The translations under genes and the position numbers were made by a program. The notes under the pieces were generated by a model. That model was not told the DNA's origin, searched no databases, and worked only from the letters and a program-made list of their open reading frames with translations. A stretch of 64,000 nucleotides of DNA, from NCBI RefSeq assembly GCF_001999965.1, contig NZ_CP019646.1, positions 744,001-808,000 on the forward strand. The letters are read 5' to 3'. This document shows positions 1 to 64,000 of the stretch, one piece after another (positions within the stretch are counted from its first letter, which is position 1; each line of letters begins with the position of its first letter). The DNA is from Limihaloglobus sulfuriphilus (GTDB lineage: Bacteria; Planctomycetota; Phycisphaerae; Sedimentisphaerales; Sedimentisphaeraceae).

Positions 1-414
1 ACCGGCCAGGGTTCTATAACTATGCAGCGGTCTGTCAGAAACGGCAATCCAATGTATGGATACTGGAATCTCTTTGCAGAGAGAACCGGCAGATACCGTA
101 TTAAACTGCGCCGCTGGCCGCTGGAAGTTGACGCGGCACTCAGTGACGGTCTGCCCCGTTACGATTCGCCAAAGAACGCGCAGGCAAACAAAATCATTGA
201 TCTATATCCCGAAGGCAAGGCTCTGCCGATCAAGACCGCCAGGATGAAGATTGGCGGGATAGAAAAGACTTTCGAGGTCAAAGACAAAGACAGGGAAGTG
301 GTCTTTGAAACCAAACTGCCCAAGGGCAGGACAACCTTGCAGGGCTGGTTCCTCGACGAATCAGGCGAACAGCTGTGCGGAGCATATTACGCTCAGGTTG
401 AGTTCCTGGGATAA
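1..414 (+). CDS. Arylsulfatase, C-terminal part (cut by window start)
   Basis: The reading frame is open from base 1 and ends at a TAA at 412-414, so the gene begins outside the window. About 137 residues are visible. They match the C-terminal subdomain of type I sulfatases: an N-G-x-W-N-like stretch (GYWNLFAERTGRYRIKLRRW) in which a small beta-sheet segment is followed by the conserved RRWP, and then a lysine-rich strand region ending in AYYAQVEFLG. The catalytic formylglycine motif lies upstream and cannot be checked. The family hydrolyses sulfate esters, often on sulfated polysaccharides. The neighbouring GxGYxYP, GH28 and beta-helix genes fit a carbohydrate-degradation setting. An internal ATG at 22 is not the real start. 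Confidence 0.8.
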   Translation, partial: TGQGSITMQRSVRNGNPMYGYWNLFAERTGRYRIKLRRWPLEVDAALSDGLPRYDSPKNAQANKIIDLYPEGKALPIKTARMKIGGIEKTFEVKDKDREVVFETKLPKGRTTLQGWFLDESGEQLCGAYYAQVEFLG

Positions 415-487
415 GAGCGGTTTATTCGCTGACTTGAACAAGTATAAAATATTCTGGATAAACACCAACACATGAAAGGTAAATTAT

Positions 488-2431
488 ATGTCGATTGGAA
501 AATTTAACTATTCGTTCAAATATATCTTTGTAACAATTCTTCTATTGATACAGATTTCCGCGGCTGAAAGTGTCAAGATCTTTGATCTGCGATATACTCT
601 CGATTGGGATTACAGTAAAGAAGATATCCGCAGCGATGTCTGGGACAACTGCCACAGTGTCGCGGCGTTACAGGGCATTTTGAATAGAGACAAGCCGACT
701 TTGTATTTGCGGTATGTTGATTCGCGGCGTAAAGATATAAACATCGATAATTACTGGCTTGAAAAGGCAACAGCAGACGGCGGCTGGCTTGACGATGTCG
801 AATTTGAACAGGTTGGTGATATAGAAGAGCTGTTTAGAATGTTTAAAAACAGGGTCAACGGTCTGGTTGTTTATGATGGAAATGTCGCGGCGACGAGCAA
901 TGTCGCATCTTCTGTTGCCGGGGCAGATAATCTGATACCTGTCCGCTATGATAAATCTGAGGGCAGTCTGTACTCGGTTCTAACTGATAAGATCGGCTTT
1001 AAAGTTAAGGTATGGCTGGTCAAGCCCAACGGGGATTCTTTGTTTGACAAGCAAGGGCTTATTCCCGGAACAGACCGTTATACTACCGGTTCGGCGAAAT
1101 GTGATGCCTATATATGGCTCAAAGAACATTATCTCAAGACTGGAAAGCTCAATCCCGCTTTTGGAGCGTATTATATTGATTACTTCTGGACTAGCAAATT
1201 AGCCAGTATTCCCAAAAACCACCACAATCTGACTAATCATGACTATTTTGTGAGCAATAAAGCGTGGTTTTTTGATCTGAATGTCTGGGCAGATGAGGCT
1301 CCAAACGACGATCCCGGTCAAATTGAGGGCACAGACAGGCGGACGTTATGCGAGCTGCTGCTGCTCTGTAATCAGCTCCTTGATGAAAAAGAAATGATTT
1401 ATGTAGGCGGATTCCCGCCATGGGCTCATAAGTACACAAAGAGTGCCGGCTGCCGCCATGGCGATGTATCGACTGAATGGGAATACGCTTATATACTCAG
1501 CGGCTACAACGCATACAAGGATGCCGATGCCATCGGTTTTGGAGCTATGGCAAACGCCTCGTTCTGGCAGCATTACAACTTAAAAGACAAATATCCTCAG
1601 AAATGGGTATCGCATGAAGAGCTTCTGGAGAGAGGTTATCTCACGAAAGACGGCAGGGTGAACTTCGATGGGCGTGAATTTATTATATTTTATGTAGGCG
1701 ATTATGATGCCGCGTCATGGCTGTATCAGCGCACGGCTGATATCTGGGACGATGAAAACCGGGGCAAGGTGCCTATGATGTGGAGCATAAGTCCCGTTCT
1801 TGCCAGGCGAGCACCTATGGCAATGGAGTATCTGCGTGAAACAGCCACGGATAACGATTATTTCGTCGCGGCTGATAACGGTGCCGGTTATCTAAACCCG
1901 GGTGCATTGAAATATTCAAAATGGAATGCGGAGGGACGGCCTGTTTCGGGATTGAAAGACGGCACGGAACTCTGGCAGCAGCACTGTAAAAAGTATTACG
2001 ACAAGTGGGGTTTAACCATAACAGGCTTTATTATTGATGGATACGCCAATCCTATGGATTCAGCGCTCTATGAATGCTATGAAAGTTTCAGCCCAAATGG
2101 TATTGTTCCCGCTAAGGCTCCAATAAGCTGCTTGTTTGGCGATATGCCGGTACTTCGAAGCGACTACGATGTAAACAGCTCAGACCCTGCCCAGGCCGCT
2201 GAACTGGTGATGGAACGGATTGCAGCAAGAAGTATTCCTTTTCACTGGTTCCGTAATATCTTGAAAACTCCGACCTGGTATGTGCAGGTAAACAACGAAA
2301 TACAAAAGCAGAGCGAAGGCAAGGTCGAATTGCTTGATGCTCCGACTTTTTTCGAACTGCTTAGAATATATATGAAAAATAATACTGACGCAGCTGAAGG
2401 CCGCTACCCTTATTTTGAAAGCATGTGGTAG
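488..2431 (+). CDS. Secreted GxGYxYP-family putative glycoside hydrolase
   Basis: A 647-residue protein with an N-terminal signal peptide (hydrophobic stretch about residues 12-26, ending ISAAES) preceded by a GAAAGG ribosome-binding site. The N-terminal part (WDNCHSVAALQGILNRDKP) resembles the N-terminal domain of the GxGYxYP family. The name-giving motif appears as GAGYLNP near residues 464-470, with Asn where many members have Tyr. The family is a putative glycoside hydrolase group defined by sequence; its activity is not established to my knowledge. It follows a sulfatase by 73 bases, which suggests, but does not prove, a shared polysaccharide substrate. No transmembrane segment other than the signal is visible. 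Confidence 0.8.
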   Translation: MSIGKFNYSFKYIFVTILLLIQISAAESVKIFDLRYTLDWDYSKEDIRSDVWDNCHSVAALQGILNRDKPTLYLRYVDSRRKDINIDNYWLEKATADGGWLDDVEFEQVGDIEELFRMFKNRVNGLVVYDGNVAATSNVASSVAGADNLIPVRYDKSEGSLYSVLTDKIGFKVKVWLVKPNGDSLFDKQGLIPGTDRYTTGSAKCDAYIWLKEHYLKTGKLNPAFGAYYIDYFWTSKLASIPKNHHNLTNHDYFVSNKAWFFDLNVWADEAPNDDPGQIEGTDRRTLCELLLLCNQLLDEKEMIYVGGFPPWAHKYTKSAGCRHGDVSTEWEYAYILSGYNAYKDADAIGFGAMANASFWQHYNLKDKYPQKWVSHEELLERGYLTKDGRVNFDGREFIIFYVGDYDAASWLYQRTADIWDDENRGKVPMMWSISPVLARRAPMAMEYLRETATDNDYFVAADNGAGYLNPGALKYSKWNAEGRPVSGLKDGTELWQQHCKKYYDKWGLTITGFIIDGYANPMDSALYECYESFSPNGIVPAKAPISCLFGDMPVLRSDYDVNSSDPAQAAELVMERIAARSIPFHWFRNILKTPTWYVQVNNEIQKQSEGKVELLDAPTFFELLRIYMKNNTDAAEGRYPYFESMW

Positions 2432-2544
2432 TAAACATTTATAGAAGCATTTACAATTTTCAAATTATTACTATTATTTATGTATGGTGTCTGGTTTATA
2501 TAACTATGGCGAATCATTAACTCTAAATAAATAACAGGTATATA

Positions 2545-3021
2545 ATGGAAAAAATATGTTTTAGCCCGATAGGCGTTATACATTCTCAGTTTACGGAAGC
2601 TAAGGGGATTCCCCGCCAGTCAGTCGGTGCTCAGCATTTACAGGCAGAGATTGAAATATTCGATGAATTTGCCGAGGGGCTTGCAGATCTTGACGGTTTC
2701 AGCCACATTGTCGTGGTGTTTAATCTGCACAGGGTGGAGCATCCATCTCTGACGGCCTGCCCGCCGTGGGACGGCCGGAAGCACGGCGTTTTTGCCACCC
2801 GCAGCCCTCACCGGCCTAACCCGATCGGCATATCAACCGTAAAGCTCGAGGAAATAAGTGGTTCCACGCTAACCATATCCGGCGTTGACATGGCAGACGG
2901 CAGCCCTGTTCTGGATATAAAGCCTTATGTTCCTGATCTTAATCCAGCGGGTGATATAAGACTGGGCTGGCTTGAAGACAAAATAGACGGCATGAACATG
3001 AGCAAATCCGGCGACCGTTGA
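2545..3021 (+). CDS. trmO: tRNA (N6-threonylcarbamoyladenosine37-N6)-methyltransferase TrmO
   Basis: 158 residues with the TrmO/YaeB/VirR fold signatures: FSPIGVIHS at the N-terminus, then FSHIVVVFNLHR, and the SAM-site block GVFATRSPHRPNPIGIS near residues 87-103. Known members methylate N6 of t6A37 in tRNAs that read ACY codons. It is the short bacterial form, lacking the C-terminal extension of E. coli TrmO (about 235 residues). TsaE, needed for the t6A substrate, is encoded elsewhere in this window (51.6 kb). A 66-residue Cys-rich protein follows after 26 bases and is probably co-transcribed. Confidence 0.88.
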   Translation: MEKICFSPIGVIHSQFTEAKGIPRQSVGAQHLQAEIEIFDEFAEGLADLDGFSHIVVVFNLHRVEHPSLTACPPWDGRKHGVFATRSPHRPNPIGISTVKLEEISGSTLTISGVDMADGSPVLDIKPYVPDLNPAGDIRLGWLEDKIDGMNMSKSGDR

Positions 3022-3047
3022 GAAGGAAAGATTCTTGAGGTTTTATT

Positions 3048-3248
3048 ATGAGCTGTAAATGGTATAACCTATGTCCTCTCAGAAGATATGAAAGACAGGG
3101 CAGAATCAGCGGCTTCTGGGCAGACAATTACTGCAAAGCCGCCGAGAACTGGAAAAACTGTAAAAGATTTCAGCAGTCGCAAAACGGCGTTTACCATCCA
3201 GATAATATGATGCCCGACGGTACTATTGACGAATCACTCGATAATTGA
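3048..3248 (+). CDS. Small conserved cysteine-containing protein (unknown function)
   Basis: 66 residues, preceded by a GAGG ribosome-binding site 7 bases before the ATG and only 26 bases after trmO. Four cysteines lie at residues 3, 9, 29 and 38, in the contexts SCKW, LCPL, YCKA and NCKR, followed by the tail HPDNMMPDGTIDE. From memory, short proteins with this C..CP..YC..C..HPD-x-M-LPDG layout occur in several anaerobes, sometimes labelled as uracil-DNA glycosylase without good reason. The cysteines could bind a metal or an iron-sulfur cluster; this is inference. No catalytic motif is recognisable. Confidence 0.65.
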   Translation: MSCKWYNLCPLRRYERQGRISGFWADNYCKAAENWKNCKRFQQSQNGVYHPDNMMPDGTIDESLDN

Positions 3249-3345
3249 GAATCAGTGATTGCGGTTTTACGTGTACAAAAAAACATCGCTGCTGACATAA
3301 TGTCCGCAAAGTAAAAGCCGTGTTTTGTGATATCATCGGCTTATA

Positions 3346-5523
3346 TTATTCCGAGGCTTCTTGTCCAAGCAGCCAGTGTTTGCCAATCTCTGCAACATCT
3401 TTGAAATCAACCCTGCCGTCGTGATTAACGTCCGGATTTCTGTCTTCCGGTATCTCATTATATTCTGGGTTGAGGATATGCCACAGCACACTTTTGCTCG
3501 CCTGACGGGTATTTCCGTAGGCTCCCATGTTGACGCGGTAACCGTTGGGGCGTGGTTCTCTTCTGAATGGATCGTCCGTGTCACCGGCATCTATGCTCGG
3601 GCTGTGAACATCGTCCTTTACCCAGTAACCGGGTTTTGTCATAGCATCGGGTTCAAGAACGGGGCTTTCAACATAACGTCCTGTGAGCGATTTTAGATGG
3701 TAATCAGGTTCGGGCAGCTCGGGATTTGCAAACAGCGGCTTTTCGTCTATGTTTCCGGCAGCGTCACAGATATTGATATTCTCTATATCTGCCGCACCAC
3801 CAATGTATTCGGTCAGGTCGTAATTAGCCGAGTCAGGGTCTTCGGGCAGATACATAAGGCTGTTGGGGTAGCCGCCCTGAACATTGGAGAAAGTTACCGG
3901 ACACTTGCACGGGGCTTTATAGATTATAATCTGCGTCGGTTTGTTGTGCCACACTATGCAGTTTCTGACGTAAATATCCGTGCCGTTTGCATGTATCCCC
4001 GAGCCCGGGTAGATCGGCATCGGGTAGAGCAGCTGATTGTGAGCAATGGTGCAGTTCTTCACCAGCAGATAGGTGTGGCAGCATTCCGGGCAGTCCGTAA
4101 CGGCGGGGTTCTCATATGAGTCCCTTTCTGTGTAGATGCCGGCGCCGCAGTTGGCTTGGTTGTTCCAGATCAGGGAATTTTCCACGGCCATTCTTGAGCC
4201 CGGGCCGCAGTATATTCCACCGCCGGCAATGCTGCCGCCGGCGCCGTTGCCGGATATATCGCATCTGTTTATCCTGGCTGAACTTCTGCGGGTGTATATG
4301 CCGCCGCCTCCGCTGTTGTAGTAGCCCATGTTGTATTTTATCTCACAGTTGAAAATGCTTGCATTGCTGTGGCGTATCATACCGATAGCGCCGCCGCGTC
4401 CGCCGGATTCACACGGCCCGTATCCGCCGGCACGGCAGCCTTGAATATTGCAGTTCTCTATCACCGGATTAGCTCCGACACAGCCGATGCCGCCGCCAAG
4501 TTCTGTGCCGCAATTCATTATTCTGCAATTTCTTATCGTCGGACTTGCAAACTCGCAGTTGATGCCTGCTCCTATTGGATGGCTCGGATCAAGATTCCAC
4601 CGCATGTTGTCGGCGGGGATTTCACTTCCGTGTATGATGCCGTTCTGGATTGTGAAACCTTCTATCACAGTGTCGCGGCGCTCTGCCTGATGCAGATAGA
4701 ACCCTCTGCTGTTGAAGGTTTCAGCGTTTATAGATATGCCGCCGCACTCGATAATGGTTCTCAGCGGCCCCTTAGCGCTTCGGACGGTGATTGCCTTTCC
4801 CAGAAGCTCGATATTTGTGTTACCCTCGCCTGTGTATGTGCCCGGCTCAACTTCGACAGTGTCACCGTTTGCAGATGCATTTACGGCGTCCTGAATAGTG
4901 GGGTATTCAGAAGGAACAAGCAGCACATCGGGCTCTGGTTCATAGGATTTGAGTATCACCTCCAGATTGTCAATCACAGCTTTTTGGCCGGAAAGTGAAA
5001 CGTAACATGTTCCCTGCTCGGATCCTAATGGTATTTCCTGGTGCCCGGATTTAAGAGGCACCGGCAGGCTCCAGTATTTGCCGTCCGGCGATATTGAGTA
5101 GCTAAAAGAACCGCCTTCCTCCGCGGAGATAATCTCCGTCTCTCTGGCAAGCTTCAGGTCAAATTCCAGTTTGCCTTTAAGCGGCATCATCTGCTGAGCT
5201 GATATGACCGGGAAGCAGTAGTTCAAATGGGCGGGTTTGCCTTTGAAACCGTTGAACAAAAGACCCGGCGGCCCGGAAGGCGGTATTCCGTATCTGCTCG
5301 AATACACGAGGTAAGGCTCTGCCGGCGGAAATGCGTTCTCCGGCCAGAATACTGAATGGTCGTAACTGTCGGTTCTGGCCTTGTGTGTGCTGAAATCATC
5401 ATCGTATGTGTAAATCCAGAGGTCTTTGTATTCAGCATTCGCGTCAAGACAAAAACCGGCTTCTAAAATTGCCAAAATAAAAGCAAATAAAGCCGTTTTG
5501 GCGCAAATCTTTACGAATTTCAT
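3346..5523 (-). CDS. Secreted right-handed beta-helix protein with C-terminal dockerin-like repeat
   Basis: 725 residues from the ATG at 5523, which has a strong AGGAGGAG ribosome-binding site; the frame stays open 10 codons further upstream but without a site. A signal peptide (FAFILAILEAGFCLDANA) leads into a roughly 180-residue N-terminal domain. A parallel beta-helix of repeated strands rich in GGG, NCxI and N-x-I steps (about residues 210-530) follows; it starts with the VPSEYPTIQDAVNAS motif common to pectate-lyase-like repeat proteins. The C-terminus carries one EF-hand dockerin-like repeat (DVNHDGRVDFKDVAEIGKHW), probably a calcium-binding anchoring or sorting module. Probable polysaccharide lyase or adhesion role; no catalytic residues can be assigned. 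Confidence 0.82.
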   Translation of the reverse strand: MKFVKICAKTALFAFILAILEAGFCLDANAEYKDLWIYTYDDDFSTHKARTDSYDHSVFWPENAFPPAEPYLVYSSRYGIPPSGPPGLLFNGFKGKPAHLNYCFPVISAQQMMPLKGKLEFDLKLARETEIISAEEGGSFSYSISPDGKYWSLPVPLKSGHQEIPLGSEQGTCYVSLSGQKAVIDNLEVILKSYEPEPDVLLVPSEYPTIQDAVNASANGDTVEVEPGTYTGEGNTNIELLGKAITVRSAKGPLRTIIECGGISINAETFNSRGFYLHQAERRDTVIEGFTIQNGIIHGSEIPADNMRWNLDPSHPIGAGINCEFASPTIRNCRIMNCGTELGGGIGCVGANPVIENCNIQGCRAGGYGPCESGGRGGAIGMIRHSNASIFNCEIKYNMGYYNSGGGGIYTRRSSARINRCDISGNGAGGSIAGGGIYCGPGSRMAVENSLIWNNQANCGAGIYTERDSYENPAVTDCPECCHTYLLVKNCTIAHNQLLYPMPIYPGSGIHANGTDIYVRNCIVWHNKPTQIIIYKAPCKCPVTFSNVQGGYPNSLMYLPEDPDSANYDLTEYIGGAADIENINICDAAGNIDEKPLFANPELPEPDYHLKSLTGRYVESPVLEPDAMTKPGYWVKDDVHSPSIDAGDTDDPFRREPRPNGYRVNMGAYGNTRQASKSVLWHILNPEYNEIPEDRNPDVNHDGRVDFKDVAEIGKHWLLGQEASE

Positions 5524-5728
5524 GGTTATATCTCCTCCTGAATTAAATAACACGAAATGATTGTGCTTATTAAAATATAATAGAGCACTTTTAAAAGTAA
5601 CCTATAATATATTATACGACCTGAGAACAGCAGTATCAAATTATTTTATGATAAATATTTGACAGCGGCTGTAAGCTCACTTAAGACTCGATTTTAACTG
5701 CTGATATTTTGTGAGGTTAACTCGAGAA

Positions 5729-5769
5729 TTCACCGAAGAAAATATATTATTCTCTTCATTTCCGGTGAA
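5729..5769. terminator. Weak stem-loop after the truncated phosphatase copy
   Basis: TTCACCG at 5729-5735 pairs with CGGTGAA at 5763-5769, enclosing an AT-rich loop of 27 bases. It lies directly beyond the stop codon of the truncated copy (minus strand). No clear T-run follows, so the terminator role is weak. Confidence 0.3.
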
Positions 5770-5775
5770 AGAACG

Positions 5776-6294
5776 ATCATTTGTTATTCAACCGGATTTG
5801 AGCCGTCACAGGGTAATGGTCTGAAGGGTAGCGGCCGTCTTTGTTGGTGTGGAGTATATCTGCTGATTTGGTTTGAGTTTGCGGTGAGACAAAGATGTAG
5901 TCTATTTTGTCTCCATCGATTTTTCCAGTGAATCCGCCGAAAGTGCCGACAATTTCTTCCTCCGGGTGGATTTGCCTGAATGTGTCTGCCATTGGCAGCG
6001 GATTAGAACGGCCGTCTATCTGCGCTGAGCCTTTAAGGTACTGAATCGCCAAATTGTTTTCGCCGGCATTGAAATCGCCCATCAGTATAAACATATCTTG
6101 GGGGTGCTGCCGTGAGGCGATCTTTTCTGTCACCTGGAGCACGCTTTTCTCACGGGAAAGCTGGCCTACGTGGTCGAGGTGCAGGTTATACACGTAGAAT
6201 CCTCTGCCGCGGCGGTCAAGCAGCCGCACCCAGGTACATATCCTTGAACAGGCATTACCCCATGTAATAGAGCCGGGCACAGATGGCGTGTCAG
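5776..6294 (-). pseudogene. Truncated duplicate of the endonuclease/exonuclease/phosphatase gene (3' 519 bp only)
   Basis: This stretch repeats 6942-7460 almost perfectly; the one difference I saw is a silent G/A at 5783/6949. It covers the last roughly 172 codons, including its own stop codon (5777-5779), and ends abruptly at 6294, where the similarity to the intact gene is lost. The frame could only start at an internal Met (6280), has no ribosome-binding site and lacks the signal peptide and the N-terminal half of the catalytic fold. It is therefore a gene fragment from a recent duplication rather than an independent gene. Confidence 0.85.
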
Positions 6295-6464
6295 GAATGA
6301 GAGAAATAAAGGACCGCGGGACCTTTTATTTAAATACGTATAATACGGGAAAACGAAACGGGGTGAAGTCTCTTTTTAATAAACCTTCAACATAAGCCCT
6401 TTGGCATAATTTGTTTATGTTTCACCGTCATCTGAATTTTGATTTTATTATCTGAGAAAACATC

Positions 6465-6492
6465 TTGCGGATTGCTGTAAACCTGCTATAAT
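6465..6492 (+). promoter_or_regulatory. Probable sigma70-type promoter of the antitoxin-like gene
   Basis: TTGCGG at 6465-6470 and TATAAT at 6487-6492 with 16-bp spacing. Transcription would start near 6499, leaving a leader of about 175 nt before the ATG at 6675. The rest of the 6295-6674 gap contains the first 32-bp repeat and a boxA-like sequence; no further gene is visible. Confidence 0.5.
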
Positions 6493-6511
6493 AATAATGA
6501 TAGATAATAAA

Positions 6512-6522
6512 GCTCTTTGACA
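6512..6522 (+). promoter_or_regulatory. boxA-like antitermination sequence in the leader
   Basis: GCTCTTTGACA lies about 13 nt downstream of the predicted transcription start. It fits the rRNA-leader boxA pattern GCTCTTTRACA bound by NusB/NusE. Its function in front of a small protein gene is unproven. Confidence 0.35.
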
Positions 6523-6674
6523 TACTCATATATACGCAGACTCACAGGTACTTGCGAAGCATGAGCACAGGGTCATACTTACCGGAACAATAACTACACT
6601 GAGACCGTACGCATTATAAGTGCCAGGAAAGCCACAAAAAGAGAAAAAGATACATATTTAAGCAGGCTGTCAAA

Positions 6675-6884
6675 ATGAAAAAAGAATACGATTTCACCAA
6701 TGCAGAACAAGGTAAATTTTACACGCCGATCGAGGAACTGGATATCCCTATATATCTTGACAGGGATAACAGAGAATTTTTACTCAAGCATATTCGGGAT
6801 AAATCAGAAAACCTGTCATTGAACCAGATAGTAAACTCGCTTATCAAACAGGACATTGAAATTTCCAGAAAACTGACTTTTTAG
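6675..6884 (+). CDS. CopG/BrnA-like small protein (orphan antitoxin candidate)
   Basis: 69 residues beginning MKKEYDFTNAEQGKFYTP, a start typical of a widespread family of small bacterial proteins often labelled as CopG- or BrnA-type antitoxins. After IPIYLDRDNREFLLKHI comes NLSLNQIVNSLIKQDIEI, which fits the ribbon-helix-helix pattern: a strand, then two helices. No toxin-like partner (RelE, BrnT, HicA) is encoded within 1 kb on either side. The gene has its own promoter and leader and sits between two nested sets of direct repeats. It could be a solitary transcriptional regulator or a stabilising cassette. Confidence 0.65.
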   Translation: MKKEYDFTNAEQGKFYTPIEELDIPIYLDRDNREFLLKHIRDKSENLSLNQIVNSLIKQDIEISRKLTF

Positions 6885-6942
6885 GAGAACGTAAGGGGAG
6901 AAGTCTCTTTTTAACATCGCTGCATTTTCAGCAGAATTTCCA

Positions 6943-7863
6943 TCATTTATTATTCAACCGGATTTGAGCCGTCACAGGGTAATGGTCTGAAGGGTAGCGG
7001 CCGTCTTTGTTGGTGTGGAGTATATCTGCTGATTTGGTTTGAGTTTGCGGTGAGACAAAGATGTAGTCTATTTTGTCTCCATCGATTTTTCCAGTGAATC
7101 CGCCGAAAGTGCCGACAATTTCTTCCTCCGGGTGGATTTGCCTGAATGTGTCTGCCATTGGCAGCGGATTAGAACGGCCGTCTATCTGCGCTGAGCCTTT
7201 AAGGTACTGAATCGCCAAATTGTTTTCGCCGGCATTGAAATCGCCCATCAGTATAAACATATCTTGGGGGTGCTGCCGTGAGGCGATCTTTTCTGTCACC
7301 TGGAGCACGCTTTTCTCACGGGAAAGCTGGCCTACGTGGTCGAGGTGCAGGTTATACACGTAGAATCCTCTGCCGCGGCGGTCAAGCAGCCGCACCCAGG
7401 TACATATCCTTGAACAGGCATTACCCCATGTAATAGAGCCGGGCACAGATGGCGTGTCAGAGAGCCAGAATGTGCCGGACTCTGCTTTCGTGAATATGTC
7501 TCTGCGGTACAAAACAGGGCAGAACTCACCTGCCTTCTTACCATCATTTCTACCGACACCTACGAAAGCATAATCAGGGTTGGCGGCAATAATAGTATCT
7601 ATCTGATAATTTAGAGCTTCCTGCAGTCCGGCAATGTCCGGCTTTTGTTCACCTATAAAATCACAAACCATATCTTTGCGGTTTGGCCAGCTGTTTTCGC
7701 CGTCGTCCGCGTCGCCGTAGCGGATATTGAAGCTCATTACATTGAGAGTTTTCTTGTGGTTATCCGTAGAGGTTTGGCTGTTTGTTTCGTACCGGCAGGA
7801 AACAAGGCCTAAGGTAAGCATGAAAAGGCACAGACTTGAAATAATGAATCGTGAATTCTGCAT
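6943..7863 (-). CDS. Lipoprotein of the endonuclease/exonuclease/phosphatase family
   Basis: 306 residues from the ATG at 7863, chosen because AAGGAAC precedes it at 7 bases and because it begins a lipoprotein signal (ISSLCLFMLTLGLVSC, lipobox LVSC with Cys near residue 23). The frame is open 73 codons further upstream, but that stretch reads like non-coding sequence. Family motifs are all present: LNVMSFNIRYGD (metal site), KPDIAGLQEA, YNLHLDH, ILMGDFNAG and YPSDHYPV (catalytic His). The family cleaves phosphoester bonds in nucleic acids, sugar phosphates or lipids; the SFNIRYG type is common in Bacteroidetes and planctomycete lipoproteins. Its last 519 bp are duplicated at 5776-6294. Confidence 0.87.
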   Translation of the reverse strand: MQNSRFIISSLCLFMLTLGLVSCRYETNSQTSTDNHKKTLNVMSFNIRYGDADDGENSWPNRKDMVCDFIGEQKPDIAGLQEALNYQIDTIIAANPDYAFVGVGRNDGKKAGEFCPVLYRRDIFTKAESGTFWLSDTPSVPGSITWGNACSRICTWVRLLDRRGRGFYVYNLHLDHVGQLSREKSVLQVTEKIASRQHPQDMFILMGDFNAGENNLAIQYLKGSAQIDGRSNPLPMADTFRQIHPEEEIVGTFGGFTGKIDGDKIDYIFVSPQTQTKSADILHTNKDGRYPSDHYPVTAQIRLNNK

Positions 7864-8383
7864 TTTATTAGTTCCTTGCATTTCTAATAATAAAAGTTTC
7901 ACTATTAAATTAACATCTCGGGACTGAATGTCAAGCGTTGAAGTTGAGTGCTTACGCCAAGACCGTAGAGTAAATTCACGAATTTGCTCCAAACGAAGTG
8001 TAACAACACAATACCGTATAAACGTTTTTTTGCTGTGAGGTGTATAAAATTCCTGCCGGTTATCAGGCGGCTTATCCGTCACAAGGCTGCCGTGATAACC
8101 ACTCGTTTACACTCGCGGCTCTGATGTTGTAAATGCCGACTGTGTGTCATTTTTGATACCCAGCGGCGGTTTTGAGAAAATTGTAAAACTTAACGGATTG
8201 TCTCCATTTGCCGGCTGCATGTCAAGCAGGCAAAACGAATCAGGTTGGCAAATTTAAATAATTGTTCAGATTTAATTCTTGTAAAGAGTGCTTTGTATTT
8301 GTTACAATCCGTGTGTGAATGGTTTTTAATATATTGTGTTCTCGAAATGCGGCTTCGCCGAAGCAGATATGAAAGGAATCTCA
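7864..8383. other. 520-bp intergenic region between divergent genes
   Basis: It lies between the phosphatase gene (leftward) and the GH28 gene (rightward). I see an imperfect inverted repeat at 8058-8100 (GGTTATCA ... TGATAACC with a further GC-rich inner part) that is not followed by a T-run. A plausible GH28 promoter is TTGTAA at 8279-8284 and TACAAT at 8303-8308 with an 18-bp spacer. Nothing else is supported. Confidence 0.4.
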
Positions 8384-9760
8384 ATGGCTATTTTTAACAA
8401 GATCGGCAAATCGGTACTTATTGGAATCTTTGTTGGCTGTGCTTCTGCATGGGCAGAGCCTTCGAGGGTGTTTGATGTTACTTGGTTCGGCGCAGTTGGA
8501 GACGGGCAGAGCAGCAATACCGCCGCGTTTCAGGCAGCCATTGATGCCTGCGGTGAAGATGGAACCGTGCGGATTAACTCCGGTAAATATGTTACCGGAA
8601 CGATAAAATTAAAAAGCGGGGTTGAGTTAAATATCGGCAAAGGTGCGGTCATACATGGCAGCACTGATTTGAACGATTATGCCCGGGATGTGTTCGGATC
8701 CGTCGAGGCGCCTGCGTTCAGCAAATGTCTGATTTTCGCGGAAAATGCGGAGAATATTAAAATTACAGGTTCGGGTACCATAAACGGTAACGGATCAGAA
8801 GAGAATTTTCCGGTTAAGCTCGGCTCGGAGCTTGGTGAAAGGCCGATGCTGATCAGGTTTGTAAATTGCAGAAATGTTACCTTCTCAGATGTCACGCTGA
8901 AAGACAGTGCTTCTTGGTGTACGCATCTGGTAAACTGCGATGACGTGATTATAAATGGGGTTAAGATAAACAGCCGCGTAAATTTTAACAATGACGGTTT
9001 CGACCTTGACGGCTGCCGGAATGTGGTAATCGAAAATTGCGATATACGCACCGGTGATGATTCAATCTGCCCAAAAAGCACAACACTGCGAGCGGCAGAG
9101 AATATCACAGTGAGAAACTGCCGCGTTTCCAGCGGCACGGCGGCTTTTAAGTGCGGGACGTCATCGCGGGGCGGCTTTAGAAATATAAACGTCGATAATT
9201 GCCTTTTTTATGACTGCGGCATGGGTGCGGTTAAACTTCTGATGGTTGACGGCGGCGTTCTTGAGGATATCAACATCTCAAATGTTACAATGGATAACGT
9301 TGAAGGGCCGTTTTTTATTCGTCTTGGTAACAGGGGCCGCAAATACGACAGCCCCACCGAACAGGTATATTCGCAGGACGCACGTCCGGAAGGCGCAGAG
9401 GTTGGAATATTGCGAAATGTCTGTATAAGCAATATAAAAGCCGCTGTAAGGGGCGATGATAAAACCCGCCAGGGGATTATGATATCCGGAATCCCCGGAC
9501 ATAATATCAGCGGCATAACGTTCGAAAATATAGATATATCATTTACGGGCAACGGGACCGAAAAAGATGCGCAAAGAATTGTCCTCGAAGACATTGCCCG
9601 CTATCCGGAACAGTTCTTTTTCGGCGTTCTGCCTTCATGGGCTATGTACATTCGCCACGTTGACGGGATTTTGCTCAAGAATGTTAATTTTTCTCTTATA
9701 AATCCGGACAAAAGACCCAGAATCGTTGCAGAGGATGTCGAAAACTTGCGGATTTACTAA
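8384..9760 (+). CDS. Secreted glycoside hydrolase family 28 (polygalacturonase-like)
   Basis: 458 residues from the ATG at 8384, which has a GAAAGGA ribosome-binding site; the frame is open to 8336. The signal peptide ends near ASAWA. The start of the mature protein, VFDVTWFGAVGDGQSSNTAAF, is the classic GH28 entry. Catalytic motifs are visible: NNDGFDLDG (N203, D204) and TGDDSICPKS (D225, D226), followed by GTSSRGGFRN in place of the strict GHG of fungal enzymes; this variant is common in bacterial relatives. The enzyme should cleave galacturonan- or rhamnogalacturonan-type glycosidic bonds by inversion, outside the cytoplasm. Substrate is inferred from the family only. Confidence 0.9.
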   Translation: MAIFNKIGKSVLIGIFVGCASAWAEPSRVFDVTWFGAVGDGQSSNTAAFQAAIDACGEDGTVRINSGKYVTGTIKLKSGVELNIGKGAVIHGSTDLNDYARDVFGSVEAPAFSKCLIFAENAENIKITGSGTINGNGSEENFPVKLGSELGERPMLIRFVNCRNVTFSDVTLKDSASWCTHLVNCDDVIINGVKINSRVNFNNDGFDLDGCRNVVIENCDIRTGDDSICPKSTTLRAAENITVRNCRVSSGTAAFKCGTSSRGGFRNINVDNCLFYDCGMGAVKLLMVDGGVLEDINISNVTMDNVEGPFFIRLGNRGRKYDSPTEQVYSQDARPEGAEVGILRNVCISNIKAAVRGDDKTRQGIMISGIPGHNISGITFENIDISFTGNGTEKDAQRIVLEDIARYPEQFFFGVLPSWAMYIRHVDGILLKNVNFSLINPDKRPRIVAEDVENLRIY

Positions 9761-9770
9761 CAGCCGCTTG

Positions 9771-10784
9771 TTATGCCTTATCAGTTTCTATCTTGATAGG
9801 GTTAGCCCAGGCGAAATTACCGTCGCTGTCTATGACTTCTGCTCGTATCCATTTAAGCGTTCTTTTACTGTCGCCGAATTTCCACGACGCTGATGTGATA
9901 GACTTGCCTTTGTCGGCATTAAATGTTCTGCCTCCGCCGCTGCCGTCGTAGAGAAAACGTATTTTTGAGGCTTCTGAACATTTCAGGCTTACTGTTCCGT
10001 TTTCAACTCTGTAATCCTCAATGACCGGTCCGCATGAAGCGTAGTAAGAGCCTTTGCTGATGGCATCCATTATGTCAGCAGTGTTTAGGGCTTTTGCTTT
10101 AATCATTGTCCAGCCAAGGTTTATGTTGCTGCTTGAATGAATGTCATCTACAGATACAGCCGGAAGCACGCAGCCCCTGTTCATAATCTGGTACCAGTGT
10201 ACGTTGCCGTAGCTTTTTCCCGCTCCAAGGCCGCATACAGCGTTGAAAACCTCGATAGCGATATAGCCTGTGATTTCGGACATCTCTTCGAGGGTGTGTG
10301 CCGTCCAGTATGGGTGTGCGTAGATAACCTTGCCGCCGGCGTTTATAACCTGGTCAACGAGCTCCTGGGCGGGTTTACCGGAATCAAGTTTTAACGGATG
10401 CGGAATATCAAGGGCTATCAGATGGTGTGCCGGCGCTCCTGTTCCGGTTTTGGGGTGAAATTCCATGCCGGAAATTGCGAGAAACTTTTCGTCTGAGTAT
10501 CCGCTCAAATCGTTTGTTTTCCAGTGGTCTGTAATCGCTACAATATCATAGCCATGCTTGCGGTATTGCGGGATACGGGTCGCAACATCCACATCGCCGT
10601 CTGATGTCGTGGTATGCACATGAAGGGCGGCTTTGTAGAACTTTCCTTCTACCTCGAATGGGTTTACCATGTTTTTAAGCGGTGCGGGGGCGTTGGCAGT
10701 TTTTTCCGCGGCATTTGATTCGTTTGCCATCATTGCCGAGGCGGTTAGAATTCCTGAAGTCCTGATAAATGCTCTTCTGTCCAC
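9771..10784 (-). CDS. Exported PHP-domain metal-dependent hydrolase
   Basis: 337 residues starting at a GTG (10784) with GGAG 7 bases upstream. The N-terminus MDRRAFIRTSG followed by an Ala-rich segment resembles a Tat-type signal, with one Arg pair. The PHP metal motif HVH is at residues 55-57 in KAALHVHTTTSDGD, and ITDHW and GMEFHP supply further His ligands. The PHP superfamily includes phosphoesterases acting on nucleotides or sugar phosphates; proteins of this exported type sit near carbohydrate genes in planctomycetes. The 3' end faces the GH28 gene, 10 bp apart (convergent). Exact substrate unknown. Confidence 0.8.
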   Translation of the reverse strand: MDRRAFIRTSGILTASAMMANESNAAEKTANAPAPLKNMVNPFEVEGKFYKAALHVHTTTSDGDVDVATRIPQYRKHGYDIVAITDHWKTNDLSGYSDEKFLAISGMEFHPKTGTGAPAHHLIALDIPHPLKLDSGKPAQELVDQVINAGGKVIYAHPYWTAHTLEEMSEITGYIAIEVFNAVCGLGAGKSYGNVHWYQIMNRGCVLPAVSVDDIHSSSNINLGWTMIKAKALNTADIMDAISKGSYYASCGPVIEDYRVENGTVSLKCSEASKIRFLYDGSGGGRTFNADKGKSITSASWKFGDSKRTLKWIRAEVIDSDGNFAWANPIKIETDKA

Positions 10785-10851
10785 TCTGAAGCTCCATTAA
10801 ATATTATTGTATTGGTTTCTATCTATTAAGTCAGGTTTGCAGATTGCAAAT

Positions 10852-12258
10852 TTATTCGTACAAACTAATCACTTGGACCGCCTTTTCCCGTGTGCTGTAA
10901 TCGGGGTATTGTGTTTCACTGGCAATACCTTTCTCTGCCAGCAGACGGGCGACGATCAGCCGGCTTTGCTGCGCCTGGTTGGCTGAATCGCCAAGAACAC
11001 GCATACATTCCTGCGGCGAGTGAAAGCCCATACCGTTGCTTGCAGAGATGTAGTCCCAGCGGTACTGGGCGTGGCGGATGAGTTTCCTTGCAGGGGCAAG
11101 TTTTTCATCGGTAACTCCGGCGTCAATGGCGGCCCTTACGTCAAAATGAGCCTTTACAATGGCATCTTCCGCGTCCAGCATGGCAGTCTGTACTTTGTCC
11201 TGTATGCCTTCCACGCGGTCCCTGATCTGCTCCTCACTCCAGCGGTGGCACACTGCGCAGCTGTTTGCAATGTTGAGCAGGGGGCTTTGGATGTGATGGT
11301 CGGTCAGTTTCATTCCTCCCTGGCTGTGGTAGGGCATATGGCAGTCAGCACATGAGACACCGATATAGGAATGGACGCCGGTCATATACAGCTCATAATC
11401 CGGGTGCTGGGCCTTTATGATGTTCGTCTTTGATATCGGGTGGACATAATCAGTAAATTCCAGCTCATCATAATATTCGATGACCTCTTCAACTTTTGTG
11501 CCTTTTTTCCATGGGAAAGTGAGATATTCTTTCGGCTCCCGGCTGAAATAGTATTCGACATGGCATTGAGCACATACAAGAGACCGCATTTCCTGATGAG
11601 ATGCCTCGTTTATATCTTTGTTCATAGATTCAAAGCCCTCTTGCAGCGCCGGCCGGGTAATACGCAGGCTCATGGTCTTGGGGTCGTGGCAATCCTGGCA
11701 GCCTATAGGAAACTGTACCTGTTCTTTAATGTCATGGAAATTCGCCGCGTAGAATTGGGCTACCCCCATCTTGTCCATAAGCCGCGGCACATCTGTGCTT
11801 TTGCAGGTCAGGCATGTGCCGGGGTTGTAGGGGGTTTTGATACGCTCTGTCTGTTTAACGTCGGTAACGGCGTGATAGTGGCCCCTTGCCTGGAGGTATT
11901 CCTTGCTGAAACCGTAACCGGCAAACAGAATAACCTGCATTGGGTCTTCTTCGAGGTAATCCCTGGGGTAGGCTCCGCCGTATTTTGTTTTTGTATCGTC
12001 AATCCTCGTCTTGAGATACGTGTCGTACTCATTGGGATAGTTCTGCCCCCATACAGCATTGTCAGGCTGCCATTCATCTATCGGTTTAAGAACGAGGCCG
12101 GGCCGCTGGGCTTCCCATCGCCGTTCCATGATGCTTACTGCAAGCAGTCCCAGAAGAAGAACCACCGCCGCACACATTGCCAGTATAACAAGGCCTGCCC
12201 ATAAGGGGAGTTTAAGCTGTGGGTTTGTTTCTTTTTTGCCGTTTTCGTTATTTGTCAT
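10852..12258 (-). CDS. nrfA: Ammonia-forming cytochrome c nitrite reductase, catalytic subunit
   Basis: 468 residues starting at ATG with AAGGAG 6 bases upstream. An N-terminal membrane segment (about 19-44) precedes the periplasmic part. Five haem-binding motifs are visible: the diagnostic active-site CLTCK (149-153) with Lys as axial ligand, then CQDCH (187-191), CAQCH (229-233), CADCH (303-307) and CAVCH (334-338). HPDYELYMTGVH supplies conserved His residues. NrfA reduces nitrite to ammonium with six electrons, supporting dissimilatory nitrate/nitrite reduction or nitrite detoxification. Its start overlaps the nrfH end by 11 bp, so the two are translated together. Confidence 0.96.
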   Translation of the reverse strand: MTNNENGKKETNPQLKLPLWAGLVILAMCAAVVLLLGLLAVSIMERRWEAQRPGLVLKPIDEWQPDNAVWGQNYPNEYDTYLKTRIDDTKTKYGGAYPRDYLEEDPMQVILFAGYGFSKEYLQARGHYHAVTDVKQTERIKTPYNPGTCLTCKSTDVPRLMDKMGVAQFYAANFHDIKEQVQFPIGCQDCHDPKTMSLRITRPALQEGFESMNKDINEASHQEMRSLVCAQCHVEYYFSREPKEYLTFPWKKGTKVEEVIEYYDELEFTDYVHPISKTNIIKAQHPDYELYMTGVHSYIGVSCADCHMPYHSQGGMKLTDHHIQSPLLNIANSCAVCHRWSEEQIRDRVEGIQDKVQTAMLDAEDAIVKAHFDVRAAIDAGVTDEKLAPARKLIRHAQYRWDYISASNGMGFHSPQECMRVLGDSANQAQQSRLIVARLLAEKGIASETQYPDYSTREKAVQVISLYE

Positions 12259-12850
12259 TTTTGTCTCCTTTTTTCATCCAATCAAGACCAGCTGCCGGCA
12301 GCTCGGGCCGCAATGGCCGCGGTGAGGCCGAAAGGCTCTTTGTGTTGCCGTGTATATTTGTATGGCATTGCCAGCAGGCCCTTTCGGTTGTGTCTGCCAG
12401 GCGGACCATTAGAAATTCATTATTGTGGCAGGTGAGGCAGTTTTCCTGAACTACGTGGCGGGCTGCGGATGAGAGCTCAAGTACCTGAGGTTCTGTGCCG
12501 GCGGTAAAAACGTAGGAATGTTTCATGCCGTCAAAAGCCTTGAAGGCGTATTTGGCAGCGATATTGCCGTGCGGGACATGGCAGTCGGTGCAAACTGCCG
12601 CGCGTCCGTGGCTGCCGCGTTTCCACGAAGCATAGGCGTCTGTCATAACATGGCAGTTTATGCAGGTCTCGGGTTCGTCTGAGAGGTAGGAAACCGCATT
12701 TGATATCCGCACAAGAAAAAGCACCATACCCAGTACTATTCCGGCAGATGCGAATAGGCCCAACTGCAGAATACGAGGTAGTGAAGTGTACAGCCTCAAA
12801 AGGCTGTGTAATATATTTGGAATAAATGATAAATCTAAATATGACTTCAT
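12248..12850 (-). CDS. nrfH: Cytochrome c nitrite reductase, small subunit (quinol dehydrogenase)
   Basis: 200 residues if started at the ATG at 12850; the frame stays open to 13018, but that extension has no signal or family similarity. One membrane anchor (about residues 28-48) and four haem motifs are present: CINCH (63-67) followed by V-M as in NapC/NrfH proteins, CTDCH (87-91), CLTCH (138-142) and CWQCH (159-163). NrfH takes electrons from menaquinol and passes them to NrfA. The gene lies immediately upstream of nrfA with overlapping ends. No strong ribosome-binding site was seen at 12850, so the exact start is uncertain. Confidence 0.92.
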   Translation of the reverse strand: MKSYLDLSFIPNILHSLLRLYTSLPRILQLGLFASAGIVLGMVLFLVRISNAVSYLSDEPETCINCHVMTDAYASWKRGSHGRAAVCTDCHVPHGNIAAKYAFKAFDGMKHSYVFTAGTEPQVLELSSAARHVVQENCLTCHNNEFLMVRLADTTERACWQCHTNIHGNTKSLSASPRPLRPELPAAGLDWMKKGDKNDK

Positions 12851-13053
12851 AAACGGATTATAGGAATTTTTGATGTTGATTACAAGTGTTTTTTGGTTTG
12901 CGTTTCGATAAGAAGGTTTGTTGTCTGAATTGCCGGGAACTGTCGTTGGAAAAATGTTTGCAATATGTTCAATGACAGTATGGTTTTGGGTAAATTCGAG
13001 CCGGAGTGAAGTGCTCATATAAAAGAAAAGCCCTGCTGTTTTTGTCCAATTCG

Positions 13054-13094
13054 CAAAAAAATAACCACTTAACCTTTTAATATCAAGTGGTTAT
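13054..13094 (-). terminator. Intrinsic terminator downstream of tRNA-Leu
   Basis: ATAACCACTT (13061-13070) pairs perfectly over 10 bp with AAGTGGTTAT (13085-13094). On the minus strand the stem is followed by a run of seven T (13055-13061). It begins 8 bases beyond the tRNA 3' end. Confidence 0.85.
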
Positions 13095-13101
13095 GAATCA
13101 G

Positions 13102-13186
13102 TGCGGATGAGAGGATTCGAACCTCCACGAGCGTAATGCTCACTAGCACCTGAAGCTAGCGCGTCTGCCAGTTCCGCCACATCCGC
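13102..13186 (-). tRNA. tRNA-Leu (anticodon CAG)
   Basis: Read on the minus strand, the acceptor arm GCGGATG pairs with the 3' end CATCCGC plus discriminator A. The D-arm GGCGGAACTGGCAGACGC is that of a leucine tRNA. The anticodon loop TTCAGGT lies in a CTAGC/GCTAG stem and gives anticodon CAG. A long variable arm and a T-arm with GGTTCGAATCC follow. About 85 nt, class II tRNA. No CCA is encoded. It stands alone between nrfH and nrdJ and has its own terminator. Confidence 0.95.
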
Positions 13187-13274
13187 GGCTGTTAAAGGAA
13201 AGTATAATAGTCAATTCGCGTGGATAGTCAAGATGCGAAAAAGGAAAATATAGAAATTTATTTTCAGGTTTTCA

Positions 13275-13310
13275 TAAAAAAGAAACCGGAACTTTTATGG
13301 TTCCGGTTTC
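13275..13310 (-). terminator. Intrinsic terminator of the nrdJ gene
   Basis: GAAACCGGAAC (13282-13292) pairs perfectly over 11 bp with GTTCCGGTTTC (13300-13310), loop of 7. On the minus strand it is followed by six T. It lies 60 bp beyond the nrdJ stop codon. Confidence 0.88.
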
Positions 13311-13369
13311 GGGGAAGAATAGTTTGGTATCATTATAAAAATTTAAGAACTGCCGCGTGGTCGGGTCAA

Positions 13370-16342
13370 TTACGAACAGCCCTGAGATTCTCCGCAGTTG
13401 AAACATCTGTAGCAGGCACCGTTTCTTACAGTGATTGCACCGCAGTTTGAGCATATTGGCGCATCATCGGGAAAGTGCTTGAACTGGTCGTCAACCTTTT
13501 CTACAGAAACTCTGCGTGCGGCTGAAAATTCACCCTCGCCTGCCCCTGCCATCACAACGGCGGGAGAAGTTTTTGGTGAAGCCGATGTTCTCAGAGATTC
13601 GGCGCCGGCTCGGGGGCCTTTGGGGGAACTGACATCTTTGCGGCCATTATCTTTATTTGAGCCTGGGCCGGCAACTTTCGGCTTTTTTGCTGAACCGTCT
13701 GTGTTTTTGTGGTAATCCGGGATATTTTTCTCGGCATACCCCGGCAGGAACTGACATCCAAGCCAGCAGAATATATAATCAATGAGGCTGGCCGCGAATT
13801 TAATCTGTTTGTTTGATGTCATACCGGAGGGTTCAAAGCGTGCGTGGCGGAACTTGTCAACAAGCGTGACCAGCGGTACACCGTACTGGAGGCTCATTGA
13901 AACGCAAGTGCCGATTACATCCATCAGCCCGCCGACGGTGCTGCCTTCCTTTGCCATTACAATAAACAGCTCCCCGGGCTGGCCGTCATCATGCAGTCCG
14001 ACCGTGAGGTAGCCTTCGTGGCCGTTGACTGAGAATTTGTGCGTGATACTCTTGCGGGTATCGGGCAGTCTCTTTCTATACGGTTTCTGGATAATTACGG
14101 TCTCAACTTCTTTTTTGCCGTTGCTTTGCTCACTTATGGAAGTATTCATGGGCTGTGTGCGTTTCGAACCGTCGCGGTATATAGCAACGGCCTTTAGGCC
14201 GAGTTTCCAGCTTTCGGTGTAAGCATCTTTTATGTCTTCTCTGGTGCTCTGGTTGGGCATATTTATTGTCTTGCTGATAGCACCAGAGAGGAAGGGCTGC
14301 GCGGCGGCCATCATTTTTATATGCGCCTGCCAGTGAATATGGCGTTTGCCGTTTTTCGGCTTGAAAGCACAATCAAATACCGGCAGATGCTCGGGCTTTA
14401 GCACGTCCGAAGTTTCTATTGTGTCGTCTTTGTTGATGGTGTCGCAAATGCTTTCAATCTGCTGCTCATTGTATCCGAGCCTGCGAAGGGCCAGCGGTAC
14501 AGTCGTGTTTACGAGCTTGAGCATACCGCCGCCTGCAAGAGATTTGTATTTTACGATTGCGATATCCGGTTCAATGCCGGTCGTGTCGCAATCCATCATG
14601 AACCCTATAGTTCCTGTGGGTGCCAGAACTGTCGCCTGGGCGTTTCTGTATCCGTATTTAACCCCGTCTTCGTAGGCCTGGTCCCAGGAATCTTTCGCGG
14701 CTGATACAAGCTCTTTTGCGCAGAGAAGCTCTGATATCTCATGTGTTTTTTCCCTGTGCATTTCGATTACATTGAGCATCGGTTCACGGTTTTTGTCAAA
14801 CTCTTCAAACGTACCCATAGCCGCGGCTATTTCAGAACTTACACTGTATGCAGTGCCGGTCATCAGCGAGGTAATTGCTGATGCAAGAGCTCTGGCCTCG
14901 TCTGAATCGTAGGGCAGTGCCAGGCTCATTGCCAGGCATCCCAGGTTCGCATAGCCCAGACCCAGCGGCCTGAATTTATGGCTGTTTTCAGCGATTCGAG
15001 CTTCAGGGTAGCTGCCGTTATCTACGAGTATGTCTTGTGCGATTATGAATATTCGAACTGCTTTTTTGAACCGGTCAGTTTCAAATGAGCCGTCTGGGTT
15101 TCTGAACTTCGTCAGGTTCAGCGAAGCCAGGTTACATGCGGAGTCATTGATAAACATATACTCACTGCATGGGTTAGAAGCGTTTATTGGTGCAGAATTC
15201 GGGCATGTGTGCCATTTGTTTATTGTGGTGTGGTACTGTAGCCCGGGGTCGCCGCATATCCGTGTTCCCTCGCATATCATATCCATCAGCTCGTCGGCTT
15301 TATAGGTATCAACAGGTTTTCCGTCAGTGACTGCGATAGTCTGCCAGTCGCCGCCTTTTTCAACCTGCTCCATAAACTCGTCGGTAACCCTGATTGACAG
15401 GTTTGCGTTCTGGAACATAACGCTGTTATACGCTTCACCGTTGAAAGTGCCGTCGTAACCCTGCTCTATCAGTGCCCAGGCCTTTTTCTCTTCGAGCGTT
15501 TTGCATTCGATGAATTCTTTTATATCCGGATGTGTAACCATAAGCGACTGCATCTTTGCAGCGCGGCGTGTTTTGCCTCCGGATTTTACTACACCGGCGA
15601 TCTGGTCGTAAACGCGCATAAAACTTAAGGGGCCCGAGGGTGTTCCGCCGCCGGAAAGTTTTTCGCGGGAGCTTCTCAGCGTCGAGAGGTCGGTTCCTGT
15701 GCCGGAGCCGTGCTTGAAAAGCATGGCCTCACTGTTAGCCAGCCGCATTATATCTTCCATGGTGTCTTCTACAGATTGTATAAAGCACGCAGAAGACTGG
15801 GGATAGCTGTAGCTGTCCGGACATGGGACAGCCTTGTTTTCCTTGTTGTCCCAATGGAAATTATGCGGGCTTCCAGCCACGCCGTAAACGTCTTTTAGCC
15901 CGACATTAAACCATACGGGTGAATTGAAAGCCCCGTACTGGTTAACACACAGCCAGGCGAGTTCACGATAGAAAACGTCTGCGTCTTTTTTTGAGGCGAA
16001 ATAGCCGTCCTTTAAGCCGCGGTCTGCGATTGTGCGGCTGACTCGCTCTATAAGCTGTTTCACTGAAAATTCACGCTCATCAGTGCCGTTGTCACCGTAG
16101 AAGTACTTGCTCACAACGATTTTCGTAGCGAGCTGACTCCAGGTTGTCGGGGCTTCAATATTCTTTTGCTCAAAGATGATTTCACCCTTGTCACCGGTTA
16201 TAGATGCTTCGCGGGTTTCCCATTCAAGCTGGTCAAAAGGATGAATCTTCTCATCAGAGAAAAAATGTTCTACCTTAAGTCCTTTAATAAGATTGGTTTC
16301 TTTGAATTCTGTTTTTTGATGCTTATCTTTTTTGCCTGCCAC
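13370..16342 (-). CDS. nrdJ: Adenosylcobalamin-dependent (class II) ribonucleotide reductase
   Basis: 990 residues from a GTG at 16342 with GGAGG 5 bases upstream. The N-terminal half has the class II RNR barrel with SSACFIQSVED, FKHGSGTGTDLS and the active-site block SNPCSEYMFINDSACNLASL, where Cys and Glu of NPCSE are the thiyl and general-acid residues. APTGTIGFMMDCDTTGIEP follows in the barrel. A TSCPD domain is near residues 760-850 and the C-terminal tail has paired CxxC motifs (CSNCG, CYRCFNCGES). The enzyme makes deoxyribonucleotides with or without oxygen and requires B12. No class I or III enzyme is seen in the window. Two NrdR boxes sit just upstream. Confidence 0.95.
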   Translation of the reverse strand: MAGKKDKHQKTEFKETNLIKGLKVEHFFSDEKIHPFDQLEWETREASITGDKGEIIFEQKNIEAPTTWSQLATKIVVSKYFYGDNGTDEREFSVKQLIERVSRTIADRGLKDGYFASKKDADVFYRELAWLCVNQYGAFNSPVWFNVGLKDVYGVAGSPHNFHWDNKENKAVPCPDSYSYPQSSACFIQSVEDTMEDIMRLANSEAMLFKHGSGTGTDLSTLRSSREKLSGGGTPSGPLSFMRVYDQIAGVVKSGGKTRRAAKMQSLMVTHPDIKEFIECKTLEEKKAWALIEQGYDGTFNGEAYNSVMFQNANLSIRVTDEFMEQVEKGGDWQTIAVTDGKPVDTYKADELMDMICEGTRICGDPGLQYHTTINKWHTCPNSAPINASNPCSEYMFINDSACNLASLNLTKFRNPDGSFETDRFKKAVRIFIIAQDILVDNGSYPEARIAENSHKFRPLGLGYANLGCLAMSLALPYDSDEARALASAITSLMTGTAYSVSSEIAAAMGTFEEFDKNREPMLNVIEMHREKTHEISELLCAKELVSAAKDSWDQAYEDGVKYGYRNAQATVLAPTGTIGFMMDCDTTGIEPDIAIVKYKSLAGGGMLKLVNTTVPLALRRLGYNEQQIESICDTINKDDTIETSDVLKPEHLPVFDCAFKPKNGKRHIHWQAHIKMMAAAQPFLSGAISKTINMPNQSTREDIKDAYTESWKLGLKAVAIYRDGSKRTQPMNTSISEQSNGKKEVETVIIQKPYRKRLPDTRKSITHKFSVNGHEGYLTVGLHDDGQPGELFIVMAKEGSTVGGLMDVIGTCVSMSLQYGVPLVTLVDKFRHARFEPSGMTSNKQIKFAASLIDYIFCWLGCQFLPGYAEKNIPDYHKNTDGSAKKPKVAGPGSNKDNGRKDVSSPKGPRAGAESLRTSASPKTSPAVVMAGAGEGEFSAARRVSVEKVDDQFKHFPDDAPICSNCGAITVRNGACYRCFNCGESQGCS

Positions 16343-16357
16343 TGCAGCCTCCGTGAT

Positions 16358-16403
16358 ATACTATATATTGTTAATTTTGGGGGAACAACACCATATATTG
16401 TTG
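16358..16403 (-). promoter_or_regulatory. Tandem NrdR boxes upstream of nrdJ
   Basis: Two copies of the NrdR palindrome core are visible: CTATATATTG at 16361-16370 (perfect to CWATATATWG) and CCATATATTG at 16391-16400 (one base off). Their start positions are 30 bp apart, about three helical turns, as known for paired NrdR sites. They lie 19-58 bp upstream of the nrdJ start codon, a position suited to repression by the ATP/dATP-sensing regulator NrdR. Confidence 0.85.
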
Positions 16404-16636
16404 CCAATAAGAAGTATAATCTACTAAATCTGTTTTGCTAAATCAAGACCTTTTCCAGCCTTTTTCAATATTTTTTATTCCCTATTTGTAAGTCGTTTCG
16501 CAGTATTAAAATAAGAGTAAAAAAAGTTATTCTATGTTTGAACCGTGAACCATCAATAACAAAACAAGGGCGGCCGGATGTCTGTATCCTGTTTTGATTT
16601 CATGATTATTTCAGCGGCATATCCGGGATAATTGGT

Positions 16637-16664
16637 TTGACAAGTCCGTATATATTCTTATCTT
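16637..16664 (+). promoter_or_regulatory. Probable promoter of the GH38 gene
   Basis: TTGACA at 16637-16642 and TATCTT at 16659-16664 with 16-bp spacing, 52 bp upstream of the TTG start codon. Confidence 0.5.
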
Positions 16665-16716
16665 AAGGGCATTGGATTCGTAAATTTTATTATTATTAGC
16701 AATACGGGAAATAAAC

Positions 16717-19233
16717 TTGAAAAAACAGACAGTTCATCTAATCTGCAATGCGCATCTTGATCCGGTTTGGCTGTGGCAGTGGCCCGAAGGAGCCGCCGAG
16801 ACCTTGTCAACTTTTCGTACAGCGGCAGAGCTTTGCGAAAAGGATGGGTTTTTTATCTTTAATCACAATGAGGTAATACTTTACGAATGGGTTCGGGAGT
16901 ATGATTCCGGTCTTTTTGAGCGTATCCAGAAGCTGGTAACGCAGGGGAAATGGCATATTATGGGCGGCTGGTACCTCCAGCCCGACTGTAATATGCCCTC
17001 CGGCGAGGCTTTTGTCCGTCAGATTTCAGAAGGCCGAAAGTATTTTAAGAAGTATTTCAATGTTGAGCCGACAACAGCCATAAATTTTGACCCATTCGGA
17101 CACACTCGCGGGCTTGTCCAGATACTGGCTAAGACCGGATTTGACTCTTACCTCTTCGGCAGGCCGACACATCAATTCCTTGATTTACCGGCGGATACCT
17201 TTAAATGGGTGGGCTATGACGGTTCCAGTGTAACAGCTACCCGGTTTTCCGGCTGGTACAATACTAAACTCGGCCAGGCGAGAAAGATACTTGAGGAGCG
17301 GATTGAGACTTTTAAGGACATCAAAGTTCTGGCTCTTCTGTGGGGTGTGGGAAACCACGGCGGCGGCCCCTCCAGAAATGACCTTCAGCAGGTCAACGAG
17401 ATGATCGCGGAACGCGGGGATGTCGAAATCCGGCACTCCACGCCAGAGGAGTACTTTTCGCATGTAGCAGAGTCGGGCGATGAACTGCCGGAGTTTGCTG
17501 ATGAACTGCGTCAGTGGGCGGTCGGCTGCTACAGCTCACAGATACTTATAAAACAGAAGTACCGCCTGCTTGAGAATACATATTTTACGGTTGAGAAAAT
17601 GGCTTCCGCGGCATGGTCGAACGGCTTTATTGAATACCCCTTCGAGGAGCTTGCCGAGGTGAGGCGGGATATGCTCGAAATTCAGTTCCATGACATTCTG
17701 CCCGGCACAAGCATCAAACCTGCGGAGGAAGACGCTCTCGAACAGATAGGCCATGCCCTGCATATACTCTCCAGAGTGAAGACGCGTTGCTTCTTTGCCC
17801 TTGCCAAGGGCCAGAAACTGCCGCAGGAGGGACAGATACCAATTCTGGTTTATAACCCACACCCATACACCGTAAAAACGTCTGTGACGTGTGAATTTAA
17901 TCTCGCTGACTTTAAAACACTGGAAACATTTACAGATGTGAAGGTTTTTGACCAGGATGATGCGGCGTTGCCCAGTCAGGTCAAGAAAGAATACGCAACC
18001 TGTCACGGCGCAGAATGGCGTAAACGCGTTGTGTTTGACGCGGAGCTGAAACCTATGCAGATGAACCGTTTTAACTGCCGTCTGTTTGAGGTGCCTGCTA
18101 AACCGGAAAAAGAACTGAAAATTGTTGATAACAAGATCCGTTTCAAAACTCAAAGCCTTGATATCACCATAAACGCCGATACCGGTTTCGTTGATAAATA
18201 TCTGGTAGAGGGCAAATCTCTTTTAAAACCCGAAGCGTTCAAGCCTGTGATAATTCAGGATGATGCTGACCCATGGGGTATGATGAAAGAGAAGTTCCTA
18301 AATAAAACAGACGAATTCAGGCTTATGACTCCTGAAAAGGGAACCCGTTTTTCGGGTATAGCCGGGCATGTTATTGACTCTGTCAGGGTAATAGAAGATG
18401 GCGAGGTCAGAAGTGTAGTTGAGGTTCTGCTTTCGTGCCGCGATTCTTCTATCTGTATGCACTATATACTGCCCAAAAAGGGAACTCTCGTGGAGCTGGA
18501 TGTTCAGGTCTTCTGGAACGAGAAGGATTCAATGCTCAAGCTCTCAGTGCCTCTGCTTTTCAAAAATTCTGTCTGCCTGGGACAGCAGGCCTACGGCCGC
18601 TGCAGTCTGCCCGTTGACGGTACAGAATCTGTTTCGCATGGATGGGTCGCGGCTGTAAGCGAGACTGACGACTGCGGGATTGCCTGTATTAAGGACAGCA
18701 TATACGCATCAGATTTTCATGATGGCCAGCTCAACATTACGCTTCTAAGAAGCCCTGCCTATTCTGCCCATCCGGGTGCGGATAAAGACGGCAAGATGTG
18801 TTTGTTCATGCCGGATGACCGTTTTGTTCACAGAATTGATCAGGGTTACCGCAGCTTCAGCCTGTGGTTTGACGGCGGTTCTGCCGGATCTGTTTTGCAG
18901 ACTATTGATCGAAAAGCACAGCTTTGCAGCGAGAAACCATATGCGTTAAGTTTCTTCCCCGATTGCAGCTGCGAAAAACCGCATCCGCCTGTTGTCATTG
19001 AAAACGAATCTATACTTGTAACTGCCCTCAAACACTCAGAAGAGGGAGAAGAATTGGTGGTAAGGCTTTTTGAACCCCAGGGCAAGCCGACAACAACCAT
19101 GATGACTCTGCCCTCGGTTGCTAAGCAGTTTGAGCTGAATTTCAGCCCGTTTGAGATAAAGACGCTGAGCATCGATATCGAGAATTCCCGTATTACAGAA
19201 ACTGACCTGCTTGAGAGGCCTTTGGCTGAATGA
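16717..19233 (+). CDS. Glycoside hydrolase family 38 alpha-mannosidase
   Basis: 838 residues beginning at a TTG codon; the first residues already belong to the conserved core (VHLICNAHLDPVWLWQWPEG, with zinc ligands H13 and D15), so no later start is possible. The nucleophile motif NFDPFGHTRG places Asp at residue 125. HDILPGTSIKPAEEDA matches another conserved GH38 block. The C-terminal half has the beta-sandwich region with SGIAGHVIDSVRVIEDGEV. No signal peptide is present, so it should act in the cytoplasm on mannose-containing oligosaccharides. The gene is followed by an ABM-domain gene after 53 bp. Confidence 0.92.
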   Translation: MKKQTVHLICNAHLDPVWLWQWPEGAAETLSTFRTAAELCEKDGFFIFNHNEVILYEWVREYDSGLFERIQKLVTQGKWHIMGGWYLQPDCNMPSGEAFVRQISEGRKYFKKYFNVEPTTAINFDPFGHTRGLVQILAKTGFDSYLFGRPTHQFLDLPADTFKWVGYDGSSVTATRFSGWYNTKLGQARKILEERIETFKDIKVLALLWGVGNHGGGPSRNDLQQVNEMIAERGDVEIRHSTPEEYFSHVAESGDELPEFADELRQWAVGCYSSQILIKQKYRLLENTYFTVEKMASAAWSNGFIEYPFEELAEVRRDMLEIQFHDILPGTSIKPAEEDALEQIGHALHILSRVKTRCFFALAKGQKLPQEGQIPILVYNPHPYTVKTSVTCEFNLADFKTLETFTDVKVFDQDDAALPSQVKKEYATCHGAEWRKRVVFDAELKPMQMNRFNCRLFEVPAKPEKELKIVDNKIRFKTQSLDITINADTGFVDKYLVEGKSLLKPEAFKPVIIQDDADPWGMMKEKFLNKTDEFRLMTPEKGTRFSGIAGHVIDSVRVIEDGEVRSVVEVLLSCRDSSICMHYILPKKGTLVELDVQVFWNEKDSMLKLSVPLLFKNSVCLGQQAYGRCSLPVDGTESVSHGWVAAVSETDDCGIACIKDSIYASDFHDGQLNITLLRSPAYSAHPGADKDGKMCLFMPDDRFVHRIDQGYRSFSLWFDGGSAGSVLQTIDRKAQLCSEKPYALSFFPDCSCEKPHPPVVIENESILVTALKHSEEGEELVVRLFEPQGKPTTTMMTLPSVAKQFELNFSPFEIKTLSIDIENSRITETDLLERPLAE

Positions 19234-19286
19234 TAAATGCCGGTATAGTTAAACATGACTTTTAACCAAAACTGAAAGGAATTGCA

Positions 19287-19586
19287 ATGAATGACACAAA
19301 TATAATAGTAATCGCCGAAGCGGAAATCAAAGATGGAATGGTCGAAGAGGTTCTCCCTCAGCTCGAGGCCCTTGTGGAATCAACCCGTAAAGAGCCCGGC
19401 TGCATTGAGTACAATCTTCACCGTGACCTTGAAAACGAAAAGGTGTTTATGTTCTACGAAGTCTGGGAATCTAAAGCTCATCTTGAGACACATATTGAAC
19501 AGCCTCCGCTCCAGAATCTGCTTGCCAGACAGGAACAGTGGTTTGCCGGCCCGCTCACTGCACGAAGCTATTGTAAAGTCAGATAA
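19287..19586 (+). CDS. Antibiotic biosynthesis monooxygenase (ABM) domain protein, YgiN-like
   Basis: 99 residues with an AAAGGA ribosome-binding site. The motif set of the small dimeric alpha/beta-barrel fold is visible: IVIAEAEIKDG at the start, EPGCIEYNLHRDLENEKVFMFYEVWESKAHLETHIE in the middle, with conserved E-P-G-C and the F-Y-E-x-W block. Family members act as quinol monooxygenases or haem-independent oxygenases, or have unknown metabolic roles; no cofactor binding is implied by sequence. Probably co-transcribed with the mannosidase gene. Confidence 0.85.
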   Translation: MNDTNIIVIAEAEIKDGMVEEVLPQLEALVESTRKEPGCIEYNLHRDLENEKVFMFYEVWESKAHLETHIEQPPLQNLLARQEQWFAGPLTARSYCKVR

Positions 19587-19667
19587 GACCTCGCAAAACC
19601 CGTCCGGCACGGTTTGCCGGAATTCACTGAAATTATTAAAAATTTGCGGGTGAAAACAGGTTTTTGC

Positions 19668-19695
19668 TTGACATTGAGTTTTTCTCAACTAAAAT
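19668..19695 (+). promoter_or_regulatory. Promoter of the HAD phosphatase gene with palindromic spacer
   Basis: TTGACA at 19668-19673 and TAAAAT at 19690-19695, spacing 16. The spacer contains the inverted repeat TTGAG-TTTTT-CTCAA (19674-19688), a possible operator site. Transcription would start near 19702, giving a leader of about 175 nt. Confidence 0.6.
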
Positions 19696-19742
19696 ATAAT
19701 CAGAATAAACGATAAAAATAGATTGCTGAAAAAAGCTCTTAT

Positions 19743-19815
19743 AATTTCGGTTAAAGTTTTAGTCGAGGCCGTGTAAATAGTGCAAATGCCTGGCAGCTTT
19801 AGCCGAAATTTTTTT
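19743..19815 (+). terminator. Terminator-like stem-loop in the HAD gene leader (possible attenuator)
   Basis: AATTTCGGTTAAAG (19743-19756) pairs with CTTTAGCCGAAATT (19797-19810), 14 bp with a single G-U. A 40-nt apical region contains a second possible stem (AGGC/GCCT). A run of seven T (19809-19815) follows directly. It sits between a strong promoter and the ATG at 19877, so it would stop transcription before the gene unless it is switched. It could also be the end of a short independent RNA. Confidence 0.55.
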
Positions 19816-19876
19816 ATGCCCTGAAATTAAAGAGGGTTCAATTTTACAGGTTGTAAACAATTATAAAAGGATACTT

Positions 19877-20533
19877 ATGGCTGAAAAAATCAAAGCCGTT
19901 ATTTTTGATATGGACGGTGTGCTTGTAGATTCTGAAGAGTTTATCTGCGAGGCGGCATGCAGCATGTTCAAAGAACTTGGACTTGATGTTAAGCCCGAGG
20001 ACTTTGAGGATTTTGTCGGCACCGGTGAGGACAGGTATATTGGCGGCGTAGCGGAGAAGTACAATTTCCAAATAGACCTGCCGCAGGCAAAAAAACGGAC
20101 ATACCAAATCTATCTTGACATAATCAAAGGCAAACTCAAGCCGCTGGCAGGGGTTAAAGATTTTATTTCCAGATGCGGCGTCTCCGGTCTGAAGCTGGCA
20201 GTTGCCTCCAGCGCGGATTCGATCAAGGTACGCGGCAACCTCGACGAGATAGGCCTTCCGTTCGAGACATTCGGGGCGGTTATTACAGGCAGCGACATTG
20301 AAAGAAAGAAACCTGCGCCGGATATCTTTCTGTTGGCGGCGGAGAAGCTCGGGGTTGAGCCCTCCCGCGCATTAGTCATCGAAGATGCTCCCAGCGGAGT
20401 AGAGGCAGCAAAAGCCGCGGGCTGCCGCTGTCTGGCAATCACATCATCATTCACCAGAGAACAGCTATCCAAAGCCGATTTCCACGCCGCTGACCTGGCA
20501 GATGTGCCTGAAGAAGTATATTCACTTTTTTGA
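19877..20533 (+). CDS. HAD-family phosphatase / beta-phosphoglucomutase-like
   Basis: 218 residues with AAGGA 7 bases before the ATG. Motif I is FDMDGVLVDSEEF (D11 nucleophile, D13 acid/base); motif II is VASSAD, motif III has the Lys of ERKKPAPDIFL, and motif IV is VIEDAPSGVEAA. The helical cap and the substrate-specificity pattern match the beta-phosphoglucomutase and sugar-phosphatase subgroup. Likely acts on sugar phosphates in the cytoplasm; the exact substrate is not predictable. Transcribed from its own promoter with an unusual structured leader. Confidence 0.87.
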   Translation: MAEKIKAVIFDMDGVLVDSEEFICEAACSMFKELGLDVKPEDFEDFVGTGEDRYIGGVAEKYNFQIDLPQAKKRTYQIYLDIIKGKLKPLAGVKDFISRCGVSGLKLAVASSADSIKVRGNLDEIGLPFETFGAVITGSDIERKKPAPDIFLLAAEKLGVEPSRALVIEDAPSGVEAAKAAGCRCLAITSSFTREQLSKADFHAADLADVPEEVYSLF

Positions 20534-20594
20534 TTTGCTATATTCTGCAACTTTTCACTTTCAGTTTTAATGGTATTGAATTATATTATCTCGC

Positions 20595-22295
20595 ATGAGT
20601 AACGATAACAAAAACACAGAATCGGCCCCTAAGAGGGATTTTATACGTGACATTATCAACACTGATATCGAAAACGGCAAATGGGACAGCCGCGTTCACA
20701 CGCGTTTTCCCCCGGAGCCTAACGGCTACCTTCATATCGGGCACGCTAAGAGTATTTGCTTAAACTTCGGTATAGCTGAGAGTTATAACGGCAAATGCAA
20801 CCTGAGGTTTGATGATACAAATCCGACAAAAGAAGAAGATGAATATGTTCGTTCTATAATCGATGATATTCAGTGGCTTGGGTGGCAGTGGAACGGAGAG
20901 GCTCTTTTTGCCAGCGACTATTTCGAGCAGATGTACGAATGGGCCATTGAGCTCATAAAGGCGGGCAAGGCTTATGTTTGTGATCTCACGGCCGTTGAGA
21001 CCTCAGAATACAGAGGCTCACTTACCCACCCGGGCAAGCCAAGCCCTTACCGTGACCGCAGCGTTGAAGAAAACCTTGACCTCTTCGAGCGTATGAAGAA
21101 AGGCGAGTTCCCGGACGGTTCCCGTACTTTAAAGGCGAAGATAGATATGGCTTCACCAAACATGAACATGCGTGATCCGGTCATGTACCGTATTCTCCAT
21201 GCCAGACACCATCGAACCGGCAATAAGTGGTGCATATACCCTATGTATGACTGGGCACACGGGCTTGAGGATTCTATCGAGGGCATCACACACTCAATCT
21301 GTACCCTGGAGTTCGAGAATCACCGTCCGCTTTACGACTGGTTTCTTGACCAGCTTGGTATTCACCATCCTCAGCAGATAGAATTTGCCAGGCTCAACCT
21401 TACCTATACCGTAATGAGCAAACGAAAACTGCTGCGCCTTGTTGAAGAAAATCATGTTCAAAGCTGGGATGATCCCCGTATGCCGACTATTTCGGGAATG
21501 AGACGCCGCGGCTACAGCCCCCAGGCAATTCGTGATTTCTGCAGGGTCATAGGTGTTAACAAGTTTAATTCAACCGTGGATTTAGCGCTGCTTGAACACT
21601 GTCTTCGTAAAGATCTTAACGCAAAATCGCCGCGGCGTATGGCAGTTTTGAATCCTCTTAAAGTCATTATAACAAATTACCCCGAAGATCAGGTTGAAGA
21701 GCTCGATGCGGTTAATAATCCCGAAGACGAATCCGCCGGCACCCGCAAGGTTCCATTCTCAAAAACCATCTATATTGAACGCGAAGATTTTATGGAGGAT
21801 CCGCCGCGGAAGTTCTTCCGTCTCTCTCCGGGTCGGGAAGTAAGGCTTAGATATGCATATTTTATTACCTGTAATGAGGTTATAAAAGATGAGTCCGGTA
21901 ATGTTGTAGAGCTGCACTGCACTTATGATCCGGCGACGAAGGGCGGCGATTCTCCCGATGGCAGAAAGGTAAAGGCAACTCTGCATTGGGTTTGTGAAGC
22001 AAAATCCGTTGAGGCGGACGTGAAACTCTATGAAAGTCTTTTTACTGCCGCCAATCCAGATGACGTGAAGGAAGGCGGAGATTTTACTGACAATTTAAAC
22101 CCTGATTCCGTCAAGGTTCTCAAAGGAGCTCTGCTTGAGCCCTCACTCTCGCAAGCCATGCCGCTTGAGCGGTTTCAGTTTGAACGCATCGGTTATTTCT
22201 GCGCAGACAAGGACTCGACGCCTGAAAAACTGATTTTCAATAAAACGGTAGGACTGCGTGATACCTGGGCAAAGATACAGAAAAAGGGCGGCTGA
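20595..22295 (+). CDS. glnS: Glutaminyl-tRNA synthetase
   Basis: 566 residues with class I signatures: HIGH at 47-50 in [13 protein letters not shown] and the KMSKS counterpart VMSKRK near residue 273. The catalytic core shows GlnRS-specific FDDTNPTKE and [17 protein letters not shown]. The C-terminal anticodon-binding beta-barrels end in [12 protein letters not shown]. Charges tRNA-Gln directly, so this organism need not rely on GatCAB for glutamine. No ribosome-binding site is seen; a TATATT box lies 7 bp before the ATG, so the mRNA may be leaderless. Confidence 0.95.
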
Positions 22296-22304
22296 AATCT
22301 TTTT

Positions 22305-23246
22305 TCATAACTTTAAGCCTAATATGACGGCAAATGAAACAAAAGATATCACAGTGCTGTTGACCACTATCGAGGCAGAGAGCTCTTTGTTGCCGTTTAA
22401 TTGTTCTGCCAGGATATAAGAGCTTACAGCGGTTGGAGATGCCAGAAGCAGCATTACTGCCAGTTTTTGCGTGTCAGTTAGACCGAACCAGTCTGCCGCG
22501 AAATATCCGATGAGGGGACAGAATCCGACTTTGATTAAAGACGCGGTCAGCGAATACTGCAATAAAGTCCATGAAAATCTGGTCTGTGCAAGTGTAGCTC
22601 CGACACACAGCAGTGCCGCGGGCAGCACCAGACCTGTTATTGCGTCAAAAGAGCGATCCAGGTAAACAGGCATTTCAACCCTGAAATGTGCCGCCAGCAA
22701 CCCCAATACAACTGATATAATCAAAGGATTTGTCACAATTTTTTGAAAAGTTTTCCAGAACTGCCTGCCGTTGGCGGATGTGTCAGTAACCAGAAGCGCT
22801 ATCACTGATATTATATTGTAAGCAGGAACGCACATCGCCAGGGTCAGTATGCACATCCTTGCTATGTCGCTGCGCATACCGGAACCATATCCGGCGAACG
22901 TGTAAAAGACCACAGGTATTCCGATGTAGGCTATATTCGTTCTGAAAGAGCCCTGAATAAAGGATCCGATGTAGCTTTTTTTAATTTTAAAGACGAAACA
23001 GATAACTGCTGCCAGAATAATTGCCGCAGCCATACCGCACATCATCACCGCAAAACTTTCCAAGGCCTCGTTAAGGCCTTTGTCCATTGTCGATATCTCA
23101 TAAAAAAGGTACGCCGGCAAGCCCACCCAGTACGCAAGCCTGCCCAGACCTGAAGTAAATTCAGACGAAAGAAATTCTGTTTTTCGCAGAATAAAGCCCA
23201 GAGAAAGTATGATTATAACCGGCAGTAATATTTCTAAAGTATCCAT
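22305..23246 (-). CDS. AEC (auxin efflux carrier) family transporter
   Basis: 313 residues, almost entirely hydrophobic, with about ten predicted membrane segments. The first segment LEILLPVIIILSLGFILRK and the repeated N- and C-terminal halves fit the AEC/BART permease fold; FRTNIAYIGIPVVFYTF resembles the NxxxxGxP motif of the family. Members export small organic acids or amino-acid derivatives; the substrate here is unknown. The gene converges with glnS, leaving only 9 bp between stop codons. Confidence 0.85.
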   Translation of the reverse strand: MDTLEILLPVIIILSLGFILRKTEFLSSEFTSGLGRLAYWVGLPAYLFYEISTMDKGLNEALESFAVMMCGMAAAIILAAVICFVFKIKKSYIGSFIQGSFRTNIAYIGIPVVFYTFAGYGSGMRSDIARMCILTLAMCVPAYNIISVIALLVTDTSANGRQFWKTFQKIVTNPLIISVVLGLLAAHFRVEMPVYLDRSFDAITGLVLPAALLCVGATLAQTRFSWTLLQYSLTASLIKVGFCPLIGYFAADWFGLTDTQKLAVMLLLASPTAVSSYILAEQLNGNKELSASIVVNSTVISFVSFAVILGLKL

Positions 23247-23324
23247 AACTGTATTTTTTATAAGGTCTTGAGCTGTGAAATTTTTCAGCGGGACAGCACC
23301 TGTCCTGTTAATTTATTGTAAATC

Positions 23325-23353
23325 TTGACATTAAAAAACATTAAGTCTATACT
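23325..23353 (+). promoter_or_regulatory. Promoter of the nfeD-stomatin operon
   Basis: TTGACA at 23325-23330 and TATACT at 23348-23353 with the ideal 17-bp spacing. A short palindrome GGACAG-CAC-CTGTCC lies just upstream at 23291-23305, between the divergent AEC and nfeD genes, and could be an operator. Confidence 0.7.
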
Positions 23354-23413
23354 TTATATACTTTATGTACAAACGTCAACAGTAGTTATCAGCAAATAAT
23401 CTGGAGATCTGTC

Positions 23414-23884
23414 ATGGATTCGTTTTTAGAAACCCTCAGAGGTTTTTTATCGCCTGTCTGGCTGTGGCTTGTAGTGGGGATAATTCTTCTGATCCTTGAG
23501 TTTGAAATTCCGGGGCTTATAGTTTTTTTCTTCGCTGTCGGGGCTTTCGCGACGGCAGTTGTCTGTTTAATCCCTGATGTACCGCTCTCTATCCAGTTAT
23601 TGGTTTTCCTGACGGTGTCAATAGTTTCGCTGTTATTGCTGCGAAAGTATCTTAAAAATATATTTCACGGTTATACACAGTCAAATCCTGACGAAAGTGT
23701 TATAGAAGAAGATTTTAAAGGAAAAAAAGTGTTAGTAATAAGCGGTATAGCCCCAGGGCGGCCCGGCAAAGTGGAATTTAACGGGACAGGCTGGGAAGCC
23801 GAGGCCGACGAAGAGATACCGGCTGATTCACTTGTTGAAATTGTAAACATTCGTAATCTTTCACTAATCGTAAAGAAAGTATAA
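23414..23884 (+). CDS. NfeD family membrane protein
   Basis: 156 residues with GGAG before the ATG. Three membrane segments occupy residues 10-75 (VWLWLVVGIILLILEFEIPG, then FFFAVGAFATAVVCL and LLVFLTVSIVSLLLL). The C-terminal roughly 70 residues form the OB-fold of short NfeD proteins, with the GKKVLVISGIAPGRPGKVEFNGTGW-type strand pattern. NfeD proteins pair with stomatin/SPFH proteins and are thought to help build membrane microdomains; the paired gene follows after 27 bp. Confidence 0.9.
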   Translation: MDSFLETLRGFLSPVWLWLVVGIILLILEFEIPGLIVFFFAVGAFATAVVCLIPDVPLSIQLLVFLTVSIVSLLLLRKYLKNIFHGYTQSNPDESVIEEDFKGKKVLVISGIAPGRPGKVEFNGTGWEAEADEEIPADSLVEIVNIRNLSLIVKKV

Positions 23885-23911
23885 ATGAAAAGACTTATTT
23901 AGGAGAAAAAA

Positions 23912-24874
23912 ATGCTTTTATCCTCGTCCTTAACACCGGTTGCCGTAGTTCTTGTTCTGGCAATAATTTTTGTTATTGTCCTGTTAGCCAAGACCATGCA
24001 GATTGTTCCCCAGAGATCGGCATACATTGTTGAACGTCTGGGAAAATACAGTAACACCCTTGAAGCGGGGCTGCATATACTTGTTCCTTTTATCGATAAG
24101 GTTGCCTATAAACTTTCGCTCAAAGAACAGGCAATTGATGTGCCGCCTCAAACCTGCATAACCAAAGACAATATCTCTGTCGAGGTTGACGGTGTTCTTT
24201 ATCTGCGGGTTATTGACCCTTCCAGGGCATCTTATGGTATTGATGATTATATGTTCGCTTCTATTCAGCTGGCACAGACAACTATGCGTAGCGTAATTGG
24301 CAAACTGGACCTTGATAAATCATTCGAAGCGCGTGAAGCAATTAACGCAACTATTGTCGATGCAGTGGATAAGGCCTCTGATCCCTGGGGCGTTAAGGTT
24401 ACCCGCTACGAGGTAAAAAATATTTATCCGCCGCAAAGCATCAAAGACGCGATGGAAAAACAGATGCGGGCGGAGCGTGAGAAACGGGCACTTATCGCCC
24501 AGTCACAGGGTGACCGTCAGGCTAAGATCAACCGCGCTGATGGTATGAAACAGGAGGCGATTGCGGTATCAGAGGGTGAAAAGCTCAAACGTATCAATGA
24601 AGCGGAAGGGCGGGCATCTGAGATTCTGAGAGTAGCCGAAGCCACCGCGGCGGGTATATATAAAATTGCTGAATCAATACGGGCCGATGGAGGAAAGGAC
24701 GCGGTCAATCTGCGTATAGCGGAGCAGTACATACAGGAATTCGGCAAGCTGGCAAGCACCAATAACACTATGATTATACCGAGCGATCTCTCTGATATAG
24801 CAGGGTTTATCAAAACCGCGACAAGTGTTGTAAAGCATACCGCTGACCAGAAAGAGCCTAAGCAGTCAACATGA
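23912..24874 (+). CDS. SPFH/band 7 domain protein (stomatin, QmcA-like)
   Basis: 320 residues with AGGAG before the ATG. One N-terminal membrane anchor (about 8-28) precedes the SPFH domain starting at VPQRSAYIVERLGKYSNTLEAGLHIL and running to about residue 190 with DPWGVKVTRYEVKNI. A charged coiled-coil region rich in Glu, Arg and Ala (MRAEREKRALI and onward) follows to residue 270. Stomatins oligomerise into rings on the membrane. The nfeD-stomatin pair is a classic conserved operon, so both functions are coupled. Confidence 0.93.
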   Translation: MLLSSSLTPVAVVLVLAIIFVIVLLAKTMQIVPQRSAYIVERLGKYSNTLEAGLHILVPFIDKVAYKLSLKEQAIDVPPQTCITKDNISVEVDGVLYLRVIDPSRASYGIDDYMFASIQLAQTTMRSVIGKLDLDKSFEAREAINATIVDAVDKASDPWGVKVTRYEVKNIYPPQSIKDAMEKQMRAEREKRALIAQSQGDRQAKINRADGMKQEAIAVSEGEKLKRINEAEGRASEILRVAEATAAGIYKIAESIRADGGKDAVNLRIAEQYIQEFGKLASTNNTMIIPSDLSDIAGFIKTATSVVKHTADQKEPKQST

Positions 24875-24923
24875 TAAACATATTCTGTGTTGTCTCTAAG
24901 TCAATATGAAATATTGAGCACTC

Positions 24924-26183
24924 TTACTGCTCGGCATATTCAAACGCCTTGCCGGCAACACTGAAGGGTCTGTCCCTGCCGATATTGTTTAAGAGTCCCA
25001 ATGCGGTCATGTTTACAATGAGACTTGAGCCGCCGTAGCTGAGAAACGGCAGAGTCAGGCCGGTTATAGGCATTAAGCCAATGGTCATGCCGATGTTTAC
25101 CACTACCTGTGTCATGAACATCACCACTATGCCCACAGCTATGAGCCTGCCGAACGGGTCTGTGTTGAACCAGGCTATCTCAAGGCCGCAGGTAGCTATG
25201 ACGCAGTAAAGAAGAAATACACAAATACAGCCCAGAAGTCCCCATTGATGCGCGATAATCGCAAAGATAAAATCGTTGTGTGCTTCGGGCAGGTGTACAT
25301 GCTTGTCTATCGAGTAGGGGCCTTGTTTAAATCCGTAACCGGAAACACCGCCGGTAGATATGGCATATTTTGAGTGTTGAAGGTGATAGCCTTCGTCCCG
25401 TTTCCAGTGATACAGCCTCACAGGTTCTACTCCTATGATTCTGGTAAGTGCGGGGCTTTTTGTGACTTTGTTATAAATCCATTCATTTTGCAGCAGGACA
25501 CTGGCAATTCTCATTCGCTGGTAATCCCGCATATTGAGCCATAACACAGGGCTGAGCATTGCCGCGGCAGTTATAATCAGGACAAGATGCCGAACTCTGG
25601 CGCCGGCGGCAAAGAGCATCGCAAACAGCAGCGGAAGCATCAGCATAACCGTGCCCAGGTCGGGCTCAAGTATAATAAGTCCCATCGCTATAAATGTCAG
25701 CACAAAAGGCCCTATAAGCCCGTGGAGCCGCCGGTAGTTTTTTCTGTAACGCAAATACCAGGCAAGCGCAACGATATAGGCGAGTTTGCAGAATTCGCTC
25801 GGCTGAACCTGAAAGTAGAGACTTCCCCAGCCCAGTCTTATCCATCTTCTTGAACCGTTTATATATGGAATAAACATTCTCCATATGTCCCTAAAGCCCG
25901 CGGGCATCGGCACAAACCGTTCAATAAGGAGAATAGTAAGTAAAACAAGTGTGATCGCGTATATCCAGTAGCTCAGCGGGCCCAGGGATTTGTAGTGCAG
26001 CAGGTTTATCAGGACAAAGCATACACTGCCTGCAAGTGCAAAGAGTATCTGCTTTTGCCAGAAAGCCTCATTCTGTTCGGCGGCATAAATGGATATAATG
26101 CCAATTGCAATAAGAGCAAAACAGCTTAAAACCATAATGCTTCTGAGCAAAACCAGGCGTCCGTTAAAAATGTTGAACATCAT
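24924..26183 (-). CDS. rodA: Rod shape-determining protein RodA (SEDS glycosyltransferase)
   Basis: 419 residues with about ten membrane segments. The SEDS signatures are clear: QPSEFCKLAYIVALA, LEPDLGTVMLM, HNDFIFAIIAHQWGLLG and MTIGLMPITGLTLPFLSYGGSS near the C-terminus. SEDS proteins polymerise peptidoglycan during cell elongation with a class B PBP partner. Their presence suggests a peptidoglycan wall, as now accepted for planctomycetes. RodA rather than FtsW is preferred from the LPFLSYGGSS context, but a division role cannot be excluded. Convergent with the stomatin gene. Confidence 0.85.
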   Translation of the reverse strand: MMFNIFNGRLVLLRSIMVLSCFALIAIGIISIYAAEQNEAFWQKQILFALAGSVCFVLINLLHYKSLGPLSYWIYAITLVLLTILLIERFVPMPAGFRDIWRMFIPYINGSRRWIRLGWGSLYFQVQPSEFCKLAYIVALAWYLRYRKNYRRLHGLIGPFVLTFIAMGLIILEPDLGTVMLMLPLLFAMLFAAGARVRHLVLIITAAAMLSPVLWLNMRDYQRMRIASVLLQNEWIYNKVTKSPALTRIIGVEPVRLYHWKRDEGYHLQHSKYAISTGGVSGYGFKQGPYSIDKHVHLPEAHNDFIFAIIAHQWGLLGCICVFLLYCVIATCGLEIAWFNTDPFGRLIAVGIVVMFMTQVVVNIGMTIGLMPITGLTLPFLSYGGSSLIVNMTALGLLNNIGRDRPFSVAGKAFEYAEQ

Positions 26184-26287
26184 ACTATGTCCTGGTAAAA
26201 ACAGCGGCTGTATTTATAAAAATCAGCGGAGACTTTTTTACTAATAAACTATTGTCTGAAGATTCGGGCTAACAGAGATACATGGTA

Positions 26288-27772
<1,485 letters not shown>

Positions 27773-27805
27773 TTATTCCATCTTTATTTATGTTTTTTAA
27801 TTGAA

Positions 27806-27837
27806 ACAACGGCCCCTTGCCGAGAAGAGGCCGTTGT
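27806..27837 (-). terminator. Stem-loop between parvulin gene and guaB
   Basis: ACAACGGCC-CTT (27806-27818) pairs with AAG-GGCCGTTGT (27825-27837), 13 bp with one mismatch. It lies just beyond the parvulin stop and 40 bp upstream of guaB on the minus strand. No strong T-run follows, so it may be a processing or partial termination site rather than a full terminator. Confidence 0.55.
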
Positions 27838-27877
27838 GTAAATATTAAGTTTTAATCAGTTTTAATAGTTAATCAGC

Positions 27878-28966
27878 TTATTGAGCGGATTGGGGCTGAA
27901 CCTGTATCTGCTGAGGTTTTTGCTGTTTGGCCGGGTCATATTCTTCGTCATAAGTCAGCTCAGCTTCTTCTTTGAGCTTTTCAATATAGCTGCTGACGTA
28001 TTTGTTGCGTTTCTCGCTTTCTAACCTGGCTTTGATGTTGGCTTTAACCTCATCAAAAGTCTGGGTATTAGCCTCTTTTTTGTCTGTAACCTTGATGATG
28101 TGGTAACCGAACTGTGTTTCTACAACATCGCTGATCTCACCAACTTCCATGGCGAAAGCTGCGTCAGAGAAAGGTTTAACCATACGGCCCTGCGAGAAGA
28201 AATTCAGGTCACCGCCGTTTTTGCCGGAAGGGCAGTCAGATTCGCTTTTTGCCAGCTCTGCAAAGTCTTCGCCCGCATCGATCTTAGCCTTAATTGCCTT
28301 TATTTCTTCTTTAGCAGCGGCTTTGTCTTCCTCTGAAGCGTCTTTTTCAACCTTTACGAGGATATGGCTGGCTCTTACCTGCTCGGGCTGTTTGAATTGC
28401 TGGGTGTTTTCATCGTAGTAATTTTTGACATCTTCGTCAGAAACAACCAACTCTTCGTCAGCAAAGTCTTCTATGAGGGCTTTAAAACCAAGACCCCGGC
28501 GGATATTGTCCTTGAGCTCTTTCATGCTGCGGCCTACCTCTTTTAGACGTGCATCAAGCTCTTCCATTGACATGCCCTGAGTGTCGGCGATGTTTTGGAT
28601 CTCTTCGTTTATATCATCTTCACTGATTTTGATTTTGCCGGCCTGGATTTTGTCGTCTATGAGCATTTCCGTTATTACCCTGTCAAGCATCTGGCCGCGG
28701 CTGCGATCCATATACTGCTTTTTAACGGATTCTTCTGCTGTTGCCAGCTGGGGTGTGTCTTTGATAATTCGTGCGTCTATATCCGATTTCATTATCTTTA
28801 TGCCATTTAAGACAGCAAGCTCTTTATCCGCACCAGAATTATCTTCGGCGGCGGCTTCCTTAGCCTTGCCGTTCACTTCGCCGTCTTCCTTAGCAGAGTA
28901 AACATCGACACTTACAGAAAACACACAAAGCAATACAGCTAATGACATCAGTGTTCTGTTAAACAT
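27878..28966 (-). CDS. Secreted parvulin-type peptidyl-prolyl isomerase (SurA/PrsA-like)
   Basis: 362 residues with AAAGGA before the ATG and a Sec signal peptide (LMSLAVLLCVFSVSVDVYSA). The N-terminal helical chaperone region (about 40-190) is SurA-like, with MLDRVITEMLIDDKI. The parvulin domain (about 200-310) has the family hallmarks RASHILVKV, FAELAKSESDCPSGKNGGDL and FGYHIIKVTD. The C-terminus is Gln-rich. The protein should fold outer-membrane or secreted proteins in the periplasm, which fits the LptD gene at the window end. Four Lys/Glu-rich charged stretches make it highly soluble. Confidence 0.9.
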   Translation of the reverse strand: MFNRTLMSLAVLLCVFSVSVDVYSAKEDGEVNGKAKEAAAEDNSGADKELAVLNGIKIMKSDIDARIIKDTPQLATAEESVKKQYMDRSRGQMLDRVITEMLIDDKIQAGKIKISEDDINEEIQNIADTQGMSMEELDARLKEVGRSMKELKDNIRRGLGFKALIEDFADEELVVSDEDVKNYYDENTQQFKQPEQVRASHILVKVEKDASEEDKAAAKEEIKAIKAKIDAGEDFAELAKSESDCPSGKNGGDLNFFSQGRMVKPFSDAAFAMEVGEISDVVETQFGYHIIKVTDKKEANTQTFDEVKANIKARLESEKRNKYVSSYIEKLKEEAELTYDEEYDPAKQQKPQQIQVQPQSAQ

Positions 28967-29123
28967 AAAATTCCTTTCTTGTGATTAGATTGCATTTATT
29001 AAATTTGACATTTTCTGAAAATTTGAGTAAAAGTCAAGGCAATTCAAGAATTGTAGTATTAGAATTTGAACAGCAATAAGTATTTACATAAATTATTAAG
29101 TCATTACATATAAGACGTGCAAA

Positions 29124-29540
29124 ATGTTCACAAAAAAACATATTTCATCATGCGATATCGAGATAACTCCCAGGTATAACGAGACAGACCAGGGCGGCGT
29201 GGTGCATCACAGTGTATATCCTGTTTATTTCGAGATGGGCAGAACTGAACTCCTTAGAGCAAACGGGTTTGCGTATAAAGACCTGGAGGCTTCCGGCTGT
29301 GCTATGGTGGTGGCTCAGTTGAATATAAAATATCGGGGGCCGGCTTATTATGACCAGAAAATCATGGTAACTACTACCTGCCAGAGGATTACAAGAGCAA
29401 GAATAGAACACAGTTATATCGTAAAAGATGCAAAAACCGGCAAAGTCATCACAGAAGGCCAAACCACACTTGCCTGCATTGACGGTGAGGGCAAGATGAG
29501 GTCAGTGCCGGATTTCCTTTTTGGAATGGCACCATCATAA
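29124..29540 (+). CDS. Hot-dog fold acyl-CoA thioesterase (YbgC/4HBT family)
   Basis: 138 residues. The hot-dog helix carries ETDQGGVVHHSVYPVYFEMGRTELLR, with the catalytic Asp replaced within the YbgC-type D-x-G-G-V-x-H-x-x-Y arrangement (DQGGVVHHSVY). Later strands include IKYRGPAYYD and ITEGQTTLACID, as in YbgC thioesterases. Such enzymes release acids from acyl-CoA or acyl-ACP and are often linked to envelope lipid metabolism. It is divergent from the parvulin gene; no strong ribosome-binding site is visible. Confidence 0.85.
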   Translation: MFTKKHISSCDIEITPRYNETDQGGVVHHSVYPVYFEMGRTELLRANGFAYKDLEASGCAMVVAQLNIKYRGPAYYDQKIMVTTTCQRITRARIEHSYIVKDAKTGKVITEGQTTLACIDGEGKMRSVPDFLFGMAPS

Positions 29541-29771
29541 ATTGAGGTTTTAGTTTAAGCCCGAAACTCATAAGTTTTAGTCATATCAAGGGTTTTATAC
29601 CTGCCGCGGTATCGAACAACAAACAATCGCAATAAATCTGAGGATTTATCCTGTTTTAGCTGGAAAATTTAAGCTGATTGTGTATCATCTACCAAATTTT
29701 AACTTATTGCGTATTTACTGCGCATTGAGAGCGTGTGATAAGAATAGAAACGTTTATATTACGGTGATAAA

Positions 29772-32984
<3,213 letters not shown>

Positions 32985-33061
32985 ACTATTGTCGTTTAAA
33001 GAAATAACAGAGAGCAACACAATGGCCCCGGGCCGGATTATATAAAACGAGGAAACAAGCA

Positions 33062-34183
33062 ATGAAGGCTATTCTGCTTTTAGAGGATGGAACAGTATTC
33101 AGCGGCAGGCCGATCGGCGCCCGCGGAGAAAAATGCGGGGAGGCTGTGTTCAATACAAGTATGTCCGGCTATCAGGAAATACTTACCGACCCGTCGTACT
33201 ACGAACAGATAATCACAATGACATATCCGCTTATCGGCAACTACGGAGCCAATAAGGTTGACCTTGAATCGAAAAAAAGTTTTGTCAGCGGTTTTATTGT
33301 AAAGGAAAACTGCCCATATCCAAGCAGCTGGCGAAGCGAAATGTCTCTGGACGAATTTCTTAAGAGCCAGAATATTGTCGGAATGGAAGGCATTGACACA
33401 AGAAAGCTCGTGCGTCACCTGAGAACAAAGGGCGCTATGCGGGCGATTATATCGTCAGTGGATTCTGACATTGACTCACTTAAGAAAAAATTAGCGGATT
33501 ACCCCGGGCTTCTCGGCAGGGATATTGTCTCGGACGTCTCCACAAGGACGCAGTATTCATGGACAAAGGGCGTTACTGATGTCCTCAGCGGAGTGGAGAA
33601 TAACCCGCCAAAGAAATACAGGGTAGTCGCGTATGATTACGGGATCAAGCACAATATTCTGCGTCTGCTCTGCTCGCAGGGTTTTGATGTAACTGTCGTT
33701 CCTGCTGATACTTCAGCAGAGGATGTGCTTTCAATGAAACCCGACGGGGTGTTTCTCAGCAACGGCCCCGGCGATCCGGCACCGCTGAAATACGCCATCG
33801 GAAACATAAAAAAACTGCTCGGCAAGGTACCAGTGTTCGGTATATGCCTGGGCCATCAGCTGCTGGCGATTGCCCTGGGAGCGAAGAGTTATAAACTCAA
33901 ATTTGGACATCGCGGCGCCAACCATCCGGTTAAAAATCTCGACAATGACCAAATTGAGGTTACCTGTCAGAACCACGGTTTCTGCATTGATCTTGATTCG
34001 ATAAAGGGTGTTGACGTAGAAACGACGCACATAAACCTCAACGATAATACGCTTGCCGGCATCAGGTGCAGAGAATTGAAGGCCTTCGCGGTTCAGTACC
34101 ACCCGGAAGCCTCGCCCGGGCCGCATGATTCGAGATACCTCTTTGATTATTTCAGGGAATTGATAGAATCTGATAAGGCTTAA
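33062..34183 (+). CDS. carA: Carbamoyl-phosphate synthase, small (glutaminase) subunit
   Basis: 373 residues with GAGGAA before the ATG. The N-terminal CPSase domain begins LLLEDGTVFSGRPIGA and contains FNTSMSGYQEILTDPSY. The class I glutamine amidotransferase domain has FLSNGPGDPAPL, the nucleophile Cys262 in VFGICLGHQLLAIALGA, and the His/Glu pair in VQYHPEASPGPHDS. Supplies ammonia to CarB. It lies 77 bp after carB, the reverse of the usual carA-carB order. A cyclophilin and a phosphoribosyltransferase follow with small gaps. Confidence 0.96.
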   Translation: MKAILLLEDGTVFSGRPIGARGEKCGEAVFNTSMSGYQEILTDPSYYEQIITMTYPLIGNYGANKVDLESKKSFVSGFIVKENCPYPSSWRSEMSLDEFLKSQNIVGMEGIDTRKLVRHLRTKGAMRAIISSVDSDIDSLKKKLADYPGLLGRDIVSDVSTRTQYSWTKGVTDVLSGVENNPPKKYRVVAYDYGIKHNILRLLCSQGFDVTVVPADTSAEDVLSMKPDGVFLSNGPGDPAPLKYAIGNIKKLLGKVPVFGICLGHQLLAIALGAKSYKLKFGHRGANHPVKNLDNDQIEVTCQNHGFCIDLDSIKGVDVETTHINLNDNTLAGIRCRELKAFAVQYHPEASPGPHDSRYLFDYFRELIESDKA

Positions 34184-34242
34184 AGTGTATGAGGGCTTTA
34201 CACTGAAAAATTATTAAAAATCTAATAAGTAAGGATACGAGC

Positions 34243-34737
34243 ATGGCAAAAAAATTTATCATCAAGACTAATTACGGAAGCATAACCCTTGAGCTTGACC
34301 ATGAAAATGCACCTGTTACGTGCAGGAATTTTGAGCATTATGTGAACAAGAATTTCTTCGACGGAACCATTTTCCACCGTGTTATAAAGGGTTTCATGGT
34401 CCAGGGCGGCGGTATGACCTCGGATATGAACCAGAAACCGACAGATACGCCGATAGTTCTGGAATCAGAAAACGGGCTCAAAAACGACCGCGGCACAATC
34501 GCAATGGCACGTACAATGGACCCAAACAGCGCTACCTCACAGTTTTTCATCAACCATGCCGATAATGATTTTCTCAATTTCGCCCCCGGCAATCCCGGCT
34601 ATGCGGTATTTGGTAAAGTCACAGAGGGCATGGAAGTGGTAGATGCAATCGCTGATGTAGAGACGGGAACCAAGGGCTATCACCAGGATGTACCGATGCA
34701 GACGATAACGATCGAAACGGTTTTGCCGCTTGAGTAG
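34243..34737 (+). CDS. ppiB: Cyclophilin-type peptidyl-prolyl cis-trans isomerase
   Basis: 164 residues with AAGGA before the ATG. Cyclophilin blocks are present: GSITLELDHENAPVTCRNFEHYV, GTIFHRVIKGFMVQGGG and AMARTMDPNSATSQFFIN, ending with GNPGYAVFGKVTEGMEVVD. Active-site Arg (FHRV) and Phe/Gln residues are conserved. No signal peptide, so it is a cytoplasmic folding helper. The phosphoribosyltransferase starts only 5 bases downstream of its stop. Confidence 0.95.
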   Translation: MAKKFIIKTNYGSITLELDHENAPVTCRNFEHYVNKNFFDGTIFHRVIKGFMVQGGGMTSDMNQKPTDTPIVLESENGLKNDRGTIAMARTMDPNSATSQFFINHADNDFLNFAPGNPGYAVFGKVTEGMEVVDAIADVETGTKGYHQDVPMQTITIETVLPLE

Positions 34738-34742
34738 ATTTT

Positions 34743-35417
34743 ATGGCTTCGCTTGATATTATATGTCAGGAGCCGGTGGTATTCAGCGACCGCCGGCAGG
34801 CAGCGCATATGCTTGCTGAACACATTGCCGGGGCCTGCGGAAAAGAAAAGCCTCTCATTCTCGGCATTCCCCGCGGCGGGATGGTAATAGCAGCAGACAT
34901 CGCGGCAGAGGTTGGCGGCGATCTTGATATTATACTGACCCGAAAACTCGGTGCTCCCAATAATCCTGAGCTGGCTATTGGAGCGATAACCGAAACCGCA
35001 GAGACGGTGCTCAATGACGAGTTGATCTGTTATCTTAATGTCAGTTCAGCATATATTGAAAACGAAAAGACATCACAGAAGAATCTCATTGCACAGCGTA
35101 GCAGCCGCTACAGGGGGATATACCCCAAACAGCCGATTAAAGACAGGATCGTTGTTTTGACAGATGACGGAGTTGCCACCGGGGCGACAATGCGTGCGGC
35201 TATCTGGGCTGCAAAGGCAGAATCGCCCTCGAAGATTATTCTGGCAATTCCCGTAGCGCCGCCAGATACGGCCGCATCTCTCTCCAGGGAAGTTGACCGC
35301 ACAATATGCATCTCTGCCCCGTCAAACTTTGGAGCTGTTGGAATGTTTTACAGAGACTTCAACCAGGTTTCTGATGAAACAGTCATCAGAATACTTGAAA
35401 ATACTGCCAAGCGCTGA
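34743..35417 (+). CDS. Phosphoribosyltransferase-domain protein
   Basis: 224 residues starting 5 bases after ppiB, so translation is probably coupled; no separate ribosome-binding site is seen. Type I PRTase features are visible: IPRGGMVIAADIAAEVGGDLDI near the N-terminus and the PRPP-binding loop VVLTDDGVATGATMRAA near residues 138-154. The family member type (DUF-like PRTase with IPRGG and LGAPNNPELAIGAI) occurs in many bacteria without assigned substrate. It ends 26 bp from the convergent ribE gene. Confidence 0.85.
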   Translation: MASLDIICQEPVVFSDRRQAAHMLAEHIAGACGKEKPLILGIPRGGMVIAADIAAEVGGDLDIILTRKLGAPNNPELAIGAITETAETVLNDELICYLNVSSAYIENEKTSQKNLIAQRSSRYRGIYPKQPIKDRIVVLTDDGVATGATMRAAIWAAKAESPSKIILAIPVAPPDTAASLSREVDRTICISAPSNFGAVGMFYRDFNQVSDETVIRILENTAKR

Positions 35418-35443
35418 CAGAGAAACAGGCGAAATGGCGGCGG

Positions 35444-36085
35444 CTAAAAACCCAGGTCGCGAAGTTTTTCGATTGAGAGGGAGCCGCCGGATTTTATGTA
35501 GTTATCAACGCGTGCGGTTATGACCTTTACCACGATGTCGGTCTCTATGTTGACCGGATCGGAGGGTTTGAGTTTTGAGAGGTTTGTGTTTTTCCACGTT
35601 TCGGGAATGACCGCGACTGAAAAGCCCGCGGCGTCTTTTTTGGCTACTGTAAGGCTGATCCCGTCAACGGCGATTGAGCCTTTGTGGATTATCTCGCGGG
35701 AGATATCTGCCGGCACATCAAAGGTTAAATCCCAGAAATCGCCGCTCTGCACTGCCCGGCGGAGGCGTCCCTGTCCGTCAACGTGTCCCTGCACGATATG
35801 CCCTCCGAAACGTCCAGACGCTGCCATCGCCGGTTCGAGGTTTACACTCTCTCCGGCCTTGCGCAGTCCGGTTGTGCTTTTTTCCAGTGATTCCGGGCTC
35901 ACATCAAAGCTGATCTGTGAGCCGGCGATCTTTGACGCGGTCAGGCATACGCCGTTAACCGCCACGCTGTCGCCGTGTTTGACATCCGCGGCGATATCAG
36001 GCGCATCAACAACCAGCAGCTTCCCGCTCGCCAGCGCCGTCAGCCGTTTAACAGTTCCAAGCGTTTGAATTATTCCAGTAAACAT
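35444..36085 (-). CDS. ribE: Riboflavin synthase, alpha subunit
   Basis: 213 residues formed by two homologous lumazine-binding domains. The first begins MFTGIIQTLGTV and contains DSVAVNGVCLTA; the second has GSIAVDGISLTVAK and NLSKLKPSDPVNIETDIV. The reaction combines two lumazine molecules into riboflavin. The gene is the last of a minus-strand run: guaA, small protein, ribE. A TATAAT-like box directly before the ATG is likely coincidental. Confidence 0.95.
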   Translation of the reverse strand: MFTGIIQTLGTVKRLTALASGKLLVVDAPDIAADVKHGDSVAVNGVCLTASKIAGSQISFDVSPESLEKSTTGLRKAGESVNLEPAMAASGRFGGHIVQGHVDGQGRLRRAVQSGDFWDLTFDVPADISREIIHKGSIAVDGISLTVAKKDAAGFSVAVIPETWKNTNLSKLKPSDPVNIETDIVVKVITARVDNYIKSGGSLSIEKLRDLGF

Positions 36086-36101
36086 ATTATATCATTTCAG
36101 A

Positions 36102-36383
36102 TTAGTAACTTATGGGGTTATATCCGTGTTGCCGAAGGCTTTTTTTATCGTTTTCTTTATCTACTACCAGGCTTAACACTGCCTGCACGACCTGCTGATC
36201 GGTATATTCAGGGTGGCGGTTGCGTATTCCTGCTTCTACAATAGACCTGAGGTTGTCGCTTAATTCAATAACCATCTCCGCGCGGCGCTGGGGTCCTATT
36301 TTTCTTAAAACCTCAATCTGTTTTAAATAGGCATCTTTACTTGTGTCCTTTGGAATCATGGTTATTCTTCTTCTTATTCCCAT
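36102..36383 (-). CDS. Conserved small protein between guaA and ribE
   Basis: 93 residues if started at the ATG that overlaps the guaA end by 10 bases (GAATGGGAATAA); a second possible start is MIPKDTSK at 36359, giving 85 residues. The core [38 protein letters not shown] is a helical pattern of the type seen in a family of short bacterial proteins of unknown function (R-x-G-I-x-x-R-H-P-x-Y). No catalytic motif or membrane segment. The overlap suggests translational coupling to guaA. Confidence 0.7.
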
Positions 36384-37921
36384 TCAATGGTTGACGGCGG
36401 TTTACTGGAGATGTCATAGACAACCCTGTTTACGCCGCGTACCTCGTTTATAATTCTGCTTGAAATCAGGCTCAATGTCTCGTATGGAATCCGTGAGAAA
36501 TCAGCGGTCATAAAATCGGTAGTATCGACCGAGCGAACCGCTATGACGTTCTCGTATGTGCGTTCATCGCCCATAACCCCGACCGTCTCAACCGGCACGA
36601 GCACCGCAAGTGTCTGGCTGACTTTGCGGTACAGTCCGGCGGCCTTGATTTCATTTATAAGTATCTCATCAGCATCACGCACAACGCGGAGCTTTTCTTC
36701 GGTTACTTCGCCAAGTACACGAACCGCCAGGCCCGGCCCGGGGAAAGGGTGCCGCCACACCATGTCTTCGGGCAGGCCGAGTATTTCGCCGAGCTTGCGG
36801 ACTTCGTCCTTGAACAGGTCACGCAGCGGCTCAACCAGGTCAAAACCGAGCTGTTCGGGCAGGCCGCCGACGTTGTGGTGCAGTTTAATGTTCGCCGCGA
36901 GGTTGCCGTCTTTTGAGCCGGATTCGATAACATCAGGGTAGAGCGTGCCTTGCGCCAGGAATTTGGCGTTTTGGATTTTGCAGGCCTCTGACTTGAATGC
37001 CTCTATGAACTCGCCGCCGATAATCTTGCGTTTTTTCTGCGGGTCAACAACACCCTTGAGCTTTGCCAGGAACTGTTTTGACCAGTCCACGACATGGAGG
37101 TTTATCTTGAAGTGGCCACGGAACATTGTTTCCACGCCTTCCCGTTCATGGTTACGTAAAAGCCCGTTATCAACGAAGATACACACAAGCTGATCGCCGA
37201 TTGCCTTATGCAGAAGCGCCGCGACAACCGCCGAGTCAACGCCGCCGCTGAGTCCGCAGATAACGGTGTCATCGCCAACCTTTTGCCGGACGGCTTCAAT
37301 GGCTTCCTCGGCGAAGTCCTGCATCTTCCAGGAGCCTTCGCAGCCGCAGATGTTATACAGGAAGTTTCGCAGAATCTCCATGCCTTCCGGCGTGTGGGTT
37401 ACCTCTGGGTGGAACTGAACGCCGTAGAACTTCATCTTGCTGTTCCGCACAGCGGCATAAGGGCAGCTCTCTGTTGAGGCGAGAATGTCAAAGCCCGCCG
37501 GCACCGCGTCAATCTGGTCGCCGTGGCTCATCCAGACGGTAGTTTCTTCGTTGACGGCGTTAAACAGGTCACTTGAATCCTTTACGGTGATTTTTGCCCT
37601 GCCGTATTCGCGGCTTTTTGCCGGCTTGATATGCGCGCCGAGCATGGAGGTGGCGAGCTGCATTCCGTAGCATATCCCCAGAACCGGCACACCAAGCTCG
37701 AAAATACGCGGGTCAGTTTTCGGGGCGTTATCCGCATACACGCTGGCAGGGCCGCCGGAGAGGATAATGCCCGCGACGCCGTCCTCGGCAAGCCGCTCTA
37801 TCTCGATATCAGGGCGGTAAATCTTTGAATATACATTGTTTTCCCTGACTCTTCGGGCTATAAGCTGGCCGTACTGGCTTCCAAAATCAAGTATTGCTAT
37901 GGTTTCTCTGTGTTGGTTCAT
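36374..37921 (-). CDS. guaA: GMP synthase (glutamine-hydrolysing)
   Basis: 515 residues. The N-terminal class I amidotransferase has [15 protein letters not shown], nucleophile Cys84 in [10 protein letters not shown], and the His171/Glu173 pair in [10 protein letters not shown]. The ATP-pyrophosphatase domain starts with the P-loop [13 protein letters not shown] (225-230). The C-terminal dimerisation domain ends [13 protein letters not shown], the family hallmark. Converts XMP to GMP, the step after GuaB. No strong ribosome-binding site is seen before the ATG. Confidence 0.97.
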
Positions 37922-37979
37922 GTTAAAATATTTATAAAGGATTTATCTTTGGTTTCGGCAGGACTGTCCTGCATGTAAT

Positions 37980-38060
37980 CTCATATCAGATATATACAAT
38001 ATCACAAATCTCAAATCCGACATCTCAAATTTCAAATCTGAAATCTCATTTATCAAATCA
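37980..38060. repeat. AT-rich degenerate repeat tract
   Basis: Several imperfect copies of an ATCTCAAAT-like unit (ATCACAAATCTCAAATCC, ATCTCAAATTTCAAATC, AAATCTCATTTATCAAATC) occur between guaA and the radical SAM gene. AAATTTCAAATCT also occurs inverted at 44028-44040. Low-complexity intergenic DNA of this sort is seen in planctomycete genomes; no function is claimed. Confidence 0.55.
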
Positions 38061-38124
38061 CTCTGCTGATATTCTATAACTAAAACGCCAAAATGAAAAT
38101 TCTTTCTGAAAAACTTTATTTAAG

Positions 38125-38153
38125 TTGACATTGCCAAAATAAAAACCAATAAT
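38125..38153 (+). promoter_or_regulatory. Promoter placed for a leaderless radical SAM mRNA
   Basis: TTGACA at 38125-38130 and AATAAT at 38148-38153 with 17-bp spacing. The last base of the -10 box is only 7 bases before the ATG at 38161, so transcription should begin at or next to the A of the start codon. No ribosome-binding site is present, which fits. Confidence 0.65.
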
Positions 38154-38160
38154 AAACCAA

Positions 38161-39246
38161 ATGAATACCGAACAAAAACTTTCTGTTCTTGCTGATTCGG
38201 GAAAGTACGATCTTGCCTGCTCGTGTAAGTACGATTACGAGCCGGGGCGGGTCAGGGGAGACGCCGGCAAATGGATTTATCCCTCTGCACTTCCGGGCGG
38301 CAGAAAAATGCACCTTCTCAAAACGCTATTGAGTAATGAGTGCGTCAACGACTGCACCTACTGCCCGTTTAACTGTGTTTCTAATACCCAAAGGTGCACT
38401 CTTGAGCCGGAGGAGCTGGCGGCAATGTTTTCGCGGCTAAAATCCGCCCGGATGGTGGATGGTCTTTTCGCATCTTCCGGTGTTTGCGGCTCAACAGAGA
38501 AGACAATGGCAAAGATAATCGCTGTTGCGGAGATTCTCAGAAAGAAGCAGCATTTCAGGGGTTTTATTCACCTCAAGATTGTCCCTGGTGCAAGCGACGA
38601 GGCAGTGCGCCAGGCGGTTATGCTGGCGTCCCGGGTATCTGTAAACATTGAGGCTCCGAGCCCGGAAAGGCTGGCTAAGCTCAGCCGCAGAAAGGATTTC
38701 CACAACGACATAATACGAACAATGAAGAAGATAAACGAATACAAACAGCTCAAAAAAGGCTCAAAGGGACAGACCACACAATTTGTGGTAGGAGCCGCCG
38801 GCGAGAGCGACAGGGAGATAGTCATCGCAACCCACCGATTATACAATGGTTATGATATGGAACGTGTTTATTATTCCGCGTTCCAGAACACCGCTTCCGA
38901 TGAGCCCGCCGGAGATGAAGGGTTTGTCCGCGAGCACAGGCTCTATCAGGTCGATTATCTGCTTAGAAAATATAAGTTTGACAAAAATGATATCCTCTTT
39001 GACAGCGATGGCAGGCTGGATTTAAACCGGGATCCCAAACAGGTCTGGGCAGATTCTCATCCTGAATTTTTCCCCGTAAATATAAACAGAGCAGGTCGTT
39101 ATGAGCTGTTGAGAGTTCCCGGAATCGGCCCTGTTGGAGCCTCGAGAATTATAAGCAGGAGGCGAAACGGCAGGATAACCGATGCGTCTGAGCTTGCGGC
39201 TATGCGTGTAAGGCACCGATTAGCCGGTTCTTACATAGTTTTTTAA
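38161..39246 (+). CDS. Radical SAM protein of the putative DNA modification/repair family
   Basis: 361 residues. The N-terminus KLSVLADSGKYDLACSC matches the start of this family (rSAM linked to uracil-DNA glycosylase). The iron-sulfur motif CVNDCTYC gives Cys61, Cys65 and Cys68. A further marker is DGLFASSGVCGSTEKTM. The C-terminal helix-hairpin-helix (about 305-345, with LLRVPGIGPVGASRIISRR) is a DNA-binding element. In other genomes the gene sits next to a linked uracil-DNA-glycosylase-like gene; none is present here within several kb. The function is predicted but, to my knowledge, not proven. Confidence 0.9.
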   Translation: MNTEQKLSVLADSGKYDLACSCKYDYEPGRVRGDAGKWIYPSALPGGRKMHLLKTLLSNECVNDCTYCPFNCVSNTQRCTLEPEELAAMFSRLKSARMVDGLFASSGVCGSTEKTMAKIIAVAEILRKKQHFRGFIHLKIVPGASDEAVRQAVMLASRVSVNIEAPSPERLAKLSRRKDFHNDIIRTMKKINEYKQLKKGSKGQTTQFVVGAAGESDREIVIATHRLYNGYDMERVYYSAFQNTASDEPAGDEGFVREHRLYQVDYLLRKYKFDKNDILFDSDGRLDLNRDPKQVWADSHPEFFPVNINRAGRYELLRVPGIGPVGASRIISRRRNGRITDASELAAMRVRHRLAGSYIVF

Positions 39247-39253
39247 ATTTTCC

Positions 39254-39282
39254 TTGACATTATAAAGCTATATCCCGATAAT
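39254..39282 (+). promoter_or_regulatory. Strong promoter of the PEP-CTERM gene
   Basis: TTGACA at 39254-39259 and GATAAT at 39277-39282, spacing 17. It lies 8 bp after the radical SAM stop codon. Predicted start near 39289, 373 nt before the ATG at 39662. Confidence 0.7.
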
Positions 39283-39424
39283 GAACAAAGTGTTAAGTGG
39301 AATATTATCGAAAGGAACCACAAGTTAGAAGTTATTCCAAAATATTTCATTTCAGAAGTCTCTTTCTCGGCGCGGTTTGATGCTGCGCGAATTTGAAGAG
39401 GCAGCCTGCCCGTGCGGGCTTTGC

Positions 39425-39440
39425 GCTCTTTAACAATTTA
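39425..39440 (+). promoter_or_regulatory. rRNA-type boxA antitermination element
   Basis: GCTCTTTAACAATTTA; the core GCTCTTTAACA equals the enterobacterial rrn boxA, and the following AATTTA also matches the E. coli rrn leader as I remember it. A short GC hairpin lies 5 bases upstream, as boxB does in rrn leaders. No rRNA gene follows. See findings. Confidence 0.5.
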
Positions 39441-39661
39441 ATCTTTTCCCGGTCTGGTCTGAAATCAGAAGAAAGAAGCGTTAAAAGGTTTGCTGCCGAT
39501 TACTGTAATTCTTTGTCGTTGAAGATGTAATCGCGTACAGGCGGCGGGTCTTTGATATTCAGGTCTGGTTGGAAATTAGAAGTCGTTATCACATAGCCTT
39601 GCGGGGTTGTCCTGCGGGCAGTTAATCGAAGAAGAACTCGAGAAACCTGGAGACTTAAAAG

Positions 39662-40231
39662 ATGAAGAATATGATGATTACGACACTATTTCTGCTCGCA
39701 GTGGCCGCTGCGTGCGGTTCAACCGTTAAATTTACTGAGGATAACCAGACACTTATAAGAACCCCCGGTTCGCTTGTTACCTTAACTGTTGAGAGTACTG
39801 AAGAGCTCACAACACTAAGTGTAATAGCGACTATGGATACCGGAAGCGATACGTTTGCCGGCGGTACCGGCAAAGCCGACGCCGCGACATACGGCTGGAC
39901 TGCTGATTTGAGCAAAAACCCCGTATTGTCAAATGGTGATCAGACGATTGAATTGGAACTGGCATATTTTCCGCTCGTTCCAACCGATTCATATCCTCCT
40001 CTTGACGGGACTGTAGGTTATGTTGCTTTCACCTATAACGGCGGCAATGTTCAGATTAGTCTTTCGAATGGAAGTCAACTTACTCTGGACAAAAACAGCC
40101 AGACGGTAGGCGCCATAGCAAGTACAGTTACAGTAGTTCCAGAGCCGGCAACAGTGCTGGTATTTGGAATCGGCGGGCTGATTATGAGAAGCTGTCTGAG
40201 AAACTCCTCATCAAATAAGAGAAAAGATTAA
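39662..40231 (+). CDS. PEP-CTERM sorting-domain protein
   Basis: 189 residues with GGAG before the ATG. A signal peptide (MITTLFLLAVAAACGS) leads to a mature region of about 140 residues with alternating strand character (LVTLTVESTEELTTLSVIA, VGYVAFTYNGGNVQISLSNG), reminiscent of cohesin-like carbohydrate-active surface domains but too weak to assign. The C-terminus is a classic PEP-CTERM signal: VVPEPATVLVFGIGGLIM followed by a basic tail. Exosortase/archaeosortase-type processing is expected. A good terminator follows, so it is monocistronic. Confidence 0.85.
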   Translation: MKNMMITTLFLLAVAAACGSTVKFTEDNQTLIRTPGSLVTLTVESTEELTTLSVIATMDTGSDTFAGGTGKADAATYGWTADLSKNPVLSNGDQTIELELAYFPLVPTDSYPPLDGTVGYVAFTYNGGNVQISLSNGSQLTLDKNSQTVGAIASTVTVVPEPATVLVFGIGGLIMRSCLRNSSSNKRKD

Positions 40232-40260
40232 AGTTGCGCACTGAAATGTTATAATACAAA

Positions 40261-40287
40261 GCGGGTGATTCGTCGCCCGCTTTTTTT
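40261..40287 (+). terminator. Intrinsic terminator of the PEP-CTERM gene
   Basis: GCGGGTGA-TTCG-TCGCCCGC (40261-40280) forms an 8-bp stem with one G-U and a TTCG loop, followed by seven T (40281-40287). Confidence 0.92.
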
Positions 40288-40310
40288 ATGATTTTATGAA
40301 CAAAGATTCA

Positions 40311-40340
40311 ATTTAACTTGTAAATATACAAGAGTTAAAT
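40311..40340 (+). promoter_or_regulatory. Inverted repeat upstream of the GspC-like gene
   Basis: ATTTAAC-TTGTA (40311-40322) mirrors TACAAG-AGTTAAAT (40327-40340) with a 2-base bulge; the inner CTTGTA-AATA-TACAAG (40317-40332) is perfect. It ends 12 bp before the ATG at 40353. Could be an operator or an mRNA hairpin. Confidence 0.45.
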
Positions 40341-40352
40341 AGAATTACCCTT

Positions 40353-41360
40353 ATGCTAAATCTGTTAAAAATATGCACGTATATTTTGGTTCCTGCCGCC
40401 GTTGTTATCGCGGGCAAAATCGCGATGGATTCTGTATCGGTAAGTACCGGTTACGAAGATGTCCTTTCAGCCCCAACCGCCTCCGAAACGGCACAGCAAA
40501 GCATTGGTTCTCAATCAGACGATGAAGACAGCACAGAGCATGCTCTTATAACAGCCGCCATGGCCCTGGCGCAGAAGATAAATCCGCCCATTGAGAAAAG
40601 CGGCACCGTAGTTTCAAGAACCGGCGGCCCCGATTCAGGGCAGAAACCCGAGCCGCCAACACCCAAGCCGCCCGTGGTTTATACAAAATTTAAACTTTTG
40701 GGAACCTGTGTCAATCATACAAACCCCGCAAGGTCGATAGCTTATATTGATGTTCCCGGCAAAGGCAAGCAGTGGGTGTATAAGGGCGAGGATGTCAATC
40801 ATTCAGTAATAAAAGATATCATGGCAGGCAGTATTCTCGTTGACCAGGGCGGCAGTGTTACAGAGCTCTTTGTCCCGCAGGCCGCGCCGAATCCATTGCT
40901 CAAAACTGCCGGCTCAGTGGGTCAGTCAAGGGAGAGTGAATTAACGGCCCAGGTACAGCCGGGCTCTGCCGAGGCGGCTGCCTATGCCCAGGCGCAGGCA
41001 GAAGAAGCCCGCCAGCAGGCGAGTGTGACAGAAGACGAGCAGGAACGGCGTGAAGAGCTCGTCGAGAAAGCAACGAATCGAAGGGGCGTAAGTTATACCG
41101 TTGAGAAATCATCTCAGGTACACAGGATAATCCGGCCTGCCTCGACAAGCCGCACCGTTTCAGCACCGGCAAACACGCCCAGAGGGCCCACTGATCCGGC
41201 AGAAGCAGCGGCAAATGCAAAAAAACTCCTATCTGTCATGGAAAGTAATCCCGCTCTAAATTCAAGCGCCAACAAGGAGAATATGGAGAAACTGCTCTCT
41301 GTGCTTGAATCGATGTCAGAGGAGAAAAACGATGCTTCTGAAGCAGCCTCGGATAAATAA
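40353..41360 (+). CDS. GspC/PulC homology-region-like protein
   Basis: 335 residues with one N-terminal membrane segment (LLKICTYILVPAAVVIAGKI). After a Pro/Ser-rich linker (about 45-105), the domain FKLLGTCVNHTNPARSIAYID followed by GKQWVYKGEDVNHSVIKDIMAGSILVDQGG resembles the HR domain of type II secretion inner-membrane protein GspC, which binds the secretin. The C-terminal half is low-complexity (Ala, Gln, Glu) with predicted helices and a possible coiled coil. Other T2SS genes are not in the window. It lies 5' to a pilin-like gene, which supports a secretion/pilus link. Identity is moderate. Confidence 0.55.
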   Translation: MLNLLKICTYILVPAAVVIAGKIAMDSVSVSTGYEDVLSAPTASETAQQSIGSQSDDEDSTEHALITAAMALAQKINPPIEKSGTVVSRTGGPDSGQKPEPPTPKPPVVYTKFKLLGTCVNHTNPARSIAYIDVPGKGKQWVYKGEDVNHSVIKDIMAGSILVDQGGSVTELFVPQAAPNPLLKTAGSVGQSRESELTAQVQPGSAEAAAYAQAQAEEARQQASVTEDEQERREELVEKATNRRGVSYTVEKSSQVHRIIRPASTSRTVSAPANTPRGPTDPAEAAANAKKLLSVMESNPALNSSANKENMEKLLSVLESMSEEKNDASEAASDK

Positions 41361-41752
41361 TTGGGAATTTACGAACATTTTCAAGATTATTGAGTAAAAA
41401 AGTTAGAACAATCCTTGACGTAGCCTACAATTCTAATTAAAATACAATAAGTAAAGTCGCAGAGATTTGAAAATTGAATATGAAAACAGAATTATTATAC
41501 AAAATTGATTTTTATAATTTTATGCATTTTAATCGCAATCATCATTTTCTACCTGTTTTCATGTCTTTATGTCATATCTCCGGTGCTTTATTATAACAGA
41601 GGTTTTCTAAATACGGTTTTAACCCTGCTGTTCCGGAATAAGTTTTAAAACAGGATTCCATAGGGTTAGGCTTGCAATTGTTTGTAAGTATAATTTTGTG
41701 TTCCGGTACAGTAATAATGGATCCAGATAAATTTAATTCAGGAGATTAAATT
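41361..41752 (+). other. 392-bp leader/intergenic region before the pilin-like gene
   Basis: A promoter at 41415-41443 is listed separately. An open stretch from TTG at 41505 to TAA at 41646-41648 would encode about 47 residues, strongly hydrophobic (IIFYLFSCLYVISPVL), without a ribosome-binding site; I do not call it a gene. A TATAAT at 41689-41694 may mark a second promoter without a good -35. Confidence 0.45.
41415..41443 (+). promoter_or_regulatory. Probable promoter of the pilin-like gene
   Basis: TTGACG at 41415-41420 and TAAAAT at 41438-41443, spacing 17. The leader to the ATG at 41753 would be about 300 nt. Confidence 0.55.
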
Positions 41753-42718
41753 ATGAAACGTAAAGGCTTTACATTGATTGAGCTCTTGGTCGTTATAGCG
41801 ATCATTGCTATGCTCATGGCTATCCTGATGCCCGCACTTGGCCGTGTACGCCGTCTTGCACAGCGTCTGGTCTGCGGAACCAACATCAGAGGTCTGGGAA
41901 CAGCTACAATGATCTATGCTAATGACAACGACGAAGAGTACCCCGTAGCAGGCGGCCGCGGCGATGCCGAATGGGTCGGTGCTAACGAGAACACACCTAC
42001 AGAGGCGTGGGGAAGCACACAGCAGGACATCGAAGAACCTGACAGAGACGACGTAACTGTCGCTGCTTCACTTTATCTGCTTATTAGAGAAGCTGACGTA
42101 AGCCCCAAGCAGTTTGTCTGTACAAGCTCTGATCAGAAGGTTTATGAAGGACTGGCAGAAGCCGGTGATGCTGAGCCGTATCAGGATGCGGACCTGACAG
42201 ACCTCTGGGACTTCGGCGAGTCACCTTGGCTGCACGTAAGTTACGCTTACCACTTCCCTTATAAAGATGGTACCGGCAGAGCACGTCCTGCTTCAACGAA
42301 TAACTCAGCAGGATTTGCGTTTATCGCTGATAAAAACCCATGGTATGATGATTCAAATCTTAACCTTGGAACACCCGAGTCTGACGCATATGAGATGATC
42401 TGTGCACTGTTCAATGATGGCCAGAACCCCGGTAACAACGAGTGGGACAGCATTTCAAGGTACCTGATTCAGGTTGCCAACTCCGCAACTCACATGCGTG
42501 AAGGTCAGAACGTATTGTTCAACGACGGCCACGTAACTTTCGAAAACCGTCCTGATGTTGGTTACCAGTCAGATAACATCTACACCTGGTGGACGAACAA
42601 CGGCCAGTTGGAAGAAGAACGCCGTATAGGTACCGAGCCTGAAGATGATGATCAGAGCATCGAAATCGGCGGCAGCGAAGATACAGTTCTTGTAAATGAT
42701 TCGAAGATTCCTACCTAA
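41753..42718 (+). CDS. Type IV pilin-like secreted protein (prepilin N-terminus, NDGHV tail motif)
   Basis: 321 residues with AGGAG before the ATG. The N-terminus MKRKGFTLIELLVVIAIIAM is a type IV prepilin signal cut after Gly. The mature part resembles planctomycete type II secretion-type proteins: Cys-containing regions and NVLFNDGHVTFENRPDVG near residues 255-280, matching the H-x-D-G-like box of these families. The tail is acidic (EPEDDDQSIEIGG). These proteins are abundant in Phycisphaerae and probably form surface or periplasmic pseudopili. Strong promoter, strong ribosome-binding site and strong terminator suggest high expression. Confidence 0.8.
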   Translation: MKRKGFTLIELLVVIAIIAMLMAILMPALGRVRRLAQRLVCGTNIRGLGTATMIYANDNDEEYPVAGGRGDAEWVGANENTPTEAWGSTQQDIEEPDRDDVTVAASLYLLIREADVSPKQFVCTSSDQKVYEGLAEAGDAEPYQDADLTDLWDFGESPWLHVSYAYHFPYKDGTGRARPASTNNSAGFAFIADKNPWYDDSNLNLGTPESDAYEMICALFNDGQNPGNNEWDSISRYLIQVANSATHMREGQNVLFNDGHVTFENRPDVGYQSDNIYTWWTNNGQLEEERRIGTEPEDDDQSIEIGGSEDTVLVNDSKIPT

Positions 42719-42755
42719 TAAGACTTTTTGGATATTTACATCTGCTTAAAAGATC

Positions 42756-42795
42756 AAACGGTCTCAGCGGTAATACTGCTGGGGCCGTTTTTTTT
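42756..42795 (+). terminator. Intrinsic terminator of the pilin-like gene
   Basis: AAACGGTCTCAGC (42756-42768) pairs with GCTGGGGCCGTTT, 13 bp with G-U pairs, followed by eight or more T up to 42795. Confidence 0.9.
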
Positions 42796-42852
42796 GTGTT
42801 TGTGTTTTAGGGCTCACTTGCTAAAATACAATAAAGTCAGATTTTAGGTATT

Positions 42853-43983
42853 ATGATGGAAAAGACATCTTCAGTACAATTTGATATATCAGCCGAGAAT
42901 GAGCCTCACATAAAATTGAGCGGTAGTTTGACCTTTTCAAATGCCTCTGAATTGTGGGGTCTGACAAGCGATTTTTTCAGGCAATTCAAGGGCAGCCGCC
43001 TTATTATCGACGGCTCGGCTGTTGATTCTTACGACAGCAGCGGGGCGGCATATCTCATCTGGATTGGCCGCCGTTGTGACAATATGAATATAACATACGA
43101 TTTGACAGGATTTTCAGACTCTCTTCTAAGGCAGATAGAGGCGATGCGCCCCGGAAGAAAAAATAAAACAGCCGCGAAATATTCTAACATACACACTATC
43201 ATCGAAGATGTTGGAGCCGCGACTTACAGTGTCTGGGACGGTTTATCCAGAATGCTTGTGTATCTTGGAGAGATTCTTTATAACCTGTTTTTATCGCTAA
43301 AGTCTCCAAAACGGTTTCGTTTAAAAGACACCCTGATTGTCGCAGAGCTCAGCGGCGCAGATGCCATCGGCATTAGTGCGTTGCTAGGCGGGCTTTTTGG
43401 ATTGATACTCGCGTTTCAGAGCGTTATCACACTGAAGATGTTTGCCGCGGAAATTTTTGTCATAGACCTTGTTGTAATTGCCATGTTTCGTGTGATGGCT
43501 TCGTTTATAGCCGCGATTCTATACGCCTCCCGAAGCGGTTCGGCCTTTGCCGCAGAAATTGCGACTATGAAGGTCAACGAAGAAATAAGTGCGCTTAAAA
43601 CCATGGGGCTTAGCCCGATCCAGTTTCTTGTGCTTCCTCGTGTCGTCGCGGCAACTTTGATAGTCCCGATGCTTGCTCTTTTTGTAATCCTTTCAGCTTT
43701 CATTGGCTGCGGCTTTGTGATGTATTCGATGGATTACCCGCTTGTAACAATTGTTCAGAACATGAAGAATGCCTCTGATGTCGAAATGTTTTTAAGCGGT
43801 TTTGTTAAATCCTTTGTCTATGGATATATAATCGCTGCTGTGGGCTGTTTTAGAGGCTTAAATTCCGGCAGCGGCCCCAGAGCCGTCGGACAGGCCTCTA
43901 CCAGCGCTGTAGTAACCTCGATCGTGCTTATCGTTGTCGCGGAGGGCATTTTTTCGGTAGTGTATTATTTTCTGGGGATTTAA
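42853..43983 (+). CDS. MlaE-type ABC permease with N-terminal STAS-like domain
   Basis: 376 residues. The first about 105 residues look like a STAS/anti-sigma-antagonist fold (LIIDGSAVDSYDSSGAAYLIWIG), and residues 115-376 are the MlaE permease with five membrane segments. Typical permease blocks are GGLFGLILAFQSVITLK, RVMASFIAAILYASRSGSAFAAEIATMKVNEEI, and the amphipathic PIQFLVLPRVVA. It moves phospholipids across the envelope with the MlaF ATPase encoded next. A fused STAS domain replaces the separate MlaB of E. coli. No substrate-binding MlaD is present in the window. Confidence 0.88.
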   Translation: MMEKTSSVQFDISAENEPHIKLSGSLTFSNASELWGLTSDFFRQFKGSRLIIDGSAVDSYDSSGAAYLIWIGRRCDNMNITYDLTGFSDSLLRQIEAMRPGRKNKTAAKYSNIHTIIEDVGAATYSVWDGLSRMLVYLGEILYNLFLSLKSPKRFRLKDTLIVAELSGADAIGISALLGGLFGLILAFQSVITLKMFAAEIFVIDLVVIAMFRVMASFIAAILYASRSGSAFAAEIATMKVNEEISALKTMGLSPIQFLVLPRVVAATLIVPMLALFVILSAFIGCGFVMYSMDYPLVTIVQNMKNASDVEMFLSGFVKSFVYGYIIAAVGCFRGLNSGSGPRAVGQASTSAVVTSIVLIVVAEGIFSVVYYFLGI

Positions 43984-43986
43984 GTG

Positions 43987-44040
43987 AATTAGGAATTAGG
44001 AATTAGGAATTAGGAATCTGAAATCTGAGATTTGAAATTT
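43987..44040. repeat. Four tandem AATTAGG heptamers plus AT-rich repeat between MlaE and MlaF
   Basis: Four exact copies of AATTAGG run from 43987 to 44014, followed by AATCTGAAATCTGAGATTTG (44015-44034) and AAATTT. The latter part shares the inverted AAATTTCAAATCT with the tract at 38.0 kb. It fills nearly all of the 70-bp gap inside this gene pair. Confidence 0.85.
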
Positions 44041-44053
44041 AATAACTGTTTAT

Positions 44054-44827
44054 ATGCCAAAAGAAGAAGTAAAAGCCCAATCAGAGCCGATTATAGAGGT
44101 ACGTGATCTTGTCGGCGGATATGAAGAGACCGTAATACTCGACGGAGTATCCTTTGATATCCGCCGCGGCGAGATTTTCTCGATTCTTGGCGGCAGCGGC
44201 TGCGGCAAGACGACGCTCCTGCGTTACATCGTCGGTCTGCTTGAACCGTTTTCAGGCGATGTTCTCATTAAGGGCAGAAGCATTGTAAACGCCGATGAAA
44301 AGGAGCTTGATGAGATTCGCAGAAGTTTTGGGGTGATGTACCAGAGCGGCGCCCTGTTTGGTTCCATGACGGTAATGGAAAACCTTGCACTCCAGCTCGA
44401 GGAGTTCAGTAACCTGCCGAGGGAGGCAATCGAGCTGATATGCCTGGGCAAACTCAAGCTCGTCGGCCTCGAGGGCAGTGAAGACCTGATGCCGGCAGAA
44501 CTTAGCGGCGGAATGATAAAAAGAGTGGCTATTGCCCGGGCGATGGTCTTTGACGCGGAAATAATTTTTCTTGATGAACCCTCTGCCGGTTTGGATCCGA
44601 TTACGTCTGCCGAGATTGATGAATTGATAAAAAGTCTATCCAGGTTGCTGGGGATAACCTTCGTGCTTGTAACCCATGAGTTGGAAAGTATTTTAAACGT
44701 TTCTGACAGAGTCATAGTTTTGGATAAAAGTAAAAAGGGAATAGTGGAAACCGGCGATCCGAGACAACTGAAAGAACATTCAAAGAACCAATTTGTGCAC
44801 AATTTTTTCAATAGAAAGCCCGGTTAA
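44054..44827 (+). CDS. MlaF-type ABC transporter ATP-binding protein
   Basis: 257 residues. Walker A GGSGCGKTT spans 46-54, the signature is LSGGMIKRVAIARAM, and Walker B IIFLDEPSAGLDPITSAEI follows, with the switch His in VLVTHELES. The YQSGALFGSMTVMENLALQLE segment is characteristic of MlaF proteins. It powers the preceding permease; together they carry out lipid transport to or from the outer membrane. The start codon has no clear ribosome-binding site, and the repeat tract lies just before it. Confidence 0.9.
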   Translation: MPKEEVKAQSEPIIEVRDLVGGYEETVILDGVSFDIRRGEIFSILGGSGCGKTTLLRYIVGLLEPFSGDVLIKGRSIVNADEKELDEIRRSFGVMYQSGALFGSMTVMENLALQLEEFSNLPREAIELICLGKLKLVGLEGSEDLMPAELSGGMIKRVAIARAMVFDAEIIFLDEPSAGLDPITSAEIDELIKSLSRLLGITFVLVTHELESILNVSDRVIVLDKSKKGIVETGDPRQLKEHSKNQFVHNFFNRKPG

Positions 44828-44880
44828 GATTATTTGACGCCTTAAGATTACGATTTTAACGCAATATTCTCAATTCTAAA

Positions 44881-44909
44881 TTACACAAACGCAGATTTTT
44901 TGTTATACT
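44881..44909 (+). promoter_or_regulatory. Probable promoter of hisE
   Basis: TTACAC at 44881-44886 and TATACT at 44904-44909, spacing 17. A short hairpin CGCTGC/GCGGCG lies in the leader (44925-44942). Confidence 0.5.
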
Positions 44910-44978
44910 GCCTCTTTACGGTCGCTGCGTAAATTGCGGCGAGTTTGATATTGATAAACTGAGTATAAAGGCCAATCA

Positions 44979-45242
44979 ATGAAACGATTTGAGGAGCTTT
45001 TCGCGGAGCTCGAAAGAAAAATAAATGCAAAAGACCCGAATTCAGGCTCCTATAAAGAATTTGAAAAAGGCAAACATTTCATCGGCAAAAAGATAGTTGA
45101 AGAAGCCGGCGAAGTGTGGATGGCGGCAGAATATGAAGGCAGGGAAAAGACCGCAGAGGAAATTTCCCAGCTTCTCTATCATCTCCAGGTAATGATGCTG
45201 GCGTGCGGACTTGAACTCGAAGATATTTATAAGTATTTATAG
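44979..45242 (+). CDS. hisE: Phosphoribosyl-ATP pyrophosphatase
   Basis: 87 residues with AAAGG before the ATG. The MazG-like fold shows the histidine-pathway form: [43 protein letters not shown], where the E-x-x-E and E-x-x-D-type acidic residues bind metal. Hydrolyses PR-ATP to PR-AMP, the second step of histidine synthesis. It directly precedes hisG by 14 bp. Other his genes are not in the window. Confidence 0.9.
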
Positions 45243-45256
45243 GATATAGAATAATT

Positions 45257-46105
45257 ATGCTGAAAATAGCAGTGCCAAATAAAGGTTCACTCTCGGAAGT
45301 TTCGATAAAGCTGATAAAGGAAGCCGGCTACAAGTGCCGGCGTGACGGCCGGGAGCTGACATTGACCGATGTTGATAACAATGTAGAGTTTTATTTTCTC
45401 CGCCCGCGGGATATCGCTATCTATGTTGCCAAAGGCATCATGGATGTCGGCATAACCGGCAAAGATCTTGTCGCAGACAGCGAAGCGGCGGTTGTGGAGC
45501 TGCTTTCTCTGGGCATTGGCAAAAGCCGGTTTTTTTACGCCGTTCCAAAGGAGAGTGAGCTTACTCCTGATGAATTTGACGGTGTCAGGATAGCTACATC
45601 GTATCCGAATATTGTAAAGTCCGACATGCAGCGGCGAGGCCTGACCTCAGAGATCATAAAACTTGACGGTGCGGTTGAGATATCGGTGAAACTTGGTGTT
45701 GCCGATGTTATAGCGGACGTTGTCGAATCGGGTAAAACCCTTGTTGCAGCGGGCCTTAGAACAGTTGGTGAGCCAATAATGAAATCTGAGGCCGCCGTGT
45801 TCTGCCGCAATCGCGAGTTACTCAATCGCCGCGAAGTCGGGCTGTTTATCGAAAGGCTGCGAGGTATAATCGTGGCCCGTGAGTATAAGATGATCGAGTA
45901 CGACGTGCTCGAAGAGTCCCTTGAAAGGGCTTGCGGCCTTACTCCGGGGATTGAATCGCCTACAGTTTCGCCCTTGAGCAAGAAGGGCTGGATAGCTGTT
46001 AAGGCAATGATCTCCCGTAAACAGGTCAACAGCGTCATGGACGATTTGACAGAGCTTGGCGCAAAAGGGATTATCGTAACAGATATACACACTTGCAGAT
46101 TGTAG
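45257..46105 (+). CDS. hisG: ATP phosphoribosyltransferase (long form)
   Basis: 282 residues, the long HisG that needs no HisZ. The start LKIAVPNKGSLSE is the substrate-binding block, and VADVIADVVESGKTLVAAGL is the PRPP-loop region. The C-terminal about 70 residues form the ACT-like histidine-feedback domain (VKAMISRKQVNSVMDDLTELG). Catalyses the first step of histidine synthesis. The stop codon overlaps the ribosome-binding site of the next gene. Confidence 0.95.
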   Translation: MLKIAVPNKGSLSEVSIKLIKEAGYKCRRDGRELTLTDVDNNVEFYFLRPRDIAIYVAKGIMDVGITGKDLVADSEAAVVELLSLGIGKSRFFYAVPKESELTPDEFDGVRIATSYPNIVKSDMQRRGLTSEIIKLDGAVEISVKLGVADVIADVVESGKTLVAAGLRTVGEPIMKSEAAVFCRNRELLNRREVGLFIERLRGIIVAREYKMIEYDVLEESLERACGLTPGIESPTVSPLSKKGWIAVKAMISRKQVNSVMDDLTELGAKGIIVTDIHTCRL

Positions 46106-46117
46106 GAAGGTTTGATT

Positions 46118-46561
46118 TTGAGTTTCGGCCAGGAAATACTTGCACTAATCGCCGCGGCGGTGCTCGGCTCGGTAATCGGAATTGAGCGCGAGCTGAGCAA
46201 AAAACCCGCCGGATTCCGGACTAACACGATGATATGTGTTGGGGCGGCGCTTATAATGCTTGTATCACTGCGATTAGGAACAGACGAAGAATCCAGCACC
46301 AGAATAGCCGCTCAGATTGTCAGCGGTGTGGGTTTTCTCGGCGCAGGTGCCATAATACGTGACAGAGGCGGCGTACAGGGTTTAACTACCGCGGCAGGTA
46401 TATGGCTTGTCGCCGGCGTAGGCATGGCCTGCGGGGCGGGTATGTTCTGGCTGGCGGTTGTGGTTACGCTTATATCATGGCTGATTCTCTACGCACCTCA
46501 TTTTATCCGCTTTCTGAAAAGAGGCTCAAGTAAAGCTGCTGATGAGACATCAGAACAGTAA
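46118..46561 (+). CDS. MgtC/SapB family membrane protein
   Basis: 147 residues from a TTG at 46118, chosen because AGGAAGG lies 7 bases before it; the frame also has a TTG at 46112. Four membrane segments are visible. The family motifs GSVIGIERELSKKPAGFRTNTMICVGAALIML and VGFLGAGAIIRDRGGVQGLTTAA are intact. Proteins of this group respond to low magnesium or modulate ATP synthase in pathogens; the role in free-living planctomycetes is unknown. Co-transcription with hisEG is likely. Confidence 0.88.
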   Translation: MSFGQEILALIAAAVLGSVIGIERELSKKPAGFRTNTMICVGAALIMLVSLRLGTDEESSTRIAAQIVSGVGFLGAGAIIRDRGGVQGLTTAAGIWLVAGVGMACGAGMFWLAVVVTLISWLILYAPHFIRFLKRGSSKAADETSEQ

Positions 46562-46618
46562 GTTTTGTAAGGCCTTTTTAAAATATCATTTCTCTTTATA
46601 AATTAAGTTTGTTTGCTC

Positions 46619-46647
46619 TTGACATGCATCCAGATTTGGAATAACAT
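46619..46647 (+). promoter_or_regulatory. Probable promoter of the GH36/GH94-like gene
   Basis: TTGACA at 46619-46624 and TAACAT at 46642-46647 with 17-bp spacing, about 90 bp upstream of the ATG at 46737. Confidence 0.6.
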
Positions 46648-46736
46648 TAACAGTAGAAACCGGTTGCTATCTCTTGTGAATATTGCCGGTAATTATTAGA
46701 AATAACCTTTATAGTTTTATAAATAACAGGTGTAAT

Positions 46737-49700
46737 ATGATAATGAGCCTTTATAAAGCCGAGAAGATTCAAAATAAGAATTCTCAAACAGTGCCGGACT
46801 ATCAGCTTGAATCAGACGGTTCTTACCGTATAGACGGTTATGACAGAATCAATCCGTTCTCAAGTTTTCTCCCGGGAATCGGCGGCTTTGACGGCGTGCC
46901 GCTGTGGTGTCTGTATGTCAACAGGGCCCAGGCGGTAGCGTCTTTTGGAGTAGCCAATAAAGATAATGCTATCGCCGAGTTTCTTTCTGCTACCTGGGCA
47001 TATCAGCTTACGCCGGTTCAGGGGTTTCGGACTTTCTGTAAAGTAAACGGCAGTTTTTATGAACCGTTCCAAAATAATTTAACCTCCGAGATTTCTGAAA
47101 TAAAACGCTCAATGTGGATAGAACCTGACCGGCTGCGCCTTCGTGAGGTTAATAAAACAGCAGGCCTCCAGTTTGATGTGGAGTATTTTTCACCAGTCAA
47201 TCAGCCTCTTGGAAGTCTTGTGCGAAAGCTGAAAATAACGAACATTGGGGATCAAAATCAGTCAATTTCCGCCCTTGACGGGCTTGCTGTAATTGTTCCG
47301 GCAGGCTTTGCGGATTTTGGCCTTAAAAACATGAGACGGCTAAATGAGGCTTATGCCTCAGTAAAGCTCGTTGGGGAAAAGGCGGCTTTTTATGCTGCCA
47401 GAGTAATGGCGCATGACCAGGCAGAGGTTGTAAGTGTAAACTGCGGCAATTTTTACACCTCCTGGGTTAAGCAAGACAGCAATCTTCACAGCATAGAGCC
47501 TTTCGTCGATCCAGATGTAATATTCGGCAGCGGCAATGACCTTGTAACCCCCCGCAACTTTGTATGCAGTGACTCTATCGACAGAGATGCACAGGTCTGG
47601 GAAAACCGGCTTCCATGTGCTCTTACACCATTTGACAGTGATTTGCCCGCGGGAGGTTCCATAGAGCTGATTTCAATGACAGGCCATTCTCCTAATCAGC
47701 AGATTCTGGTAAATCATCTAAGCGGCATAACTGAAAGCGGTTATTTTGAGCGGCTTTGGCATGAAGTCCGGGCCCTTTCAGATGAAATTCTTCTGCCTGG
47801 ATTCAGTGTTTCCTCTGAGCCTCTGCTGGACGCGTATAACAGGCAGAATTATCTTGATAACATTGCCAGGGGCGGCGTTCCGGTATTGCTTCCGAGCAAA
47901 GACGGCGATGTTCCGCTGCATGTGTTTTCAAGGCGCCATGGTGATTTGGAGCGTGATTATAATTATTTTGAACTGCCGCCCCAGCCGCTCTCAAGCGGAC
48001 CGGGCAACTACAGAGATATTTGCCAGAACAGACGTTATGACAACTGGTTTTATCCCCAGCTCAATGAGCAGGCAATAAAAATGTTTGTTGAGCTGATACA
48101 GGCCGACGGTTTCAATCCGCTGGGAATAGAAGGCTATAAATGGAAACTGCCCGCGAGTATAGATGCCGGAGAATTCTGTCCGGTTGACTGTGATTATGCC
48201 AGGGCTGAATTTAGCAATATTTTTAAAGAGGCCTTTTATCCGGGTGAAATTCTTAAATGGCTCAATGATAATTCTGTAGTGATCGACAACAGGCTTGAGT
48301 GGCTTAAAAATATTCTGGGCAAATGTGAAAAAGTTCTTTGTGCATCCGGATTCGAAGGGGGCTACTGGGTAGATCACTGGATATACATTACCGACATGCT
48401 CGATGCTTACGCGGCGGTATATCCGGACAGGATACAATCTCTCTTTACAGGTTCCAGGGATATAAGCTGGTATGATGAAGGTGTTTATGTGCGGCCGAGA
48501 AATAAGAAATACTACCTCAAACAAGGCGGTTTTATACAGCTGGACTCGATAGAGCATACGCCGCAGGCAATAGTGGAGCTTCCCAAGGTTAGTGTTCTTG
48601 CTAAACTCTGCGTTCTAATGGCTATAAAGGCCTTGTCGTTTGACAGTGAATGCCGCGGCATCGAGATGGAAGCAGGGCGGCCGGGCTGGAACGATTCTTT
48701 AAACGGGCTGCCGGCACTTTTCGGATCTTCAACTTGTGAGGCCGCAGAGCTTGCAAGGATGGCAAAATGGGTTCTCGATAATCTTGAGGATATCAGCGAT
48801 ACCGAATTTCCCGCCGATACAGCGGATTTAATTCAAAATGCACTAACCGAACTTTCGGGCGATGAATACTCCTGGCACCGCTCATCGCAGATACGCGAGG
48901 ATTACAGAGAAAAAATCCGCTTTAACCCCTCAATGGATTTAAAAACAATAAAAGGTTCAGTGCTGAAAAACCTGCTTGAGAAAATATACAGGCGGGCAGG
49001 CGAGGCGGTCGAGAAATCAATTGACCCTGAAACCGGTCTCATTCATACGTATTTTCAGCATGAGCCTGTAGATTATGAGCTTGAGGGCAAACCAAAAGAC
49101 TACAAGTGCCTCACTTCTGAGGAGAAGGTTCCTTGTAAGAAAGTGTTGAAGTTCAAACAAAAGACACTGCCTCTCTTCCTGGAAGGTCAGGTTCACCGGC
49201 TCAGGCTTATAAATTCAAAAGAAAAGGCCCGCCAGGTTTACAGGTCTCTGAGAAACAGCCCTGTATTCGATAAAGAACTTGAAATGTATAAGCTCAATGA
49301 GTGCCTGAATTCTTGCGGAGATGAGATTGGCAGGGCCCGAACATTTTCGAGGGGCTGGTTTGAGAATGAGTCCATCTGGCTGCATATGTCATACAAATAT
49401 CTTCTTGAGCTTGTCAGGGCCGGACTTTATGAAGATTTCTATGAAGATGCCCGCACCATGCTGGTTCCGTTTATGGACCCGCGAGTTTATGGCAGAAGTG
49501 TGCTTGAGAACAGCTCTTTTATAGCTTCCTCTGCATGTCCCGACCCAAATGCGCGGGGCAGAGGCTTCGTTGCCAGACTCAGCGGCTCAACTGCTGAATT
49601 TATACATATCTGGCAACTGCTTACTGTAGGTGAGAAGCCTTTTAAGCTGGAAAATGGTCAACTCCGTTTTGGTCTTACACCTGCTCTGCCGGCAGAGTGG

Positions 49701-49964
49701 TTCACTAACGATTCGCGGGTTGTAAACTTCCGGGGCAAAAGCACACAGATACCTGCAAATTGTTTTGCCTGTTCCCTGCTGGGCAATATTCTGCTCGTGT
49801 ATCATAACCAAGCCGGAAAGAACACTTTCGGCGAAGATTCTGCCAAGCCGGTTAGATACCTGCTCAATGAGAATTTGGATGTAAGGGCCGATGAGTTTGA
49901 AGGTCAAATTGCCCAAGACATCCGAAACCGAAAATACAGCAGGGTAGATGTTTGGCTTGAGTGA
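46737..49964 (+). CDS. Large GH36/GH94-like carbohydrate-active enzyme (cellobiose phosphorylase-related)
   Basis: 1075 residues from the ATG at 46737, preceded by ACAGGTG; the frame is open back to 46683. The N-terminal beta-sandwich (about 1-330) is followed by a helical (alpha/alpha)6-barrel region containing GGYWVDHWIYITDMLDAYAA, WYDEGVYVRPRNK and RPGWNDSLNGLPALFGSS; the C-terminal part has FSRGWFENESIWLHMSYKYL. Proteins of this layout are annotated as cellobiose phosphorylase or GH36-type hydrolases in relatives. No signal peptide, so a cytoplasmic glycan phosphorylase or hydrolase is likely. The exact family assignment is uncertain. Confidence 0.7.
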   Translation: MIMSLYKAEKIQNKNSQTVPDYQLESDGSYRIDGYDRINPFSSFLPGIGGFDGVPLWCLYVNRAQAVASFGVANKDNAIAEFLSATWAYQLTPVQGFRTFCKVNGSFYEPFQNNLTSEISEIKRSMWIEPDRLRLREVNKTAGLQFDVEYFSPVNQPLGSLVRKLKITNIGDQNQSISALDGLAVIVPAGFADFGLKNMRRLNEAYASVKLVGEKAAFYAARVMAHDQAEVVSVNCGNFYTSWVKQDSNLHSIEPFVDPDVIFGSGNDLVTPRNFVCSDSIDRDAQVWENRLPCALTPFDSDLPAGGSIELISMTGHSPNQQILVNHLSGITESGYFERLWHEVRALSDEILLPGFSVSSEPLLDAYNRQNYLDNIARGGVPVLLPSKDGDVPLHVFSRRHGDLERDYNYFELPPQPLSSGPGNYRDICQNRRYDNWFYPQLNEQAIKMFVELIQADGFNPLGIEGYKWKLPASIDAGEFCPVDCDYARAEFSNIFKEAFYPGEILKWLNDNSVVIDNRLEWLKNILGKCEKVLCASGFEGGYWVDHWIYITDMLDAYAAVYPDRIQSLFTGSRDISWYDEGVYVRPRNKKYYLKQGGFIQLDSIEHTPQAIVELPKVSVLAKLCVLMAIKALSFDSECRGIEMEAGRPGWNDSLNGLPALFGSSTCEAAELARMAKWVLDNLEDISDTEFPADTADLIQNALTELSGDEYSWHRSSQIREDYREKIRFNPSMDLKTIKGSVLKNLLEKIYRRAGEAVEKSIDPETGLIHTYFQHEPVDYELEGKPKDYKCLTSEEKVPCKKVLKFKQKTLPLFLEGQVHRLRLINSKEKARQVYRSLRNSPVFDKELEMYKLNECLNSCGDEIGRARTFSRGWFENESIWLHMSYKYLLELVRAGLYEDFYEDARTMLVPFMDPRVYGRSVLENSSFIASSACPDPNARGRGFVARLSGSTAEFIHIWQLLTVGEKPFKLENGQLRFGLTPALPAEWFTNDSRVVNFRGKSTQIPANCFACSLLGNILLVYHNQAGKNTFGEDSAKPVRYLLNENLDVRADEFEGQIAQDIRNRKYSRVDVWLE

Positions 49965-49979
49965 GCCTTTGAACAAATA

Positions 49980-50058
49980 AAGCCGCCAAAGCAGCTTATA
50001 ATCCCTCCTTTGCCGCTTTGACGGCTTAAAAATGCCTTTATGCGCAATAGCGCATAAA
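49980..50058. terminator. Two hairpins between convergent genes
   Basis: AAGCCGCCAAAGCAGC (from 49980) pairs with GCCGCTTTGACGGCTT (to 50027) over 16 positions with two non-Watson-Crick pairs. A second perfect hairpin TTTATGCGC-AATA-GCGCATAAA spans 50037-50058 and is followed on the minus strand by GGCATTTTT. Together they probably stop both the enzyme gene (plus) and the small membrane protein gene (minus). Confidence 0.7.
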
Positions 50059-50156
50059 TCAGGCTTTATAATGTTCGCAATTTTAACAAAACCTTAGATT
50101 CAGCAAAGCTACAGTTCTTGGCTAAGCCGACTCATGATAGAGCAAATCTGTGGATA

Positions 50157-50366
50157 CTATGGTATCGGCGTGTAGGGGTATCCGAAGGGATATCCGCCTG
50201 TTGACGGCATTCCTTCACCTGTGCCGATAGCTGCAAGTGCTACCAGGATCGCCATAAAAGCAATCAAGGCGGTTACCAGCCAAAATCTGGAGTCATGAAG
50301 TAAATTGCTAAGGTGTAAATTGTCTTTGTCAAAATGGTTATGTGTGTTGTGTTTTAAAATATTCAT
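50157..50366 (-). CDS. Small single-pass membrane protein (unknown)
   Basis: 69 residues. The ATG at 50366 has GAGAGGAG ending 8 bases upstream, an excellent ribosome-binding site. The polar, His/Asn-rich N-terminus (NHFDKDNLHLSNLLHD) precedes one membrane span (FWLVTALIAFMAILVALAAI), followed by a Gly/Pro/Tyr tail ending GYPFGYPYTPIP. No known family is recognised. The gene is isolated, with long AT-rich DNA on the 5' side and hairpins on the 3' side, and looks real by its translation signals. Confidence 0.65.
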   Translation of the reverse strand: MNILKHNTHNHFDKDNLHLSNLLHDSRFWLVTALIAFMAILVALAAIGTGEGMPSTGGYPFGYPYTPIP

Positions 50367-50579
50367 AGTTTCAGCTCCTCTCTTTTGAGTTCAACTGGTT
50401 AAAGCTGAATTTTAATGAATTACAACATTAACTTTTCATCAATTTATACGATTAAAGATACAGTATGTTTTTATTTTTTTATCTTTTATCGGAATGCGGT
50501 TTTCTTGCCAGATTCTGATGTCTTCGCTGTGTGTCAGCAAAGATGCCGCTCATATCTATCAAAACAGGCAATATAAATC

Positions 50580-50607
50580 TTGTAAAACTTTGCATCAGGC
50601 CTAAAAT
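50580..50607 (+). promoter_or_regulatory. Probable promoter of thiL with a very short leader
   Basis: TTGTAA at 50580-50585 and TAAAAT at 50602-50607, spacing 16. The transcription start would fall near 50614, 5 bases before the ATG at 50619, which has no ribosome-binding site. Confidence 0.45.
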
Positions 50608-50618
50608 TGTGTTTTAGA

Positions 50619-51542
50619 ATGAGCAGTGAATCAAAAATAACAGAATATTTCGCGGCGGCGCAACAGCTTGACCCTGTACGTTTTCCAATCGGTATCGGCG
50701 ATGATATGGCTCAAATCTGTACCGAGGATATCAAAAGCGTTCTGGTTACGACCGATATGCTCCTTGACGGCACGCATTTTGACCTTTCCGGAGGCGACAG
50801 GCTTGAGCTGGTTGGTTATAAATCGATGGCTGCCAGCCTTAGCGACTGCGCGGCGATGGCAAGCATACCGGTTGCCGCTGTAGTTTCGGTTGCTTTGCCA
50901 GCCGGTTTTGGCGAGGATAAACTTAAACGTCTGCACGCGGGCATACTCGATGCGGCGAGCAGATATAATTGTCCGCTTATCGGCGGAGATATCACCGGCT
51001 GGAAATCTTCAGATGACAGACTTGCTGTCTCGGTAACGATGTTTTCAAAATTGCCGCTCGGCGCAGAACCGATAAAACGCTCAACCGCACAGCCGGGAGA
51101 CAGGATATATGTTACCGGCTCGCTCGGCGGGTCAATCCGCGGCAGGCATCTTGAATTTACGCCGCGAATCGAAGAGGCTCTTCGTCTGCGAGGATTAGCG
51201 AAAATAACGGCGATGATGGATATTTCTGACGGTTTGAGCACTGATTTAAATCACATCTGCCGTCTATCCGGTGTGGGGGCAGTAGTATATGCTGAAAAGA
51301 TACCTGTTTCTTCTCTGCCGGATGTTGATTTAAGCAGTGCACTTAATGACGGCGAGGATTTTGAGCTTCTCTTTACCGTCGCCGCAAAGGATTCGGGAGG
51401 GCTGGAATCAGGCTGGAAGATGCCTGCGAAGATTACCTGTATCGGCGAAGTAACTGATAAGAAAGATGTTATGATTGAATTCCCAGACGGGCGAATTGAG
51501 CCGCTCAGAGCCGGCGGATATGACCATTTAAACAAAGAGTAA
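50619..51542 (+). CDS. thiL: Thiamine-monophosphate kinase
   Basis: 307 residues from the ATG at 50619; the frame extends to a TTG at 50607 without support. PurM-like kinase motifs are visible: IGDDMAQI near the N-terminus, TTDMLLDGTHFDL, GYKSMAASLSDCAAMA and GGDITG, ending with ISDGLSTDLNHICRLS and LNDGEDFELLF. Phosphorylates thiamine monophosphate to the active cofactor. The gene is followed by tsaE after 44 bp. Confidence 0.92.
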   Translation: MSSESKITEYFAAAQQLDPVRFPIGIGDDMAQICTEDIKSVLVTTDMLLDGTHFDLSGGDRLELVGYKSMAASLSDCAAMASIPVAAVVSVALPAGFGEDKLKRLHAGILDAASRYNCPLIGGDITGWKSSDDRLAVSVTMFSKLPLGAEPIKRSTAQPGDRIYVTGSLGGSIRGRHLEFTPRIEEALRLRGLAKITAMMDISDGLSTDLNHICRLSGVGAVVYAEKIPVSSLPDVDLSSALNDGEDFELLFTVAAKDSGGLESGWKMPAKITCIGEVTDKKDVMIEFPDGRIEPLRAGGYDHLNKE

Positions 51543-51586
51543 CTTTCAGGTATAAACAGCACTTACAAATAAGAAGTTTAGATGAT

Positions 51587-52042
51587 ATGAAAGAAATAAT
51601 TACAAAATCACCCCAGGAAACTATTAAACTTGGCGAGCGTATCGGGCAGCAGCTGCGTGGCGGCGAAGTCATCTCACTCGTGGGGAATCTCGGCACAGGT
51701 AAAACCCATATCATTAAGGGTATTGCTGGCGGTGTGTCTGAATGCAGTGAAGCGGTTGAGGGATTCGTAAACAGCCCTACATTTGTTCTTGTCAACGAAT
51801 ATCTTGATGGCAGGCTCGAAATATATCATATTGACGCTTACAGGCTTAGTTCTGCTACGGAATTCGAATTGTTGGGCTTTGATGATCTCTGCCATGATAA
51901 TTCTGTTGTTCTTATAGAGTGGGCGGATAAGGTGAGTAAATCATTGCAAGGCATTGATATGACAGAACTTGAGCTTGAACATGTCTCCGGAAGTGAGCGG
52001 CTTGTCAGGTTCAAAAAGATGCCTGCATATATTCATTTATGA
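51587..52042 (+). CDS. tsaE: tRNA threonylcarbamoyladenosine biosynthesis protein TsaE
   Basis: 151 residues. The P-loop GNLGTGKTH spans 33-41, and the Walker B-like VLIEWADKV and HIDAYRLSSATEFELLGFDD blocks are typical of TsaE (YjeE). Acts with TsaB and TsaD to make t6A37 in ANN-decoding tRNAs; TrmO, encoded at 2.5 kb, acts on that product. Confidence 0.93.
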   Translation: MKEIITKSPQETIKLGERIGQQLRGGEVISLVGNLGTGKTHIIKGIAGGVSECSEAVEGFVNSPTFVLVNEYLDGRLEIYHIDAYRLSSATEFELLGFDDLCHDNSVVLIEWADKVSKSLQGIDMTELELEHVSGSERLVRFKKMPAYIHL

Positions 52043-52061
52043 GAAAATAATAAATAACTTC

Positions 52062-52089
52062 TTGCATTTGGCTACGAATTTCGTATAAT
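52062..52089 (+). promoter_or_regulatory. Promoter of the aminotransferase gene
   Basis: TTGCAT at 52062-52067 and TATAAT at 52084-52089, spacing 16, about 50 bp upstream of the GTG start codon. Confidence 0.6.
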
Positions 52090-52141
52090 TCTGCTTGATG
52101 TCTTTAATCCTTGTAAAAAGTTTAATAGTTTAAGGTTATAA

Positions 52142-53446
52142 GTGCGAAGAGAAATAATACATGAGGGTTCAGGCCAGCTAACCTACGAAATCAGAGGCAT
52201 AGTCAAATTTGCCCGTGAACTCGAGCAGATGGGCGTTGAGATAACCTGGGAAAATATCGGAGATCCAATCCAAAAGGGTGAAAAGATGCCCGAGTGGATC
52301 AAAAAAATAATTCTTGAGCTTGCAAGTCAAGACAAGACTTATGGTTATGTTGATACTCAGGGTATCCCAGAAACACGGGAATTCCTTGCTCATAATATCA
52401 ATATCAGGGGCGGCTGTCAGGTAAACCGCGACGATATAGTGTTTTTCAACGGTCTTGGTGATGCCGTGAACAAGGTTTTCGGCTTTCTCAAACGTGAAGC
52501 CCGTGTAATCGGCCCTGCGCCGGCATATTCAACTCATTCATCCGCTGAGGCGGCTCACTCCGGTTATGAACACCTGACCTATCAGCTTGATCCCTATAAT
52601 AATTGGATGCCTGACCTGGATGATATAGAAAATAAGGTTCGCTACAACGATTCTATCGCGGGTCTTATGCTGATAAACCCTGATAACCCTACCGGAGCCG
52701 TTTATCCGCGTGAGATTCTCGAAGCGATGGTAGATATCGCCCGCCGGCATGGATTATTCATGATCTGTGATGAGATTTATTCTCATATCGTTTATAACGG
52801 TACAGAAACAATGCATATGAGCGAGGTGATAGACGATGTCCCCGGTCTGGCTATGCGAGGAATATCCAAAGAGTATCCCTGGCCCGGCGGCAGGTGCGGC
52901 TGGATTGAGGTCTTTAATCAGGACAAATATCCTGATTTTAAGGGGTACATATCAAGCATTATAAACGCAAAAATGCTGGAAGTTTGTTCCACTTCGCTGC
53001 CTCAATATTCAATCCCGCCGGTTATAGGCAGCGATAATTATCCTGCGCATCTCAAGAATCGCAGTGCCGTTTTTGAATCGCGTGCCAAAGAAGCTGTTGA
53101 AATGCTCTCGGGAATAGACGGTATCGTGGTAAATGAGCCCAAGGGCGCGTTTTATATGTCGATTATGTTTGAGCCTGAAGTGCTTAACGGGGTTCAGAAA
53201 CTGGAAATAACCGACACTAAGGTCAGGAGGTTTATTGAAACCCGTGTACGAAATGTCACCAATGACAAGCGTTTTGTTTATTATCTGCTTGCCGCGACAG
53301 GGATTTGTGTTGTTCCGCTTACCGGATTCTGCTGTGACCGGGAAGGTTTCCGGATAACACTTCTGGAATGCGATGACGAAAAACGCAGATGGACATGGAA
53401 AACGATAGCTGAGGCTATAAAAGAATATATATCGTCAACCGAATAA
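52142..53446 (+). CDS. Class I/II pyridoxal-phosphate aminotransferase
   Basis: 434 residues starting at a GTG with AAGG 6 bases upstream. Fold-type I features are present: INPDNPTGAVYPREILEAM, ICDEIYSHIVYNG and the PLP lysine K243 in GISKEYPWPGGRCGW, with a C-terminal Arg (FRITLLEC) for the carboxylate. Closest to the long alanine-transaminase-like group in which the N-terminus reads YEIRGIVKFARELEQMG. Substrate is not certain. The gene converges with a small PEP-CTERM gene. Confidence 0.87.
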   Translation: MRREIIHEGSGQLTYEIRGIVKFARELEQMGVEITWENIGDPIQKGEKMPEWIKKIILELASQDKTYGYVDTQGIPETREFLAHNINIRGGCQVNRDDIVFFNGLGDAVNKVFGFLKREARVIGPAPAYSTHSSAEAAHSGYEHLTYQLDPYNNWMPDLDDIENKVRYNDSIAGLMLINPDNPTGAVYPREILEAMVDIARRHGLFMICDEIYSHIVYNGTETMHMSEVIDDVPGLAMRGISKEYPWPGGRCGWIEVFNQDKYPDFKGYISSIINAKMLEVCSTSLPQYSIPPVIGSDNYPAHLKNRSAVFESRAKEAVEMLSGIDGIVVNEPKGAFYMSIMFEPEVLNGVQKLEITDTKVRRFIETRVRNVTNDKRFVYYLLAATGICVVPLTGFCCDREGFRITLLECDDEKRRWTWKTIAEAIKEYISSTE

Positions 53447-53487
53447 CTCTTTGTCTGCAAAAATTATATAAAACAGTTTATTGCCGG

Positions 53488-53518
53488 GAAATTCACAAAT
53501 TCTCTCAAAGTGAATTTC
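53488..53518. terminator. Hairpin between convergent aminotransferase and PEP-CTERM genes
   Basis: GAAATTCAC (53488-53496) pairs perfectly with GTGAATTTC (53510-53518), overlapping the PEP-CTERM stop codon. No T-run, so its role is uncertain. Confidence 0.4.
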
Positions 53519-53834
53519 ATCTGCGGCTTAATAGTATGCCGATAATTCCTGTGCCGAATATAGCCATCGTGGATGGTTCGGGAACTGCCGCGTAGGTGTC
53601 AGCGTATTGTTTTTCTGCTGCAGTCCGTATGCAGCATTCAATTACATCAACTGCATTGAATTCACCCCCGCTGTCATTTTCGCCGGCTTCATTTTCTGCG
53701 GATAATGGGTGTTGATCAATGTTTGAAACATTCTGCGGAACAAAAAAATCACTGCAAATTGCTCCAGAAAAACTGCCTGCGGGCAGAGCAAGTATATAAA
53801 TTACTGCCAATAAAAATATAACGTACAATCTCAT
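53517..53834 (-). CDS. Small PEP-CTERM protein
   Basis: 105 residues from the ATG at 53834 (GAGG upstream); another ATG at 53849 would add five. A signal peptide (LYVIFLLAVIYILALPAGS) is followed by only about 55 mature residues, acidic, with three cysteines (one CC pair). The C-terminal signal AVPEPSTMAIFGTGIIGILL and RR tail is typical. It is far shorter than usual PEP-CTERM proteins, so it may be a small surface or regulatory peptide. Confidence 0.75.
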   Translation of the reverse strand: MRLYVIFLLAVIYILALPAGSFSGAICSDFFVPQNVSNIDQHPLSAENEAGENDSGGEFNAVDVIECCIRTAAEKQYADTYAAVPEPSTMAIFGTGIIGILLSRR

Positions 53835-54037
53835 TTTCCTTATCCTCATAAAATCTCAGAGGCAACTTGTTAATAGCGAACTTGGGTTAAATCTTGAATA
53901 TTAAGGTGTTTGCGCTAATAAACAGGCTTCATAATCGAGGGGTACTACTCAATCTCTATTCGAATGTAGAAAAACTTCTAATTTCTGACTATCTCTTAGT
54001 TAAATCTTACAACCTGAAACCTGGAAAGTCAAGGAAA

Positions 54038-54721
54038 TTATATTTTCCCGTCCTGAATTACAACGGTTCTATCTGCTGCATCGGCGACTTTCTTGTCGTG
54101 CGTAACCATAATAATCGTCTGACCCTCTTTGTTGAGCTGTTTTAAAAGCGTAAGAATTTCACTGCCTCTCTGCCAGTCGAGGTTGCCTGTGGGTTCGTCC
54201 GCCAGCAGCAGCCGCGGCTCATTTATAAGAGCCCTTGCCAGTGCGGTACGCTGGCGTTCGCCGCCGGATAGCTGGTGAGGTTTGTGATTGAGCCTGTCTG
54301 CGAGACCAACCTTTTCGAGCAGGGAAACGGCTCTTTTTTTGATATCAGAACTTATTGCGGCCCATTTAATGACAGAGCTTGAAGCCATTGCAGGCAGCAG
54401 GGTATTCTCAAGCACGTTAAATTCATCGAGAAGGTGGTAGAACTGGAACACAAAACCGACCTGTTTGTTTCTGTATGCGTTGAGCCTGGCAGCAGATATG
54501 CGTGCTAAATTTGTGCCCTCGTAGATAATTTCTCCGCTGTCGGGTTTATCAAGCGCGCCGAGAATATGCAGAAGGGTGCTCTTACCCGAGCCGGAGCTGC
54601 CCATAACGGCTACAAATTCGCCGCGGGCGGTTTCGAGATTCACACCCTTTAGCACCTGCAGCCGGGTTTGCCCCATTTTATATGACTTTATGATATTTTC
54701 ACATTTTATGATAGAATTCAT
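54038..54721 (-). CDS. LolD-type ABC transporter ATP-binding protein
   Basis: 227 residues. Walker A GSSGSGKST spans 41-49, the signature is LSGGERQRTALARAL, and Walker B LLLADEPTGNLD follows, with TIIMVTHDKKVADAADRTV. QVGFVFQFYHLLDEFNVLENTLLPAM fits the MacB/LolD subgroup. Together with the two upstream permease genes it forms an outer-membrane lipoprotein exporter of the LolCDE type. Its start overlaps the stop of the preceding gene by 4 bp. Confidence 0.9.
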   Translation of the reverse strand: MNSIIKCENIIKSYKMGQTRLQVLKGVNLETARGEFVAVMGSSGSGKSTLLHILGALDKPDSGEIIYEGTNLARISAARLNAYRNKQVGFVFQFYHLLDEFNVLENTLLPAMASSSVIKWAAISSDIKKRAVSLLEKVGLADRLNHKPHQLSGGERQRTALARALINEPRLLLADEPTGNLDWQRGSEILTLLKQLNKEGQTIIMVTHDKKVADAADRTVVIQDGKI

Positions 54722-56064
54722 ACGGTTCCAACCCTTAGAACGTTAACGGGATCTTGTTTTACAGCTTGATGAGCCGGCCCAAGGCAGCCGAGTATAGAGG
54801 CTGTCAGGGCTCCGAATATTATCCATAGCAGGACATTTGTGTTTAGCTGGTTAGGTATCAGTCCTATGGCGTATATCGAACGGTCCCAGAGCTGCCAGCC
54901 GTAATTTGTGTGCAGCCAGTTTTCAAGCTCGTTGATGTATCTCAAAAACGCCCAGCCGCCAAGCCAGCCCAAAGAGGCGCCTATGATGCCGATCGCGGCA
55001 GAGAAAGATGTAAACATACCCATAAGCGATAATCTGCTTACGCCGAAACTTCTTAAGATGCCGATATCCTTATGTTTCGAGTTAACAATGATATAGAAGA
55101 CTATGAATACGACGAATACATTAAGCAGTCCAAGCAGTGTGAAAAGGGCGGTAAGCATGGTGCGTTCCTTCTCCATAGGTGCGATATTTTCAACCAGATG
55201 TACTTTCCAGCTTTTAACCTGTACCTGCTCAAAGAGTGAGGCGAACTGTGATCCGGAATTCTCCGAAATAAACCGCTTAAAAATCTCTCTTACCCCGCTT
55301 ACTCCCTGTTCAAGAGGAATACCCTGCTCAAATTTAATGAAAATACGGTTTACTCTGGCAGCAGCTGTGTCCATGCCGCAGATTTTTCCCGCCTGCTCGA
55401 AAGGCACATATATCGTAAAGTCATCCACCAGAGGCACGCCGGTGTCCGAATCGTTGGCGACATAAAAAGACTGGGAGTTTATGAGCCCTGTGGCCTCGTT
55501 GGCAAGTGTCCCTTTCCAGGTTAATGGAAAGCCGCTTATTTCTAACTTTACGGGATAATCGAGGCTGTGATTGTATGTTCCACTGCCGGATTTGGCATTC
55601 ATCATTGATATTCCGCGGATACAGCCCGGACCCTGGCCGTGCGGGTGATCAAATATACCGCCGCTGTAAGATTTCCTGTAGAGCGAATCGCAAAAACCGG
55701 TTACCATGCAGTAGCTGTCAGGTTTGATACCAATCAGGTCAACAGCCTGTGTCCAGTCGCCATCGTCCATGCTCAGCAATGCGCTGGAGTGAATTACCGG
55801 TGAGGCGGCGAGAATCTGGGCATCGCCTTCAAGCTCGTCTATCAGTTCATCGTAGTAGGGAAATCCGGTTAGAGAGCTGCTTGTTATCACGCAGTCCCCG
55901 ACAAGGGCATGATTCTTGTCCGCGAAATCCCGGATCAGACCGTCCATGATCGTCATCACCACCAGCTGTATGAAGACCGAAACGGCTATTGTAATGACAG
56001 CCAGCCAGACTATCGGGCGTCTGAGCATGTATTTGCCGATGAGTTTTCCGGTAAGTATCATCAC
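54718..56064 (-). CDS. LolC/LolE-like ABC permease (second copy)
   Basis: 448 residues. An N-terminal membrane segment (VWLAVITIAVSVFIQLVVMTI) is followed by a periplasmic domain (about 60-300) and a C-terminal FtsX block of three segments (MLTALFTLLGLLNVFVVFIVFYII; FTSFSAAIGIIGASLGWLGGW; LLWIIFGALTASILGCLGP), ending in the usual KQDPVNVLRVG. Overlaps its neighbours on both sides by 4 bases, so all three are translated together. Confidence 0.88.
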   Translation of the reverse strand: MMILTGKLIGKYMLRRPIVWLAVITIAVSVFIQLVVMTIMDGLIRDFADKNHALVGDCVITSSSLTGFPYYDELIDELEGDAQILAASPVIHSSALLSMDDGDWTQAVDLIGIKPDSYCMVTGFCDSLYRKSYSGGIFDHPHGQGPGCIRGISMMNAKSGSGTYNHSLDYPVKLEISGFPLTWKGTLANEATGLINSQSFYVANDSDTGVPLVDDFTIYVPFEQAGKICGMDTAAARVNRIFIKFEQGIPLEQGVSGVREIFKRFISENSGSQFASLFEQVQVKSWKVHLVENIAPMEKERTMLTALFTLLGLLNVFVVFIVFYIIVNSKHKDIGILRSFGVSRLSLMGMFTSFSAAIGIIGASLGWLGGWAFLRYINELENWLHTNYGWQLWDRSIYAIGLIPNQLNTNVLLWIIFGALTASILGCLGPAHQAVKQDPVNVLRVGTV

Positions 56065-57428
56065 TCGTACCTCAACACCTTAACCGGATTGACCATTGCC
56101 GCCAGAATCGCCGGAAGAAGTGAGCCGATAACCGCCGAGCCTACCGCGGCCGCGGCGAGTATAAAGGCGAGTTTCCACTCAACCTGATCGGGTATTCTCT
56201 CGAACATATACACGCTGCTTTTCCATATTTTCAGGCCGAATGCCTGCTGTATGCCCCGCTCAATATGGTTTACATTCTTGACAAACAGCCACCCAAGGAA
56301 AAGCCCCAGAGCCGAACCGAGCAGGCCTACTGTTATGCCGAATGATATGAATATGCCGGCTACGCCGCTTCTTGATAGTCCAAAGCTGCGTATTACTGCG
56401 ATATCTTTACGTCTGTTGATTACCATCATGTAGAATATGCAGGTTATGAGCAGTATTACTCCGCCGCTTATGATCCCGAATACGACCATAAGCACATCCA
56501 TCTGCTTGCGGTATTCCTCTATCAGGCGTGACTGCATATCGACAGATGAGGATATAGGCGTGTAATTGATCCACATATCGGGCCAGTTCATTCGCTCAGA
56601 TGCGAACAGGCTGAAACTTTCACGAATTTGTTCAATGTCGCGGCTGGATACTCTGGAGGCTGAGTTCATTTTTATATGGATGATCTCCGCGGGCCTCTGC
56701 TGTTTGAATTTCGGATAAAGTTTCTCTGCCAGGAGACTTATAGGCAAAAAAGCGTATTCCGAATCGAATCTGTGTACGCCGCAGAATACGGCATCTGAAA
56801 CCGTGAATGGGATGTTGACCCGTTTTAGATTTTCAAAACCTGATTTACGCGGCTCGCCGGTCATTCTGTAAGGCTCCTGTACCGCGGTCATCAGCACGAG
56901 TTTTCTGCCGTAAAGGTTTTCGAGGTCTTCTGTCCTGTATTCATCGGTTACCGGATCTGGGGATATTGCCAGCCCAATCCCGACAAAACCGCTTTCGTTT
57001 CCGCCGGAGTCAGGGTTAAAGGAGGGATTTGGACTGTCCTTCTGGCGTACAAGGAATTCATTGAAACCCAGAGCCTCTGTTCTGCTTTCAAGGTCAATCC
57101 CCCAGACAATAGTCCTGCGGACATTTCCCTTGCCGAGCAGCATAAGCCCCTCAGTTGAAATAACCGGAGTTGCCCGTTTTACAATGTCAAGCTCTTCAAG
57201 GTGTCTGCAAAGGTCGTCACTCTCGAGCATCAGCACGCTCGGGTCGGGTGATGTTATCAGCACGTCTCCAAGATGCGTTGTCATCGAGTTCTCAACCGCA
57301 TAAATAAAGCCCTTGAACAGAGAGGAAACACCGACAAGAAGGGCGGTCGAGATCGCCACGGCAAGTATGCTCAAAAAAACAATCTTCCTTCGGGTCAGAT
57401 ATCTGATACATAAAAGAAGTTTGAGCAT
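56061..57428 (-). CDS. LolC/LolE-like ABC permease (first copy)
   Basis: 455 residues with AGAGGA before the ATG. Same architecture: N-terminal membrane segment (IVFLSILAVAISTALLVGVSS), large periplasmic domain, and C-terminal FtsX segments (VFGIISGGVILLITCIFYMM; ISFGITVGLLGSALGLFLG; AFILAAAAVGSAVIGSLLP) ending with MVNPVKVLRYE. It differs clearly from its partner, so the complex is a heterodimer as in LolCE. First gene of the operon, 73 bp after lysS on the same strand. Confidence 0.88.
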   Translation of the reverse strand: MLKLLLCIRYLTRRKIVFLSILAVAISTALLVGVSSLFKGFIYAVENSMTTHLGDVLITSPDPSVLMLESDDLCRHLEELDIVKRATPVISTEGLMLLGKGNVRRTIVWGIDLESRTEALGFNEFLVRQKDSPNPSFNPDSGGNESGFVGIGLAISPDPVTDEYRTEDLENLYGRKLVLMTAVQEPYRMTGEPRKSGFENLKRVNIPFTVSDAVFCGVHRFDSEYAFLPISLLAEKLYPKFKQQRPAEIIHIKMNSASRVSSRDIEQIRESFSLFASERMNWPDMWINYTPISSSVDMQSRLIEEYRKQMDVLMVVFGIISGGVILLITCIFYMMVINRRKDIAVIRSFGLSRSGVAGIFISFGITVGLLGSALGLFLGWLFVKNVNHIERGIQQAFGLKIWKSSVYMFERIPDQVEWKLAFILAAAAVGSAVIGSLLPAILAAMVNPVKVLRYE

Positions 57429-57501
57429 TTATTATCCTCTTTAGTTCCGGTATTTGCAGCGGGCTGTCATTGGTCAGCCGGGCTTTGCGGTTTATTGGCT
57501 G

Positions 57502-58953
57502 TTAATCCTGTTTTGCCGATTTCAGCAGCGGGAAGAGTATGACATCTCTGATGCTCGTTGCGTTTGTGAGCAGCATCACAAGCCTGTCGATACCGACACC
57601 AAGCCCGCCTGCGGGCGGCATCCCGTATTTCAGGGCGTTTATGAAGTCTTCGTCCATCGTTGCCATAGTGTCCTGCTGGCCATGAAGCTGGATACGGAAG
57701 TTCTCTTCCTGCACCGCAGGGTCATTGAGCTCGGTATAGGCATTGGCCAGCTCCATTTTGGCGGCGAAAAGCTCAAAGCGTTCGGCAATTTCCGGATTGT
57801 CAGCTTTTCTGCGAGTCAGCGGGCAGAGTTTGGCGGGATAGTCAATGACAAACGTTGGATTTATCAGATGCTGTTCTACTGTTTCTTCGAAGACCTCGTT
57901 TATGACAACAAGGTCGTCCATCTGATCTTCTTTGATATGCAGCTGCCGGGCCTTCTCGCGGAGGCCTTTAATGTCGGTAATATCGCAGCCGCTGTATTCT
58001 TTGAGCAGATCAGCGTATTTGGCTCTGCGCCACGGGCGGGTGTAGTCCACCTCGAGATCTCCGAATTTGAGCTTGTAATTGCCGCCGCAGTGTTCTTCGA
58101 TAAGGCTGCATACAATTTCTTCGGTGATATCCATCATGTCGCTGTAGTCTGCATAAGCCTGATAGAGTTCCATCATTGTGAACTCTGGGTTGTGTTTTGT
58201 GTCGATTCCCTCGTTGCGGTAGCTTCTGTTGATCTCAAAGATTTTCTCCATGCCGCCTACCAGAAGCCGTTTAAGGAACAGCTCCGGAGCGATCCGCATG
58301 AAGAGATCCATGTCAAGTGTATTGTGGTGGGTGATAAACGGCTTTGCCGCGGCACCTCCGGCGATTGACTGCATCATAGGGGTTTCTACTTCGAGAAAAC
58401 CTTTGTCGCTGAGCAGATTTCTAATGGAAGTTATCATTTGTGACCGCAGACGGAAACGCTCCATAACCTCCGGGTTTGCCCACAGGTCAACGTATCTCTG
58501 CCGGTATCTCATGTCAACATCGGCCAGGCCGTGAAACTTCTCCGGCGGCTGATTGATGGATTTGGAGAGAAACGTCAGTGTTTCAACCCAGATGGTAAGC
58601 TCACCGGTTCTTGTGCGGCTAAGTTCGCCTTCTCCGGCAATAATATCGCCCAGCTCTAAGAGTTTCGCAAGAGACCACTGTTCTTCCATTCTGCGTTTAT
58701 TGAGGCCAAGCTGTATTGCCCCTGATGAATCCCGCAGGGTCAGAAAAATCAGCTTGCCGCAGTCGCGAAGAAGGACTATCCTGCCGGCGGCCTTGGCCCG
58801 CTGGCCTTCTGTCTCTTCCTCGTATCTTGCGCGTATCTGACTCGAAGGCTCAACATTTTCAACGCGTACGCCGTAGGGGTCGATTCCGAGCTCTCTTATC
58901 TTATCAAGTCTCTTTTGCCTTTGTTCTTCGAGTCTCTCGACTTCTGTCTGCAT
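57502..58953 (-). CDS. lysS: Lysyl-tRNA synthetase, class II
   Basis: 483 residues. The N-terminal OB-fold anticodon domain (AAGRIVLLRDCGKLIFLTLRD) precedes the class II core with motif 1 ETPMMQSIAGGAAAKPF, motif 2 FEINRSYRNEGIDTKHNPEF and motif 3 GGLGVGIDRLVMLLTN. The KPF-x-T-H-H block is lysine-specific. The ATG has GGAG about 9 bases upstream. Probably the first gene of the minus-strand run that includes the Lol-like operon. Confidence 0.96.
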   Translation of the reverse strand: MQTEVERLEEQRQKRLDKIRELGIDPYGVRVENVEPSSQIRARYEEETEGQRAKAAGRIVLLRDCGKLIFLTLRDSSGAIQLGLNKRRMEEQWSLAKLLELGDIIAGEGELSRTRTGELTIWVETLTFLSKSINQPPEKFHGLADVDMRYRQRYVDLWANPEVMERFRLRSQMITSIRNLLSDKGFLEVETPMMQSIAGGAAAKPFITHHNTLDMDLFMRIAPELFLKRLLVGGMEKIFEINRSYRNEGIDTKHNPEFTMMELYQAYADYSDMMDITEEIVCSLIEEHCGGNYKLKFGDLEVDYTRPWRRAKYADLLKEYSGCDITDIKGLREKARQLHIKEDQMDDLVVINEVFEETVEQHLINPTFVIDYPAKLCPLTRRKADNPEIAERFELFAAKMELANAYTELNDPAVQEENFRIQLHGQQDTMATMDEDFINALKYGMPPAGGLGVGIDRLVMLLTNATSIRDVILFPLLKSAKQD

Positions 58954-59070
58954 GAGTATAAACTCCGGTAAATTTTGGTTTATGCGTTCATTGGCCTGCG
59001 AATGAGAGGAGTATTGTTATCTCTCGCTCATCTGCCATTTAGGGCGGCCAATCATTTTTGATTATGTTTG

Positions 59071-61398
59071 TCAGCCTCCGAGAAGGTATTTCAAAAAGCT
59101 CTTTTTCTTTTCGGGCTTTTGAACTTGTTTCGCCAGCACATCAAAGCCGGCTTCTTTTTCGGTAAGCAATGTTTTGGCTACGACTATGCCCGCAGCAAGC
59201 TGAGGATCGCTTTTTATTGTTTCCTCTTCGCTGCGGCGTTTTATTTCTGAATGGTCCTTGCCTGCCTGCACAAGGACATTGTTGTCTTTTTGAGTTTCAA
59301 AATAGTCCTCGAACTCAAAACCTTTGAGCTCTATCTGGACATCAGGGATTATTCCCCAGTCTTTTGTGTTCTGCTTTTCTGCTTCAAATCGGTTCTTTAC
59401 TTTGGTATTTGACGGCAGATAGTAATATGCCATAGTGTACTTGAGCTGGGCGCCTCCGCCGGGATAATCCATTATAGTCTGCACGCTGCCTTTGCCGTAG
59501 CTTTGCTCTCCGACAATAACAGCTCTGCGGTAAACAGGGTCTTGCAGTGCCCCTGAAACGATCTCTGAAGCTGAGGCCGAACCGCCGTCAATCAGAACAA
59601 CAAGCGGGCAGGTTATGTTTGCTTTCTTATCAGCCGTAAGTTTGTCGGGGAAACCGACTCTGGGCCTCGTGCTGACAATTGTTCCCTCGTCAACAAAGTA
59701 ATCCACGATATCTCCCGCCGTTTGCAGGTAGCCGCCGGGGTTTCCTCTGAGGTCGAGTATTATGGCTTCCATGCCGTTTTGATCAATCAGCTCGATGGCT
59801 TCCTTCATGCCCTCGGCAGTGTTGCTTGTAAAACCGGTAAGGCGGATATAGCCGATGCCTGTTTCCGGCTCGATCATATAATTCCAGTTTCCGTTGTCCT
59901 CGCGCTGCCAGCCGCGTACGGTAGGAACATCGATAGTTTTGCGGGTGATGGTTACATCACGTTTTTTTCGTGTTTTGCCGTCTTCAATTGTCAGTGTTAC
60001 CTCTGTTCCGCTGGGACCGGTAATGTATTTAACGGCGCAGTTTATGGTCATATTTTCAGTGGTTTCGCCGTTGATCTTTACAATATAATCGCCCGCGTCA
60101 AGTCCTGTGGCATAGGCAGGGGTATCAGGTATCAGGCTGTTGATTTTGATCTTGCCGGTATCCATTGAGATTTCAACGCCTATGCCCGAGAATTTTTGAG
60201 TCATGTTCTTTTGGAATTCCTGCACTTCCCACGGCCATACAAGGGTGGTGTAGGGGTCGAGTGTGTTCAGGGCTGCCTCTGTGAATCTGGCAATAACGAC
60301 CTGCTGGGGGATTTGAGCCGTTTGCATGTTCGACTCAAGCACTTTCCCGAAGGTTTCTATCATTGAGTTGCAGTCATAGCTGAACTGAAGGCTGTTGACC
60401 TCGTTGGATATTTCATCAAGGCGGACGCTCCACCTGGCAATCTGGGCTTTGTCGATGCTGATAGTTATATCCTCATCTTCAAAATTAAGTACCTCCGCCA
60501 GCATTTTGCACCGCTCAATCCCTTTGACAGCCATCTCTCGGAAATCCATCGTGGTAATATAGACCTGCTCAAGGGCCTTTACCGCTCTGACAAACATTGC
60601 AGGCTCGATTCCGCTGTACCTTTCTTCACGAGTTTCACAGGGAGTGTCTTTGAGAAGGGTGGATATCAGGGCCTTATTGCTGAGCTCTTCTCCGTACTCC
60701 TCGTATTGTTCTTCGTCCGGAAACAATTCGGGCAGCCAGTAATAATATACGGCGTAGGCGTCGATCCACTCACCGTTCTGTTCATGAATCTCGCTGTATT
60801 GGCGTGAGAGCTCTAAGACCTCTTTTACTATCGGGTCTTCAAGCAGTTCTTCTTTTGTGTCTTCTGCGGCGTATTTGTAGGCCATAATTATATTAGCCTG
60901 AAGATTTGCAAAGGTAAGCTCTTTGTCTTCTTCGTCTTCATCCGCCGGGTCATCTTCGCCGTCTTCGTCGTCATCTCCTGATTCATCATCGTTGTCAGAA
61001 GATTTATTCTTTTCAAATCCCTTGTACTCAGGTATTCCTTCTTTTCTTGCGCGTTCGAGTTTTTCCATGCATTCCATATATTTTTCTACGCGCTTATCAT
61101 CTCTGCTCTGCTGCATACGGTTGTAGTCATTGAGCAGTTTTTTGAGATTAGAAAGATATTTTGCCTGGCTGTTCTGGCTGACGATTTCTAATTTCTCACC
61201 GGCTGAAACAAAGTTGCCGGAATATATGTCTGCGAAAATCTGTTCAGCCTGGCTGTAATTCTCTGCCGTTTGGTATTTTGGAGAATCGTTTTTTGGCGAA
61301 TCGGCCGCCGTGTTACTGCTGATAACCGTAATGGCGATCAGCATCGCGGCTGCGGCACTTACGCAAACCGTATTTATCAGCCTTTTGGATTTGCTCAT
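59071..61398 (-). CDS. Secreted S41-family C-terminal processing protease with acidic linker
   Basis: 775 residues with AAAGGA before the ATG. A signal/anchor segment (VSAAAAMLIAITVISS) is followed by a helical region of about 320 residues that contains an extremely acidic stretch near 133-160 (SSDNDDESGDDDEDGEDD). A PDZ domain with SLIPDTPAYATGLDAGDYIV lies near residues 415-490. The S41 catalytic core holds GGSASASEIV (catalytic Ser611) and SYGKGSVQTI (Lys636), the same spacing of 25 as in E. coli Tsp. Processes or degrades exported proteins in the periplasm. The N-terminal extension makes it much longer than typical CtpA (about 400). Confidence 0.9.
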   Translation of the reverse strand: MSKSKRLINTVCVSAAAAMLIAITVISSNTAADSPKNDSPKYQTAENYSQAEQIFADIYSGNFVSAGEKLEIVSQNSQAKYLSNLKKLLNDYNRMQQSRDDKRVEKYMECMEKLERARKEGIPEYKGFEKNKSSDNDDESGDDDEDGEDDPADEDEEDKELTFANLQANIIMAYKYAAEDTKEELLEDPIVKEVLELSRQYSEIHEQNGEWIDAYAVYYYWLPELFPDEEQYEEYGEELSNKALISTLLKDTPCETREERYSGIEPAMFVRAVKALEQVYITTMDFREMAVKGIERCKMLAEVLNFEDEDITISIDKAQIARWSVRLDEISNEVNSLQFSYDCNSMIETFGKVLESNMQTAQIPQQVVIARFTEAALNTLDPYTTLVWPWEVQEFQKNMTQKFSGIGVEISMDTGKIKINSLIPDTPAYATGLDAGDYIVKINGETTENMTINCAVKYITGPSGTEVTLTIEDGKTRKKRDVTITRKTIDVPTVRGWQREDNGNWNYMIEPETGIGYIRLTGFTSNTAEGMKEAIELIDQNGMEAIILDLRGNPGGYLQTAGDIVDYFVDEGTIVSTRPRVGFPDKLTADKKANITCPLVVLIDGGSASASEIVSGALQDPVYRRAVIVGEQSYGKGSVQTIMDYPGGGAQLKYTMAYYYLPSNTKVKNRFEAEKQNTKDWGIIPDVQIELKGFEFEDYFETQKDNNVLVQAGKDHSEIKRRSEEETIKSDPQLAAGIVVAKTLLTEKEAGFDVLAKQVQKPEKKKSFLKYLLGG

Positions 61399-61423
61399 TA
61401 TTTTCCTTTGGGAGATAGTATTT

Positions 61424-61460
61424 AAGCCCCCCGATCTGCACCGGGGGGCTTTATTTTTTT
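61424..61460. terminator. Strong GC hairpin between aldolase and S41 protease genes
   Basis: AAGCCCCCCG (61424-61433) pairs with CGGGGGGCTT (61442-61451), followed on the plus strand by a T-rich run to 61460. Both flanking genes are on the minus strand, where the run after the stem is short (TTAAATA), so full termination of the aldolase transcript is less certain than the stem strength suggests. Confidence 0.7.
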
Positions 61461-61477
61461 ACAATTAAAAGCGTTTT

Positions 61478-62437
<960 letters not shown>

Positions 62438-62505
62438 CTAAATGCTTGTTAAAAAAATTATATCATAAATGCCCGTTTTACACTTTTCAGGCATTTTTCA
62501 CGCTG

Positions 62506-64000
62506 TTATTCATACATAGCGGGGTTGGATACGCCGACATAACGCCTTGAGCCTATAACGACATCTTCAACACCTTCAGGCCATATACTAAGAACTATTG
62601 AGCTTGTGTCAAGAGAAGCGTCTGTAGCAAAGATAAGTCCGTAATAAATTCTGTGGTACTTGCGTATCAATGCAACCTGGCTGGTTGTATTTCTTCCAAA
62701 GTCAAAGTTGTATTCCTGAGCAAAGCTGACTGTATATCTCTCATTTATCCGATATGTTATAGCGAATTCCGCGTTGTTGGAGCCTTTTTCGTAATACTCT
62801 CCCAACGCATTTGTAAATATTGTATCATTAAGGTACCTGTTACCGAGATAAATGTTCATGTCCGGCCAGATATAGCGGCTGATTCCAACATTGAGCTGTT
62901 CGAGTTTGCCGCTTTCCAGGCCGTAATTGAAATCACTTAAAAAGGCCAGTGTGTCTGTAACATGCCAGTTGTACTTGCCATTTAAAGAGTTGTTTCTGTG
63001 TCCGTAATATGGGCCGTATCTCCTGTCAAAGAGAGTTGAACTGCCGGAGGCAAATGCGTATCTTGCAGGGCCGCCGTTTTCATCATCGTCAGAGAACCAT
63101 GTCAGGTTTAAATCCAGATTCATCCAGTTGACCAGAGTCGGTGATTCCGGATTTCCCCGTTTGGTCTGCCATATCTGCTCGATGCCGATATTGTACATAT
63201 CCCGCATTTCGATTGCATCATCACTTTCCTGATAGCCCGTAAGCTCGGCGTGAGGGCGGATGATATGTCTAATTCCGTTAATGTCCCATCTTTGCGATTT
63301 TACGCCGGGGTCGGTTTTTGAGAACATGGTTGAAGCCCTCAGGCCGTATTCGCCGAGGAGCATGTTGTTTTCAGGGTCAACGGCGTTTCCGCTGATATCG
63401 GTATTGTACTGCATACCGTCATCATACACATAACTGCCTGCGATATATGGCACTATCTTAAATTTATCTATCAGCAGAGGCATGTCGATTTCCTGGCGTG
63501 TGTGGGCGTGAGTGAAGAACGGCTCATCAGCCGCGCCTGAGCTGTTGTCCATAAGGCTTCGCAGGTGTCCGCCGTAAGATTCACTGTACCAGGTAAGACG
63601 GCCGTTCCAGAGGTCCTGGCCGACGAGGTTGTGGCGGAAGCTGGGAAGCTCCTCGGTCTCATTCGTAAAGTCGTTCAGCCGCCACTTGCCAAGTATCGAA
63701 AATGCCTGATTATCCCAGCTCCTTTTCAGGTGTATCAGTGTTTCCTGGTCCTTGTCCTCGTAAAATTCGTTCCTCTCGTAGCTCTCAAGGAAGTTCCTGT
63801 CAGAGAGGTAGCTCAGCTCGGTTGAAAGCTGCCAGTCATAATCTAAATATTTACGGTAGCGGTAGGTAAAGCGGCCGCGGTAATCACTTTCAGGGGCTAA
63901 ATTTCTTCGGCTGTCAATCCGCCCGAGACGGTCCTGGCCCCAGTCCTTGATTATATATGATTTAAGCTCACCGAAACTGTCGCTGTCCTCAAATTCAATG
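62506..64000 (-). CDS. lptD: LPS-assembly protein LptD, C-terminal beta-barrel (cut by window end)
   Basis: The frame is open from the stop at 62506 to base 64000, so at least 498 residues are inside the window and the start is outside. Alternating polar/aromatic strands run throughout (YRGRFTYRYRKYLDYDWQLS, FSILGKWRLNDFTNETEELP, NAEFAITYRINERYTVSFAQ), as in outer-membrane barrels. DWGQDRLGRIDSRRNLAPES near the N-terminal end matches the LptD barrel entry with its planctomycete form. It inserts lipopolysaccharide into the outer membrane. Assignment rests on barrel pattern and the R-x-D-x-R-R region, since the OstA domain is not in view. Confidence 0.75.
   Translation of the reverse strand, partial: IEFEDSDSFGELKSYIIKDWGQDRLGRIDSRRNLAPESDYRGRFTYRYRKYLDYDWQLSTELSYLSDRNFLESYERNEFYEDKDQETLIHLKRSWDNQAFSILGKWRLNDFTNETEELPSFRHNLVGQDLWNGRLTWYSESYGGHLRSLMDNSSGAADEPFFTHAHTRQEIDMPLLIDKFKIVPYIAGSYVYDDGMQYNTDISGNAVDPENNMLLGEYGLRASTMFSKTDPGVKSQRWDINGIRHIIRPHAELTGYQESDDAIEMRDMYNIGIEQIWQTKRGNPESPTLVNWMNLDLNLTWFSDDDENGGPARYAFASGSSTLFDRRYGPYYGHRNNSLNGKYNWHVTDTLAFLSDFNYGLESGKLEQLNVGISRYIWPDMNIYLGNRYLNDTIFTNALGEYYEKGSNNAEFAITYRINERYTVSFAQEYNFDFGRNTTSQVALIRKYHRIYYGLIFATDASLDTSSIVLSIWPEGVEDVVIGSRRYVGVSNPAMYE

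Follow-up and report, generated by a model that had tools for sequence, protein, structure and literature searches.

Transposases of the RAYT and TIRYT groups are encoded by widespread genes, which are usually viewed as domesticated or as dispersers of only tiny repeats. One-ended HuH transposition, in which adjacent DNA is captured from one defined end, is a property of IS91/ISCR elements and Helitrons. The closest described relatives of the locus considered here are the TIRYT enzymes and their TIRtrons, in which a Y1 tyrosine transposase is associated with inverted terminal repeats (PMC3733652); this class corresponds to RAYT group 1, or TnpAY1 subclass 2.1 (PMC6006769). The REPIN/RAYT system of Pseudomonas fluorescens forms tandem clusters in which the element is duplicated together with its flanks, some of them beside the transposase gene (PMC3116915).

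The window, i.e., the whole stretch of 64,000 nucleotides of Limihaloglobus sulfuriphilus DNA that was analysed, contains a small gene bracketed by two direct repeats, the whole lying between two copies of a gene tail. The features of this region are listed below, R2 and R3 being models of the repeat family which are described further on.

5776..6294, minus strand: duplicated 3' fragment of an endonuclease/exonuclease/phosphatase gene (519 bp against 6942-7460, one mismatch; Exo_endo_phos found on the ORF)
6297..6334, plus strand: third, divergent terminal-repeat-like element, type c (R2, 11.5 bits; R3, 16.4 bits, E 0.37, weak)
6346..6383, plus strand: left terminal repeat, type b (R3, 43.7 bits, E 3.5e-7 in the window)
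6384..6512, plus strand: conserved stretch inside the type b element (74-82% identical copies at 3,363,428, 2,104,766, 2,105,368 and 3,515,891)
6513..6557, plus strand: RHS-repeat gene fragment of about 45 bp (88% identical over 49 bp to an RHS ORF, L058:3793-3841)
6568..6678, plus strand: 3' remainder of a brnT toxin gene, comprising 36 codons and a stop (BrnT_toxin, E 6.3e-5)
6675..6884, plus strand: antitoxin gene in the BrnA position, 69 aa, ORF open, ribbon-helix-helix-like; in many bacteria relatives lie directly downstream of brnT
6882..6918, plus strand: right terminal repeat, type b (R3, 27.1 bits, E 0.0016 in the window, E 0.09 genome-wide)
6919..6941, plus strand: short linker with a small hairpin (CTGC...GCAG), the predicted fold no better than shuffles
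6942..8082, minus strand: intact endonuclease/exonuclease/phosphatase-family gene (PF03372; ORF 6943-8082, Exo_endo_phos E 2.2e-16)

The direct repeats (6348-6379 and 6884-6914, 32 and 31 bp) are identical in 28 of 32 aligned columns, and their local alignment score of 42 compares with a best of 34 among 500 shuffles; both this pair and the flanking 519-bp duplication, as reported in the preliminary description, are real. The repeat pair had there been placed inside the 519-bp repeat, which requires correction, as the insert (6295-6941) sits between the two copies and not within either of them. The duplicated 519 bp represent the 3' end of the intact phosphatase-family gene, and the left copy adjoins a flank which is unlike that of the right copy and resembles the native downstream region of this gene. 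The insert has a G+C content of 36% as against 47% for the window, and a search of the other 160 genomes of the order, all from other genera, found it missing from all of them and yielded no empty allele. The right terminal repeat overlaps the stop codon of the antitoxin gene, whilst the type c element, which shares 95% identity over 37 bp with a sequence at 3,619,153, has its outer boundary at the junction with the left 519-bp copy; the repeat lying exactly at the window's own 519-bp junction is the weakest of the three found there (E 0.37). Most of the four outside copies of the conserved stretch of approximately 130 bp adjoin the same or a related repeat, and a sigma-70-like TTGCGG...TATAAT box within it, read by eye only, is a putative promoter. 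Predicted folds of the window repeats were no better than shuffles, giving no indication of a stable hairpin, and an Rfam search of 5500-7700 returned zero known RNA elements at E up to 1. Elsewhere in the window (10852-13018), neighbouring genes appear by eye to code for multihaem cytochromes similar to NrfA/NrfH, the nitrite reductase pair.

The idea that the repeat might be private to the window pair does not hold, as approximately 40 copies occur genome-wide as inverted pairs, direct pairs, singles and clusters. There are five Y1_Tnp genes in the genome, one of which (2,353,540; locus L068) is flanked by inverted AATTAAAGGGGTTGAGACTCTTTGTTTT-like ends with extra tandem copies on both sides; its protein carries the HuH (HWH; NHWH) and Y---NP (YIEANP) signatures, seen in an alignment with another Y1 protein from this genome. 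At this locus (L068:1200-2500) the Y1 gene is accompanied by tandem extra left ends and by a duplicated right end of 216 bp which takes in 3' sequence of the transposase gene. A first model, R1, was built from the ends of this gene and two close copies, with no type b sites; it matches about 33 sites, several of which are inverted pairs approximately 280-320 bp apart, resembling miniature elements. Neither R1 nor the second-step model R2, also built without type b sites, gave significant matches to the two window repeats; R2 does reach one type b site, at 363,336 (E 1.8e-5). The third model, R3, in which type b sites were included and the window sequence was left out, detects both window repeats (E 3.5e-7 and 0.0016 in a search of the window); across the genome it returns 44 sites with E values of 1 or less. 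As R1 failed on the window repeats, the link to the Y1 ends was made stepwise through R2 and R3, and it passes through intermediate copies, no Y1 gene in the genome having ends identical to type b.

The same format of ends is seen beyond this genome. In other genera of the order, inverted repeats border 11 of the 20 Y1 loci that were inspected, for the most part in this format (e.g., GGGAGAAACTAAAGGGGTCAGACCCCTTTTTT), and tandem end copies are present there too. At the position of the GGGGWSAS motif, to which the window repeats GGGGTGAA and GGGGAGAA match at seven of eight bases, other Y1 loci of the order carry GGGGTCAG or GGGGACAC. The end pattern was found in only three of 397 genomes of the class, and 14 times in that of L. 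sulfuriphilus; truncated copies often lie just outside intact ones. Judged from these sequence comparisons, the window repeats are most readily identified as terminal repeats belonging to a TIRYT-type family of Y1/HuH single-strand transposons (RAYT group 1, IS200/IS605 superfamily).

Several further arrangements were observed around these repeats. RHS-repeat genes or fragments adjoin terminal repeats at L058:3375-4823, L057:5060-6598, L063 and L267:7914-8450, and at four places the repeats face outward around 2.4-4.5 kb. In another genus of the order (locus L310), a 27-bp sequence similar to part of an RHS gene occurs in duplicate between two copies of a terminal repeat next to a Y1 gene, an arrangement which slightly resembles that of the window. 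A short palindromic repeat, CCAATGTCAACCGAGGACGGTTGACC, is frequent at 3,042,000-3,281,000, in places with a spacing of approximately 360-470 bp, and is also found within the repeat element at 389,399.

The insert carries a single open gene, described initially as an antitoxin-like gene without toxin and preceded by a leader. The preceding stretch does exist; most of it is a brnT toxin remnant of 36 codons rather than a leader, and the gene is thus not without trace of a toxin. This remnant covers profile positions 58-77 of 77, about 60 N-terminal codons having gone, and its TGA overlaps the ATG of the antitoxin gene, an overlap which recurs in relatives. The relatives, most of them 46-76% identical, come from Campylobacterota, Desulfobacterota, Gammaproteobacteria, Victivallales and others; in most of those inspected, the antitoxin gene lies directly 3' of brnT with the brnT stop overlapping its start, and the upstream gene of one was matched by BrnT_toxin at E 5e-27. 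The antitoxin gene is single-copy in the genome, and a genome-wide search found no BrnT elsewhere and no intact toxin gene beside the antitoxin. Pfam and PADLOC searches returned no family for the antitoxin itself and a PDB profile search gave only insignificant matches. A structure model shows an N-terminal arm followed by helices at 30-41 and 49-68, and, at the modest confidence of this model, the predicted fold is compatible with ribbon-helix-helix. The gene order, the 4-bp brnT-brnA overlap and the conserved BrnT C-terminus are those of the BrnT-BrnA type II module; unlike in that module, the window toxin is cut to 36 codons and the antitoxin alone is intact. As the module is truncated in its toxin, the open gene is an orphan BrnA-like antitoxin left from a broken brnT-brnA pair.

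Local direct repeats of at least 50 bp were counted at repeat loci and at control loci, and were present at 14 of 29 of the former vs 3 of 64 of the latter, loci which are not fully independent because several share one cluster and because multicopy elements raise the repeat count; one of the three controls adjoins the Y1 gene at 2,353,540. In 11 of 16 duplications from ten regions, the window's own being among the 11, a boundary falls at most 6 bp from the outer boundary of a terminal repeat, whereas 5,000 circular shifts averaged 0.31 such cases and never gave more than 4. Other examples, given by genome position, are the following:

3,801,682: perfect tandem of 2,412 bp, comprising an acetylesterase gene tail and whole umuD- and umuC-like genes
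1,601,705: duplication of 1,900 bp, comprising the 3' half of a sulfatase gene and a whole HAD hydrolase gene
389,061: tandem of 993 bp, comprising the 3' end of a mipA gene

In the first of these (locus L268; 3,801,682-3,806,508), the umuD-umuC-like pair, of the error-prone polymerase type, is doubled with a terminal repeat at the duplication junction; another umuC tail and a duplicated part of a DUF4139 gene lie nearby. Two further duplications lie directly beside the Y1 gene at 2,353,540. At all seven junctions inspected, a G immediately precedes the joined repeat (GAG, TTTG, TAG, TGG, ATG, GAG, CAG), although the exact cut and the rule of a preceding G are ambiguous by 1-4 bases because the elements begin with G. 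These precise duplication junctions at repeat ends suggest that the transposase copies adjoining DNA.

The order of the window and its orphan antitoxin would probably be explained by the terminal repeats of this Y1 family together with one-ended transposition acting in trans. This reading builds on the repeat family and its tie to a Y1 gene, on what is left of brnT and on the duplication junctions at repeat boundaries, and from these we infer a one-ended cut, a circle, a donor allele and an order of events. The window repeats bracket element-internal sequence, a fragment of an RHS gene and the truncated brnT-brnA module. Most likely, a transposase provided in trans would cleave a terminal repeat at its outer boundary, and the cut repeat would be joined 3' of a site ending in G (p) in a neighbouring gene, which amounts to one-ended transposition. 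Such a joining would yield a circle running from the repeat to p and carrying the element with host DNA, in the window the 519-bp gene tail. Re-entry of the circle into the parental locus by homologous recombination may give the tandem duplications seen elsewhere, whilst entry into an allele with the phosphatase gene and without the insert would produce exactly the window order, predicted as the native flank followed by the gene tail up to p, then the repeat, the insert and the whole gene.

In the alternative which fares best, the repeats would be fragile sites only, forming nicks or hairpins at which slippage during replication or microhomology-mediated repair produces the duplications, with no one-ended transposition. 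Microhomology of 0-3 bases at the junctions and the head-to-tail order of the tandem units both fit such a process. Fragile sites should scatter breakpoints, yet most junctions share one element boundary to within a few bases, a one-sided precision which slippage or repair does not predict; we therefore regard this alternative as unlikely. It is a good deal less probable that the terminal repeats are bystanders and that a toxin-antitoxin module created a long target duplication on insertion, in the way described for restriction-modification genes. Insertions with long target duplications have already been described in the literature, and the brnTA fragment does lie between direct 519-bp copies. 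The toxin is nevertheless truncated, the module is joined on its left to element and RHS fragments and on its right to a terminal repeat, and the same duplication architecture is present at repeat loci without any toxin-antitoxin module.

The least probable reading, to which we give very little credence, is a site-specific cassette system with the 31/32-bp repeat as recombination site: a single open gene does lie between two direct repeats, and two other same-orientation pairs, 1.9 and 2.4 kb apart, do bound whole-gene units (HAD hydrolase; umuD-umuC), but between most of the remaining direct pairs there is nothing more than some 70-600 bp of gene fragments or non-coding sequence, inverted copies of the repeat flank a Y1 transposase gene, and no attC-type site (RYYYAAC ... 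GTTRRRY), which also speaks against an integron gene cassette, was found in 6200-7000 on either strand. The genome search for the repeat around other genes, proposed in the preliminary description, was in part borne out by such units; they are local tandem duplications of resident genes and gene tails rather than inserted foreign cassettes, and the brnTA fragment is the only cargo for which no source lies nearby. Its suggestion of a mobile or recombining single-gene cassette was right in that the boundaries mark a recombining unit, but the local duplications, the mostly geneless pairs, the Y1 terminal repeats, the missing attC site and the broken brnTA module leave a site-specific cassette system unsupported.

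Returning to one-ended transposition from Y1 terminal repeats, a more general proposal can be put forward tentatively and is perhaps rather to be doubted than believed: that Y1 transposases of the TIRYT type work in a one-ended manner, joining a terminal repeat to sites ending in G in nearby genes, and so duplicate and move whole genes and gene fragments, the orphan antitoxin and gene tail of the window having been moved thus, as a bacterial Y1 counterpart of Helitron/ISCR capture. If this is true, RAYT/TIRYT ends would be a source of bacterial gene duplications, partial duplications and fusions, and their junctions could account for RHS fragments as well as orphan antitoxins. Thousands of genomes can be searched for the signature, in which a repeat is joined by its outer boundary to a preceding G.

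The components themselves are known, as dispersed TIRYT ends (PMC3733652) and flank-duplicating REPIN arrays beside RAYT genes (PMC3116915) have both been reported. Two features appear to be new, namely that the repeats form precise, one-sided junctions with host genes and gene fragments in units reaching 2.4 kb and that the cargo includes the remnant of a toxin-antitoxin module, neither being described in the portions of the open-access literature covered by our search. As in the TIRYT/TIRtron system, there is a PF01797 transposase with HuH and Y---NP signatures, and the inverted GGGG-type ends that flank it are also dispersed as singles, dimers and clusters. Unlike in that system, the window copies are direct, enclose a gene, differ by one mismatch from GGGGWSAS and have no transposase gene nearby; the sections of the TIRYT/TIRtron literature covered contain no mention of junction-precise duplication of host genes. 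The REPIN/RAYT clusters share the tandem repetition of an element including flanking sequence; here, unlike there, the units contain whole and partial host genes, and the junction lies at the outer boundary of the repeat. Classical REP/RAYT elements carry a GTAG or GTGG tag at the foot of the hairpin, and the aligned copies have no conserved equivalent of it. With IS91/ISCR elements and Helitrons, HuH chemistry and the capture of adjacent DNA from one end are held in common, a resemblance of outcome only, as the enzyme here is not a rolling-circle Rep-like transposase and is instead a Y1, IS200-like one.
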